Source of the DNA: Cytophagaceae bacterium ABcell3
Lineage (GTDB): Bacteria; Bacteroidota; Bacteroidia; Cytophagales; Cytophagaceae
Assembly: GCA_030913385.1 (NCBI GenBank)
Contig: CP133159.1
Location: 4,629,001-4,693,000, forward strand
Direction of reading: 5' to 3'
DNA length: 64,000 bases
The notes beneath the pieces were generated by a model. It was not told the origin of the DNA and did not search any database. It worked only from the letters and a program-made list of their open reading frames with translations. The position numbers and the translations under genes are program-made. Below, piece after piece: positions 1 through 64,000 of this stretch (position 1 is the first letter of the stretch; every line of letters begins with the position of its first letter).

Positions 1-195
1 TCACCCAAGGATAGAAAAGAACATTTTGGCCAATGGGATCATGTAAGATGGTATGCACCAGACATTAAAGACCGACTTGAAAAACATGGGTTTACTGTTG
101 AAATGAACAGATACGGTAAGGAGTTTTCGACAGAGGCCTTTGAAAGGTTTGGCTTTTGCAATGATATCATTGTGGTAGCCCATAAAAAACCATAG
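1..195 (+). CDS. Class I SAM-dependent methyltransferase, C-terminal fragment
   Basis: The frame is open from base 1 and ends at TAG 193-195, giving 64 residues of a protein whose start lies left of the window. The fragment begins SPKDRKEHFGQWDHVR, continues with DIKDRLEKHGFTVEM and ends GFCNDIIVVAHKKP. This resembles the C-terminal strands of small class I SAM-dependent methyltransferases, where a DREKHFGQxDHVR-like loop precedes the last helix and beta hairpin. The SAM-binding N-terminal half is not visible, so substrate and subfamily cannot be given. A minus-strand reading frame over the same bases is a shadow. Confidence 0.6.
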   Translation, partial: SPKDRKEHFGQWDHVRWYAPDIKDRLEKHGFTVEMNRYGKEFSTEAFERFGFCNDIIVVAHKKP

Positions 196-205
196 ACAGC
201 CCAGT

Positions 206-246
206 AAATATTAGAGAGTAGCTTACAGTATTACTCTCTAATATTT
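206..246. terminator. Bidirectional intrinsic terminator
   Basis: Perfect 15-bp inverted repeat: AAATATTAGAGAGTA at 206-220 and its complement at 232-246, with an 11-base loop. It lies between two converging genes, the methyltransferase fragment and the alpha/beta hydrolase. The hydrolase stop codon (245-247) overlaps the right arm. A/T-rich outer stem bases can serve as the U-tract on both strands. Confidence 0.8.
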
Positions 247-1135
247 ATTTATTGTTCCTACGGACGAACCCCTGTATAGTATATACATAGTTGATAAACT
301 CCATATCTATAGGCACAGACTGATGCCAAGCCCCTTCTACCCGATACCCCTCTTTAAAAGCACCATTATGATTGTTATAGACAAGTTCTCCATGCGCCTC
401 TATATGAAGTAAGCGGTCTTCGGTACCGTGCATCCACAACAAAGGCTGCTGCACCTTCTTAATTTCATCAGCATTGTTTATTTCAAGGTTAGTGATATAA
501 GAAGCCGGAAGAGAAAGCTGTACCGCATCTCTCACGAAAGCCTCTGCGGACGCAAAAGGTGCCTCCAAAATTAATTTAGAAGGGGTTAAAACCTGCGGAT
601 GCGCTGAAAGTTTTGTAGCAGGCGCTGATCCTAAACTAAAACCATAAATCACCAGCCGGTCGTCGGTTAGGCCTCTTTCCTTCAGCCATTGAAGCACCGC
701 CCGCGTATCAGCATATAAACCTTCCTCCGTAGCTTGCCCCTCAGACTTTCCATACCCTCGGTAGTCAAAAGTTAATACTCCATAACCAGTATTGGCCAGC
801 AACTTAGTTCTTGGCCAGTAATAGTCCATATGCATATGATTTCCATGACAATAAACAATAACCGTATCTGTACTAATAGTTTCCAGATCCCCAACATAGG
901 TGGCATAAATCTTAGCCTCATCCCCATTCAGGTTCGAAGTCATTTGCACCAAATGTATTTTCTCTTCAGGAATATCAAAATAAGACCCTAAAGTAAAGTC
1001 CGTTTTCCCTTTGTAATCATCAAATTGATAAAAGTCGGTTTGTTCTGGCTCAAACAATACATCCTCCACTCGCATACATGAACAAACCAAACACATTAAA
1101 ACACCTACTACCGGAAATACTCCTATCTTCCTCAT
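245..1135 (-). CDS. Alpha/beta hydrolase family lipoprotein
   Basis: A 296-residue protein with an N-terminal hydrophobic segment (about 4-19) ending in LVCSC; Cys20 is the likely lipid-modified residue, so the enzyme is probably anchored in the periplasm or outer membrane. The alpha/beta hydrolase core is clear: an HGN oxyanion-region turn after strand 3 (97-99), the nucleophile elbow GFSLG with Ser167, then HGTED with Asp240 and AWH with His271, a plausible Ser-Asp-His triad. This matches serine hydrolases of the dienelactone hydrolase/BAAT-like type; the substrate is unknown. It lies 69 bp downstream of another minus-strand lipoprotein gene, so the two may be co-transcribed. The start is the ATG at 1135. 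Confidence 0.85.
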   Translation of the reverse strand: MRKIGVFPVVGVLMCLVCSCMRVEDVLFEPEQTDFYQFDDYKGKTDFTLGSYFDIPEEKIHLVQMTSNLNGDEAKIYATYVGDLETISTDTVIVYCHGNHMHMDYYWPRTKLLANTGYGVLTFDYRGYGKSEGQATEEGLYADTRAVLQWLKERGLTDDRLVIYGFSLGSAPATKLSAHPQVLTPSKLILEAPFASAEAFVRDAVQLSLPASYITNLEINNADEIKKVQQPLLWMHGTEDRLLHIEAHGELVYNNHNGAFKEGYRVEGAWHQSVPIDMEFINYVYTIQGFVRRNNK

Positions 1136-1204
1136 ATGACCTCCTCTACTAAACCTTCAATACATATACTCAGCACAATTCCCAGTCAAACCTGGCCCTG
1201 CATA

Positions 1205-1879
1205 CTAAAACCTTCTTGATACCCCAAAATAAAAACCCCAGACCCCGTGAGAGCGAATACTTAAAAAGTCCAGAGCCATACGCTCAACATCTGCCCCAGG
1301 CCCCATATATTTCAACTCAAGTGTATAATTCATCCGTGGTGTTGTAAATGTATGCCCCGTATGAAAGCCGGGCACCCAATAGTTGTACCTTTCTTCACCA
1401 TGTACCGATTGCTCTCTTAGGTCAAACCAGTTAGTTGTTCCCAGATAAAAGAAGTTTCCCGTATCACCATAATCCCAGTAAGCGTTTAAGTCCAACTGAG
1501 GGTAAAAGCGAAAATTCCAATCCCATCTGTCAATCATAAAATTCCCAATAGGTGAGATGGTCAAACCAGGAATCATACCTTTTGGCTTCCATAGCCCTTT
1601 TACCATTCCAACATCAGCATTGAAAACACCAAATAAAAGTCCCGTAGTATTAACACCACCAAACACCGTCAAATCGTCAGCTATGCCAGCAGCTCCTGAG
1701 AAAGACGTCATTGGAATAGGCGCAAAAGTGTAAGGGTGTCCTGGAAGATTTACCAAAGGACCTCCTACAGAAAACGACACTGCTTTCTCCTTTTTTTCCA
1801 AAGGCTTCACCATTCGCACGGGTGCACATGAAAAAACAAAAAAACAAGTAGTTATCGATATGTAAGCTAGTGCCCTCAC
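1205..1879 (-). CDS. Putative outer-membrane lipoprotein of unknown function
   Basis: A 224-residue protein whose first 17 residues are hydrophobic and end in FVFSC, so Cys18 is a probable lipidation site. The mature part alternates aromatic and small residues and ends in an aromatic residue (GVSRRF), which suggests a small beta-barrel or beta-sandwich envelope protein. No catalytic motif is visible and I do not recognise the family. The start codon is GTG at 1877-1879; no in-frame ATG gives a signal peptide. It probably leads a two-gene unit with the alpha/beta hydrolase and is divergent from the cyclase gene, sharing a 122-bp upstream region. Confidence 0.7.
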   Translation of the reverse strand: MRALAYISITTCFFVFSCAPVRMVKPLEKKEKAVSFSVGGPLVNLPGHPYTFAPIPMTSFSGAAGIADDLTVFGGVNTTGLLFGVFNADVGMVKGLWKPKGMIPGLTISPIGNFMIDRWDWNFRFYPQLDLNAYWDYGDTGNFFYLGTTNWFDLREQSVHGEERYNYWVPGFHTGHTFTTPRMNYTLELKYMGPGADVERMALDFLSIRSHGVWGFYFGVSRRF

Positions 1880-2001
1880 ATTTAATGAACCTATTTGTAG
1901 AGAAGTTTGTTAAGCCCACCGACTTATTTCGCCAAAAATTGACTTTTGTCTATTTTATTATATAACTTCATTTTTTGAACCAGATTAACAAATAGTAGCG
2001 A

Positions 2002-2769
2002 ATGACAAAAGTAGTTGACCTTTCTAAAACAATAGCTTACAGAAAGGAAGACCCTTGGTATATGAGGGTCAAGATCAAACACAAATCCCACAAGAAAGGC
2101 TATTGGCTGGTGAGGTTATTTTTAGGCCTTCCGGCAAAATTATTTCCCAAAAACTTTGTTGGCTGGGCAGATGATGCTATAAAGCACTTAGGCGTACATG
2201 CTTCCACACATATAGATGCCCCTTGGCACTATGGCCCCGAGGTAAATGGCAAAAGAGCAAAAACTATTGATGAAGTGCCACTTGATTGGTGTTATGGCCC
2301 AGGGGTAGTCATTGACGTAAGCCATATCCCTGACAATATACCTGTTACTGTTAAAGATCTTAAAGCTGACCTGGAAAAAACTGGAGCTGAGATAACACCC
2401 GGCACTATTGTATTGATCAAAACAGGAAGAGATAAGTACTCCGGAACAAGAGAGTATCCTGAAAAAGGTACCGGAATGAGTCGTGAAGCTACCGAATGGC
2501 TAATCGACAAAGGTGTTAAAGTAATGGGAATTGACCAGTGGGGATGGGACCTACCTTTAAAATTTATGGCTGAAAAAGCCAAGAAAAGCCAAAACCCTGA
2601 ACTCTTCTGGGAAGGGCATTTGGTAGGCCTTGAAAAAGAGTATTGCCACATGGAACAACTCGTAAACCTTTCCGCACTACCTCCTTCTGGTTTTAAGGTA
2701 GCTGTGTTTCCCCTTAAAATAAAAGGAGCATCAGCAGCCCCTGCAAGGGTAGTAGCAATTTTTGACTGA
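2002..2769 (+). CDS. Cyclase-family metal-dependent hydrolase (kynurenine formamidase-like)
   Basis: A 255-residue protein with the signature of the cyclase family (Pfam PF04199): VHASTHIDAPWHYGP at residues 65-79, holding the metal-ligand pattern HxxxHxDxPxH (His66, His70, Asp72, His76). The family includes kynurenine formamidase (N-formylkynurenine to kynurenine plus formate) and other cyclic-amide or ester hydrolases. No kynurenine pathway genes lie nearby, so the substrate is unassigned. There is no signal peptide, so it is cytoplasmic. The gene stands alone, divergent from the lipoprotein gene on its left and followed 20 bp after its stop by a palindromic repeat. Confidence 0.85.
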   Translation: MTKVVDLSKTIAYRKEDPWYMRVKIKHKSHKKGYWLVRLFLGLPAKLFPKNFVGWADDAIKHLGVHASTHIDAPWHYGPEVNGKRAKTIDEVPLDWCYGPGVVIDVSHIPDNIPVTVKDLKADLEKTGAEITPGTIVLIKTGRDKYSGTREYPEKGTGMSREATEWLIDKGVKVMGIDQWGWDLPLKFMAEKAKKSQNPELFWEGHLVGLEKEYCHMEQLVNLSALPPSGFKVAVFPLKIKGASAAPARVVAIFD

Positions 2770-2789
2770 CCCTTTTCTCACATATTTTT

Positions 2790-2952
2790 AACCTGAATGA
2801 TGCGCTAGGATTTGTCATAAAGAGCAAAACAACAATAAACCAGCACTTTTGGGTCGCAAAGCATAAAAGCGCTATGGCTAAGACACAAAGGTGCGCAAAG
2901 CGGCTGACTTGAAGTTATTTTGATATATAATAGAAAGCCTTTTTTTCAGGTT
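2790..2952 (+). repeat. MITE-like palindromic repeat, copy A
   Basis: About 163 bp bounded by AACCTGAA (2790-2797) and its inverse TTCAGGTT (2945-2952). The interior folds on itself: CACTTTTG (2844-2851) pairs with CAAAGGTG (2886-2893) through a G-T wobble, and CATA (2862-2865) pairs with TATG (2873-2876). The core is shared with the copies at 7836, 12263 (inverted) and 15586. It fills the left part of the 447-bp gap 2770-3216. The rest of the gap holds a perfect 8-bp hairpin, AACTCCTC/GAGGAGTT at 2954-2974, and an AT-rich leader in which I see no gene. Confidence 0.8.
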
Positions 2953-3216
2953 TAACTCCTCCAAGAGAGGAGTTTGCTCCCCCTAAACCTATGCTACAAA
3001 CAATAAATTCAGTCTATCAAATATAACTTTTCAGACTATAAAAATCATTTTCACAAATACTTAACACACCTAATAGTCAAACAGATCCAACATAAGAAAT
3101 AGCTTAATCTTTTATTAATTTTCGAGGAAAAAATAAAGCACTTCATAAACATTTTCCACAGCAGCAGGTTAAAGCTAAAGTATTGATTATTTTTTTAGAA
3201 CTTAAAACTGTAGAAG

Positions 3217-3792
3217 ATGAAAAAGCTAGCATTTACAGGTTTGTTATTAGCAGCATTTTTAACATACTCATGCGAACAACCTGAAAGAACAGAAGAAGAG
3301 ACTGCGCAGGAAACGACCGAAGCCACAGGACTTGCTGAAGAAGACAGAGACTTTCTTCAAGAAACTGCTAAAGAAAAAATGTTTAACATTGAACTGGCAA
3401 GACTGGCACAAGAACGAGCCGTAACAGAAGAAGTTAGAGAATATGCCAACAATGTTCAAACAGAGCATCAGAATATACATCAGGAGTTAGCTCAATTTGC
3501 AGAACAAAGAAACGTATTTCTTCCTGACTCCTTAGACGAAGATCAAAGAGAAGACCTTAACGAACTAGCGCAAGAAGAAGGCTTTGACTTTGATGAAGAA
3601 TTTATGGACCGTATGGTCGAAAGAAACAGAGACGCCGTTGACCGTTTTGAGGACAGAGCTGAAAACACTGAAGATGAACAGCTCAGACAATGGGCGCAAA
3701 ACACTGTTCCTGCCTTAAGAACACAGGTAGAAACTGCTGAAAATGTTGAAGAAGCTGTAGAAAGACAAAGAGAAGCTCAGCAGGAAAGCTAA
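3217..3792 (+). CDS. DUF4142-like acidic lipoprotein
   Basis: A 191-residue protein with a signal peptide ending LTYSC (Cys19 lipidated) followed by a Glu/Thr-rich linker (about 20-38). The rest is a mostly helical, strongly acidic domain with repeated Q/E/H helices, such as ETAKEKMFNIELARLAQERA and EYANNVQTEHQNIHQELAQFA. This is the pattern of DUF4142, a ferritin-like four-helix family of exported bacterial proteins. The biochemical role is unknown; links to envelope stress have been suggested for the family. The gene is monocistronic, with a long AT-rich leader and its own terminator. Confidence 0.7.
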   Translation: MKKLAFTGLLLAAFLTYSCEQPERTEEETAQETTEATGLAEEDRDFLQETAKEKMFNIELARLAQERAVTEEVREYANNVQTEHQNIHQELAQFAEQRNVFLPDSLDEDQREDLNELAQEEGFDFDEEFMDRMVERNRDAVDRFEDRAENTEDEQLRQWAQNTVPALRTQVETAENVEEAVERQREAQQES

Positions 3793-3830
3793 TTTTTTTT
3801 GTTGATTTATTGTATTTGGTTAAAAGGGAT

Positions 3831-3861
3831 AAAGGGCTTTATGGAGCCCTTTATTTTTTTT
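3831..3861 (+). terminator. Intrinsic terminator of the DUF4142 gene
   Basis: Stem AAAGGGCT (3831-3838) with AGCCCTTT (3845-3852), a six-base loop, then an A followed by eight T. Confidence 0.9.
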
Positions 3862-4060
3862 AGGATTACCCATTTAAGTCTCTAGGAAGTAATAAGTTTT
3901 TTTGTAGGATAAAATGCTTTAAGCTGCCTTTCTAAAATGGCGATATGTGCCATTGTTAGAAAACAAGGTGGCCATTGATGAAATTGCGTTAAGAACTTTA
4001 TAAGCATGAAACGGCCAAAAAATTTGCTGTTTGAGCCCGACGCAAGGAGGGTGAGTTTCA

Positions 4061-4164
4061 TCCCGATAGCTATCGGGATAGCGTAATGGTTATAAAGTTT
4101 AGCAAATTTCAGGGCCTTGACTTTTTTGCTTACTTTTTTTGTCTAAGAAAAAAAGTAAGGCCCT
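4061..4164. repeat. Dispersed palindromic repeat region
   Basis: Three nested signals. A perfect 18-bp palindrome TCCCGATAGCTATCGGGA at 4061-4078 recurs at 63895-63912. A perfect 12-bp stem CTTACTTTTTTT (4129-4140) pairs with AAAAAAAGTAAG (4148-4159). Further out, AGGGCC (4111-4116) matches GGCCCT (4159-4164). Similar GC palindromes and T-rich hairpins are, from general knowledge, scattered between genes of many Bacteroidota. The 385-bp gap 3862-4246 contains no gene I can support. The hairpin could stop transcripts from either side. Confidence 0.6.
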
Positions 4165-4246
4165 GCCGGCGAGGCAAAAAGTAACTTAGCGAGCCTAAGT
4201 AAGCTAATAACACATAAGATATCTAAGTGGGCAACCCTAATTTTTT

Positions 4247-6859
4247 TTATTTAATGCGTGCCAAAATCTCTGCAAGGTCATTTTCCATAGACAATATTGG
4301 CCGAAACAAATCTCCTTTTTCCTTTATCCTAGAAAAGATATTTTTCATGGTAAATTGAGCAGGCGACAACCCGGGCTTTAACTCTTCCCAGGCCAACGGT
4401 GTAGATACCGTAGCACCAGGGCGGGGCCTTACACAATAAGGTGCCGCTAAAGTCTGTCCTTTTCTGTTTTGAAGAAAATCGAGATAAATTTTATTTCGTC
4501 TTTTAGAAGGACTTCGTTCCAAGCTTGTAAACTTAGGTACCAGTTCATGTACATAGGTAGCGAGAAGATGGGCAAAATCTTTCCCCTGGTCATAATCGTA
4601 TTTTGCTCCTAGTGGTATGTAAATATGCAACCCACGAGAACCTGAAGTTTTACATACCCCCTGTATGCCTCCCTGATCCAATACTTTTTTTACAGCCAAA
4701 GCAGTTTCTATCACTTGCTCAAAAGGCACATCCTGCGGATCTAAATCTATCACTATATAATCAGGATACTCCAAGCTATTTAACCTACTGCTCCAAGGGT
4801 TTATTTCTATACAGCCAAGGTTTGCCATATAAACCAAAGAAGCTACATTTTGGCAAAACATAAAATTAATTTCTCCTTGGTTGTGCTCAGAAAATATACC
4901 TTTTGTATAGATCCAATCAGGTGTAGAAGCTGGCATATTCTTTTGAAAAAAACCTTTACTATTCACCCCGTTTGGGTTTCGTTTCAAAGACTGAGGCCGG
5001 TCTATCAAATAAGGCAGAATAACTGGCGCTATATGAAAGTAATATTCCAGCAGCTCTCCTTTAGTATAACCTTCATCAGGCCAATAAACCTTTTGAAGGT
5101 TAGTTACTTTCTGCTGCTGACCATCTATCTCAACAATACCTTCATTCCCGTTTTTGAAAAGTTGCTTAAATGGCAAATCAACTTTTCCTCGCCGAGCCAT
5201 AGGAGGGCGCAGTTGGGTCTTTTCTTCTGTTTTACGTTCTGCCGTTTTAAGCACTTTTGCAACAGGCTTTTCTTTTTCCATAACGACATCTTCAACCGGC
5301 TTATCCTCGCGCATGCCTAAAAAGATAGGCTGACGCAACAGTCCTTCTGAAGTCCACTCCTGAAACTTCACTTCACAAACCTTTTCAGGCACTACCCATT
5401 GCACTTTCTGATTAAGCTTGGGAACATTTTTCAAGGGTGTTGTATCTGAAAAAAGCGGTTCCAAATCTTGGTACACCTCCTTCAACAACCGTTCATCAAA
5501 ACCGCCCCCTACCCTTCCAATATACCTTAAGTCATTACCTTCATACAGCCCTAACAAAAGCGCACCAAAATGTTTCCTACCACCTTTAGGTTCTGTAATA
5601 CCTACTATAACAGCTTCTTGCCTACGTTGAGTTTTTATCTTAAGCCATTCACGGCTTCTAGTGCCAGTTTGGTAAACACCCGCTTTCCTTTTGGCAATAA
5701 TACCTTCCAGCTCGTTTTTTTCTACCAGTTCAAAAAAACGTTTACCTTCCCGCTCTACATGCCCGTTGTATCGAATGATACCATTATCGTCAGGCAGAAT
5801 TTTTTCTAATATTTTTTTTCGCTCCGATAAGGTTAATGAAGTGAGATTGTACCCCTCCAGATAAAGGATATCAAACACATAGTAAACTATATTTCCTTCT
5901 TGAGTTCTTTTATAGTTTTGTATAATATCAAACCTTGCACTTCCTTTCTCGTCAACCGCAACCACCTCACCATCAAAAACCGCTTTAACTCCCATTTTTT
6001 TCAGAGCATCTACGATTTTTGGAAAGTGATCATTAAAAGCTTTCCCATTGCGACTATATAAGTATACTTTATCATAAACCACTTCAGCTACAGCCCTATA
6101 GCCATCCCATTTTATTTCATAAAGCCATTCATCAGAATCAAAAGGCTCATCCAGCAAAGTAGCCAACATAGGCTTCACATTAGTAGGCATCGTACCTTTC
6201 AAGGAATCATCAAAAGAGTTGGTCAATTCATTTTTACCACCATACCATACCTGGCCTTCCCTTTCGGCTTCTTCCGCTATTTCATCTAATGTCCTACCGG
6301 TTTTAACAGAATAGTCCCATTCACGAATATCCTCTTCTGTAGCAAACTCATCCCTTTTCTTAATCAAAAGCCACTCATTTCCTTTTTCGCCCCGACTGCT
6401 TTTTACCAAAGCGAACTCCCCCTTAATTTTCTCGCCATAGAAGACGACCTTTAGGTTTCCATCCTCAAGCATTTGTCTGACAGTAGCCTCTGTGACAGTA
6501 GCCTCTGTCTGCTTGCGCCCATCTACTTCTTTTACAGCATAAGAACCTTCATCCCATACCATTACCGTACCTGCTCCATAGTTTCCTTTGGGGATTATAC
6601 CCTCAAAATCTCGATACTCTAAGGGATGATCTTCTACCATCATTGCCAACCTTTTATCTGCTGGACGCATTGATGGCCCTTTGGGTACAGCCCAACTTAC
6701 CATTACCCCATCCAGCTCTAAGCGCAAGTCATAGTGTAACCTCCTAGCGTGGTGCTTCTGAACCGTAAACTTCAATCCACCACTACTCCGCCCTTTAGCA
6801 CCTGATGGTTCAGGCGTTTTAGTGAAGTCCCTTTTCTCTGCATACTTCTTCAGCGTCAT
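4247..6859 (-). CDS. ligD: Multifunctional DNA ligase D (end joining)
   Basis: An 870-residue fusion enzyme of bacterial non-homologous end joining. Domain order is 3'-phosphoesterase (about 1-165, with HHARRLHYDLRLELDG at 36-51), ATP-dependent ligase (about 225-520, nucleotidyl-lysine motif KWDG with Lys250), then the archaeo-eukaryotic primase-type polymerase (about 570-870, metal-binding IDLDPQ with Asp705 and Asp707). It trims 3' ends, fills gaps, adds ribonucleotides and seals breaks held by Ku. The ku gene lies 18 bp upstream on the same strand, so the two form an operon. A basic, Glu-rich linker (about 520-560) joins ligase and polymerase. The domain order PE-Lig-Pol differs from the mycobacterial Pol-PE-Lig form. 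All key residues are present, so it is probably active. Confidence 0.97.
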   Translation of the reverse strand: MTLKKYAEKRDFTKTPEPSGAKGRSSGGLKFTVQKHHARRLHYDLRLELDGVMVSWAVPKGPSMRPADKRLAMMVEDHPLEYRDFEGIIPKGNYGAGTVMVWDEGSYAVKEVDGRKQTEATVTEATVRQMLEDGNLKVVFYGEKIKGEFALVKSSRGEKGNEWLLIKKRDEFATEEDIREWDYSVKTGRTLDEIAEEAEREGQVWYGGKNELTNSFDDSLKGTMPTNVKPMLATLLDEPFDSDEWLYEIKWDGYRAVAEVVYDKVYLYSRNGKAFNDHFPKIVDALKKMGVKAVFDGEVVAVDEKGSARFDIIQNYKRTQEGNIVYYVFDILYLEGYNLTSLTLSERKKILEKILPDDNGIIRYNGHVEREGKRFFELVEKNELEGIIAKRKAGVYQTGTRSREWLKIKTQRRQEAVIVGITEPKGGRKHFGALLLGLYEGNDLRYIGRVGGGFDERLLKEVYQDLEPLFSDTTPLKNVPKLNQKVQWVVPEKVCEVKFQEWTSEGLLRQPIFLGMREDKPVEDVVMEKEKPVAKVLKTAERKTEEKTQLRPPMARRGKVDLPFKQLFKNGNEGIVEIDGQQQKVTNLQKVYWPDEGYTKGELLEYYFHIAPVILPYLIDRPQSLKRNPNGVNSKGFFQKNMPASTPDWIYTKGIFSEHNQGEINFMFCQNVASLVYMANLGCIEINPWSSRLNSLEYPDYIVIDLDPQDVPFEQVIETALAVKKVLDQGGIQGVCKTSGSRGLHIYIPLGAKYDYDQGKDFAHLLATYVHELVPKFTSLERSPSKRRNKIYLDFLQNRKGQTLAAPYCVRPRPGATVSTPLAWEELKPGLSPAQFTMKNIFSRIKEKGDLFRPILSMENDLAEILARIK

Positions 6860-6877
6860 AAGCCCTAGTTTTCAGTA

Positions 6878-7702
6878 CTATTTCTTAACTTTTTTCTTAG
6901 CAGAGGTTTTACGTTTTGCAGGTGGACGATCAGTTGATTTGCCTGCTTCTAAACTCGCCCGTAACGTATCCAACAAATTATCTGCCTTAACAGAAACTTT
7001 TTCCTCTTTACGTTCTGCAACTTCTTCTCCCCTTGCTTTTGCATCAAGGATCTCACGAAGTTCTTCAGAATAGGTATCACGGAACTGCTGTGGATCAAAA
7101 TCATCTGTCAGCTGGTTTATCAGCATTTCAGCCATTTCCAGTTCTTTGTCATTGACCACATCATGCTCAGGCAAATTTAACTCATTGGGATCACGTACTT
7201 CATCGGCATATCTAAGAATGCTTAACACCAATACTTTGTCCACTGGCTTTATCACAGCAATATGCTCCTTGTTTCGCAATACAAATGAAGCGATTCCAAC
7301 TTTATTGCTTTTAGCCAATGCCTCTCTTAGCAAAGCATAAGGTTTTGAAGCTGTCTTGTCAGGTTCTAAATAATATGGTTTATCAAAAAAAATGGGATCA
7401 ATTTCCTCTTCGAAAATAAACTGCTGTATGTCTACAGACTTGGTTTTTTCAGGACTCACCTTCTCCAAGTCTTCCTCGCTTACAATTAGATATTGCCCTT
7501 TGGCATACTCATAACCTTTAACAATATCATTGGCCTGTAGTTCTTCACCATCAGCCGATGAGACCTTCTTATACCGAACAGGCGCATGGTCTTTGGCAGA
7601 AAGCTGCCTAAAACTTAGCGAAGTATCCCCTACGGCACTATATAGCTTAATTGGAATATTGACAAGGCCAAAACTAATGGCTCCAGACCAGATTGATCGC
7701 AT
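6878..7702 (-). CDS. ku: Non-homologous end joining protein Ku
   Basis: A 274-residue bacterial Ku. It forms a homodimeric ring on DNA ends and recruits LigD. The N-terminus MRSIWSGAISFGLVNIPIKL is the canonical start of the family's beta-barrel domain. I place the start at the ATG at 7702, not at an upstream in-frame ATG at 7744, because a strong ribosome-binding site (AAAGGAGG) lies just before it and the family begins there. The C-terminal tail is Lys/Arg-rich (KRKTSAKKKVKK), as in Ku proteins whose basic tails aid DNA binding. It is followed directly by ligD. Confidence 0.97.
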   Translation of the reverse strand: MRSIWSGAISFGLVNIPIKLYSAVGDTSLSFRQLSAKDHAPVRYKKVSSADGEELQANDIVKGYEYAKGQYLIVSEEDLEKVSPEKTKSVDIQQFIFEEEIDPIFFDKPYYLEPDKTASKPYALLREALAKSNKVGIASFVLRNKEHIAVIKPVDKVLVLSILRYADEVRDPNELNLPEHDVVNDKELEMAEMLINQLTDDFDPQQFRDTYSEELREILDAKARGEEVAERKEEKVSVKADNLLDTLRASLEAGKSTDRPPAKRKTSAKKKVKK

Positions 7703-7835
7703 TTCCCCTCCTTTCACATTTTCTTCCCTCTGAAGTAAAAACAATAAAAAAAAGAGAAAAGTTAATCAGCAACACACAACAGCTCCGGTGTAAGCAGAAA
7801 GCTAATTTCTAGATGTCACTTATACGACAGATTTT

Positions 7836-7928
7836 AAAATAACAATAAATCAGCACTTATGGGTCGCAAAACATAACAGCGTTATAGTTAACAGACAAAT
7901 ACGATCGAAGCGACTGATTTGAAATTCC
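7836..7928 (+). repeat. MITE-like palindromic repeat, core-only copy B
   Basis: The core matches copies A and C from AAAATAAC to GACTGATTTGAA, but the AACCTGAA termini are missing and the outer right arm (GTTATTTT in other copies) has decayed. The inner hairpin differs in sequence but still pairs: ATAAC (7873-7877) with GTTAT (7881-7885). AATCAG and CTGATT form the next stem out. It lies in the 286-bp region between ku and the small gene ending at 7989. Confidence 0.7.
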
Positions 7929-7952
7929 TAGTCCATATTATACACCTCAGCA

Positions 7953-7989
7953 AAAAAAGAGGCAGAACAATATGCCCTGCCTCTTTTTT
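7953..7989. terminator. Bidirectional intrinsic terminator
   Basis: Stem AAAAAGAGGCAG (7953-7964) with CTGCCTCTTTTTT (7977-7989) around a 12-base loop. A-runs and T-runs on both sides make it usable on either strand. It abuts the stop codon of the small minus-strand gene. Confidence 0.85.
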
Positions 7990-8183
7990 CACCACCCTGC
8001 CTGGGTTATAAATTCTGGGTTAAAGCTAAGTTTTAAGCTTCCGTCCCAATTCCATTTCACACAATTAAACAGCCGATTTACAACTGCATCTCCCATACGG
8101 AACATTTCACACAACTTCCCTTCCTGATTAATCCATATCGCTGAAAGTTCGGGAGACGATTTATTACCACGATTACGATCCAT
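7989..8183 (-). CDS. Small hypothetical protein (64 aa)
   Basis: A 64-residue frame that looks like a real gene rather than a shadow. It has an ATG at 8183 preceded by GGGAGGAAG five bases upstream, a good ribosome-binding site; it ends at an intrinsic terminator; and another terminator lies just upstream. The product is soluble, with no signal peptide, and has a Trp-rich C-terminal half (KWNWDGSLKLSFNPEF). I do not recognise a family. No conserved catalytic motif is visible. Confidence 0.5.
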   Translation of the reverse strand: MDRNRGNKSSPELSAIWINQEGKLCEMFRMGDAVVNRLFNCVKWNWDGSLKLSFNPEFITQAGW

Positions 8184-8212
8184 AATTACTTCCTCCCTAC
8201 CATCAAAACAAA

Positions 8213-8233
8213 GGACACTTTAGAAAAGTGTCC
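8213..8233 (-). terminator. Hairpin terminator after the DUF4468 gene
   Basis: GGACACTTT (8213-8221) pairs with AAAGTGTCC (8225-8233) with a three-base loop. On the minus strand the stem is followed by TTTGTTTTG, a weak U-tract, 57 bp after the stop of the DUF4468 gene. Confidence 0.65.
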
Positions 8234-8290
8234 CTGTGGCAATACAACCGTAATGTTAAAGTTTTTTAGACTACGTCAGTTCAATAGATC

Positions 8291-8827
8291 CTACCAGTCA
8301 TCTTTATCAGCAGCAGGAGCCTTAGCCATTGCCGCCTTTAAGTTTTCAATAATACCTTCAACTTCCTTTTTAGTCTCTTTTTTGATTGTTGACCAACCAC
8401 TTTCTGTAAGTGTATACTTACCACATTCTGGGAGTTTGCTTTCTAACTTTCCTCCACTTGCTTTAGGAGAAGAATGCTCAAAATCTGTAATTTCATACTT
8501 ATACCTTCCATCCTTCACCATTATACTTAACGTATAGCTTACGGTTCCGTCATGCATCATCCCTCTCATCGGGCTTGGGTACTTAACACCAAACTTCCCC
8601 TTAGTTTTAAAGATCCCTTCAGCCTCATCATCTTTTAATATGTCTTCCTTTTTAGAACTACCTACATTTCTTGCCTTAGTGAAAAGGTCTTTCTGGTTAT
8701 TATTATCTACCGGAACCACTTCAGAAAACATAACTTTCCCAGTTTCTTCGTCTATAGGTAAAACACCCTGAGCTATGGCAAACTTACCTACCATAATCAT
8801 CAAAAAGAACAACATAACTTTTTTCAT
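8291..8827 (-). CDS. DUF4468 domain exported protein
   Basis: A 178-residue protein with a signal peptide (MKKVMLFFLMIMVGKFAIAQ) likely cut after residue 19 or 20. The mature N-terminal part, about 25-130, reads as the DUF4468 domain of Bacteroidota, a TBP-like fold: it starts PIDEETGKVMFSEVV, followed by a GKFGVKYPSP strand and a YTLSIMVKDGRYKYEITDF strand. The C-terminal about 40 residues are helical and Lys/Ala-rich. Its function is unknown; members are secreted or periplasmic. It is monocistronic, with a candidate promoter at 8896-8927. Confidence 0.75.
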   Translation of the reverse strand: MKKVMLFFLMIMVGKFAIAQGVLPIDEETGKVMFSEVVPVDNNNQKDLFTKARNVGSSKKEDILKDDEAEGIFKTKGKFGVKYPSPMRGMMHDGTVSYTLSIMVKDGRYKYEITDFEHSSPKASGGKLESKLPECGKYTLTESGWSTIKKETKKEVEGIIENLKAAMAKAPAADKDDW

Positions 8828-8895
8828 AACGCCTTTTGTTTGTTTAAAGAAATAAATATAGTTAAATAATTTATGAAAATAATATCATTTACATC

Positions 8896-8927
8896 GAAAA
8901 GTAAGTGTTTCCACTGTAAAAACCAAA
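8896..8927 (-). promoter_or_regulatory. Candidate Bacteroidota promoter for the DUF4468 gene
   Basis: On the minus strand, TTTG (8924-8927) is followed after 20 bases by TACTTTTC (8896-8903), one mismatch from the -7 consensus TAnnTTTG. It lies 69 bp upstream of the start codon. Confidence 0.4.
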
Positions 8928-8954
8928 CCAGTTATCTCACACTACTGCTTAACA

Positions 8955-11288
8955 CTAAGGAGCTAACACTTCAAATGTGGCAGTGAGCAAATTTGTACTA
9001 GAATTTCCAATCATAACTTCAAACTCACCGGGTTCTACTTCAAAATTCATCTCCAAGTTATAAAAAGCCAACTTTTCAGGAGTGATATAAAAAGATACGT
9101 TCTTTTTTTCCCCTGGTTCCAAAGAGATTCTCTGAAAATCTTTTAATTCAAGGACTGGACGTGTTACAGAACTTACAACATCTCTTATGTATAACTGTAT
9201 GACCTCATCCCCTGCCAGATAGCCTGTATTGACAACATCCACAGATACATGTAAACTATCTCCTGAATGAATTTTATCCACTTTCGTTTTCAAGTTACTG
9301 ATATCAAAAGATGTATAACTTAGCCCATGCCCAAAAGGGTAAAGAGGTGAAACATCCTCAAATAAATATCCCCTCCGCGCGGTAGGTTTATAGTTGTAAT
9401 ATGCAGGAACATGTCCCACAGAACGGGGAATTGAAATAGCAAGCTTTCCGCCTGGATTGTAATCACCAAACAGAACATCAGCCACTGCATACCCTGTTTC
9501 CTGTCCCAAATACCAAGCCTCAAAAATAACAGGAGCATGTTCTGCCAAATAATTTATACTCAAAGGCCGACCGTTAAAAAGAAAAGTATAAACTGGCTTA
9601 CCCGTTTCTAGAACCGCTTTAATAAGTTCTTCCTGAAGCCCGACCATTTCCAAGCTATTCCTATCGCCCATGTGACTATCATCCCATGCTTCCCTAGAAG
9701 TTAGTTCATTTCCGCCCACGCAAAGTACAACCGCATCTGCCTGTTGAGCGATCTTTACAGCCTCTTTAATCTTCTTTCTATCTTCTGCGGCATCGCTAAG
9801 ATGCACAGGGGCTTCATACCAGTTTCCATCTTCTGTAATCTTACATCCTTCACTGTATAAAACTTCAATGTCTTTCCCTACTTTTTCCTGAATCCCTTGA
9901 AGTATGCTAATAAATTGTTTTGGCTTATCACTATATCCACCGCACAAAACTTTATCAGCATTAGGGCCTATCACAGCAAGCTTTTTTATACTGTTTCTGT
10001 CAATAGGGGCAAGGTTGTTTTCATTCTTCAACAAAACAATTGACCGCTTAGCAGCCTCCAATGCCAACTTGCGGTTATCCTCACAACCAGTAAATTCCTC
10101 TGCGGCATCAGGTTCAACATAAGGATTTTCAAAAAGGCCTAGTTCAAACTTGAGTTTCAGAACTCTTAAAACAGCAGCATCAATAAACTTCAGAAGTTCC
10201 GGGTTCTCTTTCACGGCTTCTGCAAGTTTATTATAACAAGAAGGATTGGGCAACTCCATATCCACTCCGGCACGCAAAGCGTTAATGGCAGCACTTTTTT
10301 TATCTCCTACTACCTTATGCCTCGTCATAAGCTCCTCTATGGCATAATAATCAGAAACGACGGTACCATCAAAGCCCCACTCTCCCCGTAGCACATCTTT
10401 CAAGAGCCAATGGTTAACATGAGAAGGAATGCCATCAATTTCATTATAAGAAGCCATAATGCTTCGTACCCCACCCTCTTCCACACACACTTTAAAAGGT
10501 AAAAGGTGCACTTCCCTAAGAACCCTTTCAGATATATTCGCAGGGGCACAGTTTGTACCAGACTCCGGCTCACCATGTGCGGCAAAGTGCTTCAAAGTAG
10601 CCAACACACTTTCCTTCCCAATATTTTTCTCTCGCCCCTGAAAACCTATGACAGATGCCAAGCCCATTCTACTTACCAAATAAGGATCCTCTCCAAAAGT
10701 TTCCTCTACCCTTCCCCATCTCGGATCTCTTGCTATATCCACAACAGGCGTCAGAGCTTGGTGCCCTCCCCTTAAACGTACCTCTTTGGCAGTCATTCGG
10801 TAAAGCGACTCAACCAGCTCAGGATCAAAAGTGCCTGCCAAAGCTATTGGGTGAGGAAAGCTGGTACCGTCAGGTGCTGCATGACCATGTAAACACTCTT
10901 CATGGAAAATAACAGGTATGCCCAATCGGGTATTTTCAGTAAAAAACTTTTGTGCCTTATTAGTAAACTCTGCCATCTGCCGGGCATTTTTCTTTTCCGA
11001 CGGACGGGCTATCTGTCCTATGCTGTGGCCGCCAAAGTACTTTATTGCCCCTTCTTCATTAAAGCTACCGTCTTCATGCAGCATATTGACCTTGTCCTGC
11101 CAAATACATGTAAGTTGGGCAACTTTTTCTTCGATAGTCATTTCCTGCAACAAAGCCTCTGCGCGCACCTCTGCCGGCAAATTTGCATCTTTATAATCTG
11201 CAATACCCTTCTTATCACTACAAGCCAATAAGGCTGTGCTAAAGACCACATAAAACAACCTAAAAGACCACCTTCGATTCTTATTCAT
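8955..11288 (-). CDS. Glycoside hydrolase family 3 beta-glycosidase, lipoprotein
   Basis: A 777-residue GH3 enzyme with a lipoprotein signal ending ALLAC (Cys23). The (beta/alpha)8 domain covers about 40-390 and includes KHFAAHGEPESG and the nucleophile motif VVSDYY with Asp313. The alpha/beta sandwich domain follows (about 410-640, LLKNENNLAPI, GGNELTSREAWDD), and a fibronectin III-like C-terminal domain (about 690-775). This is the BglX-like/beta-xylosidase layout: release of glucose or xylose from beta-linked oligosaccharides, here probably at the outer membrane. The exact sugar cannot be told. It is divergent from a Nudix-type regulator gene, with palindromes in the 173-bp space between them. 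Confidence 0.93.
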   Translation of the reverse strand: MNKNRRWSFRLFYVVFSTALLACSDKKGIADYKDANLPAEVRAEALLQEMTIEEKVAQLTCIWQDKVNMLHEDGSFNEEGAIKYFGGHSIGQIARPSEKKNARQMAEFTNKAQKFFTENTRLGIPVIFHEECLHGHAAPDGTSFPHPIALAGTFDPELVESLYRMTAKEVRLRGGHQALTPVVDIARDPRWGRVEETFGEDPYLVSRMGLASVIGFQGREKNIGKESVLATLKHFAAHGEPESGTNCAPANISERVLREVHLLPFKVCVEEGGVRSIMASYNEIDGIPSHVNHWLLKDVLRGEWGFDGTVVSDYYAIEELMTRHKVVGDKKSAAINALRAGVDMELPNPSCYNKLAEAVKENPELLKFIDAAVLRVLKLKFELGLFENPYVEPDAAEEFTGCEDNRKLALEAAKRSIVLLKNENNLAPIDRNSIKKLAVIGPNADKVLCGGYSDKPKQFISILQGIQEKVGKDIEVLYSEGCKITEDGNWYEAPVHLSDAAEDRKKIKEAVKIAQQADAVVLCVGGNELTSREAWDDSHMGDRNSLEMVGLQEELIKAVLETGKPVYTFLFNGRPLSINYLAEHAPVIFEAWYLGQETGYAVADVLFGDYNPGGKLAISIPRSVGHVPAYYNYKPTARRGYLFEDVSPLYPFGHGLSYTSFDISNLKTKVDKIHSGDSLHVSVDVVNTGYLAGDEVIQLYIRDVVSSVTRPVLELKDFQRISLEPGEKKNVSFYITPEKLAFYNLEMNFEVEPGEFEVMIGNSSTNLLTATFEVLAP

Positions 11289-11321
11289 TATTATCCTTCA
11301 AAAAAGACATGGACATAAAAG

Positions 11322-11422
11322 TACTATAGTAAAAAGTATACTTATCAAAAATATTGTAAAAAAGTGTCCTTTTTGTTCTAAACCATTTAAGCGAACGCAA
11401 ACCCCACAATATTCAAATTGTG
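11322..11422. promoter_or_regulatory. Candidate operators between GH3 and regulator genes
   Basis: Three short perfect inverted repeats lie in the divergent intergenic region: TACTATAGTA (11322-11331), AAGTATACTT (11334-11343) and CACAAT-N6-ATTGTG (11405-11422). The first two are adjacent and in phase for a dimeric repressor over the GH3 side; the third is nearer the regulator gene. Binding by the Nudix-type regulator is an inference from position. Confidence 0.4.
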
Positions 11423-11461
11423 CAATTCTAACATTTTTTTGCTATATTAGAGTCTTTTTTA

Positions 11462-12166
11462 ATGAAAAGTTATAATAGCAAAGTGACTGAAGAAGGAATA
11501 ATACCATCGCTCTCCATCGATTGTGTAATCTTTGGTTTTGAGAATGCAGAGTTAAAAGTATTACTAATTAGGAGAGCCCAAGAACCTGAATTTGGCAAAT
11601 GGGCACTTCCTGGCGGGTTTGTATTAGAGGATGAAGACTTAGACCAGTCGGCCAGGAGAATCTTGGAGGAACTTACTGGCGTATCCAATCTTTATATGGA
11701 ACAGGTACATACCTTTGGAGAGCTAAAGCGTTTCCCACTGCGCCGGGTTATTACCATTGCCTATTATGCATTAGTTAAACCTGAAGCTTATCAACTAAAA
11801 CCTGGCCCTTTGGCCACAGAAGTAAAGTGGTGCAATATCAACACACTACCTGAACTACCTTTTGACCATAAAGATATTTTTGACACTTCACTGCAAAAAC
11901 TCAGAAGAAAAGTCCGGTACGAGCCTATAGGCTTTGAGCTATTACCTGAAAAATTTACCTTAACGGAAATTCAACAGCTATACGAAGCCACACTTTTAAA
12001 AAAGTTGGACAAAAGGAATTTCAGAAAAAAGCTCCTAAAAATGAACTTGCTCCTGCCTCTAGATGAAATACAACAGAATGTTGCACATAGAGCGGCAAGA
12101 TTGTATAGCTTTGACCCTGCCATTTACCATTCACTGAAAGAAAAAGGCTTCCATTTCGAAATTTAG
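11462..12166 (+). CDS. Nudix-domain transcriptional regulator (NrtR/AraR-like)
   Basis: A 234-residue protein. The N-terminal Nudix fold (about 13-140) contains PGGFVLEDEDLDQSARRILE, and the C-terminal part (about 160-234) is a winged-helix DNA-binding domain typical of NrtR-like regulators. The Nudix box is degenerate: Arg66 and Glu70 are kept, but the positions of the expected catalytic glutamates are Ile67 and Leu71. The domain therefore probably senses a ligand instead of hydrolysing it. In Bacteroides, regulators of this family control pentose use (AraR), which fits the divergent GH3 gene. The ligand is unknown. ATG start at 11462. Confidence 0.85.
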   Translation: MKSYNSKVTEEGIIPSLSIDCVIFGFENAELKVLLIRRAQEPEFGKWALPGGFVLEDEDLDQSARRILEELTGVSNLYMEQVHTFGELKRFPLRRVITIAYYALVKPEAYQLKPGPLATEVKWCNINTLPELPFDHKDIFDTSLQKLRRKVRYEPIGFELLPEKFTLTEIQQLYEATLLKKLDKRNFRKKLLKMNLLLPLDEIQQNVAHRAARLYSFDPAIYHSLKEKGFHFEI

Positions 12167-12205
12167 TCTTTAACCCCTAATTGCGCCAAGAGGTGCCATC
12201 ATAAG

Positions 12206-12228
12206 GGGCTAATACAAATATTTAGCCC
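12206..12228 (+). terminator. Hairpin after the regulator gene
   Basis: GGGCTAA (12206-12212) pairs with TTAGCCC (12222-12228), nine-base loop, 40 bp after the stop. No T-run follows, so termination is uncertain. Confidence 0.4.
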
Positions 12229-12262
12229 ACTTGTGTTGCAGAGCATAGCTGTGGTTATGATG

Positions 12263-12424
12263 AACCTGAAATATGCATTAGAACTTTCTATTGCGTGGCA
12301 AAATAACTTCAAATCAGACTTCGCTCGTATTTGGTTTTTAACCATAGAACCACTATGCTTTGCATACCAAATACGCTGATTTTTATTCTTTTGCCCCTCA
12401 CAACGAAATCTAATGCATAAGGCA
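12263..12424 (-). repeat. MITE-like palindromic repeat, inverted copy D
   Basis: The same element as copies A and C but in the opposite orientation, starting with AACCTGAAATATGC at 12263. Its stems are perfect: CGTATTTGG (12326-12334) with CCAAATACG (12367-12375), and CATAG (12343-12347) with CTATG (12353-12357). The far terminus lacks a clear TTCAGGTT. It takes up much of the 373-bp gap 12167-12539 between the regulator and the ASRT-like gene. The remaining about 110 bp before 12540 is an AT-rich leader with no gene seen. Confidence 0.8.
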
Positions 12425-12539
12425 AGCAAATAACTGATTCAATTCTGCTTTGCAAAAAAAGAAGTGGCTATAATTTGGGTTCAAGCTTAAACATACACAC
12501 GTACAATCAGTTTTTTCTAAAAAAAACAACTTTGATTGT

Positions 12540-12914
12540 ATGAAACAGACAATAGGAAAAACACATTGGGCAATAGCGGAAGGCTATATTCCTGGTGACA
12601 GCACTGGCCCAGAACCCCAAATGGAAAGTCATGAAACTGCATGTATTTTAAATGCAAGTGAGAAGGATGCCCAAGTACAGGTATTCATTTATTTTGAAGA
12701 CCGAGAACCTGCCGGCCCTTACAAAATCAACGTTCCTGCCCAAAGGACAAGACACATCAGGTTTAATGAACTAGAGACCCCAGAACCTGTTCCAAGAGAC
12801 ACAGACTATGCGAGTGTAATCTTGTCAGATGTTCCAATAGTGGTACAGCACACTAGATTAGACTCCAGACAATCAGAAAATGCTTTGTTGACCACCATGG
12901 CCTACGCACAATAA
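12540..12914 (+). CDS. Sensory rhodopsin transducer-like (ASRT family) protein
   Basis: A 124-residue cytoplasmic protein that closely follows the ASRT pattern (Pfam PF07100): GKTHWAIAEGYIPGDSTGPE, SHETACILNAS, GPYKINVPAQRTRHIRFNEL and VVQHTRLDSRQ. In Anabaena, ASRT is the soluble partner of sensory rhodopsin and binds DNA. Most homologues lie in genomes or loci without rhodopsin, and the superfamily has been proposed to be a small-molecule (sugar) binding beta-sandwich. No rhodopsin gene is present in this window. It lies 19 bp upstream of a trehalose-synthase-like gene, suggesting a link to sugar metabolism (inference). Confidence 0.88.
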   Translation: MKQTIGKTHWAIAEGYIPGDSTGPEPQMESHETACILNASEKDAQVQVFIYFEDREPAGPYKINVPAQRTRHIRFNELETPEPVPRDTDYASVILSDVPIVVQHTRLDSRQSENALLTTMAYAQ

Positions 12915-12933
12915 AAAACGGATAGGGTAAAAT

Positions 12934-14559
12934 ATGAAGAACTGGTATAAAAATGCTATTATATACAGGTTAGATGTTGAATCCTTTTATGATGCAAATG
13001 GAGATGGAATAGGCGATTTTCAAGGACTCAAGCAAAAACTTCATTATTTGGCAGGTCTAGGCATTGACTGTATTTGGATCCTGCCATTTTACCCTACGCC
13101 AAACAGAGACAATGGCTATGATGTTAAAGATTATTTTAACATTGATCCAAGGCTAGGAAACCTAGGCGACTTTGTAGATTTTGTCCATCAAGCAAAAGCA
13201 TTTGGAATCAAAGTGATTATTGACCTGGTAGTAAACCACACATCGATAGAGCATCCCTGGTTCCAAGAAAGCCGAAAAAGCCCCGATTCTCCATATCGGG
13301 ATTATTATATTTGGGTCAAAGAACCTAAAAGTGAAAAGAAGGAGCGGGTTGTCTTCAACGGGATAGAACATAGCGTTTGGGAATACGACGAAATGGCTGA
13401 CGCCTATTACCTCCACCACTTTTTCAAGGAACAACCAGACCTAAACATTGACAACCCTACAGTACAAGCAGAAATCCTTAAAATTATGGGCTTTTGGCTT
13501 GAGCTAGGTATTTCAGGGTTTAGAATAGATGCAGCACATATTCTGACAGAAACAATAGAGCAAGTCCATGAGGATAAAGATAACCTGCACCACATTCTAA
13601 ATATTTTTAGAGATTTTCAGAAAGGGAGAAATGCAGAAGCTGTTCTTATAGGAGAGGCTAATGTTGAATATGATAAGCTTAAGGAATACTTTGGCCAGAA
13701 AGACAGGCTCCATTTGCTTTTCAATTTTATGGTAAATAAAAATATGTTCTTGTCCCTGGCCAGAAAAGATGCGTCTCCCCTGTATAAAACATATAAAGAA
13801 ATCTGTAATATTGAACCAGCCGAATGGGTAAACTTTATTCGTCACCACGATGAGCTAAACTTAGAATACCTAACCGAAGAAGAACGGAATGAGGTTTTTG
13901 AAACCTTTGCTCCACAAGAGGAAATGCGGATATTTGGTCATGGTATACGCAGAAGGTTTCCTCCAATGGTTAACGGTGACCGCAAAAGAATAGAAATGTT
14001 CTATAGTTTGCTGTTTAGTTTGCAGGGCATACCGATGATAAGCTATGGCGAAGAGTTGGGCATGGGAGATAACCTAGCCCTTTCAGGCCGAACAAGTGTA
14101 CGAACGCCTATGCAATGGTCCAATGCAAAAAATGGAGGCTTTTCAAAGGCAGAAACCAATAAACTTGTATGCCCTTTAGTCACCGAAGGTGCTTTTAGCT
14201 ACCATAAAATCAATGTACTCCAACAAATGAGCGAACCCGATTCCCTGATGCATTGGATGGAGAACCTAATCAGGGTAAGAAAAAAATGTCCTGAAATAGG
14301 CAATGGAAACTGGAAGACCTTAACAACCAATAACGCACAAGTGTTTGCCTGTGAAGCAGAATGGCAGGATCAAAAATTGCTTTGCCTACATAATTTTGGT
14401 GAGGCAAAAGCTGAGGTAAAAATAAAAACACCATACCTAAAAAACGCTCAACTTGTAAATATTTTTGGAGACCGGGTTTACAAAACAGAAGACAGCCAAG
14501 AAGTATTCTCAATTGAAGGATATGGGTACAGGTGGATAAAAGTGTTTCAGAAGGCCTAA
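12934..14559 (+). CDS. GH13 enzyme, trehalose synthase-like
   Basis: A 541-residue alpha-amylase superfamily protein. The start NWYKNAIIYRLDVESF with DANGDGIGDF, the block FIRHHDELNLEYLTEEERN, and GMGDN followed by SVRTPMQW match maltose-to-trehalose isomerases (TreS). Catalytic residues are present: nucleophile Asp199 in GFRIDA, acid/base Glu241 in IGEAN and Asp306 in RHHDE. There is no signal peptide, so it is cytoplasmic, and no fused maltokinase domain follows. Related alpha-glucosidases and glucosyltransferases share the framework, so the substrate is probable only. It is the second gene of a unit with the ASRT-like protein. Confidence 0.85.
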   Translation: MKNWYKNAIIYRLDVESFYDANGDGIGDFQGLKQKLHYLAGLGIDCIWILPFYPTPNRDNGYDVKDYFNIDPRLGNLGDFVDFVHQAKAFGIKVIIDLVVNHTSIEHPWFQESRKSPDSPYRDYYIWVKEPKSEKKERVVFNGIEHSVWEYDEMADAYYLHHFFKEQPDLNIDNPTVQAEILKIMGFWLELGISGFRIDAAHILTETIEQVHEDKDNLHHILNIFRDFQKGRNAEAVLIGEANVEYDKLKEYFGQKDRLHLLFNFMVNKNMFLSLARKDASPLYKTYKEICNIEPAEWVNFIRHHDELNLEYLTEEERNEVFETFAPQEEMRIFGHGIRRRFPPMVNGDRKRIEMFYSLLFSLQGIPMISYGEELGMGDNLALSGRTSVRTPMQWSNAKNGGFSKAETNKLVCPLVTEGAFSYHKINVLQQMSEPDSLMHWMENLIRVRKKCPEIGNGNWKTLTTNNAQVFACEAEWQDQKLLCLHNFGEAKAEVKIKTPYLKNAQLVNIFGDRVYKTEDSQEVFSIEGYGYRWIKVFQKA

Positions 14560-14587
14560 AATCAAGTTTTCTTATGGAACCTCCGTA

Positions 14588-14608
14588 GATGTAGTGGCAA
14601 ACTACATC
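14588..14608 (+). other. Hairpin downstream of the GH13 gene
   Basis: GATGTAGT (14588-14595) pairs perfectly with ACTACATC (14601-14608), five-base loop, 28 bp after the stop. There is no T-tract, so it may stabilise the 3' end instead of terminating. Confidence 0.45.
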
Positions 14609-14658
14609 GCACCACTAAACCTACAGCAACCATTAAACTTTATTGCTGAATAAGAAAT

Positions 14659-14705
14659 AACCTGAAATATGTAATAGAAATTTCTTTTATTGCATATTTC
14701 AGGTT
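14659..14705. repeat. MITE-like repeat, solo-terminus copy E
   Basis: A 47-bp near-perfect palindrome made only of the two termini of the repeat family: AACCTGAAATATG at the left and CATATTTCAGGTT at the right, with AATAGAAA/TTTTATT continuing the stem. The roughly 100-bp core found in copies A-D is absent. The rest of the 255-bp gap 14560-14814 holds the small hairpin above and no gene I can support. Confidence 0.75.
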
Positions 14706-14814
14706 AAAAAGACTTTACAAACTACTTGGGTTGGAAACGTAGGGCAGACTGACCGTTCTTTTAAATTTTGAAGTTACAGTGTCGAAGTCAGACCACTAAA
14801 TCCCCCCTGTTGAA

Positions 14815-15144
14815 TCAAATATTATATTCCTTTTTAGATTTAAAAGGTGAAGGGCCAAAACGACTTGTATTTCTTTTGACCTCTTTTTTTCTTCCTCTGA
14901 AATACTTTCTTTTGTTTTTTTTCTTTAGCCTTTTAGCTTTTCGCTTATGCTTGCGAAGTAAACGCTGCTCTTTCCGCTCAAGCTTCCTTTTATTTCTCTC
15001 GGCTTTCCTTTTTTGGCGATCTCCTGGATCAACTTCAACTTTTTCGCTAGTATGGTAACTATAAACGTCAGCTACCCTAGCATCACTAGCAGAAAAGCTA
15101 AGCCCTCCTGCTATCAAAAGGACTCCACATACCAACTTCCTCAT
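14815..15144 (-). CDS. Exported Lys/Arg-rich hypothetical protein
   Basis: From the ATG at 15144 the frame gives 109 residues; an in-frame GTG at 15153 would add three. Residues 1-22 form a signal peptide (MRKLVCGVLLIAGGLSFSAS). After a short acidic linker, about residues 40-85 are almost entirely Lys, Arg, Glu and Leu, with runs such as RKHKRKAKRLKKKNKRK, giving a very basic helix. No family is recognised. A strongly basic exported protein could bind nucleic acid, lipopolysaccharide or acidic polysaccharide, but that is speculation. It lies downstream of the DivIC gene on the same strand. Confidence 0.6.
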   Translation of the reverse strand: MRKLVCGVLLIAGGLSFSASDARVADVYSYHTSEKVEVDPGDRQKRKAERNKRKLERKEQRLLRKHKRKAKRLKKKNKRKYFRGRKKEVKRNTSRFGPSPFKSKKEYNI

Positions 15145-15241
15145 ATCTTTCACATTTCCTTTATATAATTAACTACTAAACCTACAAGAGGTTATTAGCC
15201 AATTATAAAGACATTATCAACAAAGCGTCGTAAACAACAGC

Positions 15242-15559
15242 TTACTCTTCTACAATTATAAAAACATCTTCATTTTCTTTTTTCATACGATAATTTTCAC
15301 GAGCAAATTTTTCAAGACGAGAAGGGTCAGAAAACAGTGCAGCCTGTTCATCTTTCACTTCTTCAATTTTAGACTCGTAATAAGCTTTTTCCTTTTTCAT
15401 TTCCCGTAGATTTTTACTAGTACGGTATTGACTAATAAAATCATTGGAATCGAAAAAAAGCATCCATACAAAAAAAGAAAGGGCAAACATTATATAGAAA
15501 TTCTTAAACCCGTTAATTACAACAGGTTGGTACTTTTTATAAAGTTGTGAGAAATTCAT
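15242..15559 (-). CDS. Septum formation initiator family protein (DivIC/FtsB-like)
   Basis: A 105-residue bitopic membrane protein: a short cytoplasmic N-terminus, one transmembrane segment (about 18-36, FKNFYIMFALSFFVWMLFF), then a periplasmic coiled coil (LREMKKEKAYYESKIEEVKDE) ending with EKFARENYRMKKENEDVFII. This is the standard shape and C-terminal motif of the DivIC/FtsB family, which joins FtsL and FtsQ in the divisome. In Bacteroidota this gene commonly follows eno, as it does here with a 267-bp spacer that contains a repeat and the eno terminator. Confidence 0.9.
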   Translation of the reverse strand: MNFSQLYKKYQPVVINGFKNFYIMFALSFFVWMLFFDSNDFISQYRTSKNLREMKKEKAYYESKIEEVKDEQAALFSDPSRLEKFARENYRMKKENEDVFIIVEE

Positions 15560-15585
15560 AAGCGAATAATATTTAAGCCCAATTT

Positions 15586-15752
15586 ACCTGAATTATGCGA
15601 TAGACTTCGTCAAAAGAACAAAATAACAATAAATCAGCACATTTGGGTCGCATAGCATAGCAGCACTATGGTTAAGACACAAATGTGAGCGAAGCGACTG
15701 AATTGAAGTTATTTTTCTACGCAATAGAAGGTTCTATAGCATATTTCAGGTT
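15586..15752 (+). repeat. MITE-like palindromic repeat, full copy C
   Basis: The best full-length copy, 167 bp, from ACCTGAATTATGC (15586) to GCATATTTCAGGT (ends 15751). Nested stems: AAAATAAC (15620-15627) with GTTATTTT (15708-15715); CACATTTG (15638-15645) with CAAATGTG (15680-15687); CATAG (15656-15660) with CTATG (15666-15670). It lies between DivIC and eno. Confidence 0.85.
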
Positions 15753-15780
15753 ATATAAAGTTATAAAATAATAGCGCATA

Positions 15781-15808
15781 AAAAAAGCCCCATACAGGGG
15801 CTTTTTTT
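15781..15808 (-). terminator. Intrinsic terminator of eno
   Basis: AAAAAAGCCCC and GGGGCTTTTTTT form a stem with a five-base loop (ATACA), 19 bp past the eno stop. A/T runs flank both sides, so it could also act on the plus strand. Confidence 0.9.
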
Positions 15809-15826
15809 ACTTATTGAAGGATAATA

Positions 15827-17122
<1,296 letters not shown>

Positions 17123-17137
17123 TTATATAAAAAATTC

Positions 17138-18238
17138 TTATTTAAGCAGTGAAACAAAATCATCAAAAAGATACCTCGAATCGTGAGGGCCTGGAGAAGA
17201 TTCTGGGTGATACTGTACAGAGAATGCTTTTTTGTTTTTCAAACGTATACCTTCAACTGTATTGTCATTCAAGTTAATATGTGTCACCTCCACATCAGGG
17301 TTTTTCTTTACATCATCCAAGTTAACGCTAAAACCGTGATTTTGCGAAGTAACTTCACATTTTCCTGTAATAAGGTTCTTTACAGGATGGTTAAGTCCTC
17401 TGTGGCCATGGTGCATTTTAAAAGTAGTAATTCCATTCGCTTCTGCCAAGACTTGATGCCCTAGGCAAATTCCAAATAAAGGGGTTTCAACCTTTAAAAT
17501 ATCTTTAACAGTATTAATAGCATATTTAGTGGCAGCAGGGTCGCCAGGTCCATTAGAAATAAAATAACCACTAGGGTTCCAAGCTTGCATTTCCTCAAAA
17601 GAAGTATTTCCTGGAAAAACTTTACAATAACAACCTCTCTCTATAAAGTTTTTCAATATACTTTTTTTAATACCCAAGTCCAAAACCGCAATTCTATAAG
17701 GGGAGTTTGGATCGCCAAAATAATAAGGTTCATTAGTGAAAACTTTAGAGGAGAGTTCAAGTCCTTTCATAGAAGGCGTTTTGTTGACTGTCTCTCTAAG
17801 TTTATCAACATCAGCAACTTCAGAAGATATGACAGCATTCATCCCCCCCTTACTACGGATATATCTAACTAGTTGACGTGTATCAACATTAGCAATACCT
17901 ACTATATTTTGATTTTCGAAATATTCCTGGAGAGAAGAATCAGCAATTTTTCGAGAATAAAGTTCGGAAAAAGACTTGCAAACTAAACCACTGAACTTAA
18001 CAGAATCAGACTCCTGCTCTTCATTCATGACACCGTAGTTACCTATATGGGTAGTGGTATTAACAATGATTTGACCAAAGTATGAAGGATCCGTATATAT
18101 CTCCTGGTAACCAGTCATACCAGTGTTAAAACAAATTTCACCGGTAGTTGTTCCTACTTTCCCAACAGCAGTACCTTTAAACAATGTGCCATCCTCAAGC
18201 ATAAGGTAGGCCTCTCGGCGACTTTGATTTTCCATCAT
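17138..18238 (-). CDS. carA: Carbamoyl phosphate synthase small subunit
   Basis: A 366-residue glutaminase subunit that supplies ammonia to CarB for carbamoyl phosphate (pyrimidine and arginine synthesis). The N-terminal CPSase domain (EAYLMLEDGTLFKG, GEICFNTGMTGYQEI) is followed by a class I glutamine amidotransferase domain with the nucleophile in GICLGHQ and the His/Glu pair in HPESSPGPHD. Two ATGs (18238, 18235) are possible starts. carB is not in the window. Its place after rplQ and before eno suggests read-through from the ribosomal operon past the hairpin at 18257-18290. Confidence 0.97.
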   Translation of the reverse strand: MMENQSRREAYLMLEDGTLFKGTAVGKVGTTTGEICFNTGMTGYQEIYTDPSYFGQIIVNTTTHIGNYGVMNEEQESDSVKFSGLVCKSFSELYSRKIADSSLQEYFENQNIVGIANVDTRQLVRYIRSKGGMNAVISSEVADVDKLRETVNKTPSMKGLELSSKVFTNEPYYFGDPNSPYRIAVLDLGIKKSILKNFIERGCYCKVFPGNTSFEEMQAWNPSGYFISNGPGDPAATKYAINTVKDILKVETPLFGICLGHQVLAEANGITTFKMHHGHRGLNHPVKNLITGKCEVTSQNHGFSVNLDDVKKNPDVEVTHINLNDNTVEGIRLKNKKAFSVQYHPESSPGPHDSRYLFDDFVSLLK

Positions 18239-18256
18239 AACTACTTTTTACAAAAT

Positions 18257-18290
18257 AAAAAAAGGATATGACAAAAGTCAAATCCTTTTT
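18257..18290 (-). terminator. Terminator or attenuator at the end of the ribosomal operon
   Basis: An imperfect stem (AAAAAGGATATGAC with GTCAAATCCTTTTT, four-base loop) between rplQ and carA. On the minus strand it is followed by TTTTTTTATTTT. No promoter motif of the usual type is seen between it and carA, so partial read-through is likely. Confidence 0.75.
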
Positions 18291-18323
18291 AATCCTAATA
18301 AACAATATATATTGTATATATAG

Positions 18324-18884
18324 TTATTCTTTTTCAGAGCCTTCAGTATTAGAAGATTTAGACTCAGCAGAAGCTGGTTTTTCAACATCTTTACTTTTAG
18401 CTTTTGGTTCAGATGAAGACGCAGCGGAAGTTTCTTTAGCTTCAGCAGATCCAGAAGATTTTCTTCTACGGCTTCTACGAGTTTTAGCTTTTCCAGCCTC
18501 TTTTCCTGCTCCACGACTATAAAGATCATTATAGTCTACAAGCTCTATAAGGCACATTTCTGCGTTGTCACCAAGTCTGGCACCCGTTTTAATAATTCTG
18601 GTATACCCTCCTTGTCTTTCGGCGATTTTCTGAGATACCTGGTCAAAAAGTTCGCGAACAGACTCTTTGTCTTGCAGGTAAGAAAAAACCGTTCTTCTTG
18701 AATGTGTAGAATCAGTCTTTGCTTTAGTTAAAAGAGGCTCTACATACTTCCTCAACTCTTTAGCTTTAGCAACAGTCGTTGAGATTCTTTTGTGCAAAAT
18801 CAAAGAAGAAGCCATATTTGAAAGCAACGCTCTTCTATGCGAAGCGGTTCTTCCTAAGTGGTTAAATTTCTTTCCGTGTCTCAT
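18324..18884 (-). CDS. rplQ: Ribosomal protein L17 with C-terminal extension
   Basis: The first about 125 residues are a standard L17 ([46 protein letters not shown]), a large-subunit protein near the exit tunnel. Residues about 126-186 form a low-complexity tail of Arg/Lys then Ser/Ala/Glu/Lys. Such tails are often seen in Bacteroidota L17 and are presumably disordered. It is the last ribosomal gene of the S10-spc-alpha series, 5 bp after rpoA. Confidence 0.97.
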
Positions 18885-18889
18885 TATTG

Positions 18890-19879
18890 TTAATCCTCAT
18901 CAAGTTTATATTTCGACAGGTCCATTCCGAAATGAAGGTTCTTGTCTGCAATTAGCTGTTCAAGCTCCGCAAGAGATTTCTTTCCGAAATTACGGAACTT
19001 CATCATGTCCTGAAGATTCAATTTTGCAAGGTCGCCAAGCGTTTTAATATCTGCAGCTTTAAGACAGTTGTATGCTCTTACAGAAAGATCAAGGTCGTTG
19101 AGAGAAGTCTTCAATAACTTACGCATGTGAAGATACTCTTCATCTACAGTTTCTTGCTCTTCTGGCTTAGCGGTTTCAAATGTCATATTCTGATCAGAGA
19201 ACAGCATAAAATGCTTGATCAAAATATTGGCAGCACCTTTCAATGCATCTTCTGGATGTATTGATCCGTCGGTTTGTATTTCTAATAAAAGTTTTTCGTA
19301 GTCAGTTTTTTGCTCTACCCTAGTATTCTCTACGCTATATTTTACATTCTTAATAGGAGTAAAAATAGCGTCAATAGGAATATATCCAAAAACCTGCTCA
19401 CTAGGTTTATTTTCCTCTGCCGGAACATATCCTCTACCCTTTTCTAAGTTTAGCTCTACATCAATATTGACCGATGAGTCAAGATGACAAATAACAAAGT
19501 CAGGATTAAGAACTTTATAACCAGTAGTGAATTTTTCAATATCACCAGCTTTAAAAACTTCTTGTTTTTTAAGAGAAACAACGATTTTATTTTCGTTGGC
19601 CTCAGATATTTTTTTGAATCTCACCATTTTAAGGTTCAAGATGATTTCTGTAACATCTTCTTTAACCCCTTCGATAGATGAAAATTCATGGAGAACACCC
19701 GGAATTTTAATGCCGGTAATAGCATGTCCTTCCAGAGAAGAAAGTAAAATTCTTCTTAAAGCATTACCAATGGTGACACCATACCCCTTCTCTAGTGGTT
19801 TGAATTCAAACAGACCATGGAAATCGTCTGCTTTTTCCATAACCACTTTTTCAGGCATTTGAAATGCTAATATAGACAT
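18890..19879 (-). CDS. rpoA: RNA polymerase alpha subunit
   Basis: A 329-residue alpha subunit. The N-terminal domain (about 1-230) dimerises and nucleates assembly ([27 protein letters not shown], with the conserved NALRRxLLSS). A linker leads to the C-terminal helix-hairpin-helix domain (about 255-320: [34 protein letters not shown]), which contacts DNA and activators. Its position between rpsD and rplQ is the usual alpha-operon order. Confidence 0.98.
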
Positions 19880-19916
19880 AGGTAATCAGTTTAAAAGATT
19901 TCCGGAAAAAAATTAA

Positions 19917-20522
19917 TTATTTCGAATAAAGCTCGACAATCAATTGTTCCTGAATTTTTTCAGGAATTTCATCTCTCTGAGGGTAAGATACATACTTGCC
20001 CGCCATAGAGCCTTGATCCCATTCGAACCAGCTGAACTTCTTGGCACCTCTTCCAGAAAGACTGTCTGTAATAGCCTCAAGAGACTTGGACTTTTCTCTT
20101 ACTGAAACAATGTCACCAGGAACCAGTGTATAAGAAGGAATATTAACTATTTCTCCATTCACTTTGATATGCTTATGAAGAACAAGTTGTCTGGCTGCCC
20201 TTCTTGTTGGAGCAATCCCTAATCTATATACTGCATTATCCAATCTTGACTCAAGATACTTCAAAAGGTTTTCACCAGTGATACCTTCTCTTCTCGCTGC
20301 TTTGTCAAAGAGATTGGCGAACTGTTTTTCCAACAGCCCATAAATATACTTTACTTTTTGCTTCTCAGCCAATTGAACAGCGTATTCAGATTGTTTTCTT
20401 CTACGCCCTCTGCCATGCATACCCGGACCATAAGGCTTTTTCTGCAAAGCTTTATTTGATCCGAAAATAGGCTCATTATATTTTCTGGAAACTTTCGTTT
20501 TTGGTCCTCTAAATCTAGCCAT
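19917..20522 (-). CDS. rpsD: Ribosomal protein S4
   Basis: A 201-residue primary 16S rRNA-binding protein. The N-terminal part has no cysteines, so this is the zinc-free form. The S4 RNA-binding domain reads [20 protein letters not shown] and [20 protein letters not shown]. In many bacteria S4 represses its own alpha operon; no leader structure was sought in detail here. It lies between rpsK and rpoA. Confidence 0.98.
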
Positions 20523-20558
20523 TGTAATATTTATATAATCTGTAAAAGTTATAGAAGT

Positions 20559-20960
20559 TTATACCCTCCTTCTCTTTGGAGGTCTGCAACCATTATGCGG
20601 AAGAGGAGTTACATCTTTGATCATGGTAACTTCTATACCTGAATTCTGTAAAGTTCTGATAGCAGATTCCCTTCCGGAACCAGGTCCTTTAACAAAAACC
20701 TCTACTTTTCTTAACCCAAGATCATAAGCGGTCTGTGCACAATTCTGAGCAGCAACTTGAGCTGCATAAGGAGTATTCTTTTTTGACCCCCTGAAACCCA
20801 TTTTTCCGGCAGAAGCCCATGATATAACCTGACCTGAACTATTGGTCAAAGATATGATGATATTATTAAATGTAGATTTAATATGTGCTTGACCCATAGG
20901 TTCAACCACTACCACACGCTTCTTAGCCTTATCTTTTCTCTTACTTGCTTGTTGAGCCAT
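20559..20960 (-). CDS. rpsK: Ribosomal protein S11
   Basis: A 133-residue small-subunit platform protein. The sequence [38 protein letters not shown] and the basic end [15 protein letters not shown] are diagnostic. The order rpsM-rpsK-rpsD is the standard one, with a 12-bp gap to rpsM. Confidence 0.98.
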
Positions 20961-20971
20961 AACCTTAATTA

Positions 20972-21349
20972 TTATTTAGTAGCTTTCTTCTTGTTAGCAA
21001 CAGTTTTACGCTTACCTTTTCTGGTCCTACAGTTATTCTTAGTACGCTGACCTCTTACTGGCAGCCCTTTTCTATGCCTAAGGCCTCTGTAACAACCAAT
21101 ATCAAGCAAACGCTTAATACTTAATTGCACCTCAGACTTAAGAACACCTTCAACTTTGAATTCCTGACTGATGATATTACGTATAGCAATAGACTCTTCT
21201 TCTGTCCATTCGCTAACTTTCTTGTTCCAGTCTATGGAAGCCTTTGTAAGGATTTGTTGTGCGGATCTGCGCCCGATTCCAAATATGTATGTAAGCGAAA
21301 CCTCACCGCGCTTGTTGTCGGGAATATCTACCCCAGCAATTCTAGCCAT
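20972..21349 (-). CDS. rpsM: Ribosomal protein S13
   Basis: A 125-residue protein of the 30S head that contacts tRNA and forms bridges to the 50S. It begins [21 protein letters not shown] and has the C-terminal motif [20 protein letters not shown], followed by a Lys-rich tail. It lies directly after rpmJ with a six-base gap. Confidence 0.98.
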
Positions 21350-21355
21350 AGCGTA

Positions 21356-21472
21356 TTAACCTTGTCTTTGTTTAAACCTTGGATTCTTTTTATTGATGAC
21401 GTAAATTTTGCCATTACGTCTTATGACTTTACAGTCAACACTTCTCTTCTTAACAGATGCTTTAACTTTCAT
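21356..21472 (-). CDS. rpmJ: Ribosomal protein L36, zinc-ligand-poor form
   Basis: A 38-residue protein read directly from the sequence (ATG at 21472, TAA at 21356). It begins [15 protein letters not shown] and ends NPRFKQRQG. The zinc ribbon of typical L36 (three Cys and one His) is reduced to a single Cys14; the other positions are Ser, Asn and Phe. It cannot hold zinc in the usual way. It lies between infA and rpsM, the standard spc/alpha junction. Confidence 0.96.
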
Positions 21473-21479
21473 TACTGTT

Positions 21480-21698
21480 TTATTTATATCTGTATACTAT
21501 TCTTCCTTTAGTTAGATCATATGGAGACATTTCAAGCTTGATCCTGTCCCCAGGCAAAATTTTAATATAGTTCATCCTCATTTTACCGGAAATGTGCGCT
21601 ATAACTTGATGTCCATTCTCAAGTTCCACTCTAAACATTGCATTGGATAATGCTTCTATGATAGTTCCGTCTTGTTCTATTGATGACTGTTTTGCCAT
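21480..21698 (-). CDS. infA: Translation initiation factor IF-1
   Basis: A 72-residue OB-fold protein ([40 protein letters not shown]) that binds the ribosomal A site with IF-2 and IF-3. Its start codon touches the stop codon of map (shared base 21698), which suggests translational coupling. Confidence 0.98.
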
Positions 21699-22474
21699 TA
21701 ATTTCTCCCTATTATTTCTTCTATATAATCAAAAGTTGTCAAAACTTCTGCTTCATTCTTACGTACAACTACAGTATGTTCAAAATGTGCAGAAGGTTTT
21801 CTATCACTTGTTCTGATGGTCCAACCGTCTTGTTCCTGAACTATGTTCTTTTTGCCTAAATTAACCATCGGCTCTATAGCAAGAACCAAACCTTCCTGCA
21901 ATTTAAAACCTTTTCCCCTCTTTCCATAATTTGGCACCTCAGGTGACTCATGTAAAGATCTCCCTAGGCCATGCCCAACAAGCTCCCTAACTACAGTATA
22001 CCCTTTATTTTCCACATAATTTTGAACTGCAAAGCCAATATCTCCTATCCTATTACCAACTACAGCCTGTTCAATAGCTAAATAGAGCGATTCTTTCGTA
22101 GCACGCAATAAGGCTTTTACTTCTTCGTCGACATTACCTACAGTATATGTATATGCACTGTCACTATGAAATCCATTTAAGAATACACCACAGTCGATTG
22201 ATATAATATCACCTTCTTTTAAGGTATAATCTCCTGGGATTCCATGAACAACGACTTCATTTACTGAAATACATAATGAACCAGGGAAACCATTATAACC
22301 TTTGAAGGAAGGTTTTCCACCTTGGCTTAAGATAAAATCGTAAGCACATTTATCAAGTTCATTTGTAGTAATGCCAGGTTTAATTAACTTGGCAACTTCA
22401 GCGTGCGCTTTACCTAAAACTTGAGCACTTTGCCGTATTAGATCAATTTCTTCTTCTGTCTTATAAAAGATCAT
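21698..22474 (-). CDS. map: Methionine aminopeptidase, type I
   Basis: A 258-residue metalloprotease that removes initiator Met. The five metal ligands can be seen in [20 protein letters not shown] (Asp, Asp), [18 protein letters not shown] (His), and IEPM and EHTVVV near the end. There is no N-terminal zinc-finger extension. It lies between secY and infA with one-base overlaps at both ends, as expected for tightly coupled spc-operon genes. Confidence 0.97.
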
Positions 22475-23805
22475 TAGGACGCAGCTGCAATATTGTTAGA
22501 TGATCTGCCTTTCAAGCGGCCAGATTTCATCATTCCTTCATAATTTCTCATCAACAGATAGCTATCTATTTGCTGAATAGTATCAAGAATAACACTTACC
22601 ATGATAAGCAAGGATGTTCCTCCGTAAAAATACGAAAATTCTCTGGTAATACCAGTTACTGCTGCAATAGCTGGTAATATGGCAACTACCGCAAGGAATA
22701 CAGAACCAGGCAAAGTTATTTTTGATAAAACACTGTCAATAAACTCAGATGTAGCTTTTCCTGGTTTTACACCTGGAACAAATCCCCCATTTCTCTTCAG
22801 GTCATCCGCAATTTGATTTGGATTAACCGTTAGGGCGGTGTAGAAGAAAGTGAACAATATAATCAATATGGCAAACACCACATTATATTGCCACGAAGTA
22901 AAGTCTGCAAATGTAGCTCCGATAGATCCAGCCAAGTCACTAGTGTCTGCCCATATAGAAGCTATCATAGCTGGGAGGAACATAATAGATTGAGCAAATA
23001 TAATTGGCATAACACCTGCTGCAATAACCTTTAAAGGTATATACTGTCTTTGACCACCGTATACTTTATTTCCAACCACCTGCTTTGCATATTGAACAGG
23101 AATCTTTCTTATCGCTTGCGTGAGCATAACAACGCCCATGATAACAAAGAACAAGGCAACCATTTCAATTAAGAAAATGAAAGCACCTGATAGTTCTCTT
23201 GCTAATGCTTCAATTATAATGGCTTGAGGAAATCTAGATATAATACCGATCATAATTAGCATAGAAATACCATTTCCTATCCCTCTGTCAGTAATTTTCT
23301 CTCCCAACCACATGGTGAAAATTGTACCTGAAACAAGCACAATTAACCTGGTAGCGTTCATTAAGACCGTATCACCTCCAGGATATAACATATCTGGTGT
23401 AACAGTAGCAGAAAGATAGCCAATTCCTTGAGCCAAACAGATTGCTACAGTTAGTACCCTGGTAATTTGATTAATTTTTTTTCTACCAGAATCCCCTTCC
23501 TTTTGCATTTTCTGAAATGTAGGAACTGCAAAAGTTAAGAGCTGCATAACAATAGATGCAGATATATATGGCATGATACCTAATCCAAAGACAGAAACAT
23601 TACTAAATGCTCCTCCTAATAAAGTATCAAAGAGACCAAGAATATTATTATCCTGTGCTGCTCCGACTGTATCAGGGTTAACACCGGGTAATACTACAAA
23701 AGACCCGAGACGAAAGATTACCAAATACCCGAGTGTATTCAATATTCTTATTCTCAGATCTTCTATAGAGAAGATATCACGTATGGTCTGAATAAATTTT
23801 TTCAT
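22474..23805 (-). CDS. secY: Protein translocase subunit SecY
   Basis: A 443-residue channel subunit of the Sec translocon in the inner membrane. About ten hydrophobic segments follow IRDIFSIEDLRIRILNTLGY. SecY marks include LGIMPYISASIVMQLL (helix 2), GIGNGISMLIMIGI, VVGNKVYGGQRQYIPLKVIA (ribosome-binding loop) and LLMRNYEGMM at the end. An ATG at 23805 is preferred over a TTG one codon upstream. It is in its normal place after rplO. Confidence 0.97.
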   Translation of the reverse strand: MKKFIQTIRDIFSIEDLRIRILNTLGYLVIFRLGSFVVLPGVNPDTVGAAQDNNILGLFDTLLGGAFSNVSVFGLGIMPYISASIVMQLLTFAVPTFQKMQKEGDSGRKKINQITRVLTVAICLAQGIGYLSATVTPDMLYPGGDTVLMNATRLIVLVSGTIFTMWLGEKITDRGIGNGISMLIMIGIISRFPQAIIIEALARELSGAFIFLIEMVALFFVIMGVVMLTQAIRKIPVQYAKQVVGNKVYGGQRQYIPLKVIAAGVMPIIFAQSIMFLPAMIASIWADTSDLAGSIGATFADFTSWQYNVVFAILIILFTFFYTALTVNPNQIADDLKRNGGFVPGVKPGKATSEFIDSVLSKITLPGSVFLAVVAILPAIAAVTGITREFSYFYGGTSLLIMVSVILDTIQQIDSYLLMRNYEGMMKSGRLKGRSSNNIAAAS

Positions 23806-23808
23806 CAA

Positions 23809-24255
23809 TTAAAGAGTAACTGCTTTCCCGCCTGCTTTTTCAATAGCTTTAACAGCAGAAGAAGAAAACGCATGAACTTTTACTTCCAGTTTTTTAGTAA
23901 TCTCTCCTCTTCCTAACACCTTGACTTTGTCATTTTTTGACATTAGTCCATTGTTGACAAGAACATCAACATCAATAGTATCAACTGATGCTTTTTCAGC
24001 TAAATTTTGAAGTGCATCTAGGTTGATTGCTTTATATTCTACTCTATTTGGGCTTTTGAATCCAAACTTAGGTATACGTCTTTGAAGAGGCATCTGACCA
24101 CCTTCAAAACCACCTTTTACAGAGTAACCAGATCTAGATTTAGCACCTTTATGACCTCTAGTAGAAGTTCCTCCTCTGCCAGAACCAGGACCACGTCCTA
24201 TTCTTTTTTTATTTTTAACAGACCCAGCTGCTGGTTTTAATGAACTAAGATTCAT
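23809..24255 (-). CDS. rplO: Ribosomal protein L15
   Basis: A 148-residue late-assembly 50S protein. The Gly/Arg-rich N-terminus (LKPAAGSVKNKKRIGRGPGS, GTSTRGHKGAKSR) threads into 23S rRNA, and the C-terminal domain carries KVLGRGEITKKLEVKVHAFS. It ends three bases before the secY ATG. Confidence 0.98.
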   Translation of the reverse strand: MNLSSLKPAAGSVKNKKRIGRGPGSGRGGTSTRGHKGAKSRSGYSVKGGFEGGQMPLQRRIPKFGFKSPNRVEYKAINLDALQNLAEKASVDTIDVDVLVNNGLMSKNDKVKVLGRGEITKKLEVKVHAFSSSAVKAIEKAGGKAVTL

Positions 24256-24305
24256 AATATTTTTTCCTTTAAAAAAGTTTCAAAGAGTAATATCACTGCG
24301 CCGTA

Positions 24306-24485
24306 TTAGGCGTTGTTAACTGCAACTAAATGATGCACTTTGTTGATCATGCCTTGGATTTGAGGAGTTAACTCCACCTGGACACTTTTATTGATTCTTC
24401 CAAGTCCAAGAGCCTTGATAGTACGTTTCTGAACCTCTGGTCTGTCAATTGTACTTTTAATCTGGGTAATTTTTACTTTTGCCAT
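24306..24485 (-). CDS. rpmD: Ribosomal protein L30
   Basis: A 59-residue protein with the L30 ferredoxin-like fold (MAKVKITQIKSTIDRPEVQK, RTIKALGLGRINKSV). I place the start at the ATG at 24485, not upstream at 24536, because the longer version would overlap rpsE and the family begins at MAKVKIT. It lies between rpsE and rplO. Confidence 0.96.
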   Translation of the reverse strand: MAKVKITQIKSTIDRPEVQKRTIKALGLGRINKSVQVELTPQIQGMINKVHHLVAVNNA

Positions 24486-24489
24486 TTGA

Positions 24490-25008
24490 TTATCCATTAA
24501 AAACTTTTGACAAAGAAACTCCCCTTTGTTCAGCAACTACGTGTGGAGCTCTCATTTTAACTAAGGCATTAAATGTAGCCTTAACAACATTGTGCGGGTT
24601 AGATGACCCTTTTGATTTAGCTAAAACATCCTTAACACCTGCACTTTCAAGTACCGCACGCATAGCACCTCCTGCTATAACACCAGTACCTGGAGAGGCT
24701 GGCTTTAAAAGAACAAAACCGCCACTATATTTACCAAGAACTTCATGTGGGATGGTACCTTTTAATACTGGTACTTTTATAAGGTTCTTTTTGGCATCAT
24801 CTATACCTTTAGTAATAGCATCAGTAACTTCATTGGCTTTACCAAGTCCATAACCTACAACACCATTGTTGTCTCCAACAACCACGATAGCTGAAAAACT
24901 AAATCTTCTACCACCTTTAACTACTTTTGCTACACGCTGAATAGATACAACCCTTTCTTTAAGGTCTATTTCGCTAGCTTTTACTGATCTGATATTCACT
25001 TGAGACAT
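24490..25008 (-). CDS. rpsE: Ribosomal protein S5
   Basis: A 172-residue 30S protein important for decoding accuracy and mRNA entry. It has the double-stranded RNA-binding N-terminal domain ([39 protein letters not shown]) and the C-terminal S5 fold ([19 protein letters not shown]). Spacing to rplR is five bases. Confidence 0.98.
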
Positions 25009-25013
25009 AATAT

Positions 25014-25364
25014 TTAGAATTTAAGACCACCCTCTCTGGCGCCATCTGCCAATGCTTTTACCCTACCATGATATAGGTAACCTCCTCTGTCAAATATTAC
25101 TTCAGAGATACCATTACTAACCGCTTTCTCAGCAAGAAGTTGTCCAACACCTTTACTTAATTCAACTTTAGTGCCTTTTGAATTAGATAATTCTGATACA
25201 GAGGCGCTTACAAGTGTATGTCCTTTAAGATCGTCAATAATTTGGGCATAAATACCTTTATTGCTCCTGTATACTGATAATCTAGGCTTATTTCCAGTAC
25301 CAGAAACTTTCTTTCTGATACTCCTACGGATTTTTAATCTTCTTAAATCTTTTTGTGATGCCAT
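25014..25364 (-). CDS. rplR: Ribosomal protein L18
   Basis: A 116-residue 5S rRNA-binding protein of the central protuberance ([40 protein letters not shown]). It lies between rplF and rpsE. Confidence 0.98.
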
Positions 25365-25372
25365 TACTTTAG

Positions 25373-25927
25373 TTATTTAGCAGCAGTTTTACCAGCTTTT
25401 CTTCTAACATTTTCTCCAACAAACCTAATACCTTTACCTTTGTAAGGCTCAACCCTACGTAATGATTTTATTTTGGAAGAAACATGACCAAGCAACTGTT
25501 TGTCAATAGCTTCTAGTGTTATAATAGGGTTCTTACCTTTCTCAGTAACAGCTGTAGCTTTAACATCAGGAGGTAAAGCCATAAATATACTGTGTGAGTA
25601 CCCTAAGCTAAGCTCTAAAACACCTCCATTAACCGTAGCTTTATATCCAACACCGACAAGCTCTAACTGGGTTTTGTACCCCTCGTTTACACCTGTTACC
25701 ATGTTGTTGATTAATGATCTATATAGACCGTGAAGTGCTTTATGACGCTTTTGTTCAGTTGGTCTTTTAACAAGAACTTCTTGATCAACTACTTCTAAGG
25801 TGATATCAGCATCCATGTCAAGTGTTAGGCTTCCCTTCGGGCCTTTCACCTCAACTTTATTATCCGCATCTACAGTAAGCTCTACTTTTGCAGGAAGAAC
25901 AATTGGTTTTTTTCCTATACGTGACAT
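25373..25927 (-). CDS. rplF: Ribosomal protein L6
   Basis: A 184-residue protein with two similar alpha/beta domains, near the factor-binding site of the 50S. It begins [20 protein letters not shown] and the second domain ends [20 protein letters not shown]. Length and order are as expected. Confidence 0.98.
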
Positions 25928-25940
25928 AACTCAAATAAAC

Positions 25941-26336
25941 TTAATAGACGTAACATAACACTTCACCACCTATGTTCATTTGCCTTGCTTCCTTGTCGGT
26001 GATAATTCCTTTAGAAGTAGACAAAATAGCAACACCGAGGCCATTTAAAACCCTAGGCATATCTTCTGCAGAAGTATATTTCCTAAGACCTGGAGTACTA
26101 ACCCTTTCAAGACTAACAATAGCTGATTGTTTAGTCCTTGGATTATACTTTAATGCTATTTTTATCGTACCTTGGACAGATGAATCTTCAAATTTATAGC
26201 TTTGAATATATCCTTTGTCATATAGTACCTTTACGATTTCTTTCTTTATGTTAGAAGCAGGCACTTCAAGAATACGATGATGAGCACTTATAGCATTCCG
26301 TATCCTGGTCAACAAATCTGCAATTGGATCAGTCAT
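25941..26336 (-). CDS. rpsH: Ribosomal protein S8
   Basis: A 131-residue primary binder of 16S rRNA (MTDPIADLLTRIRNAISAHH; STSKGIITDKEARQMNIGGE). In E. coli it represses the spc operon by binding its mRNA. Here the gene is preceded by an unusually long 134-bp gap containing a hairpin, a possible control or processing site. Confidence 0.98.
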   Translation of the reverse strand: MTDPIADLLTRIRNAISAHHRILEVPASNIKKEIVKVLYDKGYIQSYKFEDSSVQGTIKIALKYNPRTKQSAIVSLERVSTPGLRKYTSAEDMPRVLNGLGVAILSTSKGIITDKEARQMNIGGEVLCYVY

Positions 26337-26401
26337 TATCTCAATTAATTAAAACTGCTTTTCTTGTATTATCTTAATTATATAAATTATTCTCAAAAAG
26401 A

Positions 26402-26421
26402 ATAAGCCCCGAAACAGGGCT
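26402..26421 (-). terminator. Internal hairpin between rpsN and rpsH
   Basis: AAGCCC and GGGCT arms flank CGAAACA; on the minus strand the stem is followed by TATTCTTTTT. It sits inside the long ribosomal operon, so it is either a leaky terminator/attenuator or an RNA-processing or S8-binding structure. Nothing else is seen in this 134-bp gap. Confidence 0.55.
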
Positions 26422-26470
26422 GCAAACCTACGTATTATTTTTTGAAAATAAAACTTTAAGGAGAAAAAAT

Positions 26471-26740
26471 TTACCAGCTTGCTTTTGTAACACCTGGAAT
26501 TTTTCCTGCGGAAGCCATTTCTCTAAAAGTTACTCTGGAAATACCAAACTTTCTCATATATCCCTTAGGTCTTCCAGTTATCTTACATCTGTTATGCAAT
26601 CTAACTGGAGATGCATTTTTGGGAAGCTTGTCAAGGCCACGATAGTCACCTGCAGCTTTCAATGCAGCTCTTTTCTCTGCATATTTAGCAACAAGTTTTG
26701 CTCTTTTTCTTTCTCTAGCTTTTACTGATTCTTTAGCCAT
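26471..26740 (-). CDS. rpsN: Ribosomal protein S14, zinc-free long form
   Basis: An 89-residue S14 of the cysteine-poor type ([40 protein letters not shown]). It has one Cys, not the four of the 61-residue zinc form. It is a late 30S head protein and follows rplE in the usual order. Confidence 0.98.
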
Positions 26741-26764
26741 TGTATAAGTACAAGTTTAATTCAA

Positions 26765-27319
26765 TTATTTTTTTCCAGATGCAAAAGGCATACCTAATGA
26801 TTTAAGAAGCTCAAAGCTTTCTTCATCAGTAGTTGCTGTCGTTACAAAAGTAATATCCATACCAGATATTTTTGCTACTTTGTCAATACTGATTTCAGGG
26901 AATATAATCTGCTCCTTTACGCCTAAGGTATAGTTTCCTCTACCATCAAAACCTTTGTCGTTAACACCTCTAAAGTCCCTTACCCTTGGTAGCGCTACAG
27001 TCATTAAACGGTCGATAAATTCATACATGATCTCGCCACGTAAAGTAACTTTTGCTCCAATAGGCATATTCTCTCTTAACTTAAAGTTTGAGATCGCCTT
27101 CTTAGACTTAGTTGCTACAGCTTTTTGACCAGCGATCAATGAAAGCTCATCTACCCCAATGTCGACTAATTTTTTGTCGGCAACAGCAGCACCGATACCT
27201 TTATTAATAACCACCTTAGTGATTTTTGGTACCTGCATAATTGACTTATACTGAAACTTTTCTTTCAGCTGAGGGACAATTTCTTTTACGTATTTATCTT
27301 TTAACCTCGGATTAGCCAT
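26765..27319 (-). CDS. rplE: Ribosomal protein L5
   Basis: A 184-residue 5S rRNA-binding protein ([60 protein letters not shown]). Its start overlaps the end of rplX by eight bases, which suggests coupled translation. Confidence 0.98.
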
Positions 27320-27647
27320 TGTTTATGATCTCCCCAGTTTTTTTAGAATACCTTTGTAACTTATTATTTTTATCCAGTTTTCTTCCAACTCTGGTAGGTT
27401 CGTTGGTGGCCGGATCGATAAGCATTAGATTGCTTATGTGAACTGGTGCTTCTTTTTTAACAATACCGCCATTAGGGTTAGAAGCATCAGGCTTGACATG
27501 CTTGGAAACAATATTCACTCCTTCTACAATAGCTTTGTTATCTTTTGGAAGGATAACTTTTACTATACCAGTATTATTTTTGTTGTCTCCGGTAAGTACT
27601 TTAACAGTATCACCTCTTTTTATATGAAACTTATTTTGCTTTTTCAT
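27312..27647 (-). CDS. rplX: Ribosomal protein L24
   Basis: A 111-residue assembly-initiator protein of the 50S with a KOW motif ([20 protein letters not shown]) and [20 protein letters not shown]. It lies between rplN and rplE and overlaps the latter by eight bases. Confidence 0.98.
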
Positions 27648-27649
27648 AA

Positions 27650-28018
27650 TTATAAAACTTCAGGTGCCAATGAAACTATTTTCATAAATTGTTTTTCCCT
27701 AAGTTCTCTGGCAACCGGTCCGAAAATACGAGTACCCCTAGGCTCATCGTTATTATTAAGCAGAACAACCGCATTATCAGCGAAACGTATATAAGAGCCA
27801 TCCAGCCTTCTAACTTCTTTCTTGGTCCTTACAATAACAGCTCTGGATACAGTTCCTTTTTTAAGACTACTTGAACTAAGAGCTGACTTTACCGTAACCA
27901 CAACTTTATCGCCAATACTGGCATATTTTTTCTTGGTACCACCCAATACTCTAATCACGAGTACTTCTTTGGCACCACTATTATCTGCGACGTTAAGTCT
28001 TGATTCTTGCTGTATCAT
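27650..28018 (-). CDS. rplN: Ribosomal protein L14
   Basis: A 122-residue beta-barrel protein at the subunit interface ([53 protein letters not shown]). It starts two bases before the stop of rpsQ. Confidence 0.98.
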
Positions 28019-28019
28019 A

Positions 28020-28277
28020 TTACTTGGCTCTTTCGATAATTTCTACTAATCTCCAACGCTTCATTTTACTCAGCGGGCGCGTTTCCATGATTTTAACGGT
28101 ATCACCGATACCACACTCATTTTTCTCATCATGCGCCGTAAGCTTGGTAGTCCTGGTAACGAATTTACCATACATAGGGTGTTTTACCTTTCTAACTACA
28201 GCTACAGTAATAGACTTAGACATTTTATTACTAGTAACTTTCCCTATTCTTTCTTTTCTAAGATTCCTGGTCACCAT
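28020..28277 (-). CDS. rpsQ: Ribosomal protein S17
   Basis: An 85-residue OB-fold 16S rRNA binder ([60 protein letters not shown]). It follows rpmC at 12 bp. Confidence 0.98.
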
Positions 28278-28289
28278 TGGATAATAATA

Positions 28290-28484
28290 TTATGAATTTA
28301 TTTCTTTGGCTCTAATTTCCGTTTTATAGCGGGCAATCAGTTTCCTTGACTGCTTGAGCTTCATAGGATTTTCTATTGGAGAAATAGCATGAGCAAACTT
28401 CAGCTTAACAAGTGACTCTTGTTCCTCTGCCAATTTTTCTTTTAAATCCTCTATACTTAAAGATTTTATCTCTGAATTTTTCAT
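28290..28484 (-). CDS. rpmC: Ribosomal protein L29
   Basis: A 64-residue two-helix protein at the exit tunnel near the SRP and trigger-factor site (EDLKEKLAEEQESLVKLKFA; RKLIARYKTEIRAKEI). It lies between rplP and rpsQ. Confidence 0.97.
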   Translation of the reverse strand: MKNSEIKSLSIEDLKEKLAEEQESLVKLKFAHAISPIENPMKLKQSRKLIARYKTEIRAKEINS

Positions 28485-28496
28485 GACGGTATTTAA

Positions 28497-28916
28497 TTAA
28501 CCTGCGTAATCAGGTCTTACAACAAAATTAGTTTTTACCGGTAATTTCTGAGCTGCTAATCTTAAAGCTTCTTTTGCCAATTCTATACTAACACCACCTG
28601 CTTCAAAAAGGATAGTTCCAGGCTTAACAGAGGCAACCCAATACTCAGGAGCACCTTTACCTTTACCCATTCTAACTTCGGCCGGTTTTTTGGTTATTGG
28701 TTTATCTGGAAAAATACGTATCCAAACCTGACCTTCTCTTTTCATGGCCCTGGTCATGGCAATACGGGCAGCTTCAATCTGACGACTAGTAATAAAACCC
28801 GGTTCTAGTGACTTTATTCCAAAAGATCCGAAAGCAATAGTAAAACCACGGGTAGCTATACCTTTAATTCTACCTTTCTGCTGCTTTCTGAACTTAGTTC
28901 TTTTAGGCTGTAACAT
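28497..28916 (-). CDS. rplP: Ribosomal protein L16
   Basis: A 139-residue 50S protein near the A-site tRNA ([59 protein letters not shown]). Position after rpsC is standard. Confidence 0.98.
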
Positions 28917-28936
28917 TGTATTATATATTTACAATT

Positions 28937-29659
28937 TTATCTCTTCTTTCTTCTACCCTCAGGTCTTTTCCTTCTAGGAGCTCCACCGTCTCCTTGTGAA
29001 CTTGAAGATCCTACGTTAGGTGAAAGGTCTCTTTTACCGAATACCTCACCTTTGAATATCCATACCTTAATACCAATTTTTCCATATACAGTATTAGCTT
29101 CGCCAATTGCGTAGTCAATATCTGCCCTAAGTGTATGAAGAGGTATACGACCTTCTTTATATTGATCACTTCTAGCCATTTCAGCACCACCTAAACGACC
29201 AGAAACTTTAATTTTAATTCCTTGAGCGCCAACACGCATTGTAGCTGCGATGGCTTGCTTCATAGCACGTCTGTAAGAAATTCTTGCTTTTAGTTGTTGA
29301 GCAATAGAATCAGCAACAAGAGCAGCATCAAGTTCGGGTCTTTTGATTTCAAATATATTTATTTGAACATCTTTACCTGTAAGTTTTTTTAGCTCTTCTC
29401 TGATTTTATCAACTTCAGCACCACCTTTTCCTATAACAACTCCAGGACGTGCAGTATTGATAGTAAGGGTTACCCTTTTAAGAGTCCTTTCTATAACAAT
29501 CCTGGAAATGCCCCCTTTGGGTATACGGGCATGTACATAATTTCTGATCTTTTCGTCTTCTACAAGCTTATCAGAGAAAGACTTACCACCGTACCAATTC
29601 GAGTCCCACCCCTTAACTATACCAAGTCTTAAACTAACAGGATTTACTTTTTGTCCCAT
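28937..29659 (-). CDS. rpsC: Ribosomal protein S3
   Basis: A 240-residue protein at the mRNA entry pore. It has an N-terminal KH type II domain with the GxxG loop in [16 protein letters not shown], a C-terminal domain ([20 protein letters not shown]) and a short basic tail ([14 protein letters not shown]). It follows rplV at five bases. Confidence 0.98.
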
Positions 29660-29664
29660 CTTGA

Positions 29665-30186
29665 TTATTCTTTATTATTCTTCTTAGTTTTTGAAGCTGA
29701 TTTTAACTCTTTCTGATCTTCTTTAACTTCTTCAGTAACTTCGGTCACTTCATTAGAAAAAGGAAGGTTCATACTATCGATAACCATTGTAATATGGTTA
29801 GATCTTTTACGGATTCTATGAGCTCTACCTTGAGGTGCAGGCCTTAATCTTTTAAGGATTCTTCCACCATCAACATGAATATCTTTTATATAAAGATCTG
29901 CATCTTCTAACCTTACATCCTCATTTTTAGCCTGCCAGTTAGCAATAGCTGAAAGCAACAATTTTTCTATGCTTTGAGCACCGACTTTCGATTGAAACTT
30001 CAATATTGAAAGTGCATGGTTAACATTCAGACCTCTAACAAGATCTGCGACAAGACGCATTTTACGAGTAGAAGTAGGAACGTTTTTTAATTTAGCAATC
30101 GCAGCTCCTTTAGCATTATCTAATTTTTGCTGTTCCTTTCTTTCCCTTCTAAGAACAGATTTCTTTTTCTTAACTACTGCTTCCAT
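29665..30186 (-). CDS. rplV: Ribosomal protein L22 with terminal extensions
   Basis: The core (about 32-143) is L22 ([38 protein letters not shown]), whose beta hairpin lines the peptide exit tunnel. The protein is 173 residues, compared with about 110 in E. coli: a Lys-rich N-terminal extension ([20 protein letters not shown]) and a Glu/Lys-rich C-terminal tail are added. Both are probably disordered on the ribosome surface. Confidence 0.97.
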
Positions 30187-30189
30187 AGC

Positions 30190-30462
30190 TTATCTTTTTC
30201 CTTTTTTAGCAATATGGCCTCTAAAGTTTCTTGTTGGAGAAAACTCTCCAAGTTTGTGACCAACCATATTTTCAGTTACATATACAGGAATAAACTTATT
30301 GCCATTGTGAACAGCAAAAGTATGTCCTACGAAATCAGGAGAAATCATTGATCTTCTAGACCAAGTTTTAATTACAGACTTCTTTCCTGACTCATTCATT
30401 ACATCAACTTTTTTCTCAAGTCGGTAATCTATGTAAGGTCCTTTTTTTAGTGAACGTGCCAT
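30190..30462 (-). CDS. rpsS: Ribosomal protein S19
   Basis: A 90-residue 30S head protein ([57 protein letters not shown]). It lies between rplB and rplV, three bases before the latter. Confidence 0.98.
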
Positions 30463-30472
30463 CAGTTATACC

Positions 30473-31297
30473 TTATTTTTTCCTTTTGGAAATAATTAAC
30501 TTATCAGAATACTTATTTCTACTTCTGGTTTTCAAACCTTTAGAGTAAAGGCCATTTCTAGATCTAGGCTGTCCTCCAGAAGCTCTTCCTTCACCACCAC
30601 CCATTGGATGATCTACTGGGTTCATAGCAACACCTCTAACTCTAGGTCTTTTACCCAACCATCTGTTTCTACCAGCTTTACCAAGACGAACATTCATATG
30701 GTCTCCATTAGAAACAGATCCTATCGTAGCAGTACAAGAAGTCAACACTAGTCTCATTTCACCTGAAGGCAATTTTAATGTAGCAAACTTTCCTTCACGT
30801 GCCAAAAGCTGTGCATATGCACCTGCACTTCTTGCCATAGCAGCTCCTTTACCTGGCTTAAGTTCAATATTGTGAACAATAGTACCTAAAGGTATTTCAG
30901 AAAGAGGCAAACAGTTTCCAACTTCAGGCGCAATACCTTTACCAGAAAGAATTCTGCTACCTACAGTTAATCCTTCAGGAGCAATAATATATCTTTTTTC
31001 GCCGTCAGCATAATAAAGCAATGCGATACGTGCTGTACGGTTTGGATCGTATTCGATAGATTTAACTACTGCAGGAACACCTTCTTTATCTCTTTTAAAG
31101 TCAATAAAACGGTATCTCTGCTTATGTCCACCGCCGAGATAGCGCATGGTCATCCTTCCTTGATTGTTTCTTCCACCAGATTTTTTTATTCCAGCTAAAA
31201 GAGACTTTTCAGGAGCTTTCTTAGTAACTTCTTCAAAAGTAGGAGCGGTCCTAAATCTTTGTCCTGGTGTTACCGGTCTTAATTTTCTTACTGCCAT
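30473..31297 (-). CDS. rplB: Ribosomal protein L2
   Basis: A 274-residue protein near the peptidyl transferase centre, needed for subunit association. It has [20 protein letters not shown] at the N-terminal side and the conserved [19 protein letters not shown] loop with the functional His. Normal length and place. Confidence 0.98.
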
Positions 31298-31313
31298 TGT
31301 TCTGAATCTCTAA

Positions 31314-31601
31314 TTAAATACCACTGTAGAAATCTATAATCTCACCTTGTGCTAAGGAAACTATAGCCTTTTTATAGCTAGGAGTTCTACCGGCAATAAC
31401 TCTAGATTTAGTCATCCTGGATTTCTTTTTTCCAGGAACAATCATAGTTCTTACCTCCTCAACATTAACCCCATACATCTTTTCTACTGCTTCTCTTATC
31501 TGAATTTTATTTGCATTCTTATCCACTACAAAGCCATACTTACCTGATTCGTTAAGTGCAGCTACTTTCTCAGTTACCAAAGGTCTTATTAAAATACTCA
31601 T
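31314..31601 (-). CDS. rplW: Ribosomal protein L23
   Basis: A 95-residue exit-tunnel protein that docks trigger factor (IRPLVTEKVAALNESGKYGF; ANKIQIREAVEKMYGVNVEE). It lies between rplD and rplB. Confidence 0.98.
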   Translation of the reverse strand: MSILIRPLVTEKVAALNESGKYGFVVDKNANKIQIREAVEKMYGVNVEEVRTMIVPGKKKSRMTKSRVIAGRTPSYKKAIVSLAQGEIIDFYSGI

Positions 31602-31606
31602 TATTT

Positions 31607-32233
31607 TCAGCTTAAAATTTCTTCAATCTTAGAAACAGCGCCTTCAGAAAGTAAAAGACTGTCTGCATGTAACACGTCATAAGTAGTTAACTCATTCACA
31701 GTAACCACTTTAGCTCTTTGAATATTTCTACTAGACAAGTAAATATTCTTATCAATCTCAGGAAGAACTAAAAGGCTTTTCTTGTTAAGGACATCAAGCT
31801 TATTTAAAATATCCTGATACTGTTTTGTTTTAGGCTCTGAAAGGTTGAAAGCTTCCAATACAGAAACATTCTTGTCCTTTGCTTTATAAGCCAATGCAGA
31901 TTTTCTAGCTAGTGCTTTAAGCTTTTTATTCAGCTTAAACCTATAGTTTCTAGGTCTAGGGCCGAAAACTCTACCACCGCCAACAAAAAGAGGAGATTTA
32001 CGGCTACCAGCCCTGGCTCCACCTGTTCCTTTTTGCTTTTTGATCTTCTTGGTAGAATAAGCAACTTCTGCTTTTTCTTTACTTTTATGAGTACCTTGTC
32101 TTTGATTAGCAAGGTATTGCTTAACATCTAAGTATATAGCATGATCATTAGGATCAATACCAAATACAGCATCAGATAGGGTAACCTTACGGCCTGTGTC
32201 CTTACCTTCAATATTTATAACAGATAGTTCCAT
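31607..32233 (-). CDS. rplD: Ribosomal protein L4
   Basis: A 208-residue protein whose loop enters the exit tunnel ([40 protein letters not shown]). In E. coli L4 regulates the S10 operon by attenuation. The leader before rplC here is short, with no obvious S10-type structure. Confidence 0.98.
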
Positions 32234-32238
32234 TGTCC

Positions 32239-32877
32239 TTATTTCACTACAATAACGTACTTCTCAATAATTACATAAGAGTTCTTAGGTCCAGGGATAG
32301 AACCACTTATTAACATAAGGTTCTTTTCCGGATAGGTCTTCAATACACGAAGATTCTGAACTTTCACTCTCTTACCTCCAGTTCTTCCCGCCATTCTCAT
32401 TCCTTTAAAAACTCTGGAAGGATAAGAACAAGCACCAATAGAACCAGGATGTCTTGCACGGTTATGCTGACCGTGAGTCTGACCTCCTACACCACTAAAA
32501 CCATATCTTTTAACAACACCCTGAAATCCTTTTCCTTTAGAAGTTCCGACAACTTCTACAGATTCTCCCTCTGCGAAAACATCAGAAACAGTCAATGTCT
32601 GACCTGCTTCTAAAGGTTTATTGAAATACCTAAATTCAACAAGTTTTCTTTTAGGAGTAGTGTTGGCTTTTTTGAAATGTCCCAGTAGAGGCTTGCTAGT
32701 GTTTTTTTCTTTTTTTTCACCGTATCCAAGTTGTATCGCATTATACCCGTCTGTCTCAACAGATTTAACTTGCGTAACTACACATGGTCCGGTTTCTACA
32801 AGCGTACAAGGAATGCTCTTACCATCAGAAGCATAGATAGTAGTCATTCCGATCTTTTTTCCAATTAACCCTGACAT
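32239..32877 (-). CDS. rplC: Ribosomal protein L3
   Basis: A 212-residue early-assembly protein ([40 protein letters not shown], the finger that reaches the peptidyl transferase centre). It is the first gene of a transcription unit: the str group ends in a terminator upstream and a clear promoter lies at 32950-32980. Confidence 0.98.
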
Positions 32878-32949
32878 TTTTGAGTATATTAAAACCAGTT
32901 ATAAACCTTTACAATAATTAAATAAATATAAGGTTCCGCAAAGGGACTG

Positions 32950-32980
32950 CAAAGTTAGTAAAAAAATATTCTACATCAAA
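32950..32980 (-). promoter_or_regulatory. Promoter of the rplC-rplQ operon
   Basis: On the minus strand TTTG (32977-32980), 19 bases, then TAACTTTG (32950-32957): a perfect match to the Bacteroidota sigma consensus TTTG-N19-TAnnTTTG. The expected transcript leader is about 65 bases. Confidence 0.85.
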
Positions 32981-33027
32981 CAATGGAAGGAATATTTTAG
33001 TTATAAATAACCTCTAAGCAGAAAAAA

Positions 33028-33053
33028 AAGAACCAATACAGGTATTGGTTCTT
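33028..33053 (-). terminator. Intrinsic terminator of the str operon
   Basis: A perfect 11-bp stem AAGAACCAATA/TATTGGTTCTT with a four-base loop, 23 bp after the rpsJ stop, followed by a run of T on the minus strand. It separates rpsL-rpsG-fusA-rpsJ from the rplC operon. Confidence 0.93.
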
Positions 33054-33075
33054 CCTTAACCAAAATAATATAAAA

Positions 33076-33381
33076 TCAAACTTTGATCTCTACGTCGACA
33101 CCGCTAGGAAGCTCAAGCTTCATAAGTGCGTCTACAGTTTTAGTACTGGTAGAGTAAATATCAACTAGTCTTTTATAAGTACAAAGTTGAAATTGTTCTC
33201 TAGACTTTTTGTTCACGTGTGGTGAACGTAATACTGTATGAATTTCCTTTTCAGTAGGAAGTGGTATAGGTCCACTAACAACAGCACCAGTTGTCTTCAC
33301 AGCACGAACGATTTTCTCTGAAGACTTATCAACCAAGTTATGGTCGTAAGATTTTAATTTGATCCGTATTTTCTGATTCAT
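33076..33381 (-). CDS. rpsJ: Ribosomal protein S10 (NusE)
   Basis: A 101-residue 30S head protein that also takes part in antitermination with NusB and NusG ([40 protein letters not shown]). Unlike the E. coli order, it is the last gene of the str group, and is cut off from rplC by a terminator and a new promoter. Confidence 0.98.
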
Positions 33382-33385
33382 ATCC

Positions 33386-35491
33386 TTATTTTGTTACAGC
33401 TGTTCCTTTAACTTTTGCAATAATAGTTTCAGCAAGGTTACTTGGAACAAACTCATAATGTGAGAACGTCAATGTAGCAGTAGCACGCCCTGAAGTCAAT
33501 GTTCTAAGGTCAGTTACATAACCGAACAATTCAGCCAACGGTACATCTGCTTTAATAATTTGAGCTCCTGCTTTAGTGTCCATACCCTTCATCAATCCTC
33601 TTCTTCTGTTAAGGTCACCAGTTACAGGACCCGTATATTCTTCAGGAGTTACTACATCAACAGCCATAATAGGTTCCATTAATTTAGGCGTAGCTTTTTT
33701 ACCAGCCTCTTTAAATCCACCTCTTGCAGCTAATTCAAAAGAAAGTGCATCTGAGTCAACATCGTGGAAGGAACCATGGAAAAGTCTAACTTTCATAGAC
33801 TCTACAGGATATCCAGCAAGAGGTCCATTGTTCATAGAGTCCTCAAAGCCTTTTTGTATAGCAGGAATAAATTCACGAGGAATAACACCACCCACAATTT
33901 CGTTTACAAACTCCAGTCCTTGCTCTTCACCTTCACGTGGTCCAATTTCAAAGACAATGTCTGCAAATTTACCACGACCACCTGACTGCTTCTTATAAAC
34001 TTCACGGTGTTCAATATTAGAAGTAAGGGCTTCTTTGTAGGCCACCTGTGGAGCACCTTGGTTAACATCAACCTTGAACTCCCTTCTAAGCCTGTCCATG
34101 ATAATTTCAAGGTGAAGCTCACCCATACCTCTAAGGATAGTTTGACCAGTTTCCTCATCAGTATTAACTACTAAGGTTGGATCTTCCTCAACAAGTTTAG
34201 CTATAGCCATACCCATCTTATCAACGTCAGCTTGACTCTTAGGCTCAATAGCGTAACCAATTACAGGCTCAGGGAATACCATTGATTCCAGAACAATCTT
34301 AGATTTTTCTGCACAAAGCGTATCTCCTGTTTTGATATCTTTAAAACCAACAACAGCACCAATGTCACCAGCTGTCAATTGAGGGATTTGGTTTTGTTTG
34401 TTAGCGTGCATCTGGAAAATCCTTGAGATACGCTCTTTATTTCCAGATCTAGTGTTATATACATAAGAACCGGATTCTAACACGCCAGAATAGGCTCGGA
34501 TAAAACACAAACGACCTACATAAGGGTCAGTTGCAATTTTAAAAGCTAGCGCTGAAAAAGGCTCTTCTAAAGAAGGTTTTCTTGCCAATTCTGCACCAGT
34601 ATCAGGATCTGTACCTTTGATACTTTCTTTATCTAAAGGCGACGGACATAATGCCATAACATAATCAAGCATTGTCTGTACTCCTTTATTCTTAAAAGAA
34701 GATCCACAGAACATAGGAACAATAGCTAAATCTATTGTAGCCTTACGTAAAGCGTTCATTATTTCATCTTCAGAAATAGACTCAGGATCTTCAAAGTATT
34801 TCTCCATAAGGCTTTCGTCGTATTCAGCAACGGCCTCTAGAAGTTTTTCTCTGTATTCCTTAGCTTCTTCCATCATATCGTCAGGAATAGGAACTTCGGT
34901 AAATGTCATACCAAAATCATCCTCGTTCCAGACCATACCTTTGAAGGTAACCAAGTCAACAACACCTTTGAAGTTATCTTCTGCACCTATAGGTAGCTGA
35001 AGTGCTACTGCATTGCTACCAAGCATTTCTTTTACTTGCTTACATACAGCAAGGAAGTCTGCACCCGAACGGTCCATTTTGTTAACAAAACCAATACGGG
35101 CAACATTATAATTGTTGGCCAATCTCCAGTTAGTCTCAGACTGTGGCTCCACACCATCTACAGCACTAAATAGGAAAACAAGTCCATCTAATACACGAAG
35201 AGAGCGGTTTACCTCAACAGTAAAGTCAACGTGACCTGGCGTGTCAATAATATTAATATGATATTCTTGTCCTCTATAAGGCCATTTTACAGTAGTAGCA
35301 GCAGATGTAATGGTGATACCCCTCTCCTGCTCCTGTTCCATCCAGTCCATCGTAGCCGCCCCATCGTGAACCTCACCAAGCTTGTGGCTTACACCTGAAT
35401 AAAAAAGTATACGCTCAGTAGTTGTAGTTTTACCTGCATCAATGTGAGCTGCTATACCTATATTTCTAGTATATCTTAAATCACGTGCCAT
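33386..35491 (-). CDS. fusA: Elongation factor G
   Basis: A 701-residue translocation GTPase. The G domain has [27 protein letters not shown] and NKMDRSGAD. Domain II and the tRNA-mimic domains III-V follow ([35 protein letters not shown]). It lies between rpsG and rpsJ. Full length, apparently functional. Confidence 0.98.
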
Positions 35492-35500
35492 ATAATTAGA

Positions 35501-35968
35501 TTAAAATCTGAAGTGTGAAAATGCTTTATTTGCTTCTGCCATTCTATGCGTATCGTCCTTTTTCTTAACAGATGCACCTTCACCTTTAGAAGCGGCAATG
35601 ATCTCACCTGCAAGTCTTTCGGTCATGGTTTTCTCATTTCTAAGTCTTGCATACTTAATCATCCATTTCATACCAAGTGCCATTTTTCTCTCAGGTCTCA
35701 CCTCGGTAGGTACTTGGAATGTAGCACCACCAACCCTTCTTGACTTAACCTCTACGTAAGGCATTACATTATTAAGTGCTTTCTTCCACGTCTCCAGACC
35801 ATTTTCTTTAGTTCTCTGCTCTACAAGATCACAAGCATCATAAAATATCTTAAGAGCAATACTCTTTTTCCCGTCAAACATTAGCGAATTAACAAATTTG
35901 GTAACAGTTGTATCACTAAATTTAGGATCAGGAAGAAGAAATCTCTTTTTAGGTTTTGACTTTCTCAT
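35501..35968 (-). CDS. rpsG: Ribosomal protein S7
   Basis: A 155-residue 16S rRNA-binding head protein (KFVNSLMFDGKKSIALKIFY; VGGATFQVPTEVRPERKMAL; AEANKAFSHFRF). It lies between rpsL and fusA. Confidence 0.98.
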   Translation of the reverse strand: MRKSKPKKRFLLPDPKFSDTTVTKFVNSLMFDGKKSIALKIFYDACDLVEQRTKENGLETWKKALNNVMPYVEVKSRRVGGATFQVPTEVRPERKMALGMKWMIKYARLRNEKTMTERLAGEIIAASKGEGASVKKKDDTHRMAEANKAFSHFRF

Positions 35969-35983
35969 AACAATTTGACAGAA

Positions 35984-36367
35984 TTATTTTTTACCTTCTT
36001 TAGGTCGTTTAGCTCCATACTTGGACCTTGATTGTAATCTACCATTTACACCCGCGGTATCAAGCGCACCTCTCACAATGTGGTAACGAACACCTGGAAG
36101 GTCTTTTACTCTTCCTCCTCTGATAAGTACGATAGAGTGTTCTTGAAGATTATGTCCTTCACCTGGGATATAAGCATTAACCTCTTTACCATTGGTCAAC
36201 CTTACCCTAGCTACTTTACGCATAGCTGAGTTTGGCTTTTTAGGTGTAGTGGTATATACCCTGGTACAAACACCCCTTCTTTGCGGACACGCATCCAAGG
36301 CAGGCGACTTTGATTTAGAAGTCAACTTAACCCTACCTTTTCTTACTAATTGTTGTATTGTAGGCAT
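35984..36367 (-). CDS. rpsL: Ribosomal protein S12
   Basis: A 127-residue decoding-centre protein ([40 protein letters not shown], with the lysine linked to streptomycin response; [20 protein letters not shown]). First gene of the str group, with its own promoter. Confidence 0.98.
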
Positions 36368-36407
36368 TTATCTAAACTAATTTATGGCTAGATTTTTTTT
36401 AGAACTG

Positions 36408-36438
36408 CAAAGGTACATAAAATATATTTCTCTGCAAA
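36408..36438 (-). promoter_or_regulatory. Promoter of the rpsL-rpsG-fusA-rpsJ operon
   Basis: Minus-strand TTTG (36435-36438), 19 bases, TACCTTTG (36408-36415): full consensus match, 41 bp upstream of rpsL. Confidence 0.85.
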
Positions 36439-36466
36439 TCAATCGTTATATTTTTTTACTACTAAA

Positions 36467-36802
36467 TTAAGCTTGTCCCATTTCGCCACCACCGAAATTT
36501 ATGGGAAATTTAGGGACTTCAGCATTCTGCTTAATGTCCCCAAAAGTTTCCTCATATTTATTGATGTTGTCTCGCAATGCGGCAAGCAATCTTTTAGCAT
36601 GTTCGGGAGTAATAATTATCCTAGATTTTACTTTAGCTTTTGGCACTCCAGGCATAAGTCTAATGAAATCGATCACAAACTCACTATTGGAATGGGCAAT
36701 CATTGCCAAGTTTGAATAAACTCCTTCTGCTACATCTTCAGTAAGCTCAATGTTTATCTGGTTTTGAGCCTGCTGATTTGTTTTTTTATTATCTCCGTCC
36801 AT
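36467..36802 (-). CDS. DUF3467 domain protein
   Basis: A 111-residue small acidic cytoplasmic protein of the DUF3467 family (INIELTEDVAEGVYSNLAMI; FVIDFIRLMPGVPKAKVKSR; IIITPEHAKRLLAALRDNI). It follows rpoC by five bases at the end of the rplK-rpoC operon, a position I recall for this family in Bacteroidota. The function is unknown; the tight link to rpoC suggests a role near RNA polymerase or ribosome supply (inference). The N-terminus is Gln/Asn-rich and the C-terminus Gly-rich. Confidence 0.9.
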   Translation of the reverse strand: MDGDNKKTNQQAQNQINIELTEDVAEGVYSNLAMIAHSNSEFVIDFIRLMPGVPKAKVKSRIIITPEHAKRLLAALRDNINKYEETFGDIKQNAEVPKFPINFGGGEMGQA

Positions 36803-36807
36803 ATTAT

Positions 36808-39800
36808 TTATTTATTTTCAAGTACTTCTTCTTTTTTCTTAGCTTCCTTAGAAGCTACCAAAGCCTCATACTCTTCTTTAGAACCAACGATAATTTTACT
36901 GAAGTCCCTTTGACCAGTACCTGCTGGAATCAAGTGTCCAACAATAACGTTCTCCTTCAGGCCTTGTAAGTAGTCTACTTTACCTCTGATAGAAGCTTCG
37001 CTAAGTACTTTGGTTGTTTCCTGGAACGATGCTGCCGAAATAAAGCTTTCAGTACCAAGAGAAGACTGCGTAATACCCTGTAATGTTGGTTTAGAAACAG
37101 CAGGTTGTGCATCTCTTACCTGAACAAGTTTCATGTCACGACGCTTCAAGCTTGAATTTTCGTCTCTAAGTTTTCTAGCGCTGACAATCATACCTGGCTT
37201 CAAATTCTCAGAATCACCTGAATCTTCTACAACCTTCATGTCAAGTATTTTATCGTTTTCTTCCCTGAAGCTAAACTTATCTACCACTTGTCCTTGAAGG
37301 AAGTTGGTATCACCAGCTTCTATAATCTCAACTTTCTGCATCATCTGCCTCACAATGGCTTCAATATGCTTATCGTTGATTTTTACACCTTGTAAACGGT
37401 ATACTTCCTGAATTTCATTAACCAAATACTCCTGCACAGCAGTAGGGCCTTTAATTGAAAGTATGTCATTAGGTGTAATAGCACCATCAGAAAGGGCATC
37501 ACCAGCTCTAACAAAGTCATTGTCCTGAACCAATATGTGCTTAGACAAAGGTACCATGTACTTTTTCCTAACACCGTCTTTAGATTCAATATAAATCTCT
37601 CTGTTACCTCTTTTTATACCACCATAAGTTACTACCCCATCAATTTCACTTACAACTGCAGGATTTGAAGGGTTTCTGGCTTCGAATAACTCTGTTACCC
37701 TTGGAAGACCACCCGTAATATCTCTGGTTTTTCCTATAGCACGAGGAATTTTAGCAAGAACTTGACCTGCTTTAACCTTATCGCCTTCGTCAATAGCAAG
37801 GTGAGCGCCTACAGGTATGTTATATCCTTTAGAATCTCCTGACTTAGGATGTACTACAATAGCAGGGTTTTTGGTTTTGTCTTTAGTGTCGACAATAACT
37901 TTCTCCCTGTGCCCTGTCTGTTCATCTGACTCCTCACGGAAAGTAACACCTTCTATAATAGCATCAAATTCGATCGTACCGTCAAATTCAGACATGATGA
38001 CCGCATTATATGGATCCCAGCTACAAAGCTCATCTCCTTTTTTAACCTTAGCTCCTTCCTCTACATTAATAAATGCACCGTAAGGAACATGGTGTGTATT
38101 TAAGATCTTATTGGTACCTTCCTCTACTATCTTAAGTTCACCAGATCTACCCATTACAACAGTAACCTGATCACCGTCTTTATTGGTAGTTTTAACAGAC
38201 CTGATGTCATCAAAATAAACAACACCATCAAATTTAGCTTTGATGTTGGCATCAACAGCAATGTTAGAAGCCGTACCACCCACGTGGAATGTTCTAAGCG
38301 TAAGCTGCGTACCAGGCTCACCAATTGACTGTGCAGCAATAACACCAACAGATTCACCTTTATGTACCATTTTTCCGGTAGCAAGGTTTCTACCGTAACA
38401 CTTGGCACATACCCCTCTTTTACTCTCACAAGTTAGCACCGACCTTATATCAACAGTTTCAATTGAAGAGTTGTCAATAATAGCAGCAACATCCTCACTT
38501 ATTTCATCCCCAGCAGCTACAAGAAGCTCATTATTCTCTGGGTTATAAATATCATGTACACTTACACGACCAAGGATTCTTTCAGAAAGTGGCTCAACGA
38601 TATCTTCGTTATCCTTCAATGCCGATACGGTAAGACCTCTTAAAGTACCGCAGTCATTCTCATTGATAACAACATCCTGCGCTACATCCACAAGTCTTCT
38701 AGTCAAGTATCCAGCATCCGCTGTCTTAAGAGCAGTATCTGCAAGACCTTTTCTAGCACCGTGGGTAGAGATGAAGTACTCAATTACATCCAGACCTTCT
38801 TTAAAGTTTGAAAGAATCGGGTTTTCAATAATTTCACCAACGGATCCTTGAAGGTTTTTCTGAGGTTTTGCCATTAGCCCCCTCATACCACCTAATTGAC
38901 GAATCTGCTCTCTTGAACCTCTCGCTCCTGAGTGCATCATCATGTAAATAGAGTTGAAGCCCTGATCGTCATTTTCAAGACGTGTCATCAGAGTCTCAGT
39001 AATCATTGAGTTGATCCTAGTCCAAATATCAATAACCTGATTGTATCTTTCATTATCAGTGATAAGACCCATCAGATAATTGCTCCACACAGCCTCTACA
39101 TCTTCTTTAGCTTGACCAACAAGTATATCTTTTTCTTTTGGTATTACGATATCTGCAAGACCAATAGAAAGACCACCTTTATATGCAGACTGGAATCCAA
39201 GATGTTTAATGTCATCAAGGAATTTAGCCGTTCTGGCCATTCCTGATCTTTTATACACAAGGGCAATAATAGACTGAAGCTTTTTCTTGGTAAGAAGTTC
39301 GTTAATGTAACCTACTTCTTCTGGAATGAACTGGTTAAATATAACCCGACCAGCGACAGTCTCAATTATTTGCGTTTCCAGTTCGCCTTTATTGTTACGG
39401 ACTTTTGTCCTAACCTTTATATAAGCATGTTGCGAACACTTCTTCTCATTGATGGCTATAATTACCTCCTCTGCCGAATAAAAAGTACGTCCTTCGCCAG
39501 GCACAACTTCTTTTTCAGTAGTCCTACGTCCTTTGGTAATATAATAAAGCCCAAGAACCATGTCTTGAGAAGGAACAGTAATAGGAGCTCCGTTAGCAGG
39601 GTTAAGTATATTATGAGAAGCCAACATTAAGGTAGAAGCTTCCAAAATAGCTTCATGTCCAAGAGGGACGTGAACAGCCATTTGGTCACCATCAAAGTCA
39701 GCATTAAATGCAGTACATACTAATGGGTGCAACTGAATAGCTTTTCCTTCTATAAGTTTAGGCTGGAAAGCTTGAATACCAAGACGGTGTAGTGTTGGAG

Positions 39801-41118
39801 CACGGTTAAGCAATACCGGGTGACCTTTAAGGACATTCTCAAGAATATCCCATACTACAGGATCTTTTCTGTCAACAATTTTCTTTGCAGACTTAACGGT
39901 CTTAACTATTCCTCTTTCTATAAGCTTTCTAATGATAAACGGCTTAAAAAGCTCAGCTGCCATGTCCTTAGGAAGCCCGCATTCATGCAATCTTAGCTCA
40001 GGACCTACTACGATAACAGAACGTCCAGAGTAGTCAACTCTTTTACCAAGAAGGTTCTGACGGAAACGCCCTTGCTTACCTTTTAGCATATCACTAAGTG
40101 ACTTAAGCGCCCTGTTACCTTCAGCCCTAACTGCGTTGACTTTTCTAGAATTGTCAAATAGGGAATCCACCGCTTCCTGAAGCATACGTTTTTCGTTACG
40201 TAGAATAACTTCAGGAGCTTTTATTTCTATAAGTCTTTTCAGACGGTTGTTTCTAATAATTACCCTTCTGTAAAGATCATTAAGATCTGAAGTAGCAAAA
40301 CGACCACCATCTAATGGAACCAAAGGTCTTAATTCTGGTGGTATAACAGGCACCATACGGATTACCATCCACTCAGGTCTGTTTTCAATTCTAGTCTTAG
40401 CATCACGGAAAGCTTCTACGACTTTAAGTCTCTTAAGAGCTTCTGCTTTTCTTTGCTGAGACGTATCGTGAGCGGCAGCGTGTCTTAAGCTATAAGAAAG
40501 TTCATCTAGCTCAAGTCTGGCTAACAACATTTCCAAGCCCTCAGCGCCCATTTTAGCGATAAACTTGTTAGGATCAGTATCATCTAACAATTGGTTTTCT
40601 CTAGGAAGTTTATCAAGAATGTCAAGATACTCTTCTTCTGTCAAGAAATCCAGATAGTTGATACCATCCTCAGCTTTAACACCAGGTTGGATTACTACAT
40701 ACCTCTCGTAGTAAATAATTTGGTCAAGTTTCTTTGTAGGCAACCCAAGTAGGTAACCAATTTTATTGGGTAGTGATCTAAAATACCAGATATGTGCAAC
40801 AGGGACAACAAGTTCAATGTGCCCCATTCTTTCCCTTCTAACCTTCTTCTCAGTAACTTCAACCCCACATCTATCACATATAATGCCTTTATATCTGATT
40901 CTTTTATATTTTCCGCAATGACATTCCCAGTCTTTAACAGGTCCAAAGATTCTCTCACAGAACAAGCCTCCCATTTCAGGCTTATAAGTCCTGTAATTAA
41001 TGGTTTCAGGCTGGGTAATCTCGCCGTGAGAACTTTCAAGAATTGACTCAGGAGAGGCCAGGCTGATAGTGACTTTAGTAAAGTCCTGATTTATCTTTTT
41101 ATTCTTTCTGAATCCCAT
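36808..41118 (-). CDS. rpoC: RNA polymerase beta' subunit
   Basis: A 1436-residue catalytic subunit. The N-terminal zinc site reads [20 protein letters not shown]. The Mg-binding active-site loop is [14 protein letters not shown]. The second zinc site includes [19 protein letters not shown]. The bridge and trigger-loop regions follow ([20 protein letters not shown]). A Bacteroidota-type insertion between the trigger-loop halves accounts for the length. It lies between rpoB (88-bp gap) and the DUF3467 gene. Confidence 0.98.
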
Positions 41119-41206
41119 TTTTACAATGCAGTTTTTTTGAATTTAATGCAAAAAATTAAATAGTGCCGGTACTAAACATACCGGCACTCACAAATAGTTC
41201 CGAACC

Positions 41207-44200
41207 TTAATCGAGTGTGATCTCTAGTGCAAGACCTCTTAATTCATGAACCAATACATTGAAAGATTCAGGAATATTTGGTTTAGGCATATTCTCTCCT
41301 TTAACAATAGCCTCGTAAGCTTTCGCTCTACCTATCACATCATCTGATTTTACAGTAAGGATTTCTTGAAGAACATGTCCTGCACCAAATGCTTCCAATG
41401 CCCATACCTCCATTTCACCAAACCTCTGTCCACCAAACTGTGCTTTACCACCGAGAGGCTGTTGTGTAATAAGAGAGTATGGTCCAATAGAACGCGCGTG
41501 CATTTTATCATCTACAAGGTGTCCTAGTTTAAGCATATAAATAACACCTACAGTAACTTTTTGGTCAAACTTCTCACCAGTAAGTCCGTCATAAAGAGGA
41601 GTCCTGCCAAGATGAGGAAGTCCAGCTTCTGTAAGTTCTGCATCTACTTGTTCTTCTGTAGCTCCATCGAAAATAGGAGTAGCATATTTACGTCCAAGTT
41701 TCAGACCTGCCCAACCTAATACAGTTTCATAGATCTGTCCAAGGTTCATCCTTGAAGGTACACCTAGTGGGTTAAGTACTATATCTACAGGCGTACCATC
41801 TTCCAAGAAAGGCATATCTTCTTCCCTAACTATTCTCGCTACCACACCTTTGTTACCGTGACGTCCTGCCATTTTATCACCAACTTTAAGTTTACGCTTC
41901 TTAGCAACATAAACTTTAGCCAACTGAACTATACCAGCAGGAAGTTCATCTCCAACTTCCAATGTAAACTTCTCACGCTTGAACTTACCAGATATCTCAT
42001 TTCTCTTTTTATGGTAGTTTTTAACCATTTTGAGAATAAGATCATTGGTTTCAGGCTCATCTGTCCAATTTTCAAGAAGTAAATCTCCTAAAAGGTTAAC
42101 TTCTTCAGGAACATTATAAGAGCTTTCATCTCTATAGCTGTTCTTCTCAGGGAAAAGATTTTCTGTAATATTTCTTCTGTTGAACTTAACACCTTTAGAT
42201 ACAATCTCGTCGCCAAATTTATGCTTGACACCCTGAGAGACTTTACCTTCTAGTAAATCAGTAAGTTTATCAATGATGACTGCGCGAAGATCCGAAAGGT
42301 CTTTGCTATACTTCGCTTTAAGCCTATCAGCTTGTTGCTTATTTCTAGCTTTAAGATCTTTTTCCTTCTTAGGTCTAGAAAACAATTTGGTATCAATAAC
42401 CACACCTCTCAAAGAAGGCGAAGCCTTTAACGATGCATCTTTCACATCGCCAGCCTTATCTCCAAAAATTGCACGAAGAAGTTTTTCTTCAGGTGTAGGA
42501 TCTGTTTCTCCTTTAGGAGTAATTTTACCTATTAAAATATCACCTTCTTTAATTTCTGCCCCAACCCTGATAATACCTTTATCATCAAGATTTTTAACAG
42601 CTTCTTCACTAACATTTGGAATTTCAGACGTCAACTCTTCCTCACCCCTTTTAGTATCCCTAACTTCAAGCTCAAATTCTTCAATATGAAGAGAAGTAAA
42701 TATATCTTCTTTAACTACTTTTTCAGAAATAACTATCGCATCCTCAAAGTTATAACCTTGCCAAGGCATAAAAGCAACCATAAGGTTCCTACCCAAAGCA
42801 AGCTCACCTTTTTCTGTAGCATAACCTTCGCAAAGCGGATCTCCTTTAACAACCTTTTGGCCTTTAAAGACTATTGGCGCTAAACTAAGGCAGGTGTCCT
42901 GGTTTGTTCTTCTAAACTTAACGAGATTGTATGTTTTTGAATCATTGTCAAAGCTAACCAAAGATTGCTCTCTAGTGCGCTCATACTTAACCACAATCTT
43001 TTTAGAATCCACATACTCAACAACCCCATCACCTTCTGCAAGCACCAACGCTCTCGAATCTAAAGCAACACGTTTTTCCAGTCCAGTACCTACTATCGGA
43101 GATTGAGGTCTCAATAAAGGCACAGCCTGGCGCTGCATGTTTGAACCCATCAAAGCACGGTTTGCATCGTCATGCTCTAGGAAAGGAATAAGCGAAGCCG
43201 CAACAGAAACAATTTGGTTAGGAGCCACATCCATGTAAGTAACATTATCTGGTTCCGTAACCGGGAAGTCACCTTCAAAACGGGCTTTAACTTTATCATT
43301 CTCAAAGACACCCTGGTCGTTAATAATTGCATTAGCCTGAGCGATATTATGACCGTCCTCTTCTTCTGCTGTTAGGTAAACAACACTACCGTCTAGCAAT
43401 ACCTTCCCTTCAATAACTTTTTTATATGGAGTCTCAATAAAGCCCATGTGGTTCACCTTAGCGTGAACGCAAAGTGAGGAAATAAGACCAATATTAGGTC
43501 CTTCAGGAGTTTCGATGGTACACAAACGACCGTAGTGCGTATAGTGAACGTCCCTTACCTCAAAACCTGCACGCTCTCTTGATAAACCACCCGGTCCAAG
43601 CGCAGACATCCTTCTTTTATGCGTAATCTCCGCTAATGGATTTGTTTGGTCCATAAACTGAGAAAGCTGGTTAGTACCGAAGAAGGAATTAATAACAGAA
43701 GACAAAGTCCTGGCATTGATAAGATCAACAGGTTTAAAGTCTTCGTTATCACGAACATTCATTCTTTCTTTGATGGTACGAGCCATCCTTGCTAAACCAA
43801 CACCGAATTGGCTATACAATTGCTCGCCAACAGTACGTACCCTCCTATTGCTCAAATGGTCTATATCATCAATAACAGCTTTACTATTGATAAGACCAAT
43901 AAGATATTTAATAATGTTAATAATATCTTCCGAAGTAAGCACTTTTGTATCAGAAGATATTTCAAGATTAAGTTTCTTGTTAATTCTATATCTACCTACT
44001 TCACCAAGATCATATCTCTTGTCACTGAAGAACAAATTCTGGATAATATCCCTAGCAGTTTGTTCATCAGGAGCTTCAGAGTTTCTTAACTGTCTATAAA
44101 TAGTTTCAACAGCTTCTTTCTCAGAATTAGAGCTATCTTTTTGAAGAGTGTTATATATAATAGTATAGTCTGCAATGTTGATATCTTCACGGTGAAGAAT

Positions 44201-45085
44201 GACAACATCAGAGCCTGAATCTAAAATAATATCGATATCAACATCTTGAATAATGGAATCCCTCTCAAGGATCACTTCATTACGGTCGATGGATACAACT
44301 TCACCAGTATCCTCATCAACAAAATCCTCAGTCCAAGTCCTCAGTACCCTTGCAGCAAGTTTTCTACCTACCACATTTTGCAGGGCTTCTTTTTTAGCAG
44401 GGATTTCTTCAGAAAGTCCAAAAAGATCAAGGATATCTTTATCCGTACCATAACCTATTGCTCTTAAAAGGGTGGTTACCGGAAACTTCTTTTTTCTATC
44501 GATGTAAGCATACATAACATTGTTTACATCAGTAGCAAATTCAATCCAAGACCCTTTAAAAGGTATAATTCTGGCAGAATATAACTTGGTACCATTGGTA
44601 TGTTTGCTTTGCGCAAAGAAAACACCAGGCGACCTATGCAATTGAGAAACAATAACACGTTCAGCACCATTGATAACAAAAGACCCTTTTTCGGTCATAT
44701 AAGGTATGTTACCAAGGAATACTTCTTGTTCTATCGTTTCAAAATCTTCATTATCCTCATCGTTGCAGGATAATCTGAGTTTAGCTTTTAATGGAACAGA
44801 ATAAGTGAGTCCCCTATCTATACATTCATCAACAGAATATTTAGGCGGGTCAACATGATAGTCTATAAATTCAAGGACAAAGTTTTCCCTAGAGTCAGAA
44901 ATAGGGAAATTTTCAGCGAAAACTTTGAACAACCCTTCTTTATTACGTTGTTCAGGAGGAGTTTCCAACTGAAAAAAGTCTTGAAACGATTGCAACTGAA
45001 CGTCCAGAAAATCAGGATAGTCAATTACATTCTTTATACTTGCAAAATTTTTTCTTAAAGGTATATTAGTAGCCAAGGCACACAC
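41207..45085 (-). CDS. rpoB: RNA polymerase beta subunit
   Basis: Up to 1292 residues. The rifampicin pocket is of the sensitive type ([40 protein letters not shown]), and catalytic-face motifs such as [16 protein letters not shown] are intact. No ATG is available: an in-frame TAA lies two codons upstream of a GTG at 45085, and a TTG at 45076 gives [11 protein letters not shown], which looks like the family start. The first internal Met is far inside the protein, so initiation must be at a non-ATG codon. A hairpin lies in the 155-bp gap after rplL. Confidence 0.97.
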
Positions 45086-45177
45086 AGTTTATGTTAACAA
45101 TATTATATGCTAGCACTATCCGCTGATTTTCAGAGGATTAAAAAATTAAAGATTTTGTAGCTACAAACAGCAAAAGA

Positions 45178-45196
45178 CCTGACTTTATATGTCAGG
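45178..45196 (-). terminator. Attenuator-like hairpin between rplL and rpoB
   Basis: CCTGAC (45178-45183) and GTCAGG (45191-45196) with a seven-base AT loop. On the minus strand it is followed by TCTTTTG. A short, leaky terminator is expected here by analogy to the rplL-rpoB attenuator of other bacteria, which lowers polymerase relative to ribosomal protein output. Confidence 0.6.
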
Positions 45197-45240
45197 CCTA
45201 ATTTGATAAGGCTGTAGAAGTATTTAACCAGAGGATAAAC

Positions 45241-45618
45241 TTATTTAACCTCTACTTCAGCTCCAGCCTCTTCAAGTTGTTTTTTAAGTGCATCAGCTTC
45301 GTCTTTAGCAACACCTTCCTTAAGAGGCTTAGGAGCGCCATCAACAAGTTCTTTAGCTTCTTTTAATCCAAGTCCAGTAAGATCCTTAACCAGTTTAACA
45401 ACGGCTAGTTTAGCAGATCCTGCAGATTTAAGGATTACGTCAAAAGAAGTTTTTTCAGCTGCTTCTTCACCACCAGCAGCTCCACCACCACCAGCAACAA
45501 CTGTAGCTGCAGCAGCAGGTTCAATACCATATTCGTCTTTAAGGATAGTAGCTAGTTCATTTACCTCTTTAACAGTTAGGTTTACCAACTGCTCAGCAAA
45601 AGCTTTAAGATCTGCCAT
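45241..45618 (-). CDS. rplL: Ribosomal protein L7/L12
   Basis: A 125-residue stalk protein present in several copies and recruiting GTPase factors. The N-terminal dimerisation part ([20 protein letters not shown]) is followed by an Ala/Gly hinge (about 35-50) and the C-terminal domain ([40 protein letters not shown]). It follows rplJ. Confidence 0.98.
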
Positions 45619-45672
45619 TTTATTCTTGATTTAAAAATTAATTAATAATATTTACTTGTTCCAATTATACTT

Positions 45673-46203
45673 TTATGATTCTTGTCTTTCTGACAAAGTT
45701 TTAACCAATCCTGCAAGAGTAGTCTTACCGCTTTGAAGCGCAGAAACAACATTTTTAGCAGGTGATTGAAGAATGCCGATAATATCGCCAATAACTTCTT
45801 CTTTAGATTTGATTTTAGCAAGCGCTTCAAGGTTTTCTTCTCCAATGAATAAAGCACCATCAATAGAAGCACCTTTTAAACCTGGTTTATCTTGAACCGA
45901 CTTTCTAAATTCTTTGATTAAAACTGCCGGAACTTTTCCGGTATCTGCAAACATGATTCCAGAGAAACCTTTCAAAACTTGCTCGTCGAAAGGGGCGTAA
46001 TCAGTTTCAAGATTAGCCAGGGCCTTTTGTATCAAAGTGTTTTTAACAACTTTATACTCAACGCCTTTTTCATAGCAAAGTCTCCTGAAATTGTTTACTT
46101 GTTCTACGGTCAAACCAGAAGCGTCCGTAATATAGAAGAAAGATTTCTCCTGGAACTTTTGGTTTAACTCTTCAATTATCTGAGCTTTTTCTTCCCGTGT
46201 CAT
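45673..46203 (-). CDS. rplJ: Ribosomal protein L10
   Basis: A 176-residue stalk base (MTREEKAQIIEELNQKFQEK; FYITDASGLTVEQVNNFRRL; YKVVKNTLIQKALAN). It binds L12 dimers through its C-terminal helix. There are ten bases between rplA and rplJ, so there is little room for an L10 autoregulatory leader. Confidence 0.98.
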   Translation of the reverse strand: MTREEKAQIIEELNQKFQEKSFFYITDASGLTVEQVNNFRRLCYEKGVEYKVVKNTLIQKALANLETDYAPFDEQVLKGFSGIMFADTGKVPAVLIKEFRKSVQDKPGLKGASIDGALFIGEENLEALAKIKSKEEVIGDIIGILQSPAKNVVSALQSGKTTLAGLVKTLSERQES

Positions 46204-46213
46204 CCTTTTCTAA

Positions 46214-46912
46214 TTATAGGCCTGTAACAGTATTTTTATCGATAGCAACACCTGGACTCATAGTACTAGAAAGGTGAATGCTTTTTATATATGTACCTTT
46301 AGCTGAAGAAGGCTTAAGTTTTTGAATAGTATTCAAAACTTCATGTGCATTTTCAGACAATTTTTCAGGAGAGAAAGAAACTTTACCTACACTAGTATGA
46401 ATGATTCCAGTTTTATCTACTTTAAAATCAATCTTTCCCTGTTTGATATCCTTAACAGCTTTACCTACTTCAAGAGTAACAGTACCAGCTTTAGGATTAG
46501 GCATTAAATTTCTAGGTCCTAGTACACGTCCTAATCTACCAACTTTGGCCATCACAGTAGGCATAGTGATAATTACATCAATATCAAGCCATCCTTGCTC
46601 AATTTTCTTAATGTATTCATCAAGACCTACATGGTCAGCACCTGCATCTTTAGCTTCCTGCTCTTTGTCAGGAGTACAAAGGACAAGAACTCTAACTTCT
46701 TTTCCTGTACCATGGGGAAGCGAAACAACACCTCTGACCATTTGGTCAGCTTTTCTAGGGTCTACCCCAAGTCTAACATCTATATCTACGGATGCATCAA
46801 ACTTAGTAAATGTAATGTCCTTTACAAGTTTAGCAGCATCTGCAAGAGAAAATTGCTGTTCAGCATCAAATTTTGCTAATGCCTGCTTTTGATTTTTGGT
46901 TAACTTGCCCAT
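46214..46912 (-). CDS. rplA: Ribosomal protein L1
   Basis: A 232-residue L1-stalk protein ([55 protein letters not shown]) that helps E-site tRNA leave. It lies 12 bases after rplK. Confidence 0.98.
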
Positions 46913-46924
46913 TATTTTAATTCG

Positions 46925-47371
46925 TTATTTATTGTCCCAGGGAGCGTCTCCTGAAACTGTGATACCCATACTTCTTGCAGTACCGGCTACCATTTTCATT
47001 GCCGATTCTAGTTTGAATGCATTAAGGTCAGGCATTTTTAATTCAGCGATTGACTGTACCTGATCCCAGGTTACTGAACCTATCTTATTTCTGTTTGGCT
47101 CTGCAGATCCTTTTTTTGCTTTAGATGCTTCCATAAGCAAAACTGGAGCTGGGGGAGTTTTAATGACGAAATCAAAAGATTTGTCTTTATAAACAGTAAT
47201 AACGACAGGCAGAAGTACACCTTGTTTTTCTTGGGTTCTAGCATTAAACTGCTTACAGAACTCCATAATATTCAAACCCTTACTACCCAGGGCAGGACCA
47301 ACAGGAGGAGAAGGGTTGGCAGCACCTCCCTTGATCTGCAATTTTACATAACCCGATATTTCTTTAGCCAT
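46925..47371 (-). CDS. rplK: Ribosomal protein L11
   Basis: A 148-residue factor-site protein ([54 protein letters not shown]). The Pro-rich hinge is typical. It lies six bases after nusG. Confidence 0.98.
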
Positions 47372-47377
47372 TTTCTG

Positions 47378-47935
47378 TTACTGAATTTTTTCTACTTGCA
47401 TATAATTAAGCTCAACTGGTGTATTTCTGCCAAATATCTTCACCATTACGTTAAGCTTTTTTCTTTCTTCAAAAACCTCTTCGACAGATCCTGTAAACCC
47501 ATTAAATGGGCCATCCATAACTTTTACAGTTTCACCTACAATAAAAGGTGTTTCAAGTGTTTCTTCACTTTCCTGCATTTCGTCTACCCTACCCAAAATT
47601 CTGTTTACTTCACTTTGACGTAGAGGTACAGGCTTTTTAGAGGTGCCTCCTTCATTAGAGCCAAGGAAACCAATTACACCAGGAATACTGGTTATAACGT
47701 GGCCTGCTTCTCCATGCGATAAATCTGCGGAAACTAACACATATCCAGGAAAGAAGTTTCTTTCCCTTACGCGTTTTTTTCCGTTACGCATTTCATATAT
47801 TTTTTCAGAAGGAATCAGTACCTGAGGAATATAATCTTCAAGTTTCTGTCTTATGATTTCATTCTCAAGATAATTCTTAACCTTCTTCTCCTGCCCACTA
47901 ACCGTTCTAATTACATACCAGTTTAATTCACTCAT
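47378..47935 (-). CDS. nusG: Transcription termination/antitermination factor NusG
   Basis: A 185-residue protein with an NGN domain (LNWYVIRTVSGQEKKVKNYL; FFPGYVLVSADLSHGEAGHV) and a C-terminal KOW domain (VGETVKVMDGPFNGFTGSVE). It couples RNA polymerase to ribosome or Rho. It follows secE in the standard order. Confidence 0.98.
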   Translation of the reverse strand: MSELNWYVIRTVSGQEKKVKNYLENEIIRQKLEDYIPQVLIPSEKIYEMRNGKKRVRERNFFPGYVLVSADLSHGEAGHVITSIPGVIGFLGSNEGGTSKKPVPLRQSEVNRILGRVDEMQESEETLETPFIVGETVKVMDGPFNGFTGSVEEVFEERKKLNVMVKIFGRNTPVELNYMQVEKIQ

Positions 47936-47966
47936 CTCTGACTCCTTTAGGATAGAATTTCAAGTA

Positions 47967-48149
47967 TTAATATATAAAGGACATCACGTTTTCAAAAACT
48001 GTATCTACAGCCCAAATCATGAGTGCAAAAATAATTGAGGCAATAAGAACCACTACAGATTTATTCTGCAACTCGCCGTAAGTTGGCCATGAGACCTTTG
48101 TTTTGATCTCTTCAATTGATTCTCTTATAAAGCCTAATATTTTATTCAT
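47967..48149 (-). CDS. secE: Protein translocase subunit SecE
   Basis: A 60-residue single-span SecE (MNKILGFIRESIEEIKTKVS; WPTYGELQNKSVVVLIASII). The amphipathic helix and VSWPT motif precede one transmembrane helix (about 33-53). The ATG at 48149 is preferred over a TTG two codons earlier. It is the first protein gene after tRNA-Trp. Confidence 0.95.
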   Translation of the reverse strand: MNKILGFIRESIEEIKTKVSWPTYGELQNKSVVVLIASIIFALMIWAVDTVFENVMSFIY

Positions 48150-48178
48150 CGTCAAATATCGAAGTTATTTGTCCTTAG

Positions 48179-48251
48179 CACGGGTGGAGAGACTCGAACT
48201 CCCAGCCAACGGTTTTGGAGACCGCTACTCTACCAATTGAGCTACACCCGT
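48179..48251 (-). tRNA. trnW: tRNA-Trp (anticodon CCA)
   Basis: A 73-base cloverleaf. The acceptor ACGGGTG pairs with CACCCGT, discriminator G. The anticodon loop is CTCCAAA with CCA. The T loop is GTTCGAGTC. CCA is not encoded. It lies upstream of secE in the same unit. Confidence 0.97.
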
Positions 48252-48275
48252 TTATAGATCCCGAAAAAGGGAGTG

Positions 48276-48307
48276 CAAAGTTATGCATAATTCAATAAAC
48301 AAACAAG
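48276..48307 (-). promoter_or_regulatory. Promoter of tRNA-Trp-secE-nusG-rplK... operon
   Basis: Minus strand: TAACTTTG (48276-48283) is a full -7 match. Upstream, CTTG (48304-48307, spacing 20) or TTTG (48300-48303, spacing 16) can serve as the -33. The -33 region touches the tuf terminator stem. Confidence 0.75.
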
Positions 48308-48337
48308 TGCGTTTTCGAAAAAATTTCAAAAACGCAC
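48307..48337 (-). terminator. Terminator of tuf
   Basis: GTGCGTTTT (48307-48315) pairs with AAAACGCAC (48329-48337). On the minus strand TTGTTTGTTT follows. It lies 18 bp after the tuf stop and just before the next promoter. Confidence 0.75.
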
Positions 48338-48354
48338 TCATTTAAATATTAAAT

Positions 48355-49542
48355 TTACTTTAAGATTTCAGTAACCTGTCCAGCACCTACTGTTCTACCA
48401 CCTTCTCTGATTGCAAAACGAAGACCTTTCTCCATTGCTACAGAGTTGATTAGTTTTACAGTAATGGTAACATTATCACCAGGCATTACCATCTCAGTTC
48501 CTTCTGGAAGCATGATCTCTCCAGTTACATCCGTAGTTCTAAGATAGAACTGAGGTCTGTACTTGTTGAAGAATGGCGTATGTCTACCACCTTCTTCTTT
48601 AGAAAGCACATATATTTCAGCTTTGAATTCAGTGTGAGGAGTTACAGAACCTGGCTTACAGATTACCATACCTCTCTTGATGTCAGTTTTCTCAATACCT
48701 CTAAGTAGAAGACCAACGTTGTCACCAGCTTCTCCTTTGTCCAATATCTTTCTGAACATCTCAACACCAGTTACTGTAGACTTAAGGTTCTCAGCACCCA
48801 TACCAAGAATATCTACAGGGTCACCAGAGTTGATGATACCTCTTTCGATTCTACCAGTTGCCACAGTACCTCTACCAGTGATAGAGAACACGTCCTCAAC
48901 AGGCATTAGAAAAGGCTTGTCAGTCAATCTTGGAGGGATTGGGATAAAGTTGTCAACCGCATCCATAAGCTCAACGATCTTCTCTACCCACTGAGCTTCG
49001 CCGTTAAGGCCACCAAGTGCAGATCCTTTGATAACAGGAATGTCATCACCTGGGAAGTCATAGAAGCTAAGAAGTTCTCTTACTTCCATTTCAACAAGCT
49101 CAAGAAGTTCAGGGTCATCAACAAGGTCAACTTTGTTCATGAAAACAACTAGAGCAGGAACACCAACCTGTCTTGCAAGAAGGATGTGCTCACGAGTTTG
49201 TGGCATAGGACCATCAGTAGCAGCAACAACAAGGATAGCTCCGTCCATCTGAGCAGCACCAGTAACCATGTTCTTTACATAGTCAGCGTGGCCAGGGCAG
49301 TCAACGTGTGCATAATGTCTTGCTTTTGTCTGATACTCAATGTGAGCAGTATTAATAGTAATACCTCTTTCTTTTTCTTCAGGAGCGTTGTCGATTTGAG
49401 AAAAATCTCTAACCTCAGCCAGACCTTGCTCAGAAAGTACTTTACTAATAGCAGCAGTCAAGGTAGTTTTTCCGTGGTCAACGTGACCAATAGTACCTAT
49501 GTTAACATGGGGTTTGGAGCGATCAAAGGTTGCTTTAGCCAT
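48355..49542 (-). CDS. tuf: Elongation factor Tu
   Basis: A 395-residue GTPase that delivers aminoacyl-tRNA. It has [43 protein letters not shown] and [10 protein letters not shown], then two beta-barrel domains. Only one copy is in the window. It sits downstream of three tRNA genes in one unit and apart from fusA, unlike the E. coli str operon. Confidence 0.98.
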
Positions 49543-49611
49543 ATTTGAAAAATCCTCTTTTTGGTTAACTAAATTATTGTTTCAGATAAAATTAATGATG
49601 CTAATATAATG

Positions 49612-49683
49612 AGCCAATGACGGGATTTGAACCCGTGACCCCTTCCTTACCAAGGAAGTACTCTACCACTGAGCTACATCGGC
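49612..49683 (-). tRNA. trnT: tRNA-Thr (anticodon GGT)
   Basis: A 72-base cloverleaf. The acceptor GCCGATG pairs with CATTGGC (one G-T pair). The anticodon stem CTTCC/GGAAG encloses TTGGTAA. The T loop is GTTCAAATC. It lies 69 bp upstream of tuf. Confidence 0.97.
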
Positions 49684-49743
49684 TTAATAAATTTAGGGTA
49701 AGAGCGTGAATAAAGGTTATCCACACGCAAACCCTAAAAATAG

Positions 49744-49816
49744 AGCGGGAGACGAGATTCGAACCCGCGGCCTACAGCTTGGAAGGCTGTCGCTCTACCA
49801 ACTGAGCTACTCCCGC
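49744..49816 (-). tRNA. trnG: tRNA-Gly (anticodon TCC)
   Basis: A 73-base cloverleaf. The acceptor GCGGGAG pairs with CTCCCGC. The anticodon stem ACAGC/GCTGT encloses CTTCCAA. The T loop is GTTCGAATC. Confidence 0.97.
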
Positions 49817-49852
49817 ATAGAATGTACCACAGACCAATGTTCAATGGTATGG

Positions 49853-49936
49853 TGGGGAGAGAAGGATTCGAACCTTCGAAGTCATTACGACAACAGATTT
49901 ACAGTCTGTCCCATTTGGCCACTCTGGTATCTCCCC
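49853..49936 (-). tRNA. trnY: tRNA-Tyr (anticodon GTA)
   Basis: An 84-base class II tRNA with a long variable arm. The acceptor GGGGAGA pairs with TCTCCCC, discriminator A. The anticodon stem ACAGA/TCTGT encloses CTGTAAA. It is first in the tRNA-tuf unit. Confidence 0.97.
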
Positions 49937-50006
49937 GGCCTTTTTTTTGGCTTCCCTTAAACTCGATACAACATTTTTATATGTGCTTCGTTTGTTTAAG
50001 GAGTTG

Positions 50007-50037
50007 CAAAAGTATGCGCTTTTCTTGAAACTTCAAA
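50007..50037 (-). promoter_or_regulatory. Promoter of the tRNA-Tyr-Gly-Thr-tuf operon
   Basis: Minus strand: TTTG (50034-50037), 19 bases, TACTTTTG (50007-50014). Full consensus match about 70 bp upstream of tRNA-Tyr. Confidence 0.85.
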
Positions 50038-50103
50038 TACTTTTCAAAAAAAAATGTAAAAAAATTTCTTTTTCATTTATTCAATATACTTCTCACTTCT
50101 GTT

Positions 50104-52554
50104 TTACAAGGTATTAGCATAATATTGAGCCAGCATTTTTATTTCATCAAATGGATTATCTTCTGCAATCTTCTGCAATACTTTGCGCGCATCTTCTTTC
50201 TCTTCTTCCTTTCCTAGCATAAGCACATAGTTTCCGAACATCTGCACCAACGGATACTGGTACCTTGACCTGCTATTCGTCAGCTTTTCACTAAACCATT
50301 CATAACGCCCTTTGTCTTTCTTATAAATAAAGTAGTCTGCCAGGTTCATTATCACATAAATATTGTCCATATCTACAAACTGATCAATATCTACATCCTT
50401 CATGTTAAGCTTTAAAGCACCTTTTAAAGAAGCGGCAACCACAGAATAAGGTTTAGCGTCAAGTCCTTTTTTAAAAACGTGCCTAAACTTATCCGGCGCA
50501 TATGACTCCAACAAACCAATCGCCCTTGACCTAACCTGTGGCTTTTCGTCATCAAGTGCCATTTTTTCTATTAATGGAATATATTTATCAAGACCTGACA
50601 CATAATGGGAGCTAAACTGTTCTAGTCCAGCCATACGAACAGCCCAGAAATCGTCTTCTAATGAAGCCATCAAAAGCTTTTTTATTTCAGGCCGGTCAAA
50701 GGTCTTAGAGGTGGCTGCAGAAAAAATGCCTTCTAAGGCTTTGTCCTTCGGAAGGAAGTTTTCATAGTTTGAAAATTGTGCGACCAGTTCTTCTTCTGAC
50801 TTTTTATGGGTAATGACAGCTGGAACTACAGAGTATGGATCCACTACAACATTGGTCGGTTTGTTGTCCATAGGGAATGTAAAAACACTTTCTTTACCCT
50901 CCACAACTATTCTATGCTGTGCCTTCTCCCCTCCTGCCCAAATATCTACGTCCATTGGTAAACGGTATATAGGTGTTCCTTCTTCTTCTTGTTTCTGCTT
51001 AACCTTAATTACTAAGTTTCCGTCACTATAGGTGTGCTCTACCTTAAGGTTTGCGTGACCTGGCGATAGGAACCACTGATTGAAAAACCAGTTCATATCT
51101 TGGCCTGTAACTTCCTCAAATGCAAGTCTCAGGTGATGTACCTCTACTGGGGAAAAAGCATTCTCGGTCAAATAAACATGTAAAGCTTGAAAGAATGCAT
51201 CATCGCCGGTGATATAGCGAAGATAGTGCAGTACCCGGCCTCCTTTATTATAGGAATGCCTGTCAAACATGTCTTCCTTATCATGGTAGTGGAACCTGAT
51301 CAGGGGCTCTTGTTTAGTTTTAGCTTCGGACAAATATTCTTCCCATTCGTTCACACCTAAATGGTCTGCTTCATCCTTGCCTAATTTATATTCAGTCCAT
51401 AGATATTCTGAATAGTTTGCAAAAGCTTCATTTAAAGTAAGGTTCGACCAAGACTCACAAGTAACCAAATTGCCAAACCACTGATGGAAAAGTTCGTGGG
51501 CAATAATTCCGTCCCATGATTCATCTAGCAACTCTCTGTCGTCAGACTGCAAATCCTCCATGAAAATAGAGGCTGTCGTGTTTTCCATGGCTCCAGAGAC
51601 AAAATCACGCACTACAACTTGGGCATATTTGGACCAAGGGAAAGGGTATTGCAATTTTTCGGAAAAGAAACGGATCATTTCTGGTGTATTGCCAAAAATA
51701 TCTTTTGCATAAGGTTCATATTTTGGCTCTACATAATAAGAAAGCTCAAGGTCTCCTACAGAGTCTTTAACAACCGCATACTCGCCGATAGCCATCATAA
51801 AAAGATATGGGGCATGAGGTTGGTCCATTTTCCAATAGTCTGTCTTGGTTCCATCCCCATTGTTAATGGAGTAAATAAAGTCTCCATTGGAAAGAATAGA
51901 ATAACTGGTATCCGCAGTTATGTAAATTTCCTGTGTACACCTTTCATTAGGCTTATCGATGGTAGGAAACCATTTAGAGCTGGCCTCTGTCTCTCCCTGT
52001 GTCCAAATCTGCTTAGGTTTGTTTTCCACCTCACCCAATGGATTGATAAAATACAACCCTTTATCTGAAGTTATTGCTTTACTCCCCCCCTGCTCATATT
52101 CTTCAGGCTTTGCCGTATAGTTTACATATACAGAAAAAGTATCAGTCCTTGAATAAATGGTATCTAAGTCTATAAGCAATTTGGCTCCATCATACTTATA
52201 GTCCGGCACAACATTTCCCTTAAGTCCAGTCAAACTGATCTCATGAATATCAAAACCTTTCGCATCTAGTTCTAGTGTTTCTTGCGGATAAAAATAAGGC
52301 CTAATGGACAAATCAGCCTCGCCATGCAGATATTGCTTCTCCCAGTCAAACTTTACTTCAAGTCTGGTGTGCAGCAAGTCATGCTTACGTGTTGCTGACT
52401 CATTGTATACTTCCTGAACGGGAGCTGTAGTATCAGGTTTTACATAAACAGTCTCTGATGAACCTGACACAGACTGTATAGCACTTTTCTTACATGAAAA
52501 AAGGCCGCCTAAAAAAAATAAGGCTATGACAACAGAACGGGATCGCAACAACAT
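50104..52554 (-). CDS. M1 family zinc aminopeptidase, lipoprotein
   Basis: An 816-residue protein with a lipoprotein signal ending GLFSC (Cys21). The M1 domain has the substrate-binding GAMEN (321-325) and the zinc motif HELFH (His353, Glu354, His357) with the third ligand Glu376 in LNEAF. A C-terminal part (about 590-816) of helical HEAT-like repeats follows (ALDDEKPQVRSRAIGLLESY). It releases N-terminal amino acids from peptides, here outside the cytoplasm. It is divergent from the biotin carrier gene. Confidence 0.95.
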   Translation of the reverse strand: MLLRSRSVVIALFFLGGLFSCKKSAIQSVSGSSETVYVKPDTTAPVQEVYNESATRKHDLLHTRLEVKFDWEKQYLHGEADLSIRPYFYPQETLELDAKGFDIHEISLTGLKGNVVPDYKYDGAKLLIDLDTIYSRTDTFSVYVNYTAKPEEYEQGGSKAITSDKGLYFINPLGEVENKPKQIWTQGETEASSKWFPTIDKPNERCTQEIYITADTSYSILSNGDFIYSINNGDGTKTDYWKMDQPHAPYLFMMAIGEYAVVKDSVGDLELSYYVEPKYEPYAKDIFGNTPEMIRFFSEKLQYPFPWSKYAQVVVRDFVSGAMENTTASIFMEDLQSDDRELLDESWDGIIAHELFHQWFGNLVTCESWSNLTLNEAFANYSEYLWTEYKLGKDEADHLGVNEWEEYLSEAKTKQEPLIRFHYHDKEDMFDRHSYNKGGRVLHYLRYITGDDAFFQALHVYLTENAFSPVEVHHLRLAFEEVTGQDMNWFFNQWFLSPGHANLKVEHTYSDGNLVIKVKQKQEEEGTPIYRLPMDVDIWAGGEKAQHRIVVEGKESVFTFPMDNKPTNVVVDPYSVVPAVITHKKSEEELVAQFSNYENFLPKDKALEGIFSAATSKTFDRPEIKKLLMASLEDDFWAVRMAGLEQFSSHYVSGLDKYIPLIEKMALDDEKPQVRSRAIGLLESYAPDKFRHVFKKGLDAKPYSVVAASLKGALKLNMKDVDIDQFVDMDNIYVIMNLADYFIYKKDKGRYEWFSEKLTNSRSRYQYPLVQMFGNYVLMLGKEEEKEDARKVLQKIAEDNPFDEIKMLAQYYANTL

Positions 52555-52610
52555 ATAGGGTTTATTTTTATTATTATTTAGGTATATTAGAACGAAAATT
52601 TTTTTTTCTC

Positions 52611-53108
52611 ATGTTAAAAATAGACATAAATAATAAAACCTCAATAAGGTTTAGAAAAGAAGGGGAAACAATATATCTGAACGACACTCCTTTTCAACCA
52701 GATATACGGCAAACAGGCCCCAATACTTACCATATCATATGGAGTGGAAAAAGCTATAATACAGAGGTAGTTAGCTATGACAAACCAACCAAAAGGCTGA
52801 CCCTAAAAATCAATAATTCAATTTATGAACTAAATGTCAAAGATGAGTTAGATGAACTTTTAGAAAAAATGGGTTTAAACAAGGCTATATCAAATGTAGT
52901 TAATGAAGTGAAAGCACCCATGCCTGGACTTATTTTGGACATTCTGGTAAATGAACAATCGGAAGTAAAAAAAGGAGACCCTGTAATAGTGCTAGAGGCC
53001 ATGAAAATGGAAAACATTATTAAATCGCCAAGCGATGGTGTCATAAAATCAATAAATGTAACCAAAGGTGAAAGCGTTGAAAAAAACAAGGTACTTTTCC
53101 AATTTTAA
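52611..53108 (+). CDS. Biotin carboxyl carrier protein of an acyl-CoA carboxylase
   Basis: A 165-residue protein. The C-terminal biotinyl domain (about 98-165) has APMPGLILDILVNEQSEVKK and EAMKMEN with Lys132 as the biotin site. The N-terminal about 80 residues are a beta-rich domain found with such carriers. Biotin carboxylase and carboxyltransferase genes are not in the window, so propionyl-, acetyl- or methylcrotonyl-CoA carboxylase cannot be told apart. It lies upstream of pyrH with a 124-bp gap. Confidence 0.9.
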   Translation: MLKIDINNKTSIRFRKEGETIYLNDTPFQPDIRQTGPNTYHIIWSGKSYNTEVVSYDKPTKRLTLKINNSIYELNVKDELDELLEKMGLNKAISNVVNEVKAPMPGLILDILVNEQSEVKKGDPVIVLEAMKMENIIKSPSDGVIKSINVTKGESVEKNKVLFQF

Positions 53109-53138
53109 AAAAAATCTCATAAACTCAGATGCATTTAT

Positions 53139-53176
53139 TATATTTGTCTGCTAAAATATGGGTAAATGTATTTACC
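53139..53176 (+). promoter_or_regulatory. pyrH promoter element and palindrome
   Basis: TATATTTG (53139-53146) fits the -7 consensus, but no TTTG lies at the right distance upstream. Fourteen bases after it is a 16-bp palindrome, GGTAAATG/TATTTACC with perfect outer arms (53161-53176). It could be an operator or a leader hairpin of pyrH-frr. Confidence 0.45.
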
Positions 53177-53232
53177 ACCTTTTATTCCTAATTTTTAAAT
53201 TAACGCAGCTTTTAGCCTGAAAATTCAGCTTT

Positions 53233-53943
53233 ATGAAATACAAAAGAATTCTTTTAAAACTTAGTGGAGAGGCCCTAATGGGCGACAAATCATATGGCAT
53301 AGACCCAGAAAGACTTGCCATGTATGCCAAGGAAATACGTGCAGTACATGAAAAAGGAGTAGAACTTGCCATAGTAATAGGAGGTGGTAATATATTCAGA
53401 GGAATACAAGCTGCGGCCACTGGTATAGACAGGGTGCAAGGCGATTACATGGGCATGTTGGCCACTGTAATAAACGGAATGGCGCTCCAAAGTGCATTAG
53501 AGGCAGAAGGGCTTTTTACCAGGCTAATGTCAGGTATAAAACTTGAACAAGTGTGCGAACCTTTTATAAGGAGAAGGGCAATCAGGCATTTAGAAAAAGG
53601 TAGAATAGTAATTTTTGGTGCAGGTACAGGGAACCCATACTTTACGACTGACTCTGCAGCTAGTTTAAGAGCAATCGAAATTGAAGCAGATGTAGTTCTT
53701 AAAGGCACAAGGGTAGATGGCATATACACGGCAGATCCAGAGAAAGACCCTTCGGCAAAACGCTATGCCAATATTTCTTTCAGGGAAGTATACCAAATGG
53801 GGCTAGAAATTATGGATATGACAGCATTTACCTTGTGTAAAGAAAATGAACTTCCTATAATTGTATTTGACATGAACATACCGGGCAACCTAACCCGATT
53901 AATGGAAGGGCAGGATGTTGGTACCCTTGTTTCAATGGAATAA
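53233..53943 (+). CDS. pyrH: UMP kinase
   Basis: A 236-residue amino-acid-kinase-fold enzyme that phosphorylates UMP to UDP ([51 protein letters not shown]). Hexameric and usually regulated by GTP and UTP in the family. It lies 32 bp upstream of frr, the common pyrH-frr pair. Confidence 0.98.
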
Positions 53944-53975
53944 AAAACTTTTAACATATAAATTCGCAATTAATC

Positions 53976-54536
53976 ATGGAAGAAATACAGATTTTTTTAG
54001 ATGATGCAAGAGAGTCTATGGAGAAGGCGCTAACACATACAGAATCAGATCTTTCCAAAATAAGAGCCGGAAAAGCAATGCCTTCCATGCTTGACGGTTT
54101 GCTGGTTGACTATTATGGAACCATGACCCCAATCGCCAATATGTCTTCCATTACTACTCCTGATGCCAGAACACTTGTTATTAAACCTTGGGAAAAAAAG
54201 GTTATTCCAAATATAGAAAAAGCAATCAGAGAAAGCGACCTGGGGCTTAACCCTCAAAATGATGGTGAAGTAATAAGGTTAAACGTACCGCCACTTACAG
54301 AAGAAAGAAGAAAAATGCTGGTAAAGCAGACGAAAGCGGAAGGGGAAAATGGAAAAATCAGGGTTAGGAATATTCGTAAAGAAACTAACGATGAACTGAG
54401 AAAACTACTAAAGGAAGGTGCTGCTGAAGATGATATCAAGAAAGCTGAGGAAAATGTCCAAACATTGACCAATGAATTTATAGCTAAAATTGACAAAGCT
54501 TTGGCTAAAAAAGAAGAAGAGATCATGACTGTTTAA
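53976..54536 (+). CDS. frr: Ribosome recycling factor
   Basis: A 186-residue tRNA-shaped protein (LSKIRAGKAMPSMLDGLLVD; TTPDARTLVIKPWEKKVIPN; RKMLVKQTKAEGENGKIRVR) that splits ribosomes with EF-G after termination. It ends the pyrH unit, followed by a terminator. Confidence 0.98.
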   Translation: MEEIQIFLDDARESMEKALTHTESDLSKIRAGKAMPSMLDGLLVDYYGTMTPIANMSSITTPDARTLVIKPWEKKVIPNIEKAIRESDLGLNPQNDGEVIRLNVPPLTEERRKMLVKQTKAEGENGKIRVRNIRKETNDELRKLLKEGAAEDDIKKAEENVQTLTNEFIAKIDKALAKKEEEIMTV

Positions 54537-54558
54537 CAAGTCGACATTCCAAAGTCAT

Positions 54559-54589
54559 AAAAAAGCGCTTTATTCAAGCGCTTTTTTTT
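54559..54589. terminator. Bidirectional terminator between frr and nadD
   Basis: A perfect stem AAAAAAGCGCTT/AAGCGCTTTTTT with a five-base loop (TATTC) and flanking A and T runs. It serves both converging genes. Confidence 0.93.
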
Positions 54590-55160
54590 ATGAATACAGT
54601 TTATTTCGATGAATGTACTCTTCTACTTCTGTAGGGATCAAATACCTTACAGAGTTTCCGTCTTTAATCGTATTCCTGATATATGTTGCCGAAACATCCA
54701 TCATAGGAGCTTCATACATTTTTACAGAAGGGTGCGATTTCAACTCGGATTCTGAGCACCGCGGACGAGGGTAAACATATAATTTAAAGTACTCAAGAAT
54801 TTTATCATGGTTTTTCCATCTTGGAAACTGAACCAGGTTGTCCTCCCCTATTATTAAAGCAAACTCATGCTCGGGGTACTTTTCCTGAATATAAGTAAGC
54901 GTATCTACCGTATAGCTTGGGCGCGGCAATTGGAACTCAATGTCCGAGACCTCCAGGTCCAGATTGTCATGAATAGCCAGTCGTACCATTTCATACCTAT
55001 CGAACTCATGGATTAAGCTTTTACTGGATTTTAAGGGGTTGTGTGGCGACACAATAAACCAAACCTTGTCAAGGTCTGTATTTTTAGCCATTACATTGGC
55101 AATTATTAAATGACCAATATGTATAGGATTAAATGAGCCAAAAAACAAACCGATTTTCAT
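54588..55160 (-). CDS. nadD: Nicotinate-nucleotide adenylyltransferase
   Basis: A 190-residue nucleotidyltransferase of NAD synthesis (nicotinate mononucleotide plus ATP). The signature GSFNPIHIGHLIIA holds the HxGH motif, and the second motif is VSATYIRNTIKDG. PRPSYTVDTLTYI is typical for NadD. It lies nine bases after the phosphoribosyltransferase gene on the same strand. Confidence 0.95.
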   Translation of the reverse strand: MKIGLFFGSFNPIHIGHLIIANVMAKNTDLDKVWFIVSPHNPLKSSKSLIHEFDRYEMVRLAIHDNLDLEVSDIEFQLPRPSYTVDTLTYIQEKYPEHEFALIIGEDNLVQFPRWKNHDKILEYFKLYVYPRPRCSESELKSHPSVKMYEAPMMDVSATYIRNTIKDGNSVRYLIPTEVEEYIHRNKLYS

Positions 55161-55169
55161 AGCAAAAAA

Positions 55170-55676
55170 TTAACGTAAATACACACCAAAATTCTCTTCG
55201 TCAAGCACCACTTCCACATGCTCTTTGATGGTTGTTGACAAAGAATATCCAACATAGTCAGCCCATACAGGAAAAAGTTTGTGGCTCCTGTCTACCAACA
55301 CCGCTATCTGCACTTTCTTAATTTCCACATTCAACAAAGGCCTAAGGCTGTAAATAAGGGTCTTGCCTGTATTAAGGACATCGTCTACAATAACAACAGA
55401 TTTGTGCTTCAATGACTTAAGATCACAATCAAATGTCACTTCATGTTGCTCCGGATCAGGCTTGTCCAGTTGCACCTTAACCAGTTTTACCTTCAGGTCA
55501 GATACCTCTTGCAATGCATCTTCAAGCATTTTGGCAAAATAATATCCCCTGTCGTAAATACCACAAAGAACCACTTCCTGCTCATTAACGTTTTGCTCGT
55601 ATATTTCGAAAGCAATACGCTTGATTTTCTGCAGAACCTGCTTTTTATTTAATATTAAGTTAGCGTCTGAAACCAT
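55170..55676 (-). CDS. PyrR/hypoxanthine-type phosphoribosyltransferase
   Basis: A 168-residue type I phosphoribosyltransferase. The PRPP loop is VVIVDDVLNTGKT (about 93-105), and VVLCGIYDRGYYFAK is the N-terminal strand. It looks like PyrR-type proteins, which can bind UMP and affect pyr genes or act as a uracil phosphoribosyltransferase, but the substrate hood is not diagnostic. A purine-type activity is possible. It is in a unit with nadD, which suggests a nucleotide-salvage role. Confidence 0.8.
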   Translation of the reverse strand: MVSDANLILNKKQVLQKIKRIAFEIYEQNVNEQEVVLCGIYDRGYYFAKMLEDALQEVSDLKVKLVKVQLDKPDPEQHEVTFDCDLKSLKHKSVVIVDDVLNTGKTLIYSLRPLLNVEIKKVQIAVLVDRSHKLFPVWADYVGYSLSTTIKEHVEVVLDEENFGVYLR

Positions 55677-55742
55677 TCTTTATTAAGAAAATGTAAGCGA
55701 ATATAAGATATATAGTTCTCAAATTAAAAAAACAAAAGATTA

Positions 55743-55774
55743 TTTGTTAAAAATTAATATTATAGGTACCTTTG
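55743..55774 (+). promoter_or_regulatory. Promoter of rpmE2
   Basis: TTTG (55743-55746), 20 bases, TACCTTTG (55767-55774): consensus match 36 bp upstream of the start codon. Confidence 0.8.
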
Positions 55775-55810
55775 TGTCCTTTTTGAGAAAAACCTTAAGT
55801 AAAAATAAGC

Positions 55811-56053
55811 ATGAAAAAAGATATCCATCCAGAATACAGAGAAGTTGTATTTCATGATACTTCTAGCGACTTTAAGTTTCTTACCCGTTCCACTATCAAG
55901 TCTAACGAAACTGTAGAGTGGGAAGATGGAAAAACTTACCCTGTTGTTAAAATAGAAGTTAGCTCTGCATCTCACCCTTTTTACACAGGTCAGAAGCTAT
56001 TTGTTGACACTGCTGGTAGAGTTGAGAAGTTCAACAGAAGGTACAAAAAATAA
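55811..56053 (+). CDS. rpmE2: Ribosomal protein L31 type B (zinc-free)
   Basis: An 80-residue type B L31 ([40 protein letters not shown]). It has no cysteines, so it is the zinc-independent form. It bridges the 50S and 30S head. Monocistronic, with its own promoter and terminator. Confidence 0.97.
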
Positions 56054-56077
56054 TTACACCTCAACAAAGCGTAATCT

Positions 56078-56107
56078 AAAGAGTCTTATTATAAAGACTC
56101 TTTTTTT
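56078..56107 (+). terminator. Terminator of rpmE2
   Basis: AAAGAGTCTT (56078-56087) pairs with AAGACTCTTT (56094-56103), then a T-run. It lies just before the next start codon at 56117. Confidence 0.9.
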
Positions 56108-56116
56108 ATTTAAGGT

Positions 56117-57268
56117 ATGAACTATATTCTTTTCGACGACCCGGCTATAAAAAACGCGCTTCTACCTTTAACGTTTACGCGCCCTGTTTCACATATCAGG
56201 GTCGGGATACTCACCATTGCTGACAAATGGGCGCATTATTACAAAGCCGCCCCTGCTGGATATAGTACAGAAAAATACCTTGAACCAAAGTACCCCTCTT
56301 TTTCTGGGGACGCCATACGTATCAATGGCGCTGTCTGCCCCACCCCAACTTTACTACAAGCCATTTCATCGCTTAAACCAGGACAAGCGCTACAGCAAGA
56401 AAATACGATCATCGCTTACAACGGCAGTGCTTATGACCAAGCCATCCCCTATAACGAAGCCCTAACAGTCATTAAAAATACCTGGGATATCTTTTCCAAT
56501 AACGGTGCTCAAATCAGGGCGGACTTTACATTGATAACTGCTGGCAGGAAATCACAGGAGATTCATGATCCTTATACAAAAGTATACCACCCTGAAAATG
56601 TATTCGTAGAAGATGGCGTACAGGTAAAAGCAGCCATTATCAATGCAGAAAACGGCCCTGTCTACCTCGGGCGCCATTCCCAAGTGCTGGAAGGTGCGAT
56701 AATAAGAGGCCCCCTTGCCCTTTGCGATGAAGCCATTATAAATATGGGCGCAAAATTACGAGGAGATAACACGATAGGCCCATGCTCAAAAGTAGGTGGC
56801 GAGGTTAGCAATTCTGTAATTTTTGGATACAGCAATAAATCGCACGACGGTTTTATTGGCAACACTGTCATAGGCGAATGGTGCAACCTTGGCGCTGACA
56901 CCAACACGTCAAATATGAAGAATAACTACGGGAATGTTCAAGTGTATAATTATGCTGCCCAAGGTTTCGTTAATACCGGCAGGCAGTTTTGTGGCCTGGT
57001 CATGGGAGACCACTCAAAAACCGGTATCAATACCATGTTCAATACAGGTACCGTTGTAGGTGTGTCTGCCAATATTTATGGCGGCGGTTTCTTGCCTAAA
57101 TTCATTCCTTCGTTTTCATGGGGCGACAATGAAAAGACAGTCCCTTACCAATTAGAGAAAGCTTTAAAGACGGCAGAAGTAGTCATGTCAAGAAGGAAAA
57201 TTGGATTTGAGCAAGCAGATGCCCAAATATTGGAACATATTTACAAAGATACTTTCCCAGAGCAATAA
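56117..57268 (+). CDS. GlmU-like sugar nucleotidyltransferase / acyltransferase
   Basis: A 383-residue protein. The N-terminal about 160 residues match the divergent NTP-transferase domain found in Bacteroidota GlmU-like proteins (MNYILFDDPAIKNALLPLTF, TRPVSHIRVGILTIADKW). The second half is a left-handed beta helix of hexapeptide repeats (GPVYLGRHSQVLEGAIIRGP; GEWCNLGADTNTSNMKNNYG), as in acetyltransferases. The likely role is activation of a sugar phosphate for the cell envelope, possibly UDP-GlcNAc. The substrate is not fixed by the sequence. It lies 73 bp upstream of holB. Confidence 0.82.
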   Translation: MNYILFDDPAIKNALLPLTFTRPVSHIRVGILTIADKWAHYYKAAPAGYSTEKYLEPKYPSFSGDAIRINGAVCPTPTLLQAISSLKPGQALQQENTIIAYNGSAYDQAIPYNEALTVIKNTWDIFSNNGAQIRADFTLITAGRKSQEIHDPYTKVYHPENVFVEDGVQVKAAIINAENGPVYLGRHSQVLEGAIIRGPLALCDEAIINMGAKLRGDNTIGPCSKVGGEVSNSVIFGYSNKSHDGFIGNTVIGEWCNLGADTNTSNMKNNYGNVQVYNYAAQGFVNTGRQFCGLVMGDHSKTGINTMFNTGTVVGVSANIYGGGFLPKFIPSFSWGDNEKTVPYQLEKALKTAEVVMSRRKIGFEQADAQILEHIYKDTFPEQ

Positions 57269-57341
57269 ATTCTCTCGGTCAGGTATGGCACAAAACTAAA
57301 ATTTACCGTATTTTAGAACCTCACACTAAAAGGAGAGAATT

Positions 57342-58466
57342 TTGTTGTTTTCTAGCATACCCGGAATGTCAGGGATTAAAAAGACCCTGATTTCTTCTGT
57401 ACAAAATAACCATATTGCGCATGCACAGCTTTTTGCCGGACAAAACGGCAGTGCAAGCCTGGCACTCGCATTGGCTTATGCCACTTATATTAATTGCGAA
57501 AACAAAACTGAACATGACGCTTGTGGACAATGCCCCTCCTGCTTAAAAATCAACAAGCTCATACACCCTGACTTGCACTTTATATTTCCGGTAAATACTA
57601 CAAAAACAGTTACCAAAGATGCCACCTGCACCACCTTTATGAAGGACTGGCGGCAGTTTTTACTGGAAAACCCATACAACACCTTGTCTGGCTGGGGGCA
57701 GCATATAGGCGCAGAAAACAAACAGCTAAATATTTCAGCCGACGAAGCCAGAAATATCATTAAAACAGTCTCCCTAAAAGCTTATGAAGGAGAATACAAA
57801 ATAATGATCATGTGGATGGCCGAGCAAATGAACGTAACCGCTGCCAATGCCATTCTAAAAATTCTAGAAGAACCGCCCGAAAAAACCGTATTTCTCCTTA
57901 TATCAGGTGATCTTGAGAAGATATTGCCTACTATTCTTTCCAGAGCGCAGGTATTTCGCATACCTCCTTTCTCAGATCAGGAAATTTCTTCCCATTTGGT
58001 CAATGAGTTAAATATTGAGCAGAACAAGGCCGAACAGGTCGCATATTTGGCCGATGGGAACCTGAATGAAGCGCTCAAACTGCTATCAGACCTCAATGAA
58101 GATAACCTAGGGCAAGTAAGCAATTGGTTGAGGTCTTGCTATAAAAAGGACTTTGCCGAACTCATCAGTAGGGCTGAGAGCTTCCACAAGCTTAACAAAG
58201 ACAGCCAAAAAGGATTTTTCCAATATAGCTTGAACATTATCAGAGAATCTCTGGTTTGCAAATATGCCAGTGAAGACTTTCTCAGACTAAAAGAAGAGGA
58301 CTTAAACTTCATTGTCAACTTTTCGAAAATTCTAGACCACCATAAAATTGACAAATTGAACAAAGAGTTTAATGAAGCGTCTTTTCATTTGGAAAGGAAT
58401 GCCAGTCCTAAAATCGTATTTCTTGATGTTTCCCTAAGTGTATCCTCTATTTTACATGGGAACTAA
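57342..58466 (+). CDS. holB: DNA polymerase III delta' subunit
   Basis: A 374-residue clamp-loader subunit. A zinc module CGQCPSC is preceded by CENKTEHDA. The P-loop region is degenerate (FAGQNGSASLAL, no Lys), as expected for delta' which does not hydrolyse ATP. KILEEPPEKTVFLLISGDLE and ILSRAQVFRIPP are family marks. The start is a TTG at 57342 with AGGAG seven bases upstream; an ATG at 57366 is a second choice. First gene of a plus-strand run. Confidence 0.93.
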   Translation: MLFSSIPGMSGIKKTLISSVQNNHIAHAQLFAGQNGSASLALALAYATYINCENKTEHDACGQCPSCLKINKLIHPDLHFIFPVNTTKTVTKDATCTTFMKDWRQFLLENPYNTLSGWGQHIGAENKQLNISADEARNIIKTVSLKAYEGEYKIMIMWMAEQMNVTAANAILKILEEPPEKTVFLLISGDLEKILPTILSRAQVFRIPPFSDQEISSHLVNELNIEQNKAEQVAYLADGNLNEALKLLSDLNEDNLGQVSNWLRSCYKKDFAELISRAESFHKLNKDSQKGFFQYSLNIIRESLVCKYASEDFLRLKEEDLNFIVNFSKILDHHKIDKLNKEFNEASFHLERNASPKIVFLDVSLSVSSILHGN

Positions 58467-58468
58467 CT

Positions 58469-58909
58469 ATGGCAAAAGAAAAAAAATTGCTTGGCCGAAG
58501 TGACAAAGTAGATCTTCCCGACCTCGACCTGTACAATGTTAGCGCAAAAGTAGACACAGGCGCCTGGACTTGTTCGCTGCACTGTAAAAAACACTGGACG
58601 ACAGGCAGCAATCCTGTTACACTACATTTTATACTAGGCAAAATAAATCCTGAGGATCCTAATAAAGAATATACCACCCAAAGCTTTTCAGTAAGGGTAA
58701 TAAAAAATTCTTCAGGCTTTGCTGAAAAGCGCTTTATTATAAGAACAAAAATCACCTTATTTGGCGAAACTTACGAAACAGAGTTCTCCCTTTCGAATAG
58801 GTCTACAATGAAGCACCCTATTCTATTGGGAAGAAAGTTCTTGAAAAGTAATTTCTTAATAGATGTTACCAAATACAATTTATCATACAAACAAAAAGCT
58901 CAAAAATAA
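58469..58909 (+). CDS. Retropepsin-like protease of the RimB/ATP-dependent zinc protease family
   Basis: A 146-residue protein with an aspartic-protease-like motif, AKVDTGAWTCSLHC (Asp29-Thr-Gly), and HPILLGRKFLKSNFLIDV near the end, the pattern of small single-domain retropepsin-like proteins that lie next to rimK. In other bacteria the partner is linked to removal or control of the glutamate tails that RimK adds to ribosomal protein S6. It starts two bases after the holB stop and is 12 bp before rimK. Confidence 0.85.
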   Translation: MAKEKKLLGRSDKVDLPDLDLYNVSAKVDTGAWTCSLHCKKHWTTGSNPVTLHFILGKINPEDPNKEYTTQSFSVRVIKNSSGFAEKRFIIRTKITLFGETYETEFSLSNRSTMKHPILLGRKFLKSNFLIDVTKYNLSYKQKAQK

Positions 58910-58921
58910 ACTTCCATCAGA

Positions 58922-59800
58922 ATGAATATTGCTGTTTTATCAAGAAATCCCAACCTTTACTCCACAAAACGGCTGGTGGAAGCTGCAGCAGAGCGGGGGC
59001 ATGAAGTTAGGGTATTGGACCACTTAAAATGCTATGTAGGCATAGAGGCCAACAACCCTACAGTGTACTACAAAGGAGAGCAAATAACAGGTGTCGATGC
59101 CATTATTCCTAGAATAGGAGCCTCTGTGACCTTTTATGGCGCTGCAATAGTGAGACAGTTTGAGATCATGAATGTTTTTTCCGCGACCAACGCACAAGCT
59201 TTGGTAAAGTCAAGGGACAAACTGCGGTCGCTACAGGAACTTTCCCTGGCTGGCATCAATGTTCCCAAAACAGCTTTTGCCAGTCAAACCAAAGACATAG
59301 ACAGTTTAATAAACAATGTGGGCGGCACGCCTGTGATCATTAAGCTTTTAGAAGGAACGCAGGGCATTGGTGTTGTATTAGCCGAATCAAAAAAGGCGGC
59401 AAAATCAGTAATAGAAGCTTTTTATGGTCTAAAAGCAGATATACTTATCCAAGAGTTTATTCAAGAATCTGCCGGCCAAGACATTCGTGCTTTTGTCATC
59501 AACGGGCAAGTGGTCGGCGCCATCAAAAGGCAAGGGCATGAAGGAGAGTTCCGGTCAAACCTTCACCGGGGCGGAGCGGGTCACCAAATAGAACTTTCGC
59601 CCCAAGAACAAGAGGCTGCCCTAAATGCTGCAAGTGTGATGGGGCTTAATATTGCTGGCGTTGACATGCTCCTTTCAGAAAGAGGGCCACTTATCGTAGA
59701 AGTAAACTCTTCTCCTGGCCTTCAAGGTATTGAAACAGTAACAAAATTAGATATAGCAGGAAAAATCATAGAATTCCTGGAAGAAAATCAAAATAAGTAA
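58922..59800 (+). CDS. rimK: RimK family ATP-grasp glutamate ligase
   Basis: A 292-residue ATP-grasp enzyme. It starts [20 protein letters not shown], the RimK pre-ATP-grasp domain. ATP-grasp marks are [39 protein letters not shown] and the metal-binding end [15 protein letters not shown]. RimK adds Glu residues to the C-terminus of S6 in E. coli; related enzymes make other gamma- or alpha-glutamyl peptides. The neighbouring retropepsin supports the S6-type role. Confidence 0.93.
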
Positions 59801-59802
59801 TA

Positions 59803-60738
59803 ATGAAGGAACTAATCAGAATCGGAAGCAGGGCAAGCAAATTAGCACTTTGGCAAACCTACTATATTGAAGACCGCTTAAAACAAGCAGGTTTTGCCAC
59901 AGAAATTTTTTCCCTTGAATCAAAAGGCGATAAAGTCCTGCATACATCATTTGCAGAAATTGGCACCAAAGGTTTGTTTACAGAAGAACTAGAAGACAAA
60001 CTTATCAGCGGTGAAATAGATATAGCTGTACATAGTGCCAAAGACATGCAAACTGACCTGGGCAAAGACCTGGAACTAATAGCCTTTACAGAAAGAGAAG
60101 GCTGCCATGATGTACTCCTGAGCCTTGACAAGAACTTTAACATAGACGACTCTTCAGAAAACTGGCTTATCGGGACGTCTTCGACACGTAGAAATGCACT
60201 GCTGAAGTACTATTACCCACATACTAAAACCACCGAAGCAAGAGGAAACCTTCAAACAAGAATGAAAAAGCTTGAAGATGGCAAGTTTCAAGCTATGATA
60301 CTTGCCTATGCAGGTGTACACCGGATGGGAATGGAGTCTTATATCGTCAAGAACTTTGCTACAGATGAGTTTACTCCTGCTGTCGGCCAAGGCTGTATTG
60401 CGGTTGAAGCATCTAAGAACCTAGACCCGCAAAAAAGAGCGGCCATCCGTAATGCAGTAAACCACCAGACCACAGAAATTTGTCTGTTGGCAGAAAGGGC
60501 ATTTTTAAAAAAATTAGAAGGCGGGTGCAGCATACCGGTTTTTGGTTTAGCCACCATCAACAATGACCAACTATCTATCTCCGGTGGAGTTATTAGCCTA
60601 GATGGAAAAGAAATGATCAAAACATCTATGACAGGATCAACAGAACACCCTGAGCAATTGGGTCTTAAACTTGCAGAAGATATCCTAAGCAAGGGAGGAG
60701 GCAAGGTTTTAGAAGAAATAAAACGAGTTAGGTCATAA
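59803..60738 (+). CDS. hemC: Hydroxymethylbilane synthase
   Basis: A 311-residue porphobilinogen deaminase that links four porphobilinogens in heme synthesis. It shows IRIGSRASKLALWQTYYIED, VHSAKDMQT, GTSSTRRNALLKYYYP and the dipyrromethane cofactor cysteine in LEGGCSIPVFGLA. It begins two bases after the rimK stop. No other heme gene is in the window. Confidence 0.97.
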   Translation: MKELIRIGSRASKLALWQTYYIEDRLKQAGFATEIFSLESKGDKVLHTSFAEIGTKGLFTEELEDKLISGEIDIAVHSAKDMQTDLGKDLELIAFTEREGCHDVLLSLDKNFNIDDSSENWLIGTSSTRRNALLKYYYPHTKTTEARGNLQTRMKKLEDGKFQAMILAYAGVHRMGMESYIVKNFATDEFTPAVGQGCIAVEASKNLDPQKRAAIRNAVNHQTTEICLLAERAFLKKLEGGCSIPVFGLATINNDQLSISGGVISLDGKEMIKTSMTGSTEHPEQLGLKLAEDILSKGGGKVLEEIKRVRS

Positions 60739-60739
60739 C

Positions 60740-60771
60740 AAAATGACCAAAAACAGGTTTTTAGTCATTTT
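60740..60771 (+). terminator. Hairpin between hemC and the cyclophilin gene
   Basis: A stem AAAATGAC/GTCATTTT continuing with AAAAAC/GTTTTT, total about 14 bp with two mismatches, but no T-run after it. It is a probable weak terminator or processing site in the run. Confidence 0.55.
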
Positions 60772-60783
60772 GATATTAGCACT

Positions 60784-61410
60784 ATGAAAGCAATGAGGTT
60801 TATATTATTGTTAGTCTTTTCACTTTCAGTATTAACTGAAATACATAGCCAGCCTTGGAGAAAAAAGGAAGAAATCGCCATCATTAAAACTGATTTTGGC
60901 GAAATGCATGTCATCCTTTATGATGAAACACCAGCCCACAAAGAAAACTTTTTAAAACTTTGCAGGGAAGGGTTTTACAACGGTACAACCTTTCATAGGG
61001 TTATCAAAAATTTCATGATTCAAGGAGGAGATCCAAACTCTAAAGATACCATAGCGGGAAATGAAGGCCAAGGGGGACCAGGTTATACCCTACCACTTGA
61101 AACAGATCCCCATATCGTACACGAAAAAGGTTCGCTGGCCGCTGCCAGGTTAGGCGACAATGTAAACCCTGAGAAGAAATCTAATGGTTCTCAGTTTTAT
61201 ATTGTCCATAACCCTAAAAAATGCGTGCACCTCAATGGATCATATACTGTTTTTGGCAAAGTGATCAAGGGAATGGAAGTTGTGGACAGTATTGCCGTAC
61301 AACCTGCATCTATGGCGGGAAAGCCTCACGAAGACATAAAAATGTCAACCGAAACAAAGAAATACTCCTTGAAGAAAATTAAAAAGATATACAACTACGA
61401 AAAACTGTAA
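60784..61410 (+). CDS. Exported cyclophilin-type peptidyl-prolyl isomerase
   Basis: A 208-residue protein with a signal peptide (about 1-23, LLLVFSLSVLTEIHSQ). The cyclophilin domain contains FHRVIKNFMIQGGDPNSKDT with the catalytic Arg, GSLAAARLGDNVNPEKKSNG, SQFYIVH and GSYTVFGKVIKGMEVVDSIA. It speeds cis-trans proline isomerisation of envelope proteins. Cytophagales often carry several such genes. It lies 26 bp upstream of the RmlD-like gene. Confidence 0.93.
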   Translation: MKAMRFILLLVFSLSVLTEIHSQPWRKKEEIAIIKTDFGEMHVILYDETPAHKENFLKLCREGFYNGTTFHRVIKNFMIQGGDPNSKDTIAGNEGQGGPGYTLPLETDPHIVHEKGSLAAARLGDNVNPEKKSNGSQFYIVHNPKKCVHLNGSYTVFGKVIKGMEVVDSIAVQPASMAGKPHEDIKMSTETKKYSLKKIKKIYNYEKL

Positions 61411-61436
61411 TTTTTTATTCTGAAAAAACTTCCGAT

Positions 61437-62348
61437 ATGAAAAAAAGAGTACTTATAACAGGCGCTAATGGCTTACTGGGACAAAAACTAGTACAACTCC
61501 TACTGGAAGACCCTCTCTATGACTTGATAGCAACAGGCAGAGGCGACAACCGCCTTCCTTATAAAGATAAAGGCTATACGTATGTTTCACTTGACATCAC
61601 AGACAATGAGCAAGTAGACGAGATAGTTACCAAACTAAAACCTGAGGTGATTATAAATACCGCTGCCATGACCAATGTGGATCAGTGTGAAGATGACAGA
61701 GAAGCATGCTGGATGCAAAATGTACAGGCCGTACAAAACATGGTAGATGCAGCAGAAAAAAACAAGTGCTTTTTGATACACCTCTCCACTGACTTTATCT
61801 TTGATGGCCAAGAAGGTCCTTATGATGAAGATGCTACGCCAAAACCGCTTAGCTACTATGGAGAAACTAAACTAGGAGCTGAGAAAATAATCAAACAAAG
61901 CAAAATTAAATGGGCGATAGCCAGAACAGTCTTGGTATATGGCATTGCACACGACATGAGCCGGAGCAATATTATCCTATGGGTCAAGAAAAATTTGGAA
62001 GATAAAAAGCCTATTCAGGTAGTCGATGACCAGTTCCGCTCTCCTACCTTAGCAGAAGACCTGGCTATGGGATGCTATTTGCTCATGGAAAATGGCGCTA
62101 CAGGTATTTACAATATTTCCGGGAAAGAGGTTCTCACTCCATACCAGATGGCGATTAAAACTGCGGAGTTCTTTAATTTGGACAAAAGCTTAATTACCAA
62201 AACTGATTCGACAAAATTCAAACAAAGAGCACCGAGACCTTTGAAAACAGGTTTCTTGATTGACAAAGCGATCAACAAACTTGGGTATGATCCAAACTCT
62301 TTTGAAGAAGGCATTAAGCTGATATCGGAGCAGATGGCTAACCGGTAA
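61437..62348 (+). CDS. RmlD-like NAD(P)-dependent sugar nucleotide reductase
   Basis: A 303-residue short-chain dehydrogenase of the RmlD substrate-binding family (PF04321). The nucleotide-binding GANGLLGQKLVQLL is at 8-21. NTAAMTNVDQCED and the catalytic YYGETKLGAEK (YxxxK) follow. RmlD itself makes dTDP-L-rhamnose, but no other rhamnose genes lie here, so dTDP-4-dehydrorhamnose is only a possible substrate. Last gene of the plus-strand run. Confidence 0.88.
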   Translation: MKKRVLITGANGLLGQKLVQLLLEDPLYDLIATGRGDNRLPYKDKGYTYVSLDITDNEQVDEIVTKLKPEVIINTAAMTNVDQCEDDREACWMQNVQAVQNMVDAAEKNKCFLIHLSTDFIFDGQEGPYDEDATPKPLSYYGETKLGAEKIIKQSKIKWAIARTVLVYGIAHDMSRSNIILWVKKNLEDKKPIQVVDDQFRSPTLAEDLAMGCYLLMENGATGIYNISGKEVLTPYQMAIKTAEFFNLDKSLITKTDSTKFKQRAPRPLKTGFLIDKAINKLGYDPNSFEEGIKLISEQMANR

Positions 62349-62360
62349 AACCAAAAACTA

Positions 62361-62450
62361 AGTCGCAAGTGTGCAAGGTATGCACGACCTTACAAAAGAC
62401 GATGTATTAAATACTTCGAACATGAGGTCAAAAATTGTACACTTGTGACT
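62361..62450. repeat. Imperfect inverted-repeat structure downstream of the RmlD-like gene
   Basis: AGTCGCAAGTGTGCAA (62361-62376) pairs with TTGTACACTTGTGACT (62435-62450), 16 bp with two G-T pairs. Inside, GACCT (62386-62390) pairs with AGGTC (62425-62429). The 90-bp unit forms a long stem with an inner hairpin and starts 12 bp after the stop codon. It does not match the AACCTGAA repeat family. From 62451 to about 62760 I see only AT-rich non-coding sequence. Confidence 0.6.
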
Positions 62451-62794
62451 AGCCATAAGAAAGAACCTGTCAAAATTCCCGAAAACTATTGATTACACAG
62501 CAGCCTATCGTTTGCGCTGGAAGTTTTTGCTGCAAACTTCTTATAACGACCCTCAGCACACCCCTAAATTTCAACTTAATTCCCGCAAAACATCAACAAA
62601 AACCCAAGAACAGGGTTAAATAAAAACCACAATAAGAGTTTTTCGACACAAAAACACCAAAACTGCATTAAAAATCAGACTGTTTTTCAGAAAACAAGAA
62701 TATATAAAAACCTTGTAATTACTTATAATACAGAATAAAAGACGCAAAAAAGGTTGAAAATATTCGATATTCTAAAAAAAATATGCCATTTTTG

Positions 62795-63060
62795 CAGAGA
62801 AGTTCGAAAGGAGCTTTTTGTCAAATGAATAAATGGCAAGAATGTATATTTCTCAAGGACAAGGCCGGAAAATGGCATAGTATTTGAGTATTAATATACA
62901 GGTTCAACAAATGAAATTTCCGAAGTTCTGCGAAATCAGAATTGGATAAAAAGTCTTATTGATCAATTATATTCAGGGTTTTAGGTTCCTGTTTAGTTGG
63001 TAAATAGGTTAATAAAATGGTTAATGGGCTCTCCGTCTGGTAAACGGAGGGTTTTTTATT
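62795..63060 (+). ncRNA. Candidate structured non-coding RNA
   Basis: A plus-strand region in the 777-bp gap 62349-63125, ending in a strong terminator. Pairings seen: GCAGA and TTCG near the 5' end with CGAA and TCTGC about 140 bases later; TTTGT with ACAAA; GTATATT with AATATAC (7 bp); CTCAA with TTGAG; GCC with GGC at the tip. CATTTTTG at 62787-62794 resembles a -7 element. The layout (closing stem, large inner loop, apical stem) recalls 6S RNA, but no conserved 6S sequence can be confirmed. A 20-codon frame at 62825 with AAAGGAG upstream is an alternative. Confidence 0.4.
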
Positions 63061-63064
63061 TTCC
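63029..63064 (+). terminator. Strong plus-strand terminator
   Basis: CTCTCCGT (63029-63036) pairs with ACGGAGGG (63044-63051), seven-base loop, then TTTTTTATTTT. It is about 680 bp past the last plus-strand gene, which implies a separate transcript ends here. Confidence 0.88.
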
Positions 63065-63071
63065 CTCCTTT

Positions 63072-63098
63072 AAAAAAGATTCCCATCTGGTAATCTTC
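63072..63098 (-). terminator. Minus-strand terminator of the hypothetical gene
   Basis: On the minus strand AAGATT pairs with AATCTT, ten-base loop, followed by a run of six T. It lies 28 bp after the stop of the gene at 63126. Confidence 0.7.
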
Positions 63099-63125
63099 AA
63101 AAATCCATCAAATAAGAGTTATCAG

Positions 63126-63776
63126 CTATACTAATAAATGCTTTTTAACATCTTCTAAAAAAATTGTATATTCATTTAAAACATCACTGAGTTTCACACT
63201 ATAAAATTTAGGTTCATTTTTGGTGTTATTATAGATTAGTGATAATGCAAAGACTACAGGAAATTCCGATCCACGATGTAAATGAGTTTCAGAGTTGATG
63301 AACGAATGTTTATATGCATTCGAAATCTCATTTAATAAGTTTAATAACTTGAAATGACGTTTGCGCAACTCTGGCAAAAAATGTTCATATTTAATAAAAT
63401 TTCCTATCGATTCAATTTTAATTCTACCTGGATAAGTTTGATTTTTTTTATGATAATCTAATATGTAAAGCATAGAAATTAATTCGTCACCGGTTCTCCT
63501 AAGCCAATAAATAATCTGCTCAGTCAAGAATTTTTGTTTGTAATATTTATGAGTCAATTTGATGGCAACATTAACGTCGTAATCTTCACGATTATTTATA
63601 ATTTCAAAATCTTCATAAAGCGTAATTATCAAATCATTTACGTTATCAAATCTTTGTTGTATTTCTTCCCAACTCAAGATTAAGTTTCCATAAGGAGTAT
63701 TGCTTGGCAGATTCGGTATGTCATTATCATTTAAAAAAGCATAATGTTTTTTCAAAACTTCAATAATTGGATACAT
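63126..63776 (-). CDS. Hypothetical protein, helical, unrecognised family
   Basis: A 216-residue cytoplasmic protein with no signal peptide and no Cys. It is largely helical and ends in a C-terminal segment with VVFALSLIYNNTKNEPKFYS. A helix with LLNLLNEISNAYKHSFINSE recalls the tail of some HEPN-like or growth-control proteins, but the HEPN RxxxxH core is not clearly present, so I make no claim. The AT-rich composition and position between a candidate RNA and a mobile intron suggest accessory DNA. ATG at 63776; its own terminator follows. Confidence 0.65.
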   Translation of the reverse strand: MYPIIEVLKKHYAFLNDNDIPNLPSNTPYGNLILSWEEIQQRFDNVNDLIITLYEDFEIINNREDYDVNVAIKLTHKYYKQKFLTEQIIYWLRRTGDELISMLYILDYHKKNQTYPGRIKIESIGNFIKYEHFLPELRKRHFKLLNLLNEISNAYKHSFINSETHLHRGSEFPVVFALSLIYNNTKNEPKFYSVKLSDVLNEYTIFLEDVKKHLLV

Positions 63777-63819
63777 GGATTTAACGGTTTTATACGAAAT
63801 CTTGGACGCATTACAGCTA

Positions 63820-64000
63820 ATAGTAGACGGCCGTGAGAGTATCTCCCACGGTGCACCCCTGCCTTTGCCGGCAGGCAGGTCTCACACCACTGTATCCCGA
63901 TAGCTATCGGGAGATCTCGTATACAGCGGTTCGTCAAGTAATATAGAAACTTTTTCGTAATATTCCTGCAAAGATTCGTACCCTTTCCTCTTTAACCTTT
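63820..64000 (-). mobile_element. 3' end of a probable group II intron (domains V-VI)
   Basis: On the minus strand ACCGCTGTAT (63921-63930) pairs with ATACAGTGGT (63886-63895), followed by GTGAGACC, resembling the base of domain V with the usual GGTGTGAGA after it. A second stem CCGTGGGAG/CTCTCACGG (63831-63851) followed by CCGTCTACTATT resembles domain VI and the 3' splice end. Two GC palindromes sit in the loops: TCCCGATAGCTATCGGGA (63895-63912) and CCTGCC/GGCAGG (63858-63875). The rest of the intron would lie right of the window. Exact boundaries are uncertain. Confidence 0.5.
63882..64000 (-). CDS. Group II intron maturase/reverse transcriptase, C-terminal fragment
   Basis: A reading frame enters from the right edge (first full codon ends at 63998) and stops at TGA 63882-63884. 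It reads RLKRKGYESLQEYYEKVSIL then LDEPLYTR. Group II intron proteins often end with a (R/K)LxxxGYxSxxxYYEK helix followed by an EPPYT-like stretch that overlaps domain V, which is what is seen. Only about 38 codons are inside the window, so reverse transcriptase motifs cannot be checked. Confidence 0.5.
   Translation of the reverse strand, partial: RLKRKGYESLQEYYEKVSILLDEPLYTRSPDSYRDTVV

Follow-up and report, generated by a model that had tools for sequence, protein, structure and literature searches.

The stretch at 62797-63061 on the plus strand of the window, a 64,000-nucleotide (nt) piece of the genome of Cytophagaceae bacterium ABcell3 (contig CP133159.1; here genome G000), very probably encodes a trans-acting small RNA (sRNA) that base-pairs with mRNAs and blocks the translation of nitrogen-uptake proteins without Hfq. 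This reading builds on features seen directly in the genomes: a conserved and syntenic locus, an intrinsic terminator, complementarity far above chance, the antisense placement of matches at start codons, and a seed that differs between genera jointly with its sites. The working part would be the extended antisense seed immediately before the terminator, for which pairing of some 18-40 nt is predicted with the leaders of amtB (after glnK), of a second ammonium transporter gene, of a BBP2 beta-barrel porin gene and of nrtB (after nrtA), and perhaps also with that of a PAS histidine kinase gene. The 3′ end of the candidate gene, given by its terminator, is firm, while its 5′ end is conjectural, and a shorter transcript that begins anywhere upstream of the seed would do as well.

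The seed, TTCCTGTTTAGTTGGTAAATAGGTTAATAAAATGGTT, occupies 62986-63022 (+) and is complementary to the amtB leader at G000:C1:4578974-4579010, outside the window and about 113 kb from the sRNA locus, which is thus encoded away from its target. Searched against its own genome, the seed has this single strong second match, on the opposite strand (BLAST, 86% over 37 nt, E 6.8e-6); the next match has an E of 0.29. The site is situated in the gap between glnK and amtB, encoding PII and the ammonium transporter, and ends 3 nt before the amtB ATG, with a further weak partial seed match (E 6.6) directly upstream in the same leader. The core of the predicted duplex consists of 33 pairs with one mismatch (−43.0), and inclusion of an outer helix brings it to −47.7 kcal/mol, against a background mean of −16.0 (sd 3.5) and minimum of −32.9 for this seed over 5107 stretches of 75 nt from both strands of the window. 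The lowest background energies, at 23050/23075 (+) and 42025 (−), fall antisense to or inside long coding frames, which we take to be secY- and rpoB-like, and were put down to chance. No porin match for the seed was found in this genome, and the leader of its second ammonium transporter pairs poorly (−15.7). In ABcell3 itself, one target, amtB, is well supported by the predicted pairing.

The target set widens in the relatives. The G001 seed was searched against G001, G002, G007, G012 and G016, and the G011 seed against G005, G011, G015 and G018. Together with the G000 search, this produced 24 non-self BLAST matches at E ≤ 0.1, distributed over nine of the 10 sRNA-bearing genomes and absent from G002. 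Twenty-two of them lie antisense beside or across a start codon. In 18 the match stops 0-11 nt short of the codon, and in four, all at the second ammonium transporter, it extends over the codon. The 24 matches share ancestry and so count as six kinds of target gene versus two exceptions. Matches precede amtB in G000, G001, G007 and G012, and the BBP2 porin gene in G001, G007, G012, G016, G005, G011, G015 and G018 (PF07642 was tested on the G012 protein). They also lie at the second ammonium transporter gene in G005, G011, G015 and G018, before the nitrate permease gene nrtB in G005, G011 and G015, before a PAS histidine kinase gene, read from a GTG start, in G005 and G015, and before a gene for an outer-membrane-like protein in G018. 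The proteins of the target regions belong to Pfam families AMT (PF00909), PII (PF00543) and porin (PF07642), and the nitrate permease and ATPase of G011 pass the NCBIfam cut-offs TIGR01183 and TIGR01184. The position of one match (L100) and of the second-transporter sites was settled from the porin and transporter ATG. Two more leaders, those of the G002 porin (−34.9) and the G016 amtB (−37.1), were reached via protein searches.

The two exceptions differ in kind. One match (L105) lies inside a gene that is presumably CTP-synthase-like. The other (L108 in G001; L181, G001:C7:194096-194173) is a second copy of the seed, TTCGTATTAAGTTGATAAAAGGGTC, placed before a terminator of its own directly behind another gene, possibly a second, 3′UTR-borne sRNA. 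Separately, the leaders of further ammonium transporters in G007 and G012 (L047, L048, L058 and L059) contain ACCCTTT blocks matching only the 3′ end of the seed, with duplexes of −24.3 to −26.5; these are perhaps weaker targets.

The predicted energies mostly stand well apart from chance. Paired with the sRNA of the same genome, amtB leaders reach −47.7 (G000), −41.4 (G001), −39.5 (G012), −34.9 (G007) and −37.1 (G016), porin leaders −34.9 to −45.7, the second transporter −27.7 and nrtB −23.9 to −25.4. For 24 of 29 leaders, none of 200 dinucleotide shuffles was as low; as-low shuffles numbered 26 for amtB of G002, 20 for G015, 6 for G018 and 4 for G005, and 3 for the outer-membrane protein leader of G018 (each of 200). 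As a negative control, six leaders from family members lacking a strong sRNA match were set against the best of 10 sRNAs, and five stayed within shuffle range. The exception, an ammonium transporter leader of G013 (L041), reached −27.0 versus a shuffle minimum of −20.8. This leader holds AAATTATTTACTAACT, the exact complement of part of the g6 seed. The searches detected no sRNA in G013, which may carry a diverged one that they missed.

Seed and sites differ jointly between genus groups. The seeds fall into four groups (G000; G002; G001 with g8; g6), and the joint difference can be read from seed AATAGGTTAATAAAATGGTT with amtB site AACCATTTTATTAACCTAATT in G000, seed AATAAGTTGATAAAAGGG with porin site CCCCTTTTATCAACTTATT in G012, and seed AATTTAGTAAAGGTTAAT with second-transporter site ATTAACCTTTACTAAATT in g6. 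When sRNAs were exchanged between groups, 16 of 21 targets paired best with the sRNA of their own seed group: the G000 amtB leader fell from −47.7 to −29.7 with the next best sRNA, and the second transporter from −27.7 to between −17.9 and −19.5 with the best foreign ones. The five that paired better with a foreign sRNA are the amtB leaders of G002 and of the four g6 members. Margins are finer elsewhere: within the G001-g8 group, targets often pair slightly better with the sRNA of a neighbour than with their own, and g6 porin leaders prefer their own sRNA over that of G001 by only 1.2-4.5 kcal/mol. Among mismatches, 16 keep G-U pairing versus eight that do not, as counted in 14 chosen, non-independent pairs of 23.

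The locus itself is a property of the family. The sRNA region was searched in 59 genomes, the own one included, a pattern search covered the 19 genomes of the family, and a covariance model of seven sequences was run on 291 genomes of the order. Strong model matches (59.9-94.9 bits) occur in 10 of the 19 family genomes (G000, G001, G002, G005, G007, G011, G012, G015, G016 and G018); these scores are partly by construction, seven of the 10 sequences having been built into the model, and the loci had been found earlier by BLAST and pattern. Another family genome, G006, gave only a weak match (36.4 bits), and the remaining eight gave none. In all 10 loci an RmlD-type gene lies upstream on the same strand (tblastn), its match about 205 to 634 nt from the RNA model match, and in four a sodium:alanine symporter gene (PF01235) lies downstream. 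What is kept is the roughly 37-nt segment just before the terminator (62986-63022) and not the fold; over the 59 genomes, the 5′ two thirds of the region has short scattered matches only. The terminator stem differs between genera yet stays largely paired: across the seven sequences 82.9% of its cells are paired, a value reached by none of 500 shuffles and set against 40-65% for slid versions, with the structure derived from the same alignment that tested the pairing. Both sides have changed in six of 10 stem pairs, a count that 37 of 500 shuffles also reach.

Beyond the family, nothing convincing emerged. The order search gave a match at E ≤ 0.05 in 64 of 291 genomes and a class search one at E ≤ 0.001 in 18 of 395 genomes (own included), and the best model score outside the family was 41.1 bits, versus 59.9-94.9 inside. 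Filtering was strict in both searches, and no more than the best 11-15 first-look candidates of each genome went on to scoring, so diverged homologues may have escaped. Inspection of 15 loci from the order search (14 outside the family) and nine from the class search revealed mostly terminators with little likeness to the seed. L078 and L074, read together with their genes, are terminators directly behind coding genes and were rejected as homologues; by eye, the weak R1 matches that suggested extra sRNA copies in G011 and G018 likewise resemble terminators behind genes. In a distant family of the class, L190 (G479) shows a seed-like stretch, GATAAATAATTTTATAAAAGGGTC, at 36.5 bits with no clear terminator, probably by chance. 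A contig scan with the rmlD protein returned two loci, where the RNA model finds nothing up to E 5.

The seed is followed by an intrinsic terminator at 63026-63061 (+), with an 11-pair stem, a 7-nt loop and a T-rich tail. An earlier note on this DNA had placed a plus-strand terminator about 680 bp past the nearest plus-strand gene, and the distance measures 678 nt from the stop of that gene, which spans 61437-62348 (+) and encodes an RmlD-type sugar reductase (PF04321). The minus-strand terminator that the note saw directly afterwards is likewise present, as a terminator-like hairpin followed by T6 at about 63068-63097 (−), folding at −7.3 kcal/mol; it is absent from the output of a perfect-stem terminator scan. 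The hairpin would serve the facing gene at 63126-63776 (−), whose 216-aa product has no Pfam match. Terminator-like sites as such are not above chance here, with three in 60000-64000 versus a shuffle mean of 2.6. The terminator and an RNA gene ending there nonetheless look real from the sequence, and we infer that the gene is transcribed, either from its own promoter or by cleavage from the rmlD 3′UTR.

The same note had offered a choice between a 6S-type RNA of this phylum and a new RNA. The latter half stands, given a locus with its own terminator, kept in sequence and synteny in 10 of the 19 family genomes and without an Rfam family: neither the sRNA region nor 13 related loci match any Rfam 15 family at gathering score. 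The 6S half finds no support. No 6S, 6S-Flavo (RF01685) or Bacteroidales-1 match exists in the window at gathering scores (Rfam 15), nor in 62350-63130 up to E 10, where the output is seven sub-threshold snoRNA, miRNA and enterobacterial models, the best at E 0.48. An RNA polymerase-binding 6S-type RNA is highly improbable at this place, and the family was rejected on the Rfam searches of window, genomes and 13 loci. In its favour, the position of a 6S RNA is vacant: 6S-Flavo surpassed its cut-off in none of the 10 sRNA-bearing genomes, some with 150 first-look candidates scored, the one sub-threshold match being in G015 (24.9 bits), so that the presence of a 6S RNA elsewhere cannot be used to argue against one here; control genomes are likewise without a match above cut-off. 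The region also folds above chance, with 62797-63057 (261 nt) at −65.1 versus −50.2 for shuffles (sd 4.5; z −3.34; 0 of 200 as low), an energy to which the terminator contributes. However, the long-range, 6S-like layout claimed earlier did not materialize: the predicted fold strings together local hairpins and the terminator and does not form one long rod with a central bubble, the 5′ two thirds lack counterparts beyond short matches, and the conserved segment is the antisense seed. In the G000 RNA, prediction places much of that seed in base pairs, with 63014-63019 open.

The other alternatives concern how the RNA arises and what the shared sequence is for. A variant compatible with the preferred reading, possible though the less probable route, has the RNA released by cleavage from the 3′ end of the rmlD mRNA as a 3′UTR-derived sRNA with the same pairing function. 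The constant same-strand position of rmlD upstream speaks for it, as does a simple scan in which no plus-strand terminator-like site appears between 62348 and 62974; directly 3′ of rmlD, in 62360-62450, an imperfect inverted repeat, GTCGCAAGTGT ... ACACTTGTGAC, was seen by eye and is perhaps the true 3′ end of that mRNA. Promoter evidence is mixed. Against the consensus TAnnTTTG, as quoted in the part of PMC9723704 covered here, the window offers a possible −7 box, CATTTTTG (62787-62794, +), a weak candidate with one mismatch and no TTG at the usual distance, and boxes with a TTG 17-22 nt upstream are lacking in G000, which again favours cleavage, and also in G002 and G015. Such boxes with an upstream TTG do occur at varying places in G001, G007, G012, G016, G005, G011 and G018. 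The variable rmlD-RNA spacing counts against cleavage, and so, weakly, do the one-mismatch boxes with a TTG that occur in G001, G007 and G012, 65-68 nt ahead of the extracted seed. By eye, no sigma-54 promoter was seen.

Alternatively, the shared sequence might be a DNA or RNA site at which a regulatory protein binds terminator and leaders without any sRNA pairing. Motif and sites would then likewise differ together between genera, and the G-U bias is only 16 to 8. This explanation is nevertheless improbable: 22 of 24 matches are the reverse complement beside a start codon, two of these settings lying within an operon (glnK-amtB and nrtA-nrtB), 30-40 nt is long for a protein site, and the partner copy adjoins a kept terminator. 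Still less credible is a leader, attenuator or small-peptide mRNA belonging to a downstream gene. The symporter gene downstream in four loci would suit it, and in G012 the symporter frame can be read through the seed; in the other six loci no symporter was found within about 1500 nt downstream, the next gene in the window faces the other way, and the corresponding frame in G007 meets a stop after the seed, by eye. A 20-codon frame does exist at 62825, as the tail of a 34-codon frame (62783-62887). The idea that the seed is itself protein-coding, in an LVNKLIKGL-like frame, was dropped because several relatives, inspected by eye, have stops around the seed that end this frame.

The preferred reading, a trans-acting sRNA, suggests a simple mode of action. 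Most of the predicted duplexes fall in the stretch from about −45 to the start codon, and some extend slightly into the gene; a block of ribosome loading or translation is therefore the likeliest effect. The duplex may in addition make the mRNA a substrate for RNase III, which would cut the double strand. Uptake would presumably be lowered when nitrogen is plentiful. In two cases, glnK-amtB and nrtA-nrtB, the sites are inside operons just before the transporter cistron, and upstream cistrons such as glnK and nrtA would be spared. All this would proceed without Hfq (PF17209), which was found in none of the 10 sRNA-bearing genomes and in five of 14 control genomes, including those of E. coli and B. 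subtilis.

The closest known parallel is GibS of Bacteroides thetaiotaomicron, presented in 2020, in the sections covered here, as the first trans-encoded noncoding RNA of the Bacteroidetes with identified targets (PMC7366714). Like the candidate, GibS is a trans-encoded sRNA of the Bacteroidota with a conserved seed directed at translation initiation regions and no obvious Hfq; Bacteroides are described there as without obvious Hfq and ProQ, and GibS pairs nonetheless. A further likeness is that GibS acts on the second gene of one dicistron and leaves the first unaffected (PMC7366714). By description the two are set apart: the GibS seed is in an unstructured 5′ part and its targets are metabolic and sugar-related, whereas here the seed precedes the terminator, is predicted to be partly base-paired within the RNA, would form longer duplexes with its targets and is directed at nitrogen uptake. 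Another Bacteroidota sRNA, Rfp18 of Flavobacterium psychrophilum, resembles the candidate in having one pairing region and several functionally related predicted targets, which in its case are proteases, and is said to fold strongly (PMC9723704, in part). 6S-Flavo shares the phylum and differs in architecture, beside its missing match in the window and in the 10 genomes.

Nitrogen metabolism links the candidate to RNAs of unrelated organisms. In the portion of the account used here, sRNA154 of Methanosarcina mazei is raised under nitrogen limitation and masks the ribosome binding site of glnA2 (PMC11456600); NsiR4 and the glutamine synthetase 3′UTR sRNA of Enterobacteriaceae likewise act in nitrogen metabolism. 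An amtB, nrtB or porin target was not seen for any of the three in the source sections consulted, and those of a review of nitrogen-related noncoding RNAs make no mention of amtB, ammonium transporter or Bacteroid- (PMC9170634). A distant parallel is the Hfq peak in the amtB 5′UTR of Pseudomonas stutzeri (PMC11332353, in part). No description of this RNA was found in titles and abstract openings, mostly from outside subscription journals, on nitrogen, amtB and the sRNAs of Bacteroidetes, Cytophaga and Sporocytophaga.

If true, the finding would be a new RNA switch governing nitrogen feeding, in a group of bacteria where targets are known for few such RNAs, with a coherent target set (ammonium, nitrate and porin) readable from the sequence alone, and would bear on how trans-encoded RNAs of the Bacteroidetes pair without Hfq. 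On balance, we lean toward a broader proposal: a single Hfq-free sRNA would coordinate nitrogen uptake in the family via unusually long duplexes (up to about 40 nt) that have changed in step with their sites, silencing chosen cistrons (amtB, nrtB) together with an outer-membrane porin, such that sensing and binding would be separated from transport.
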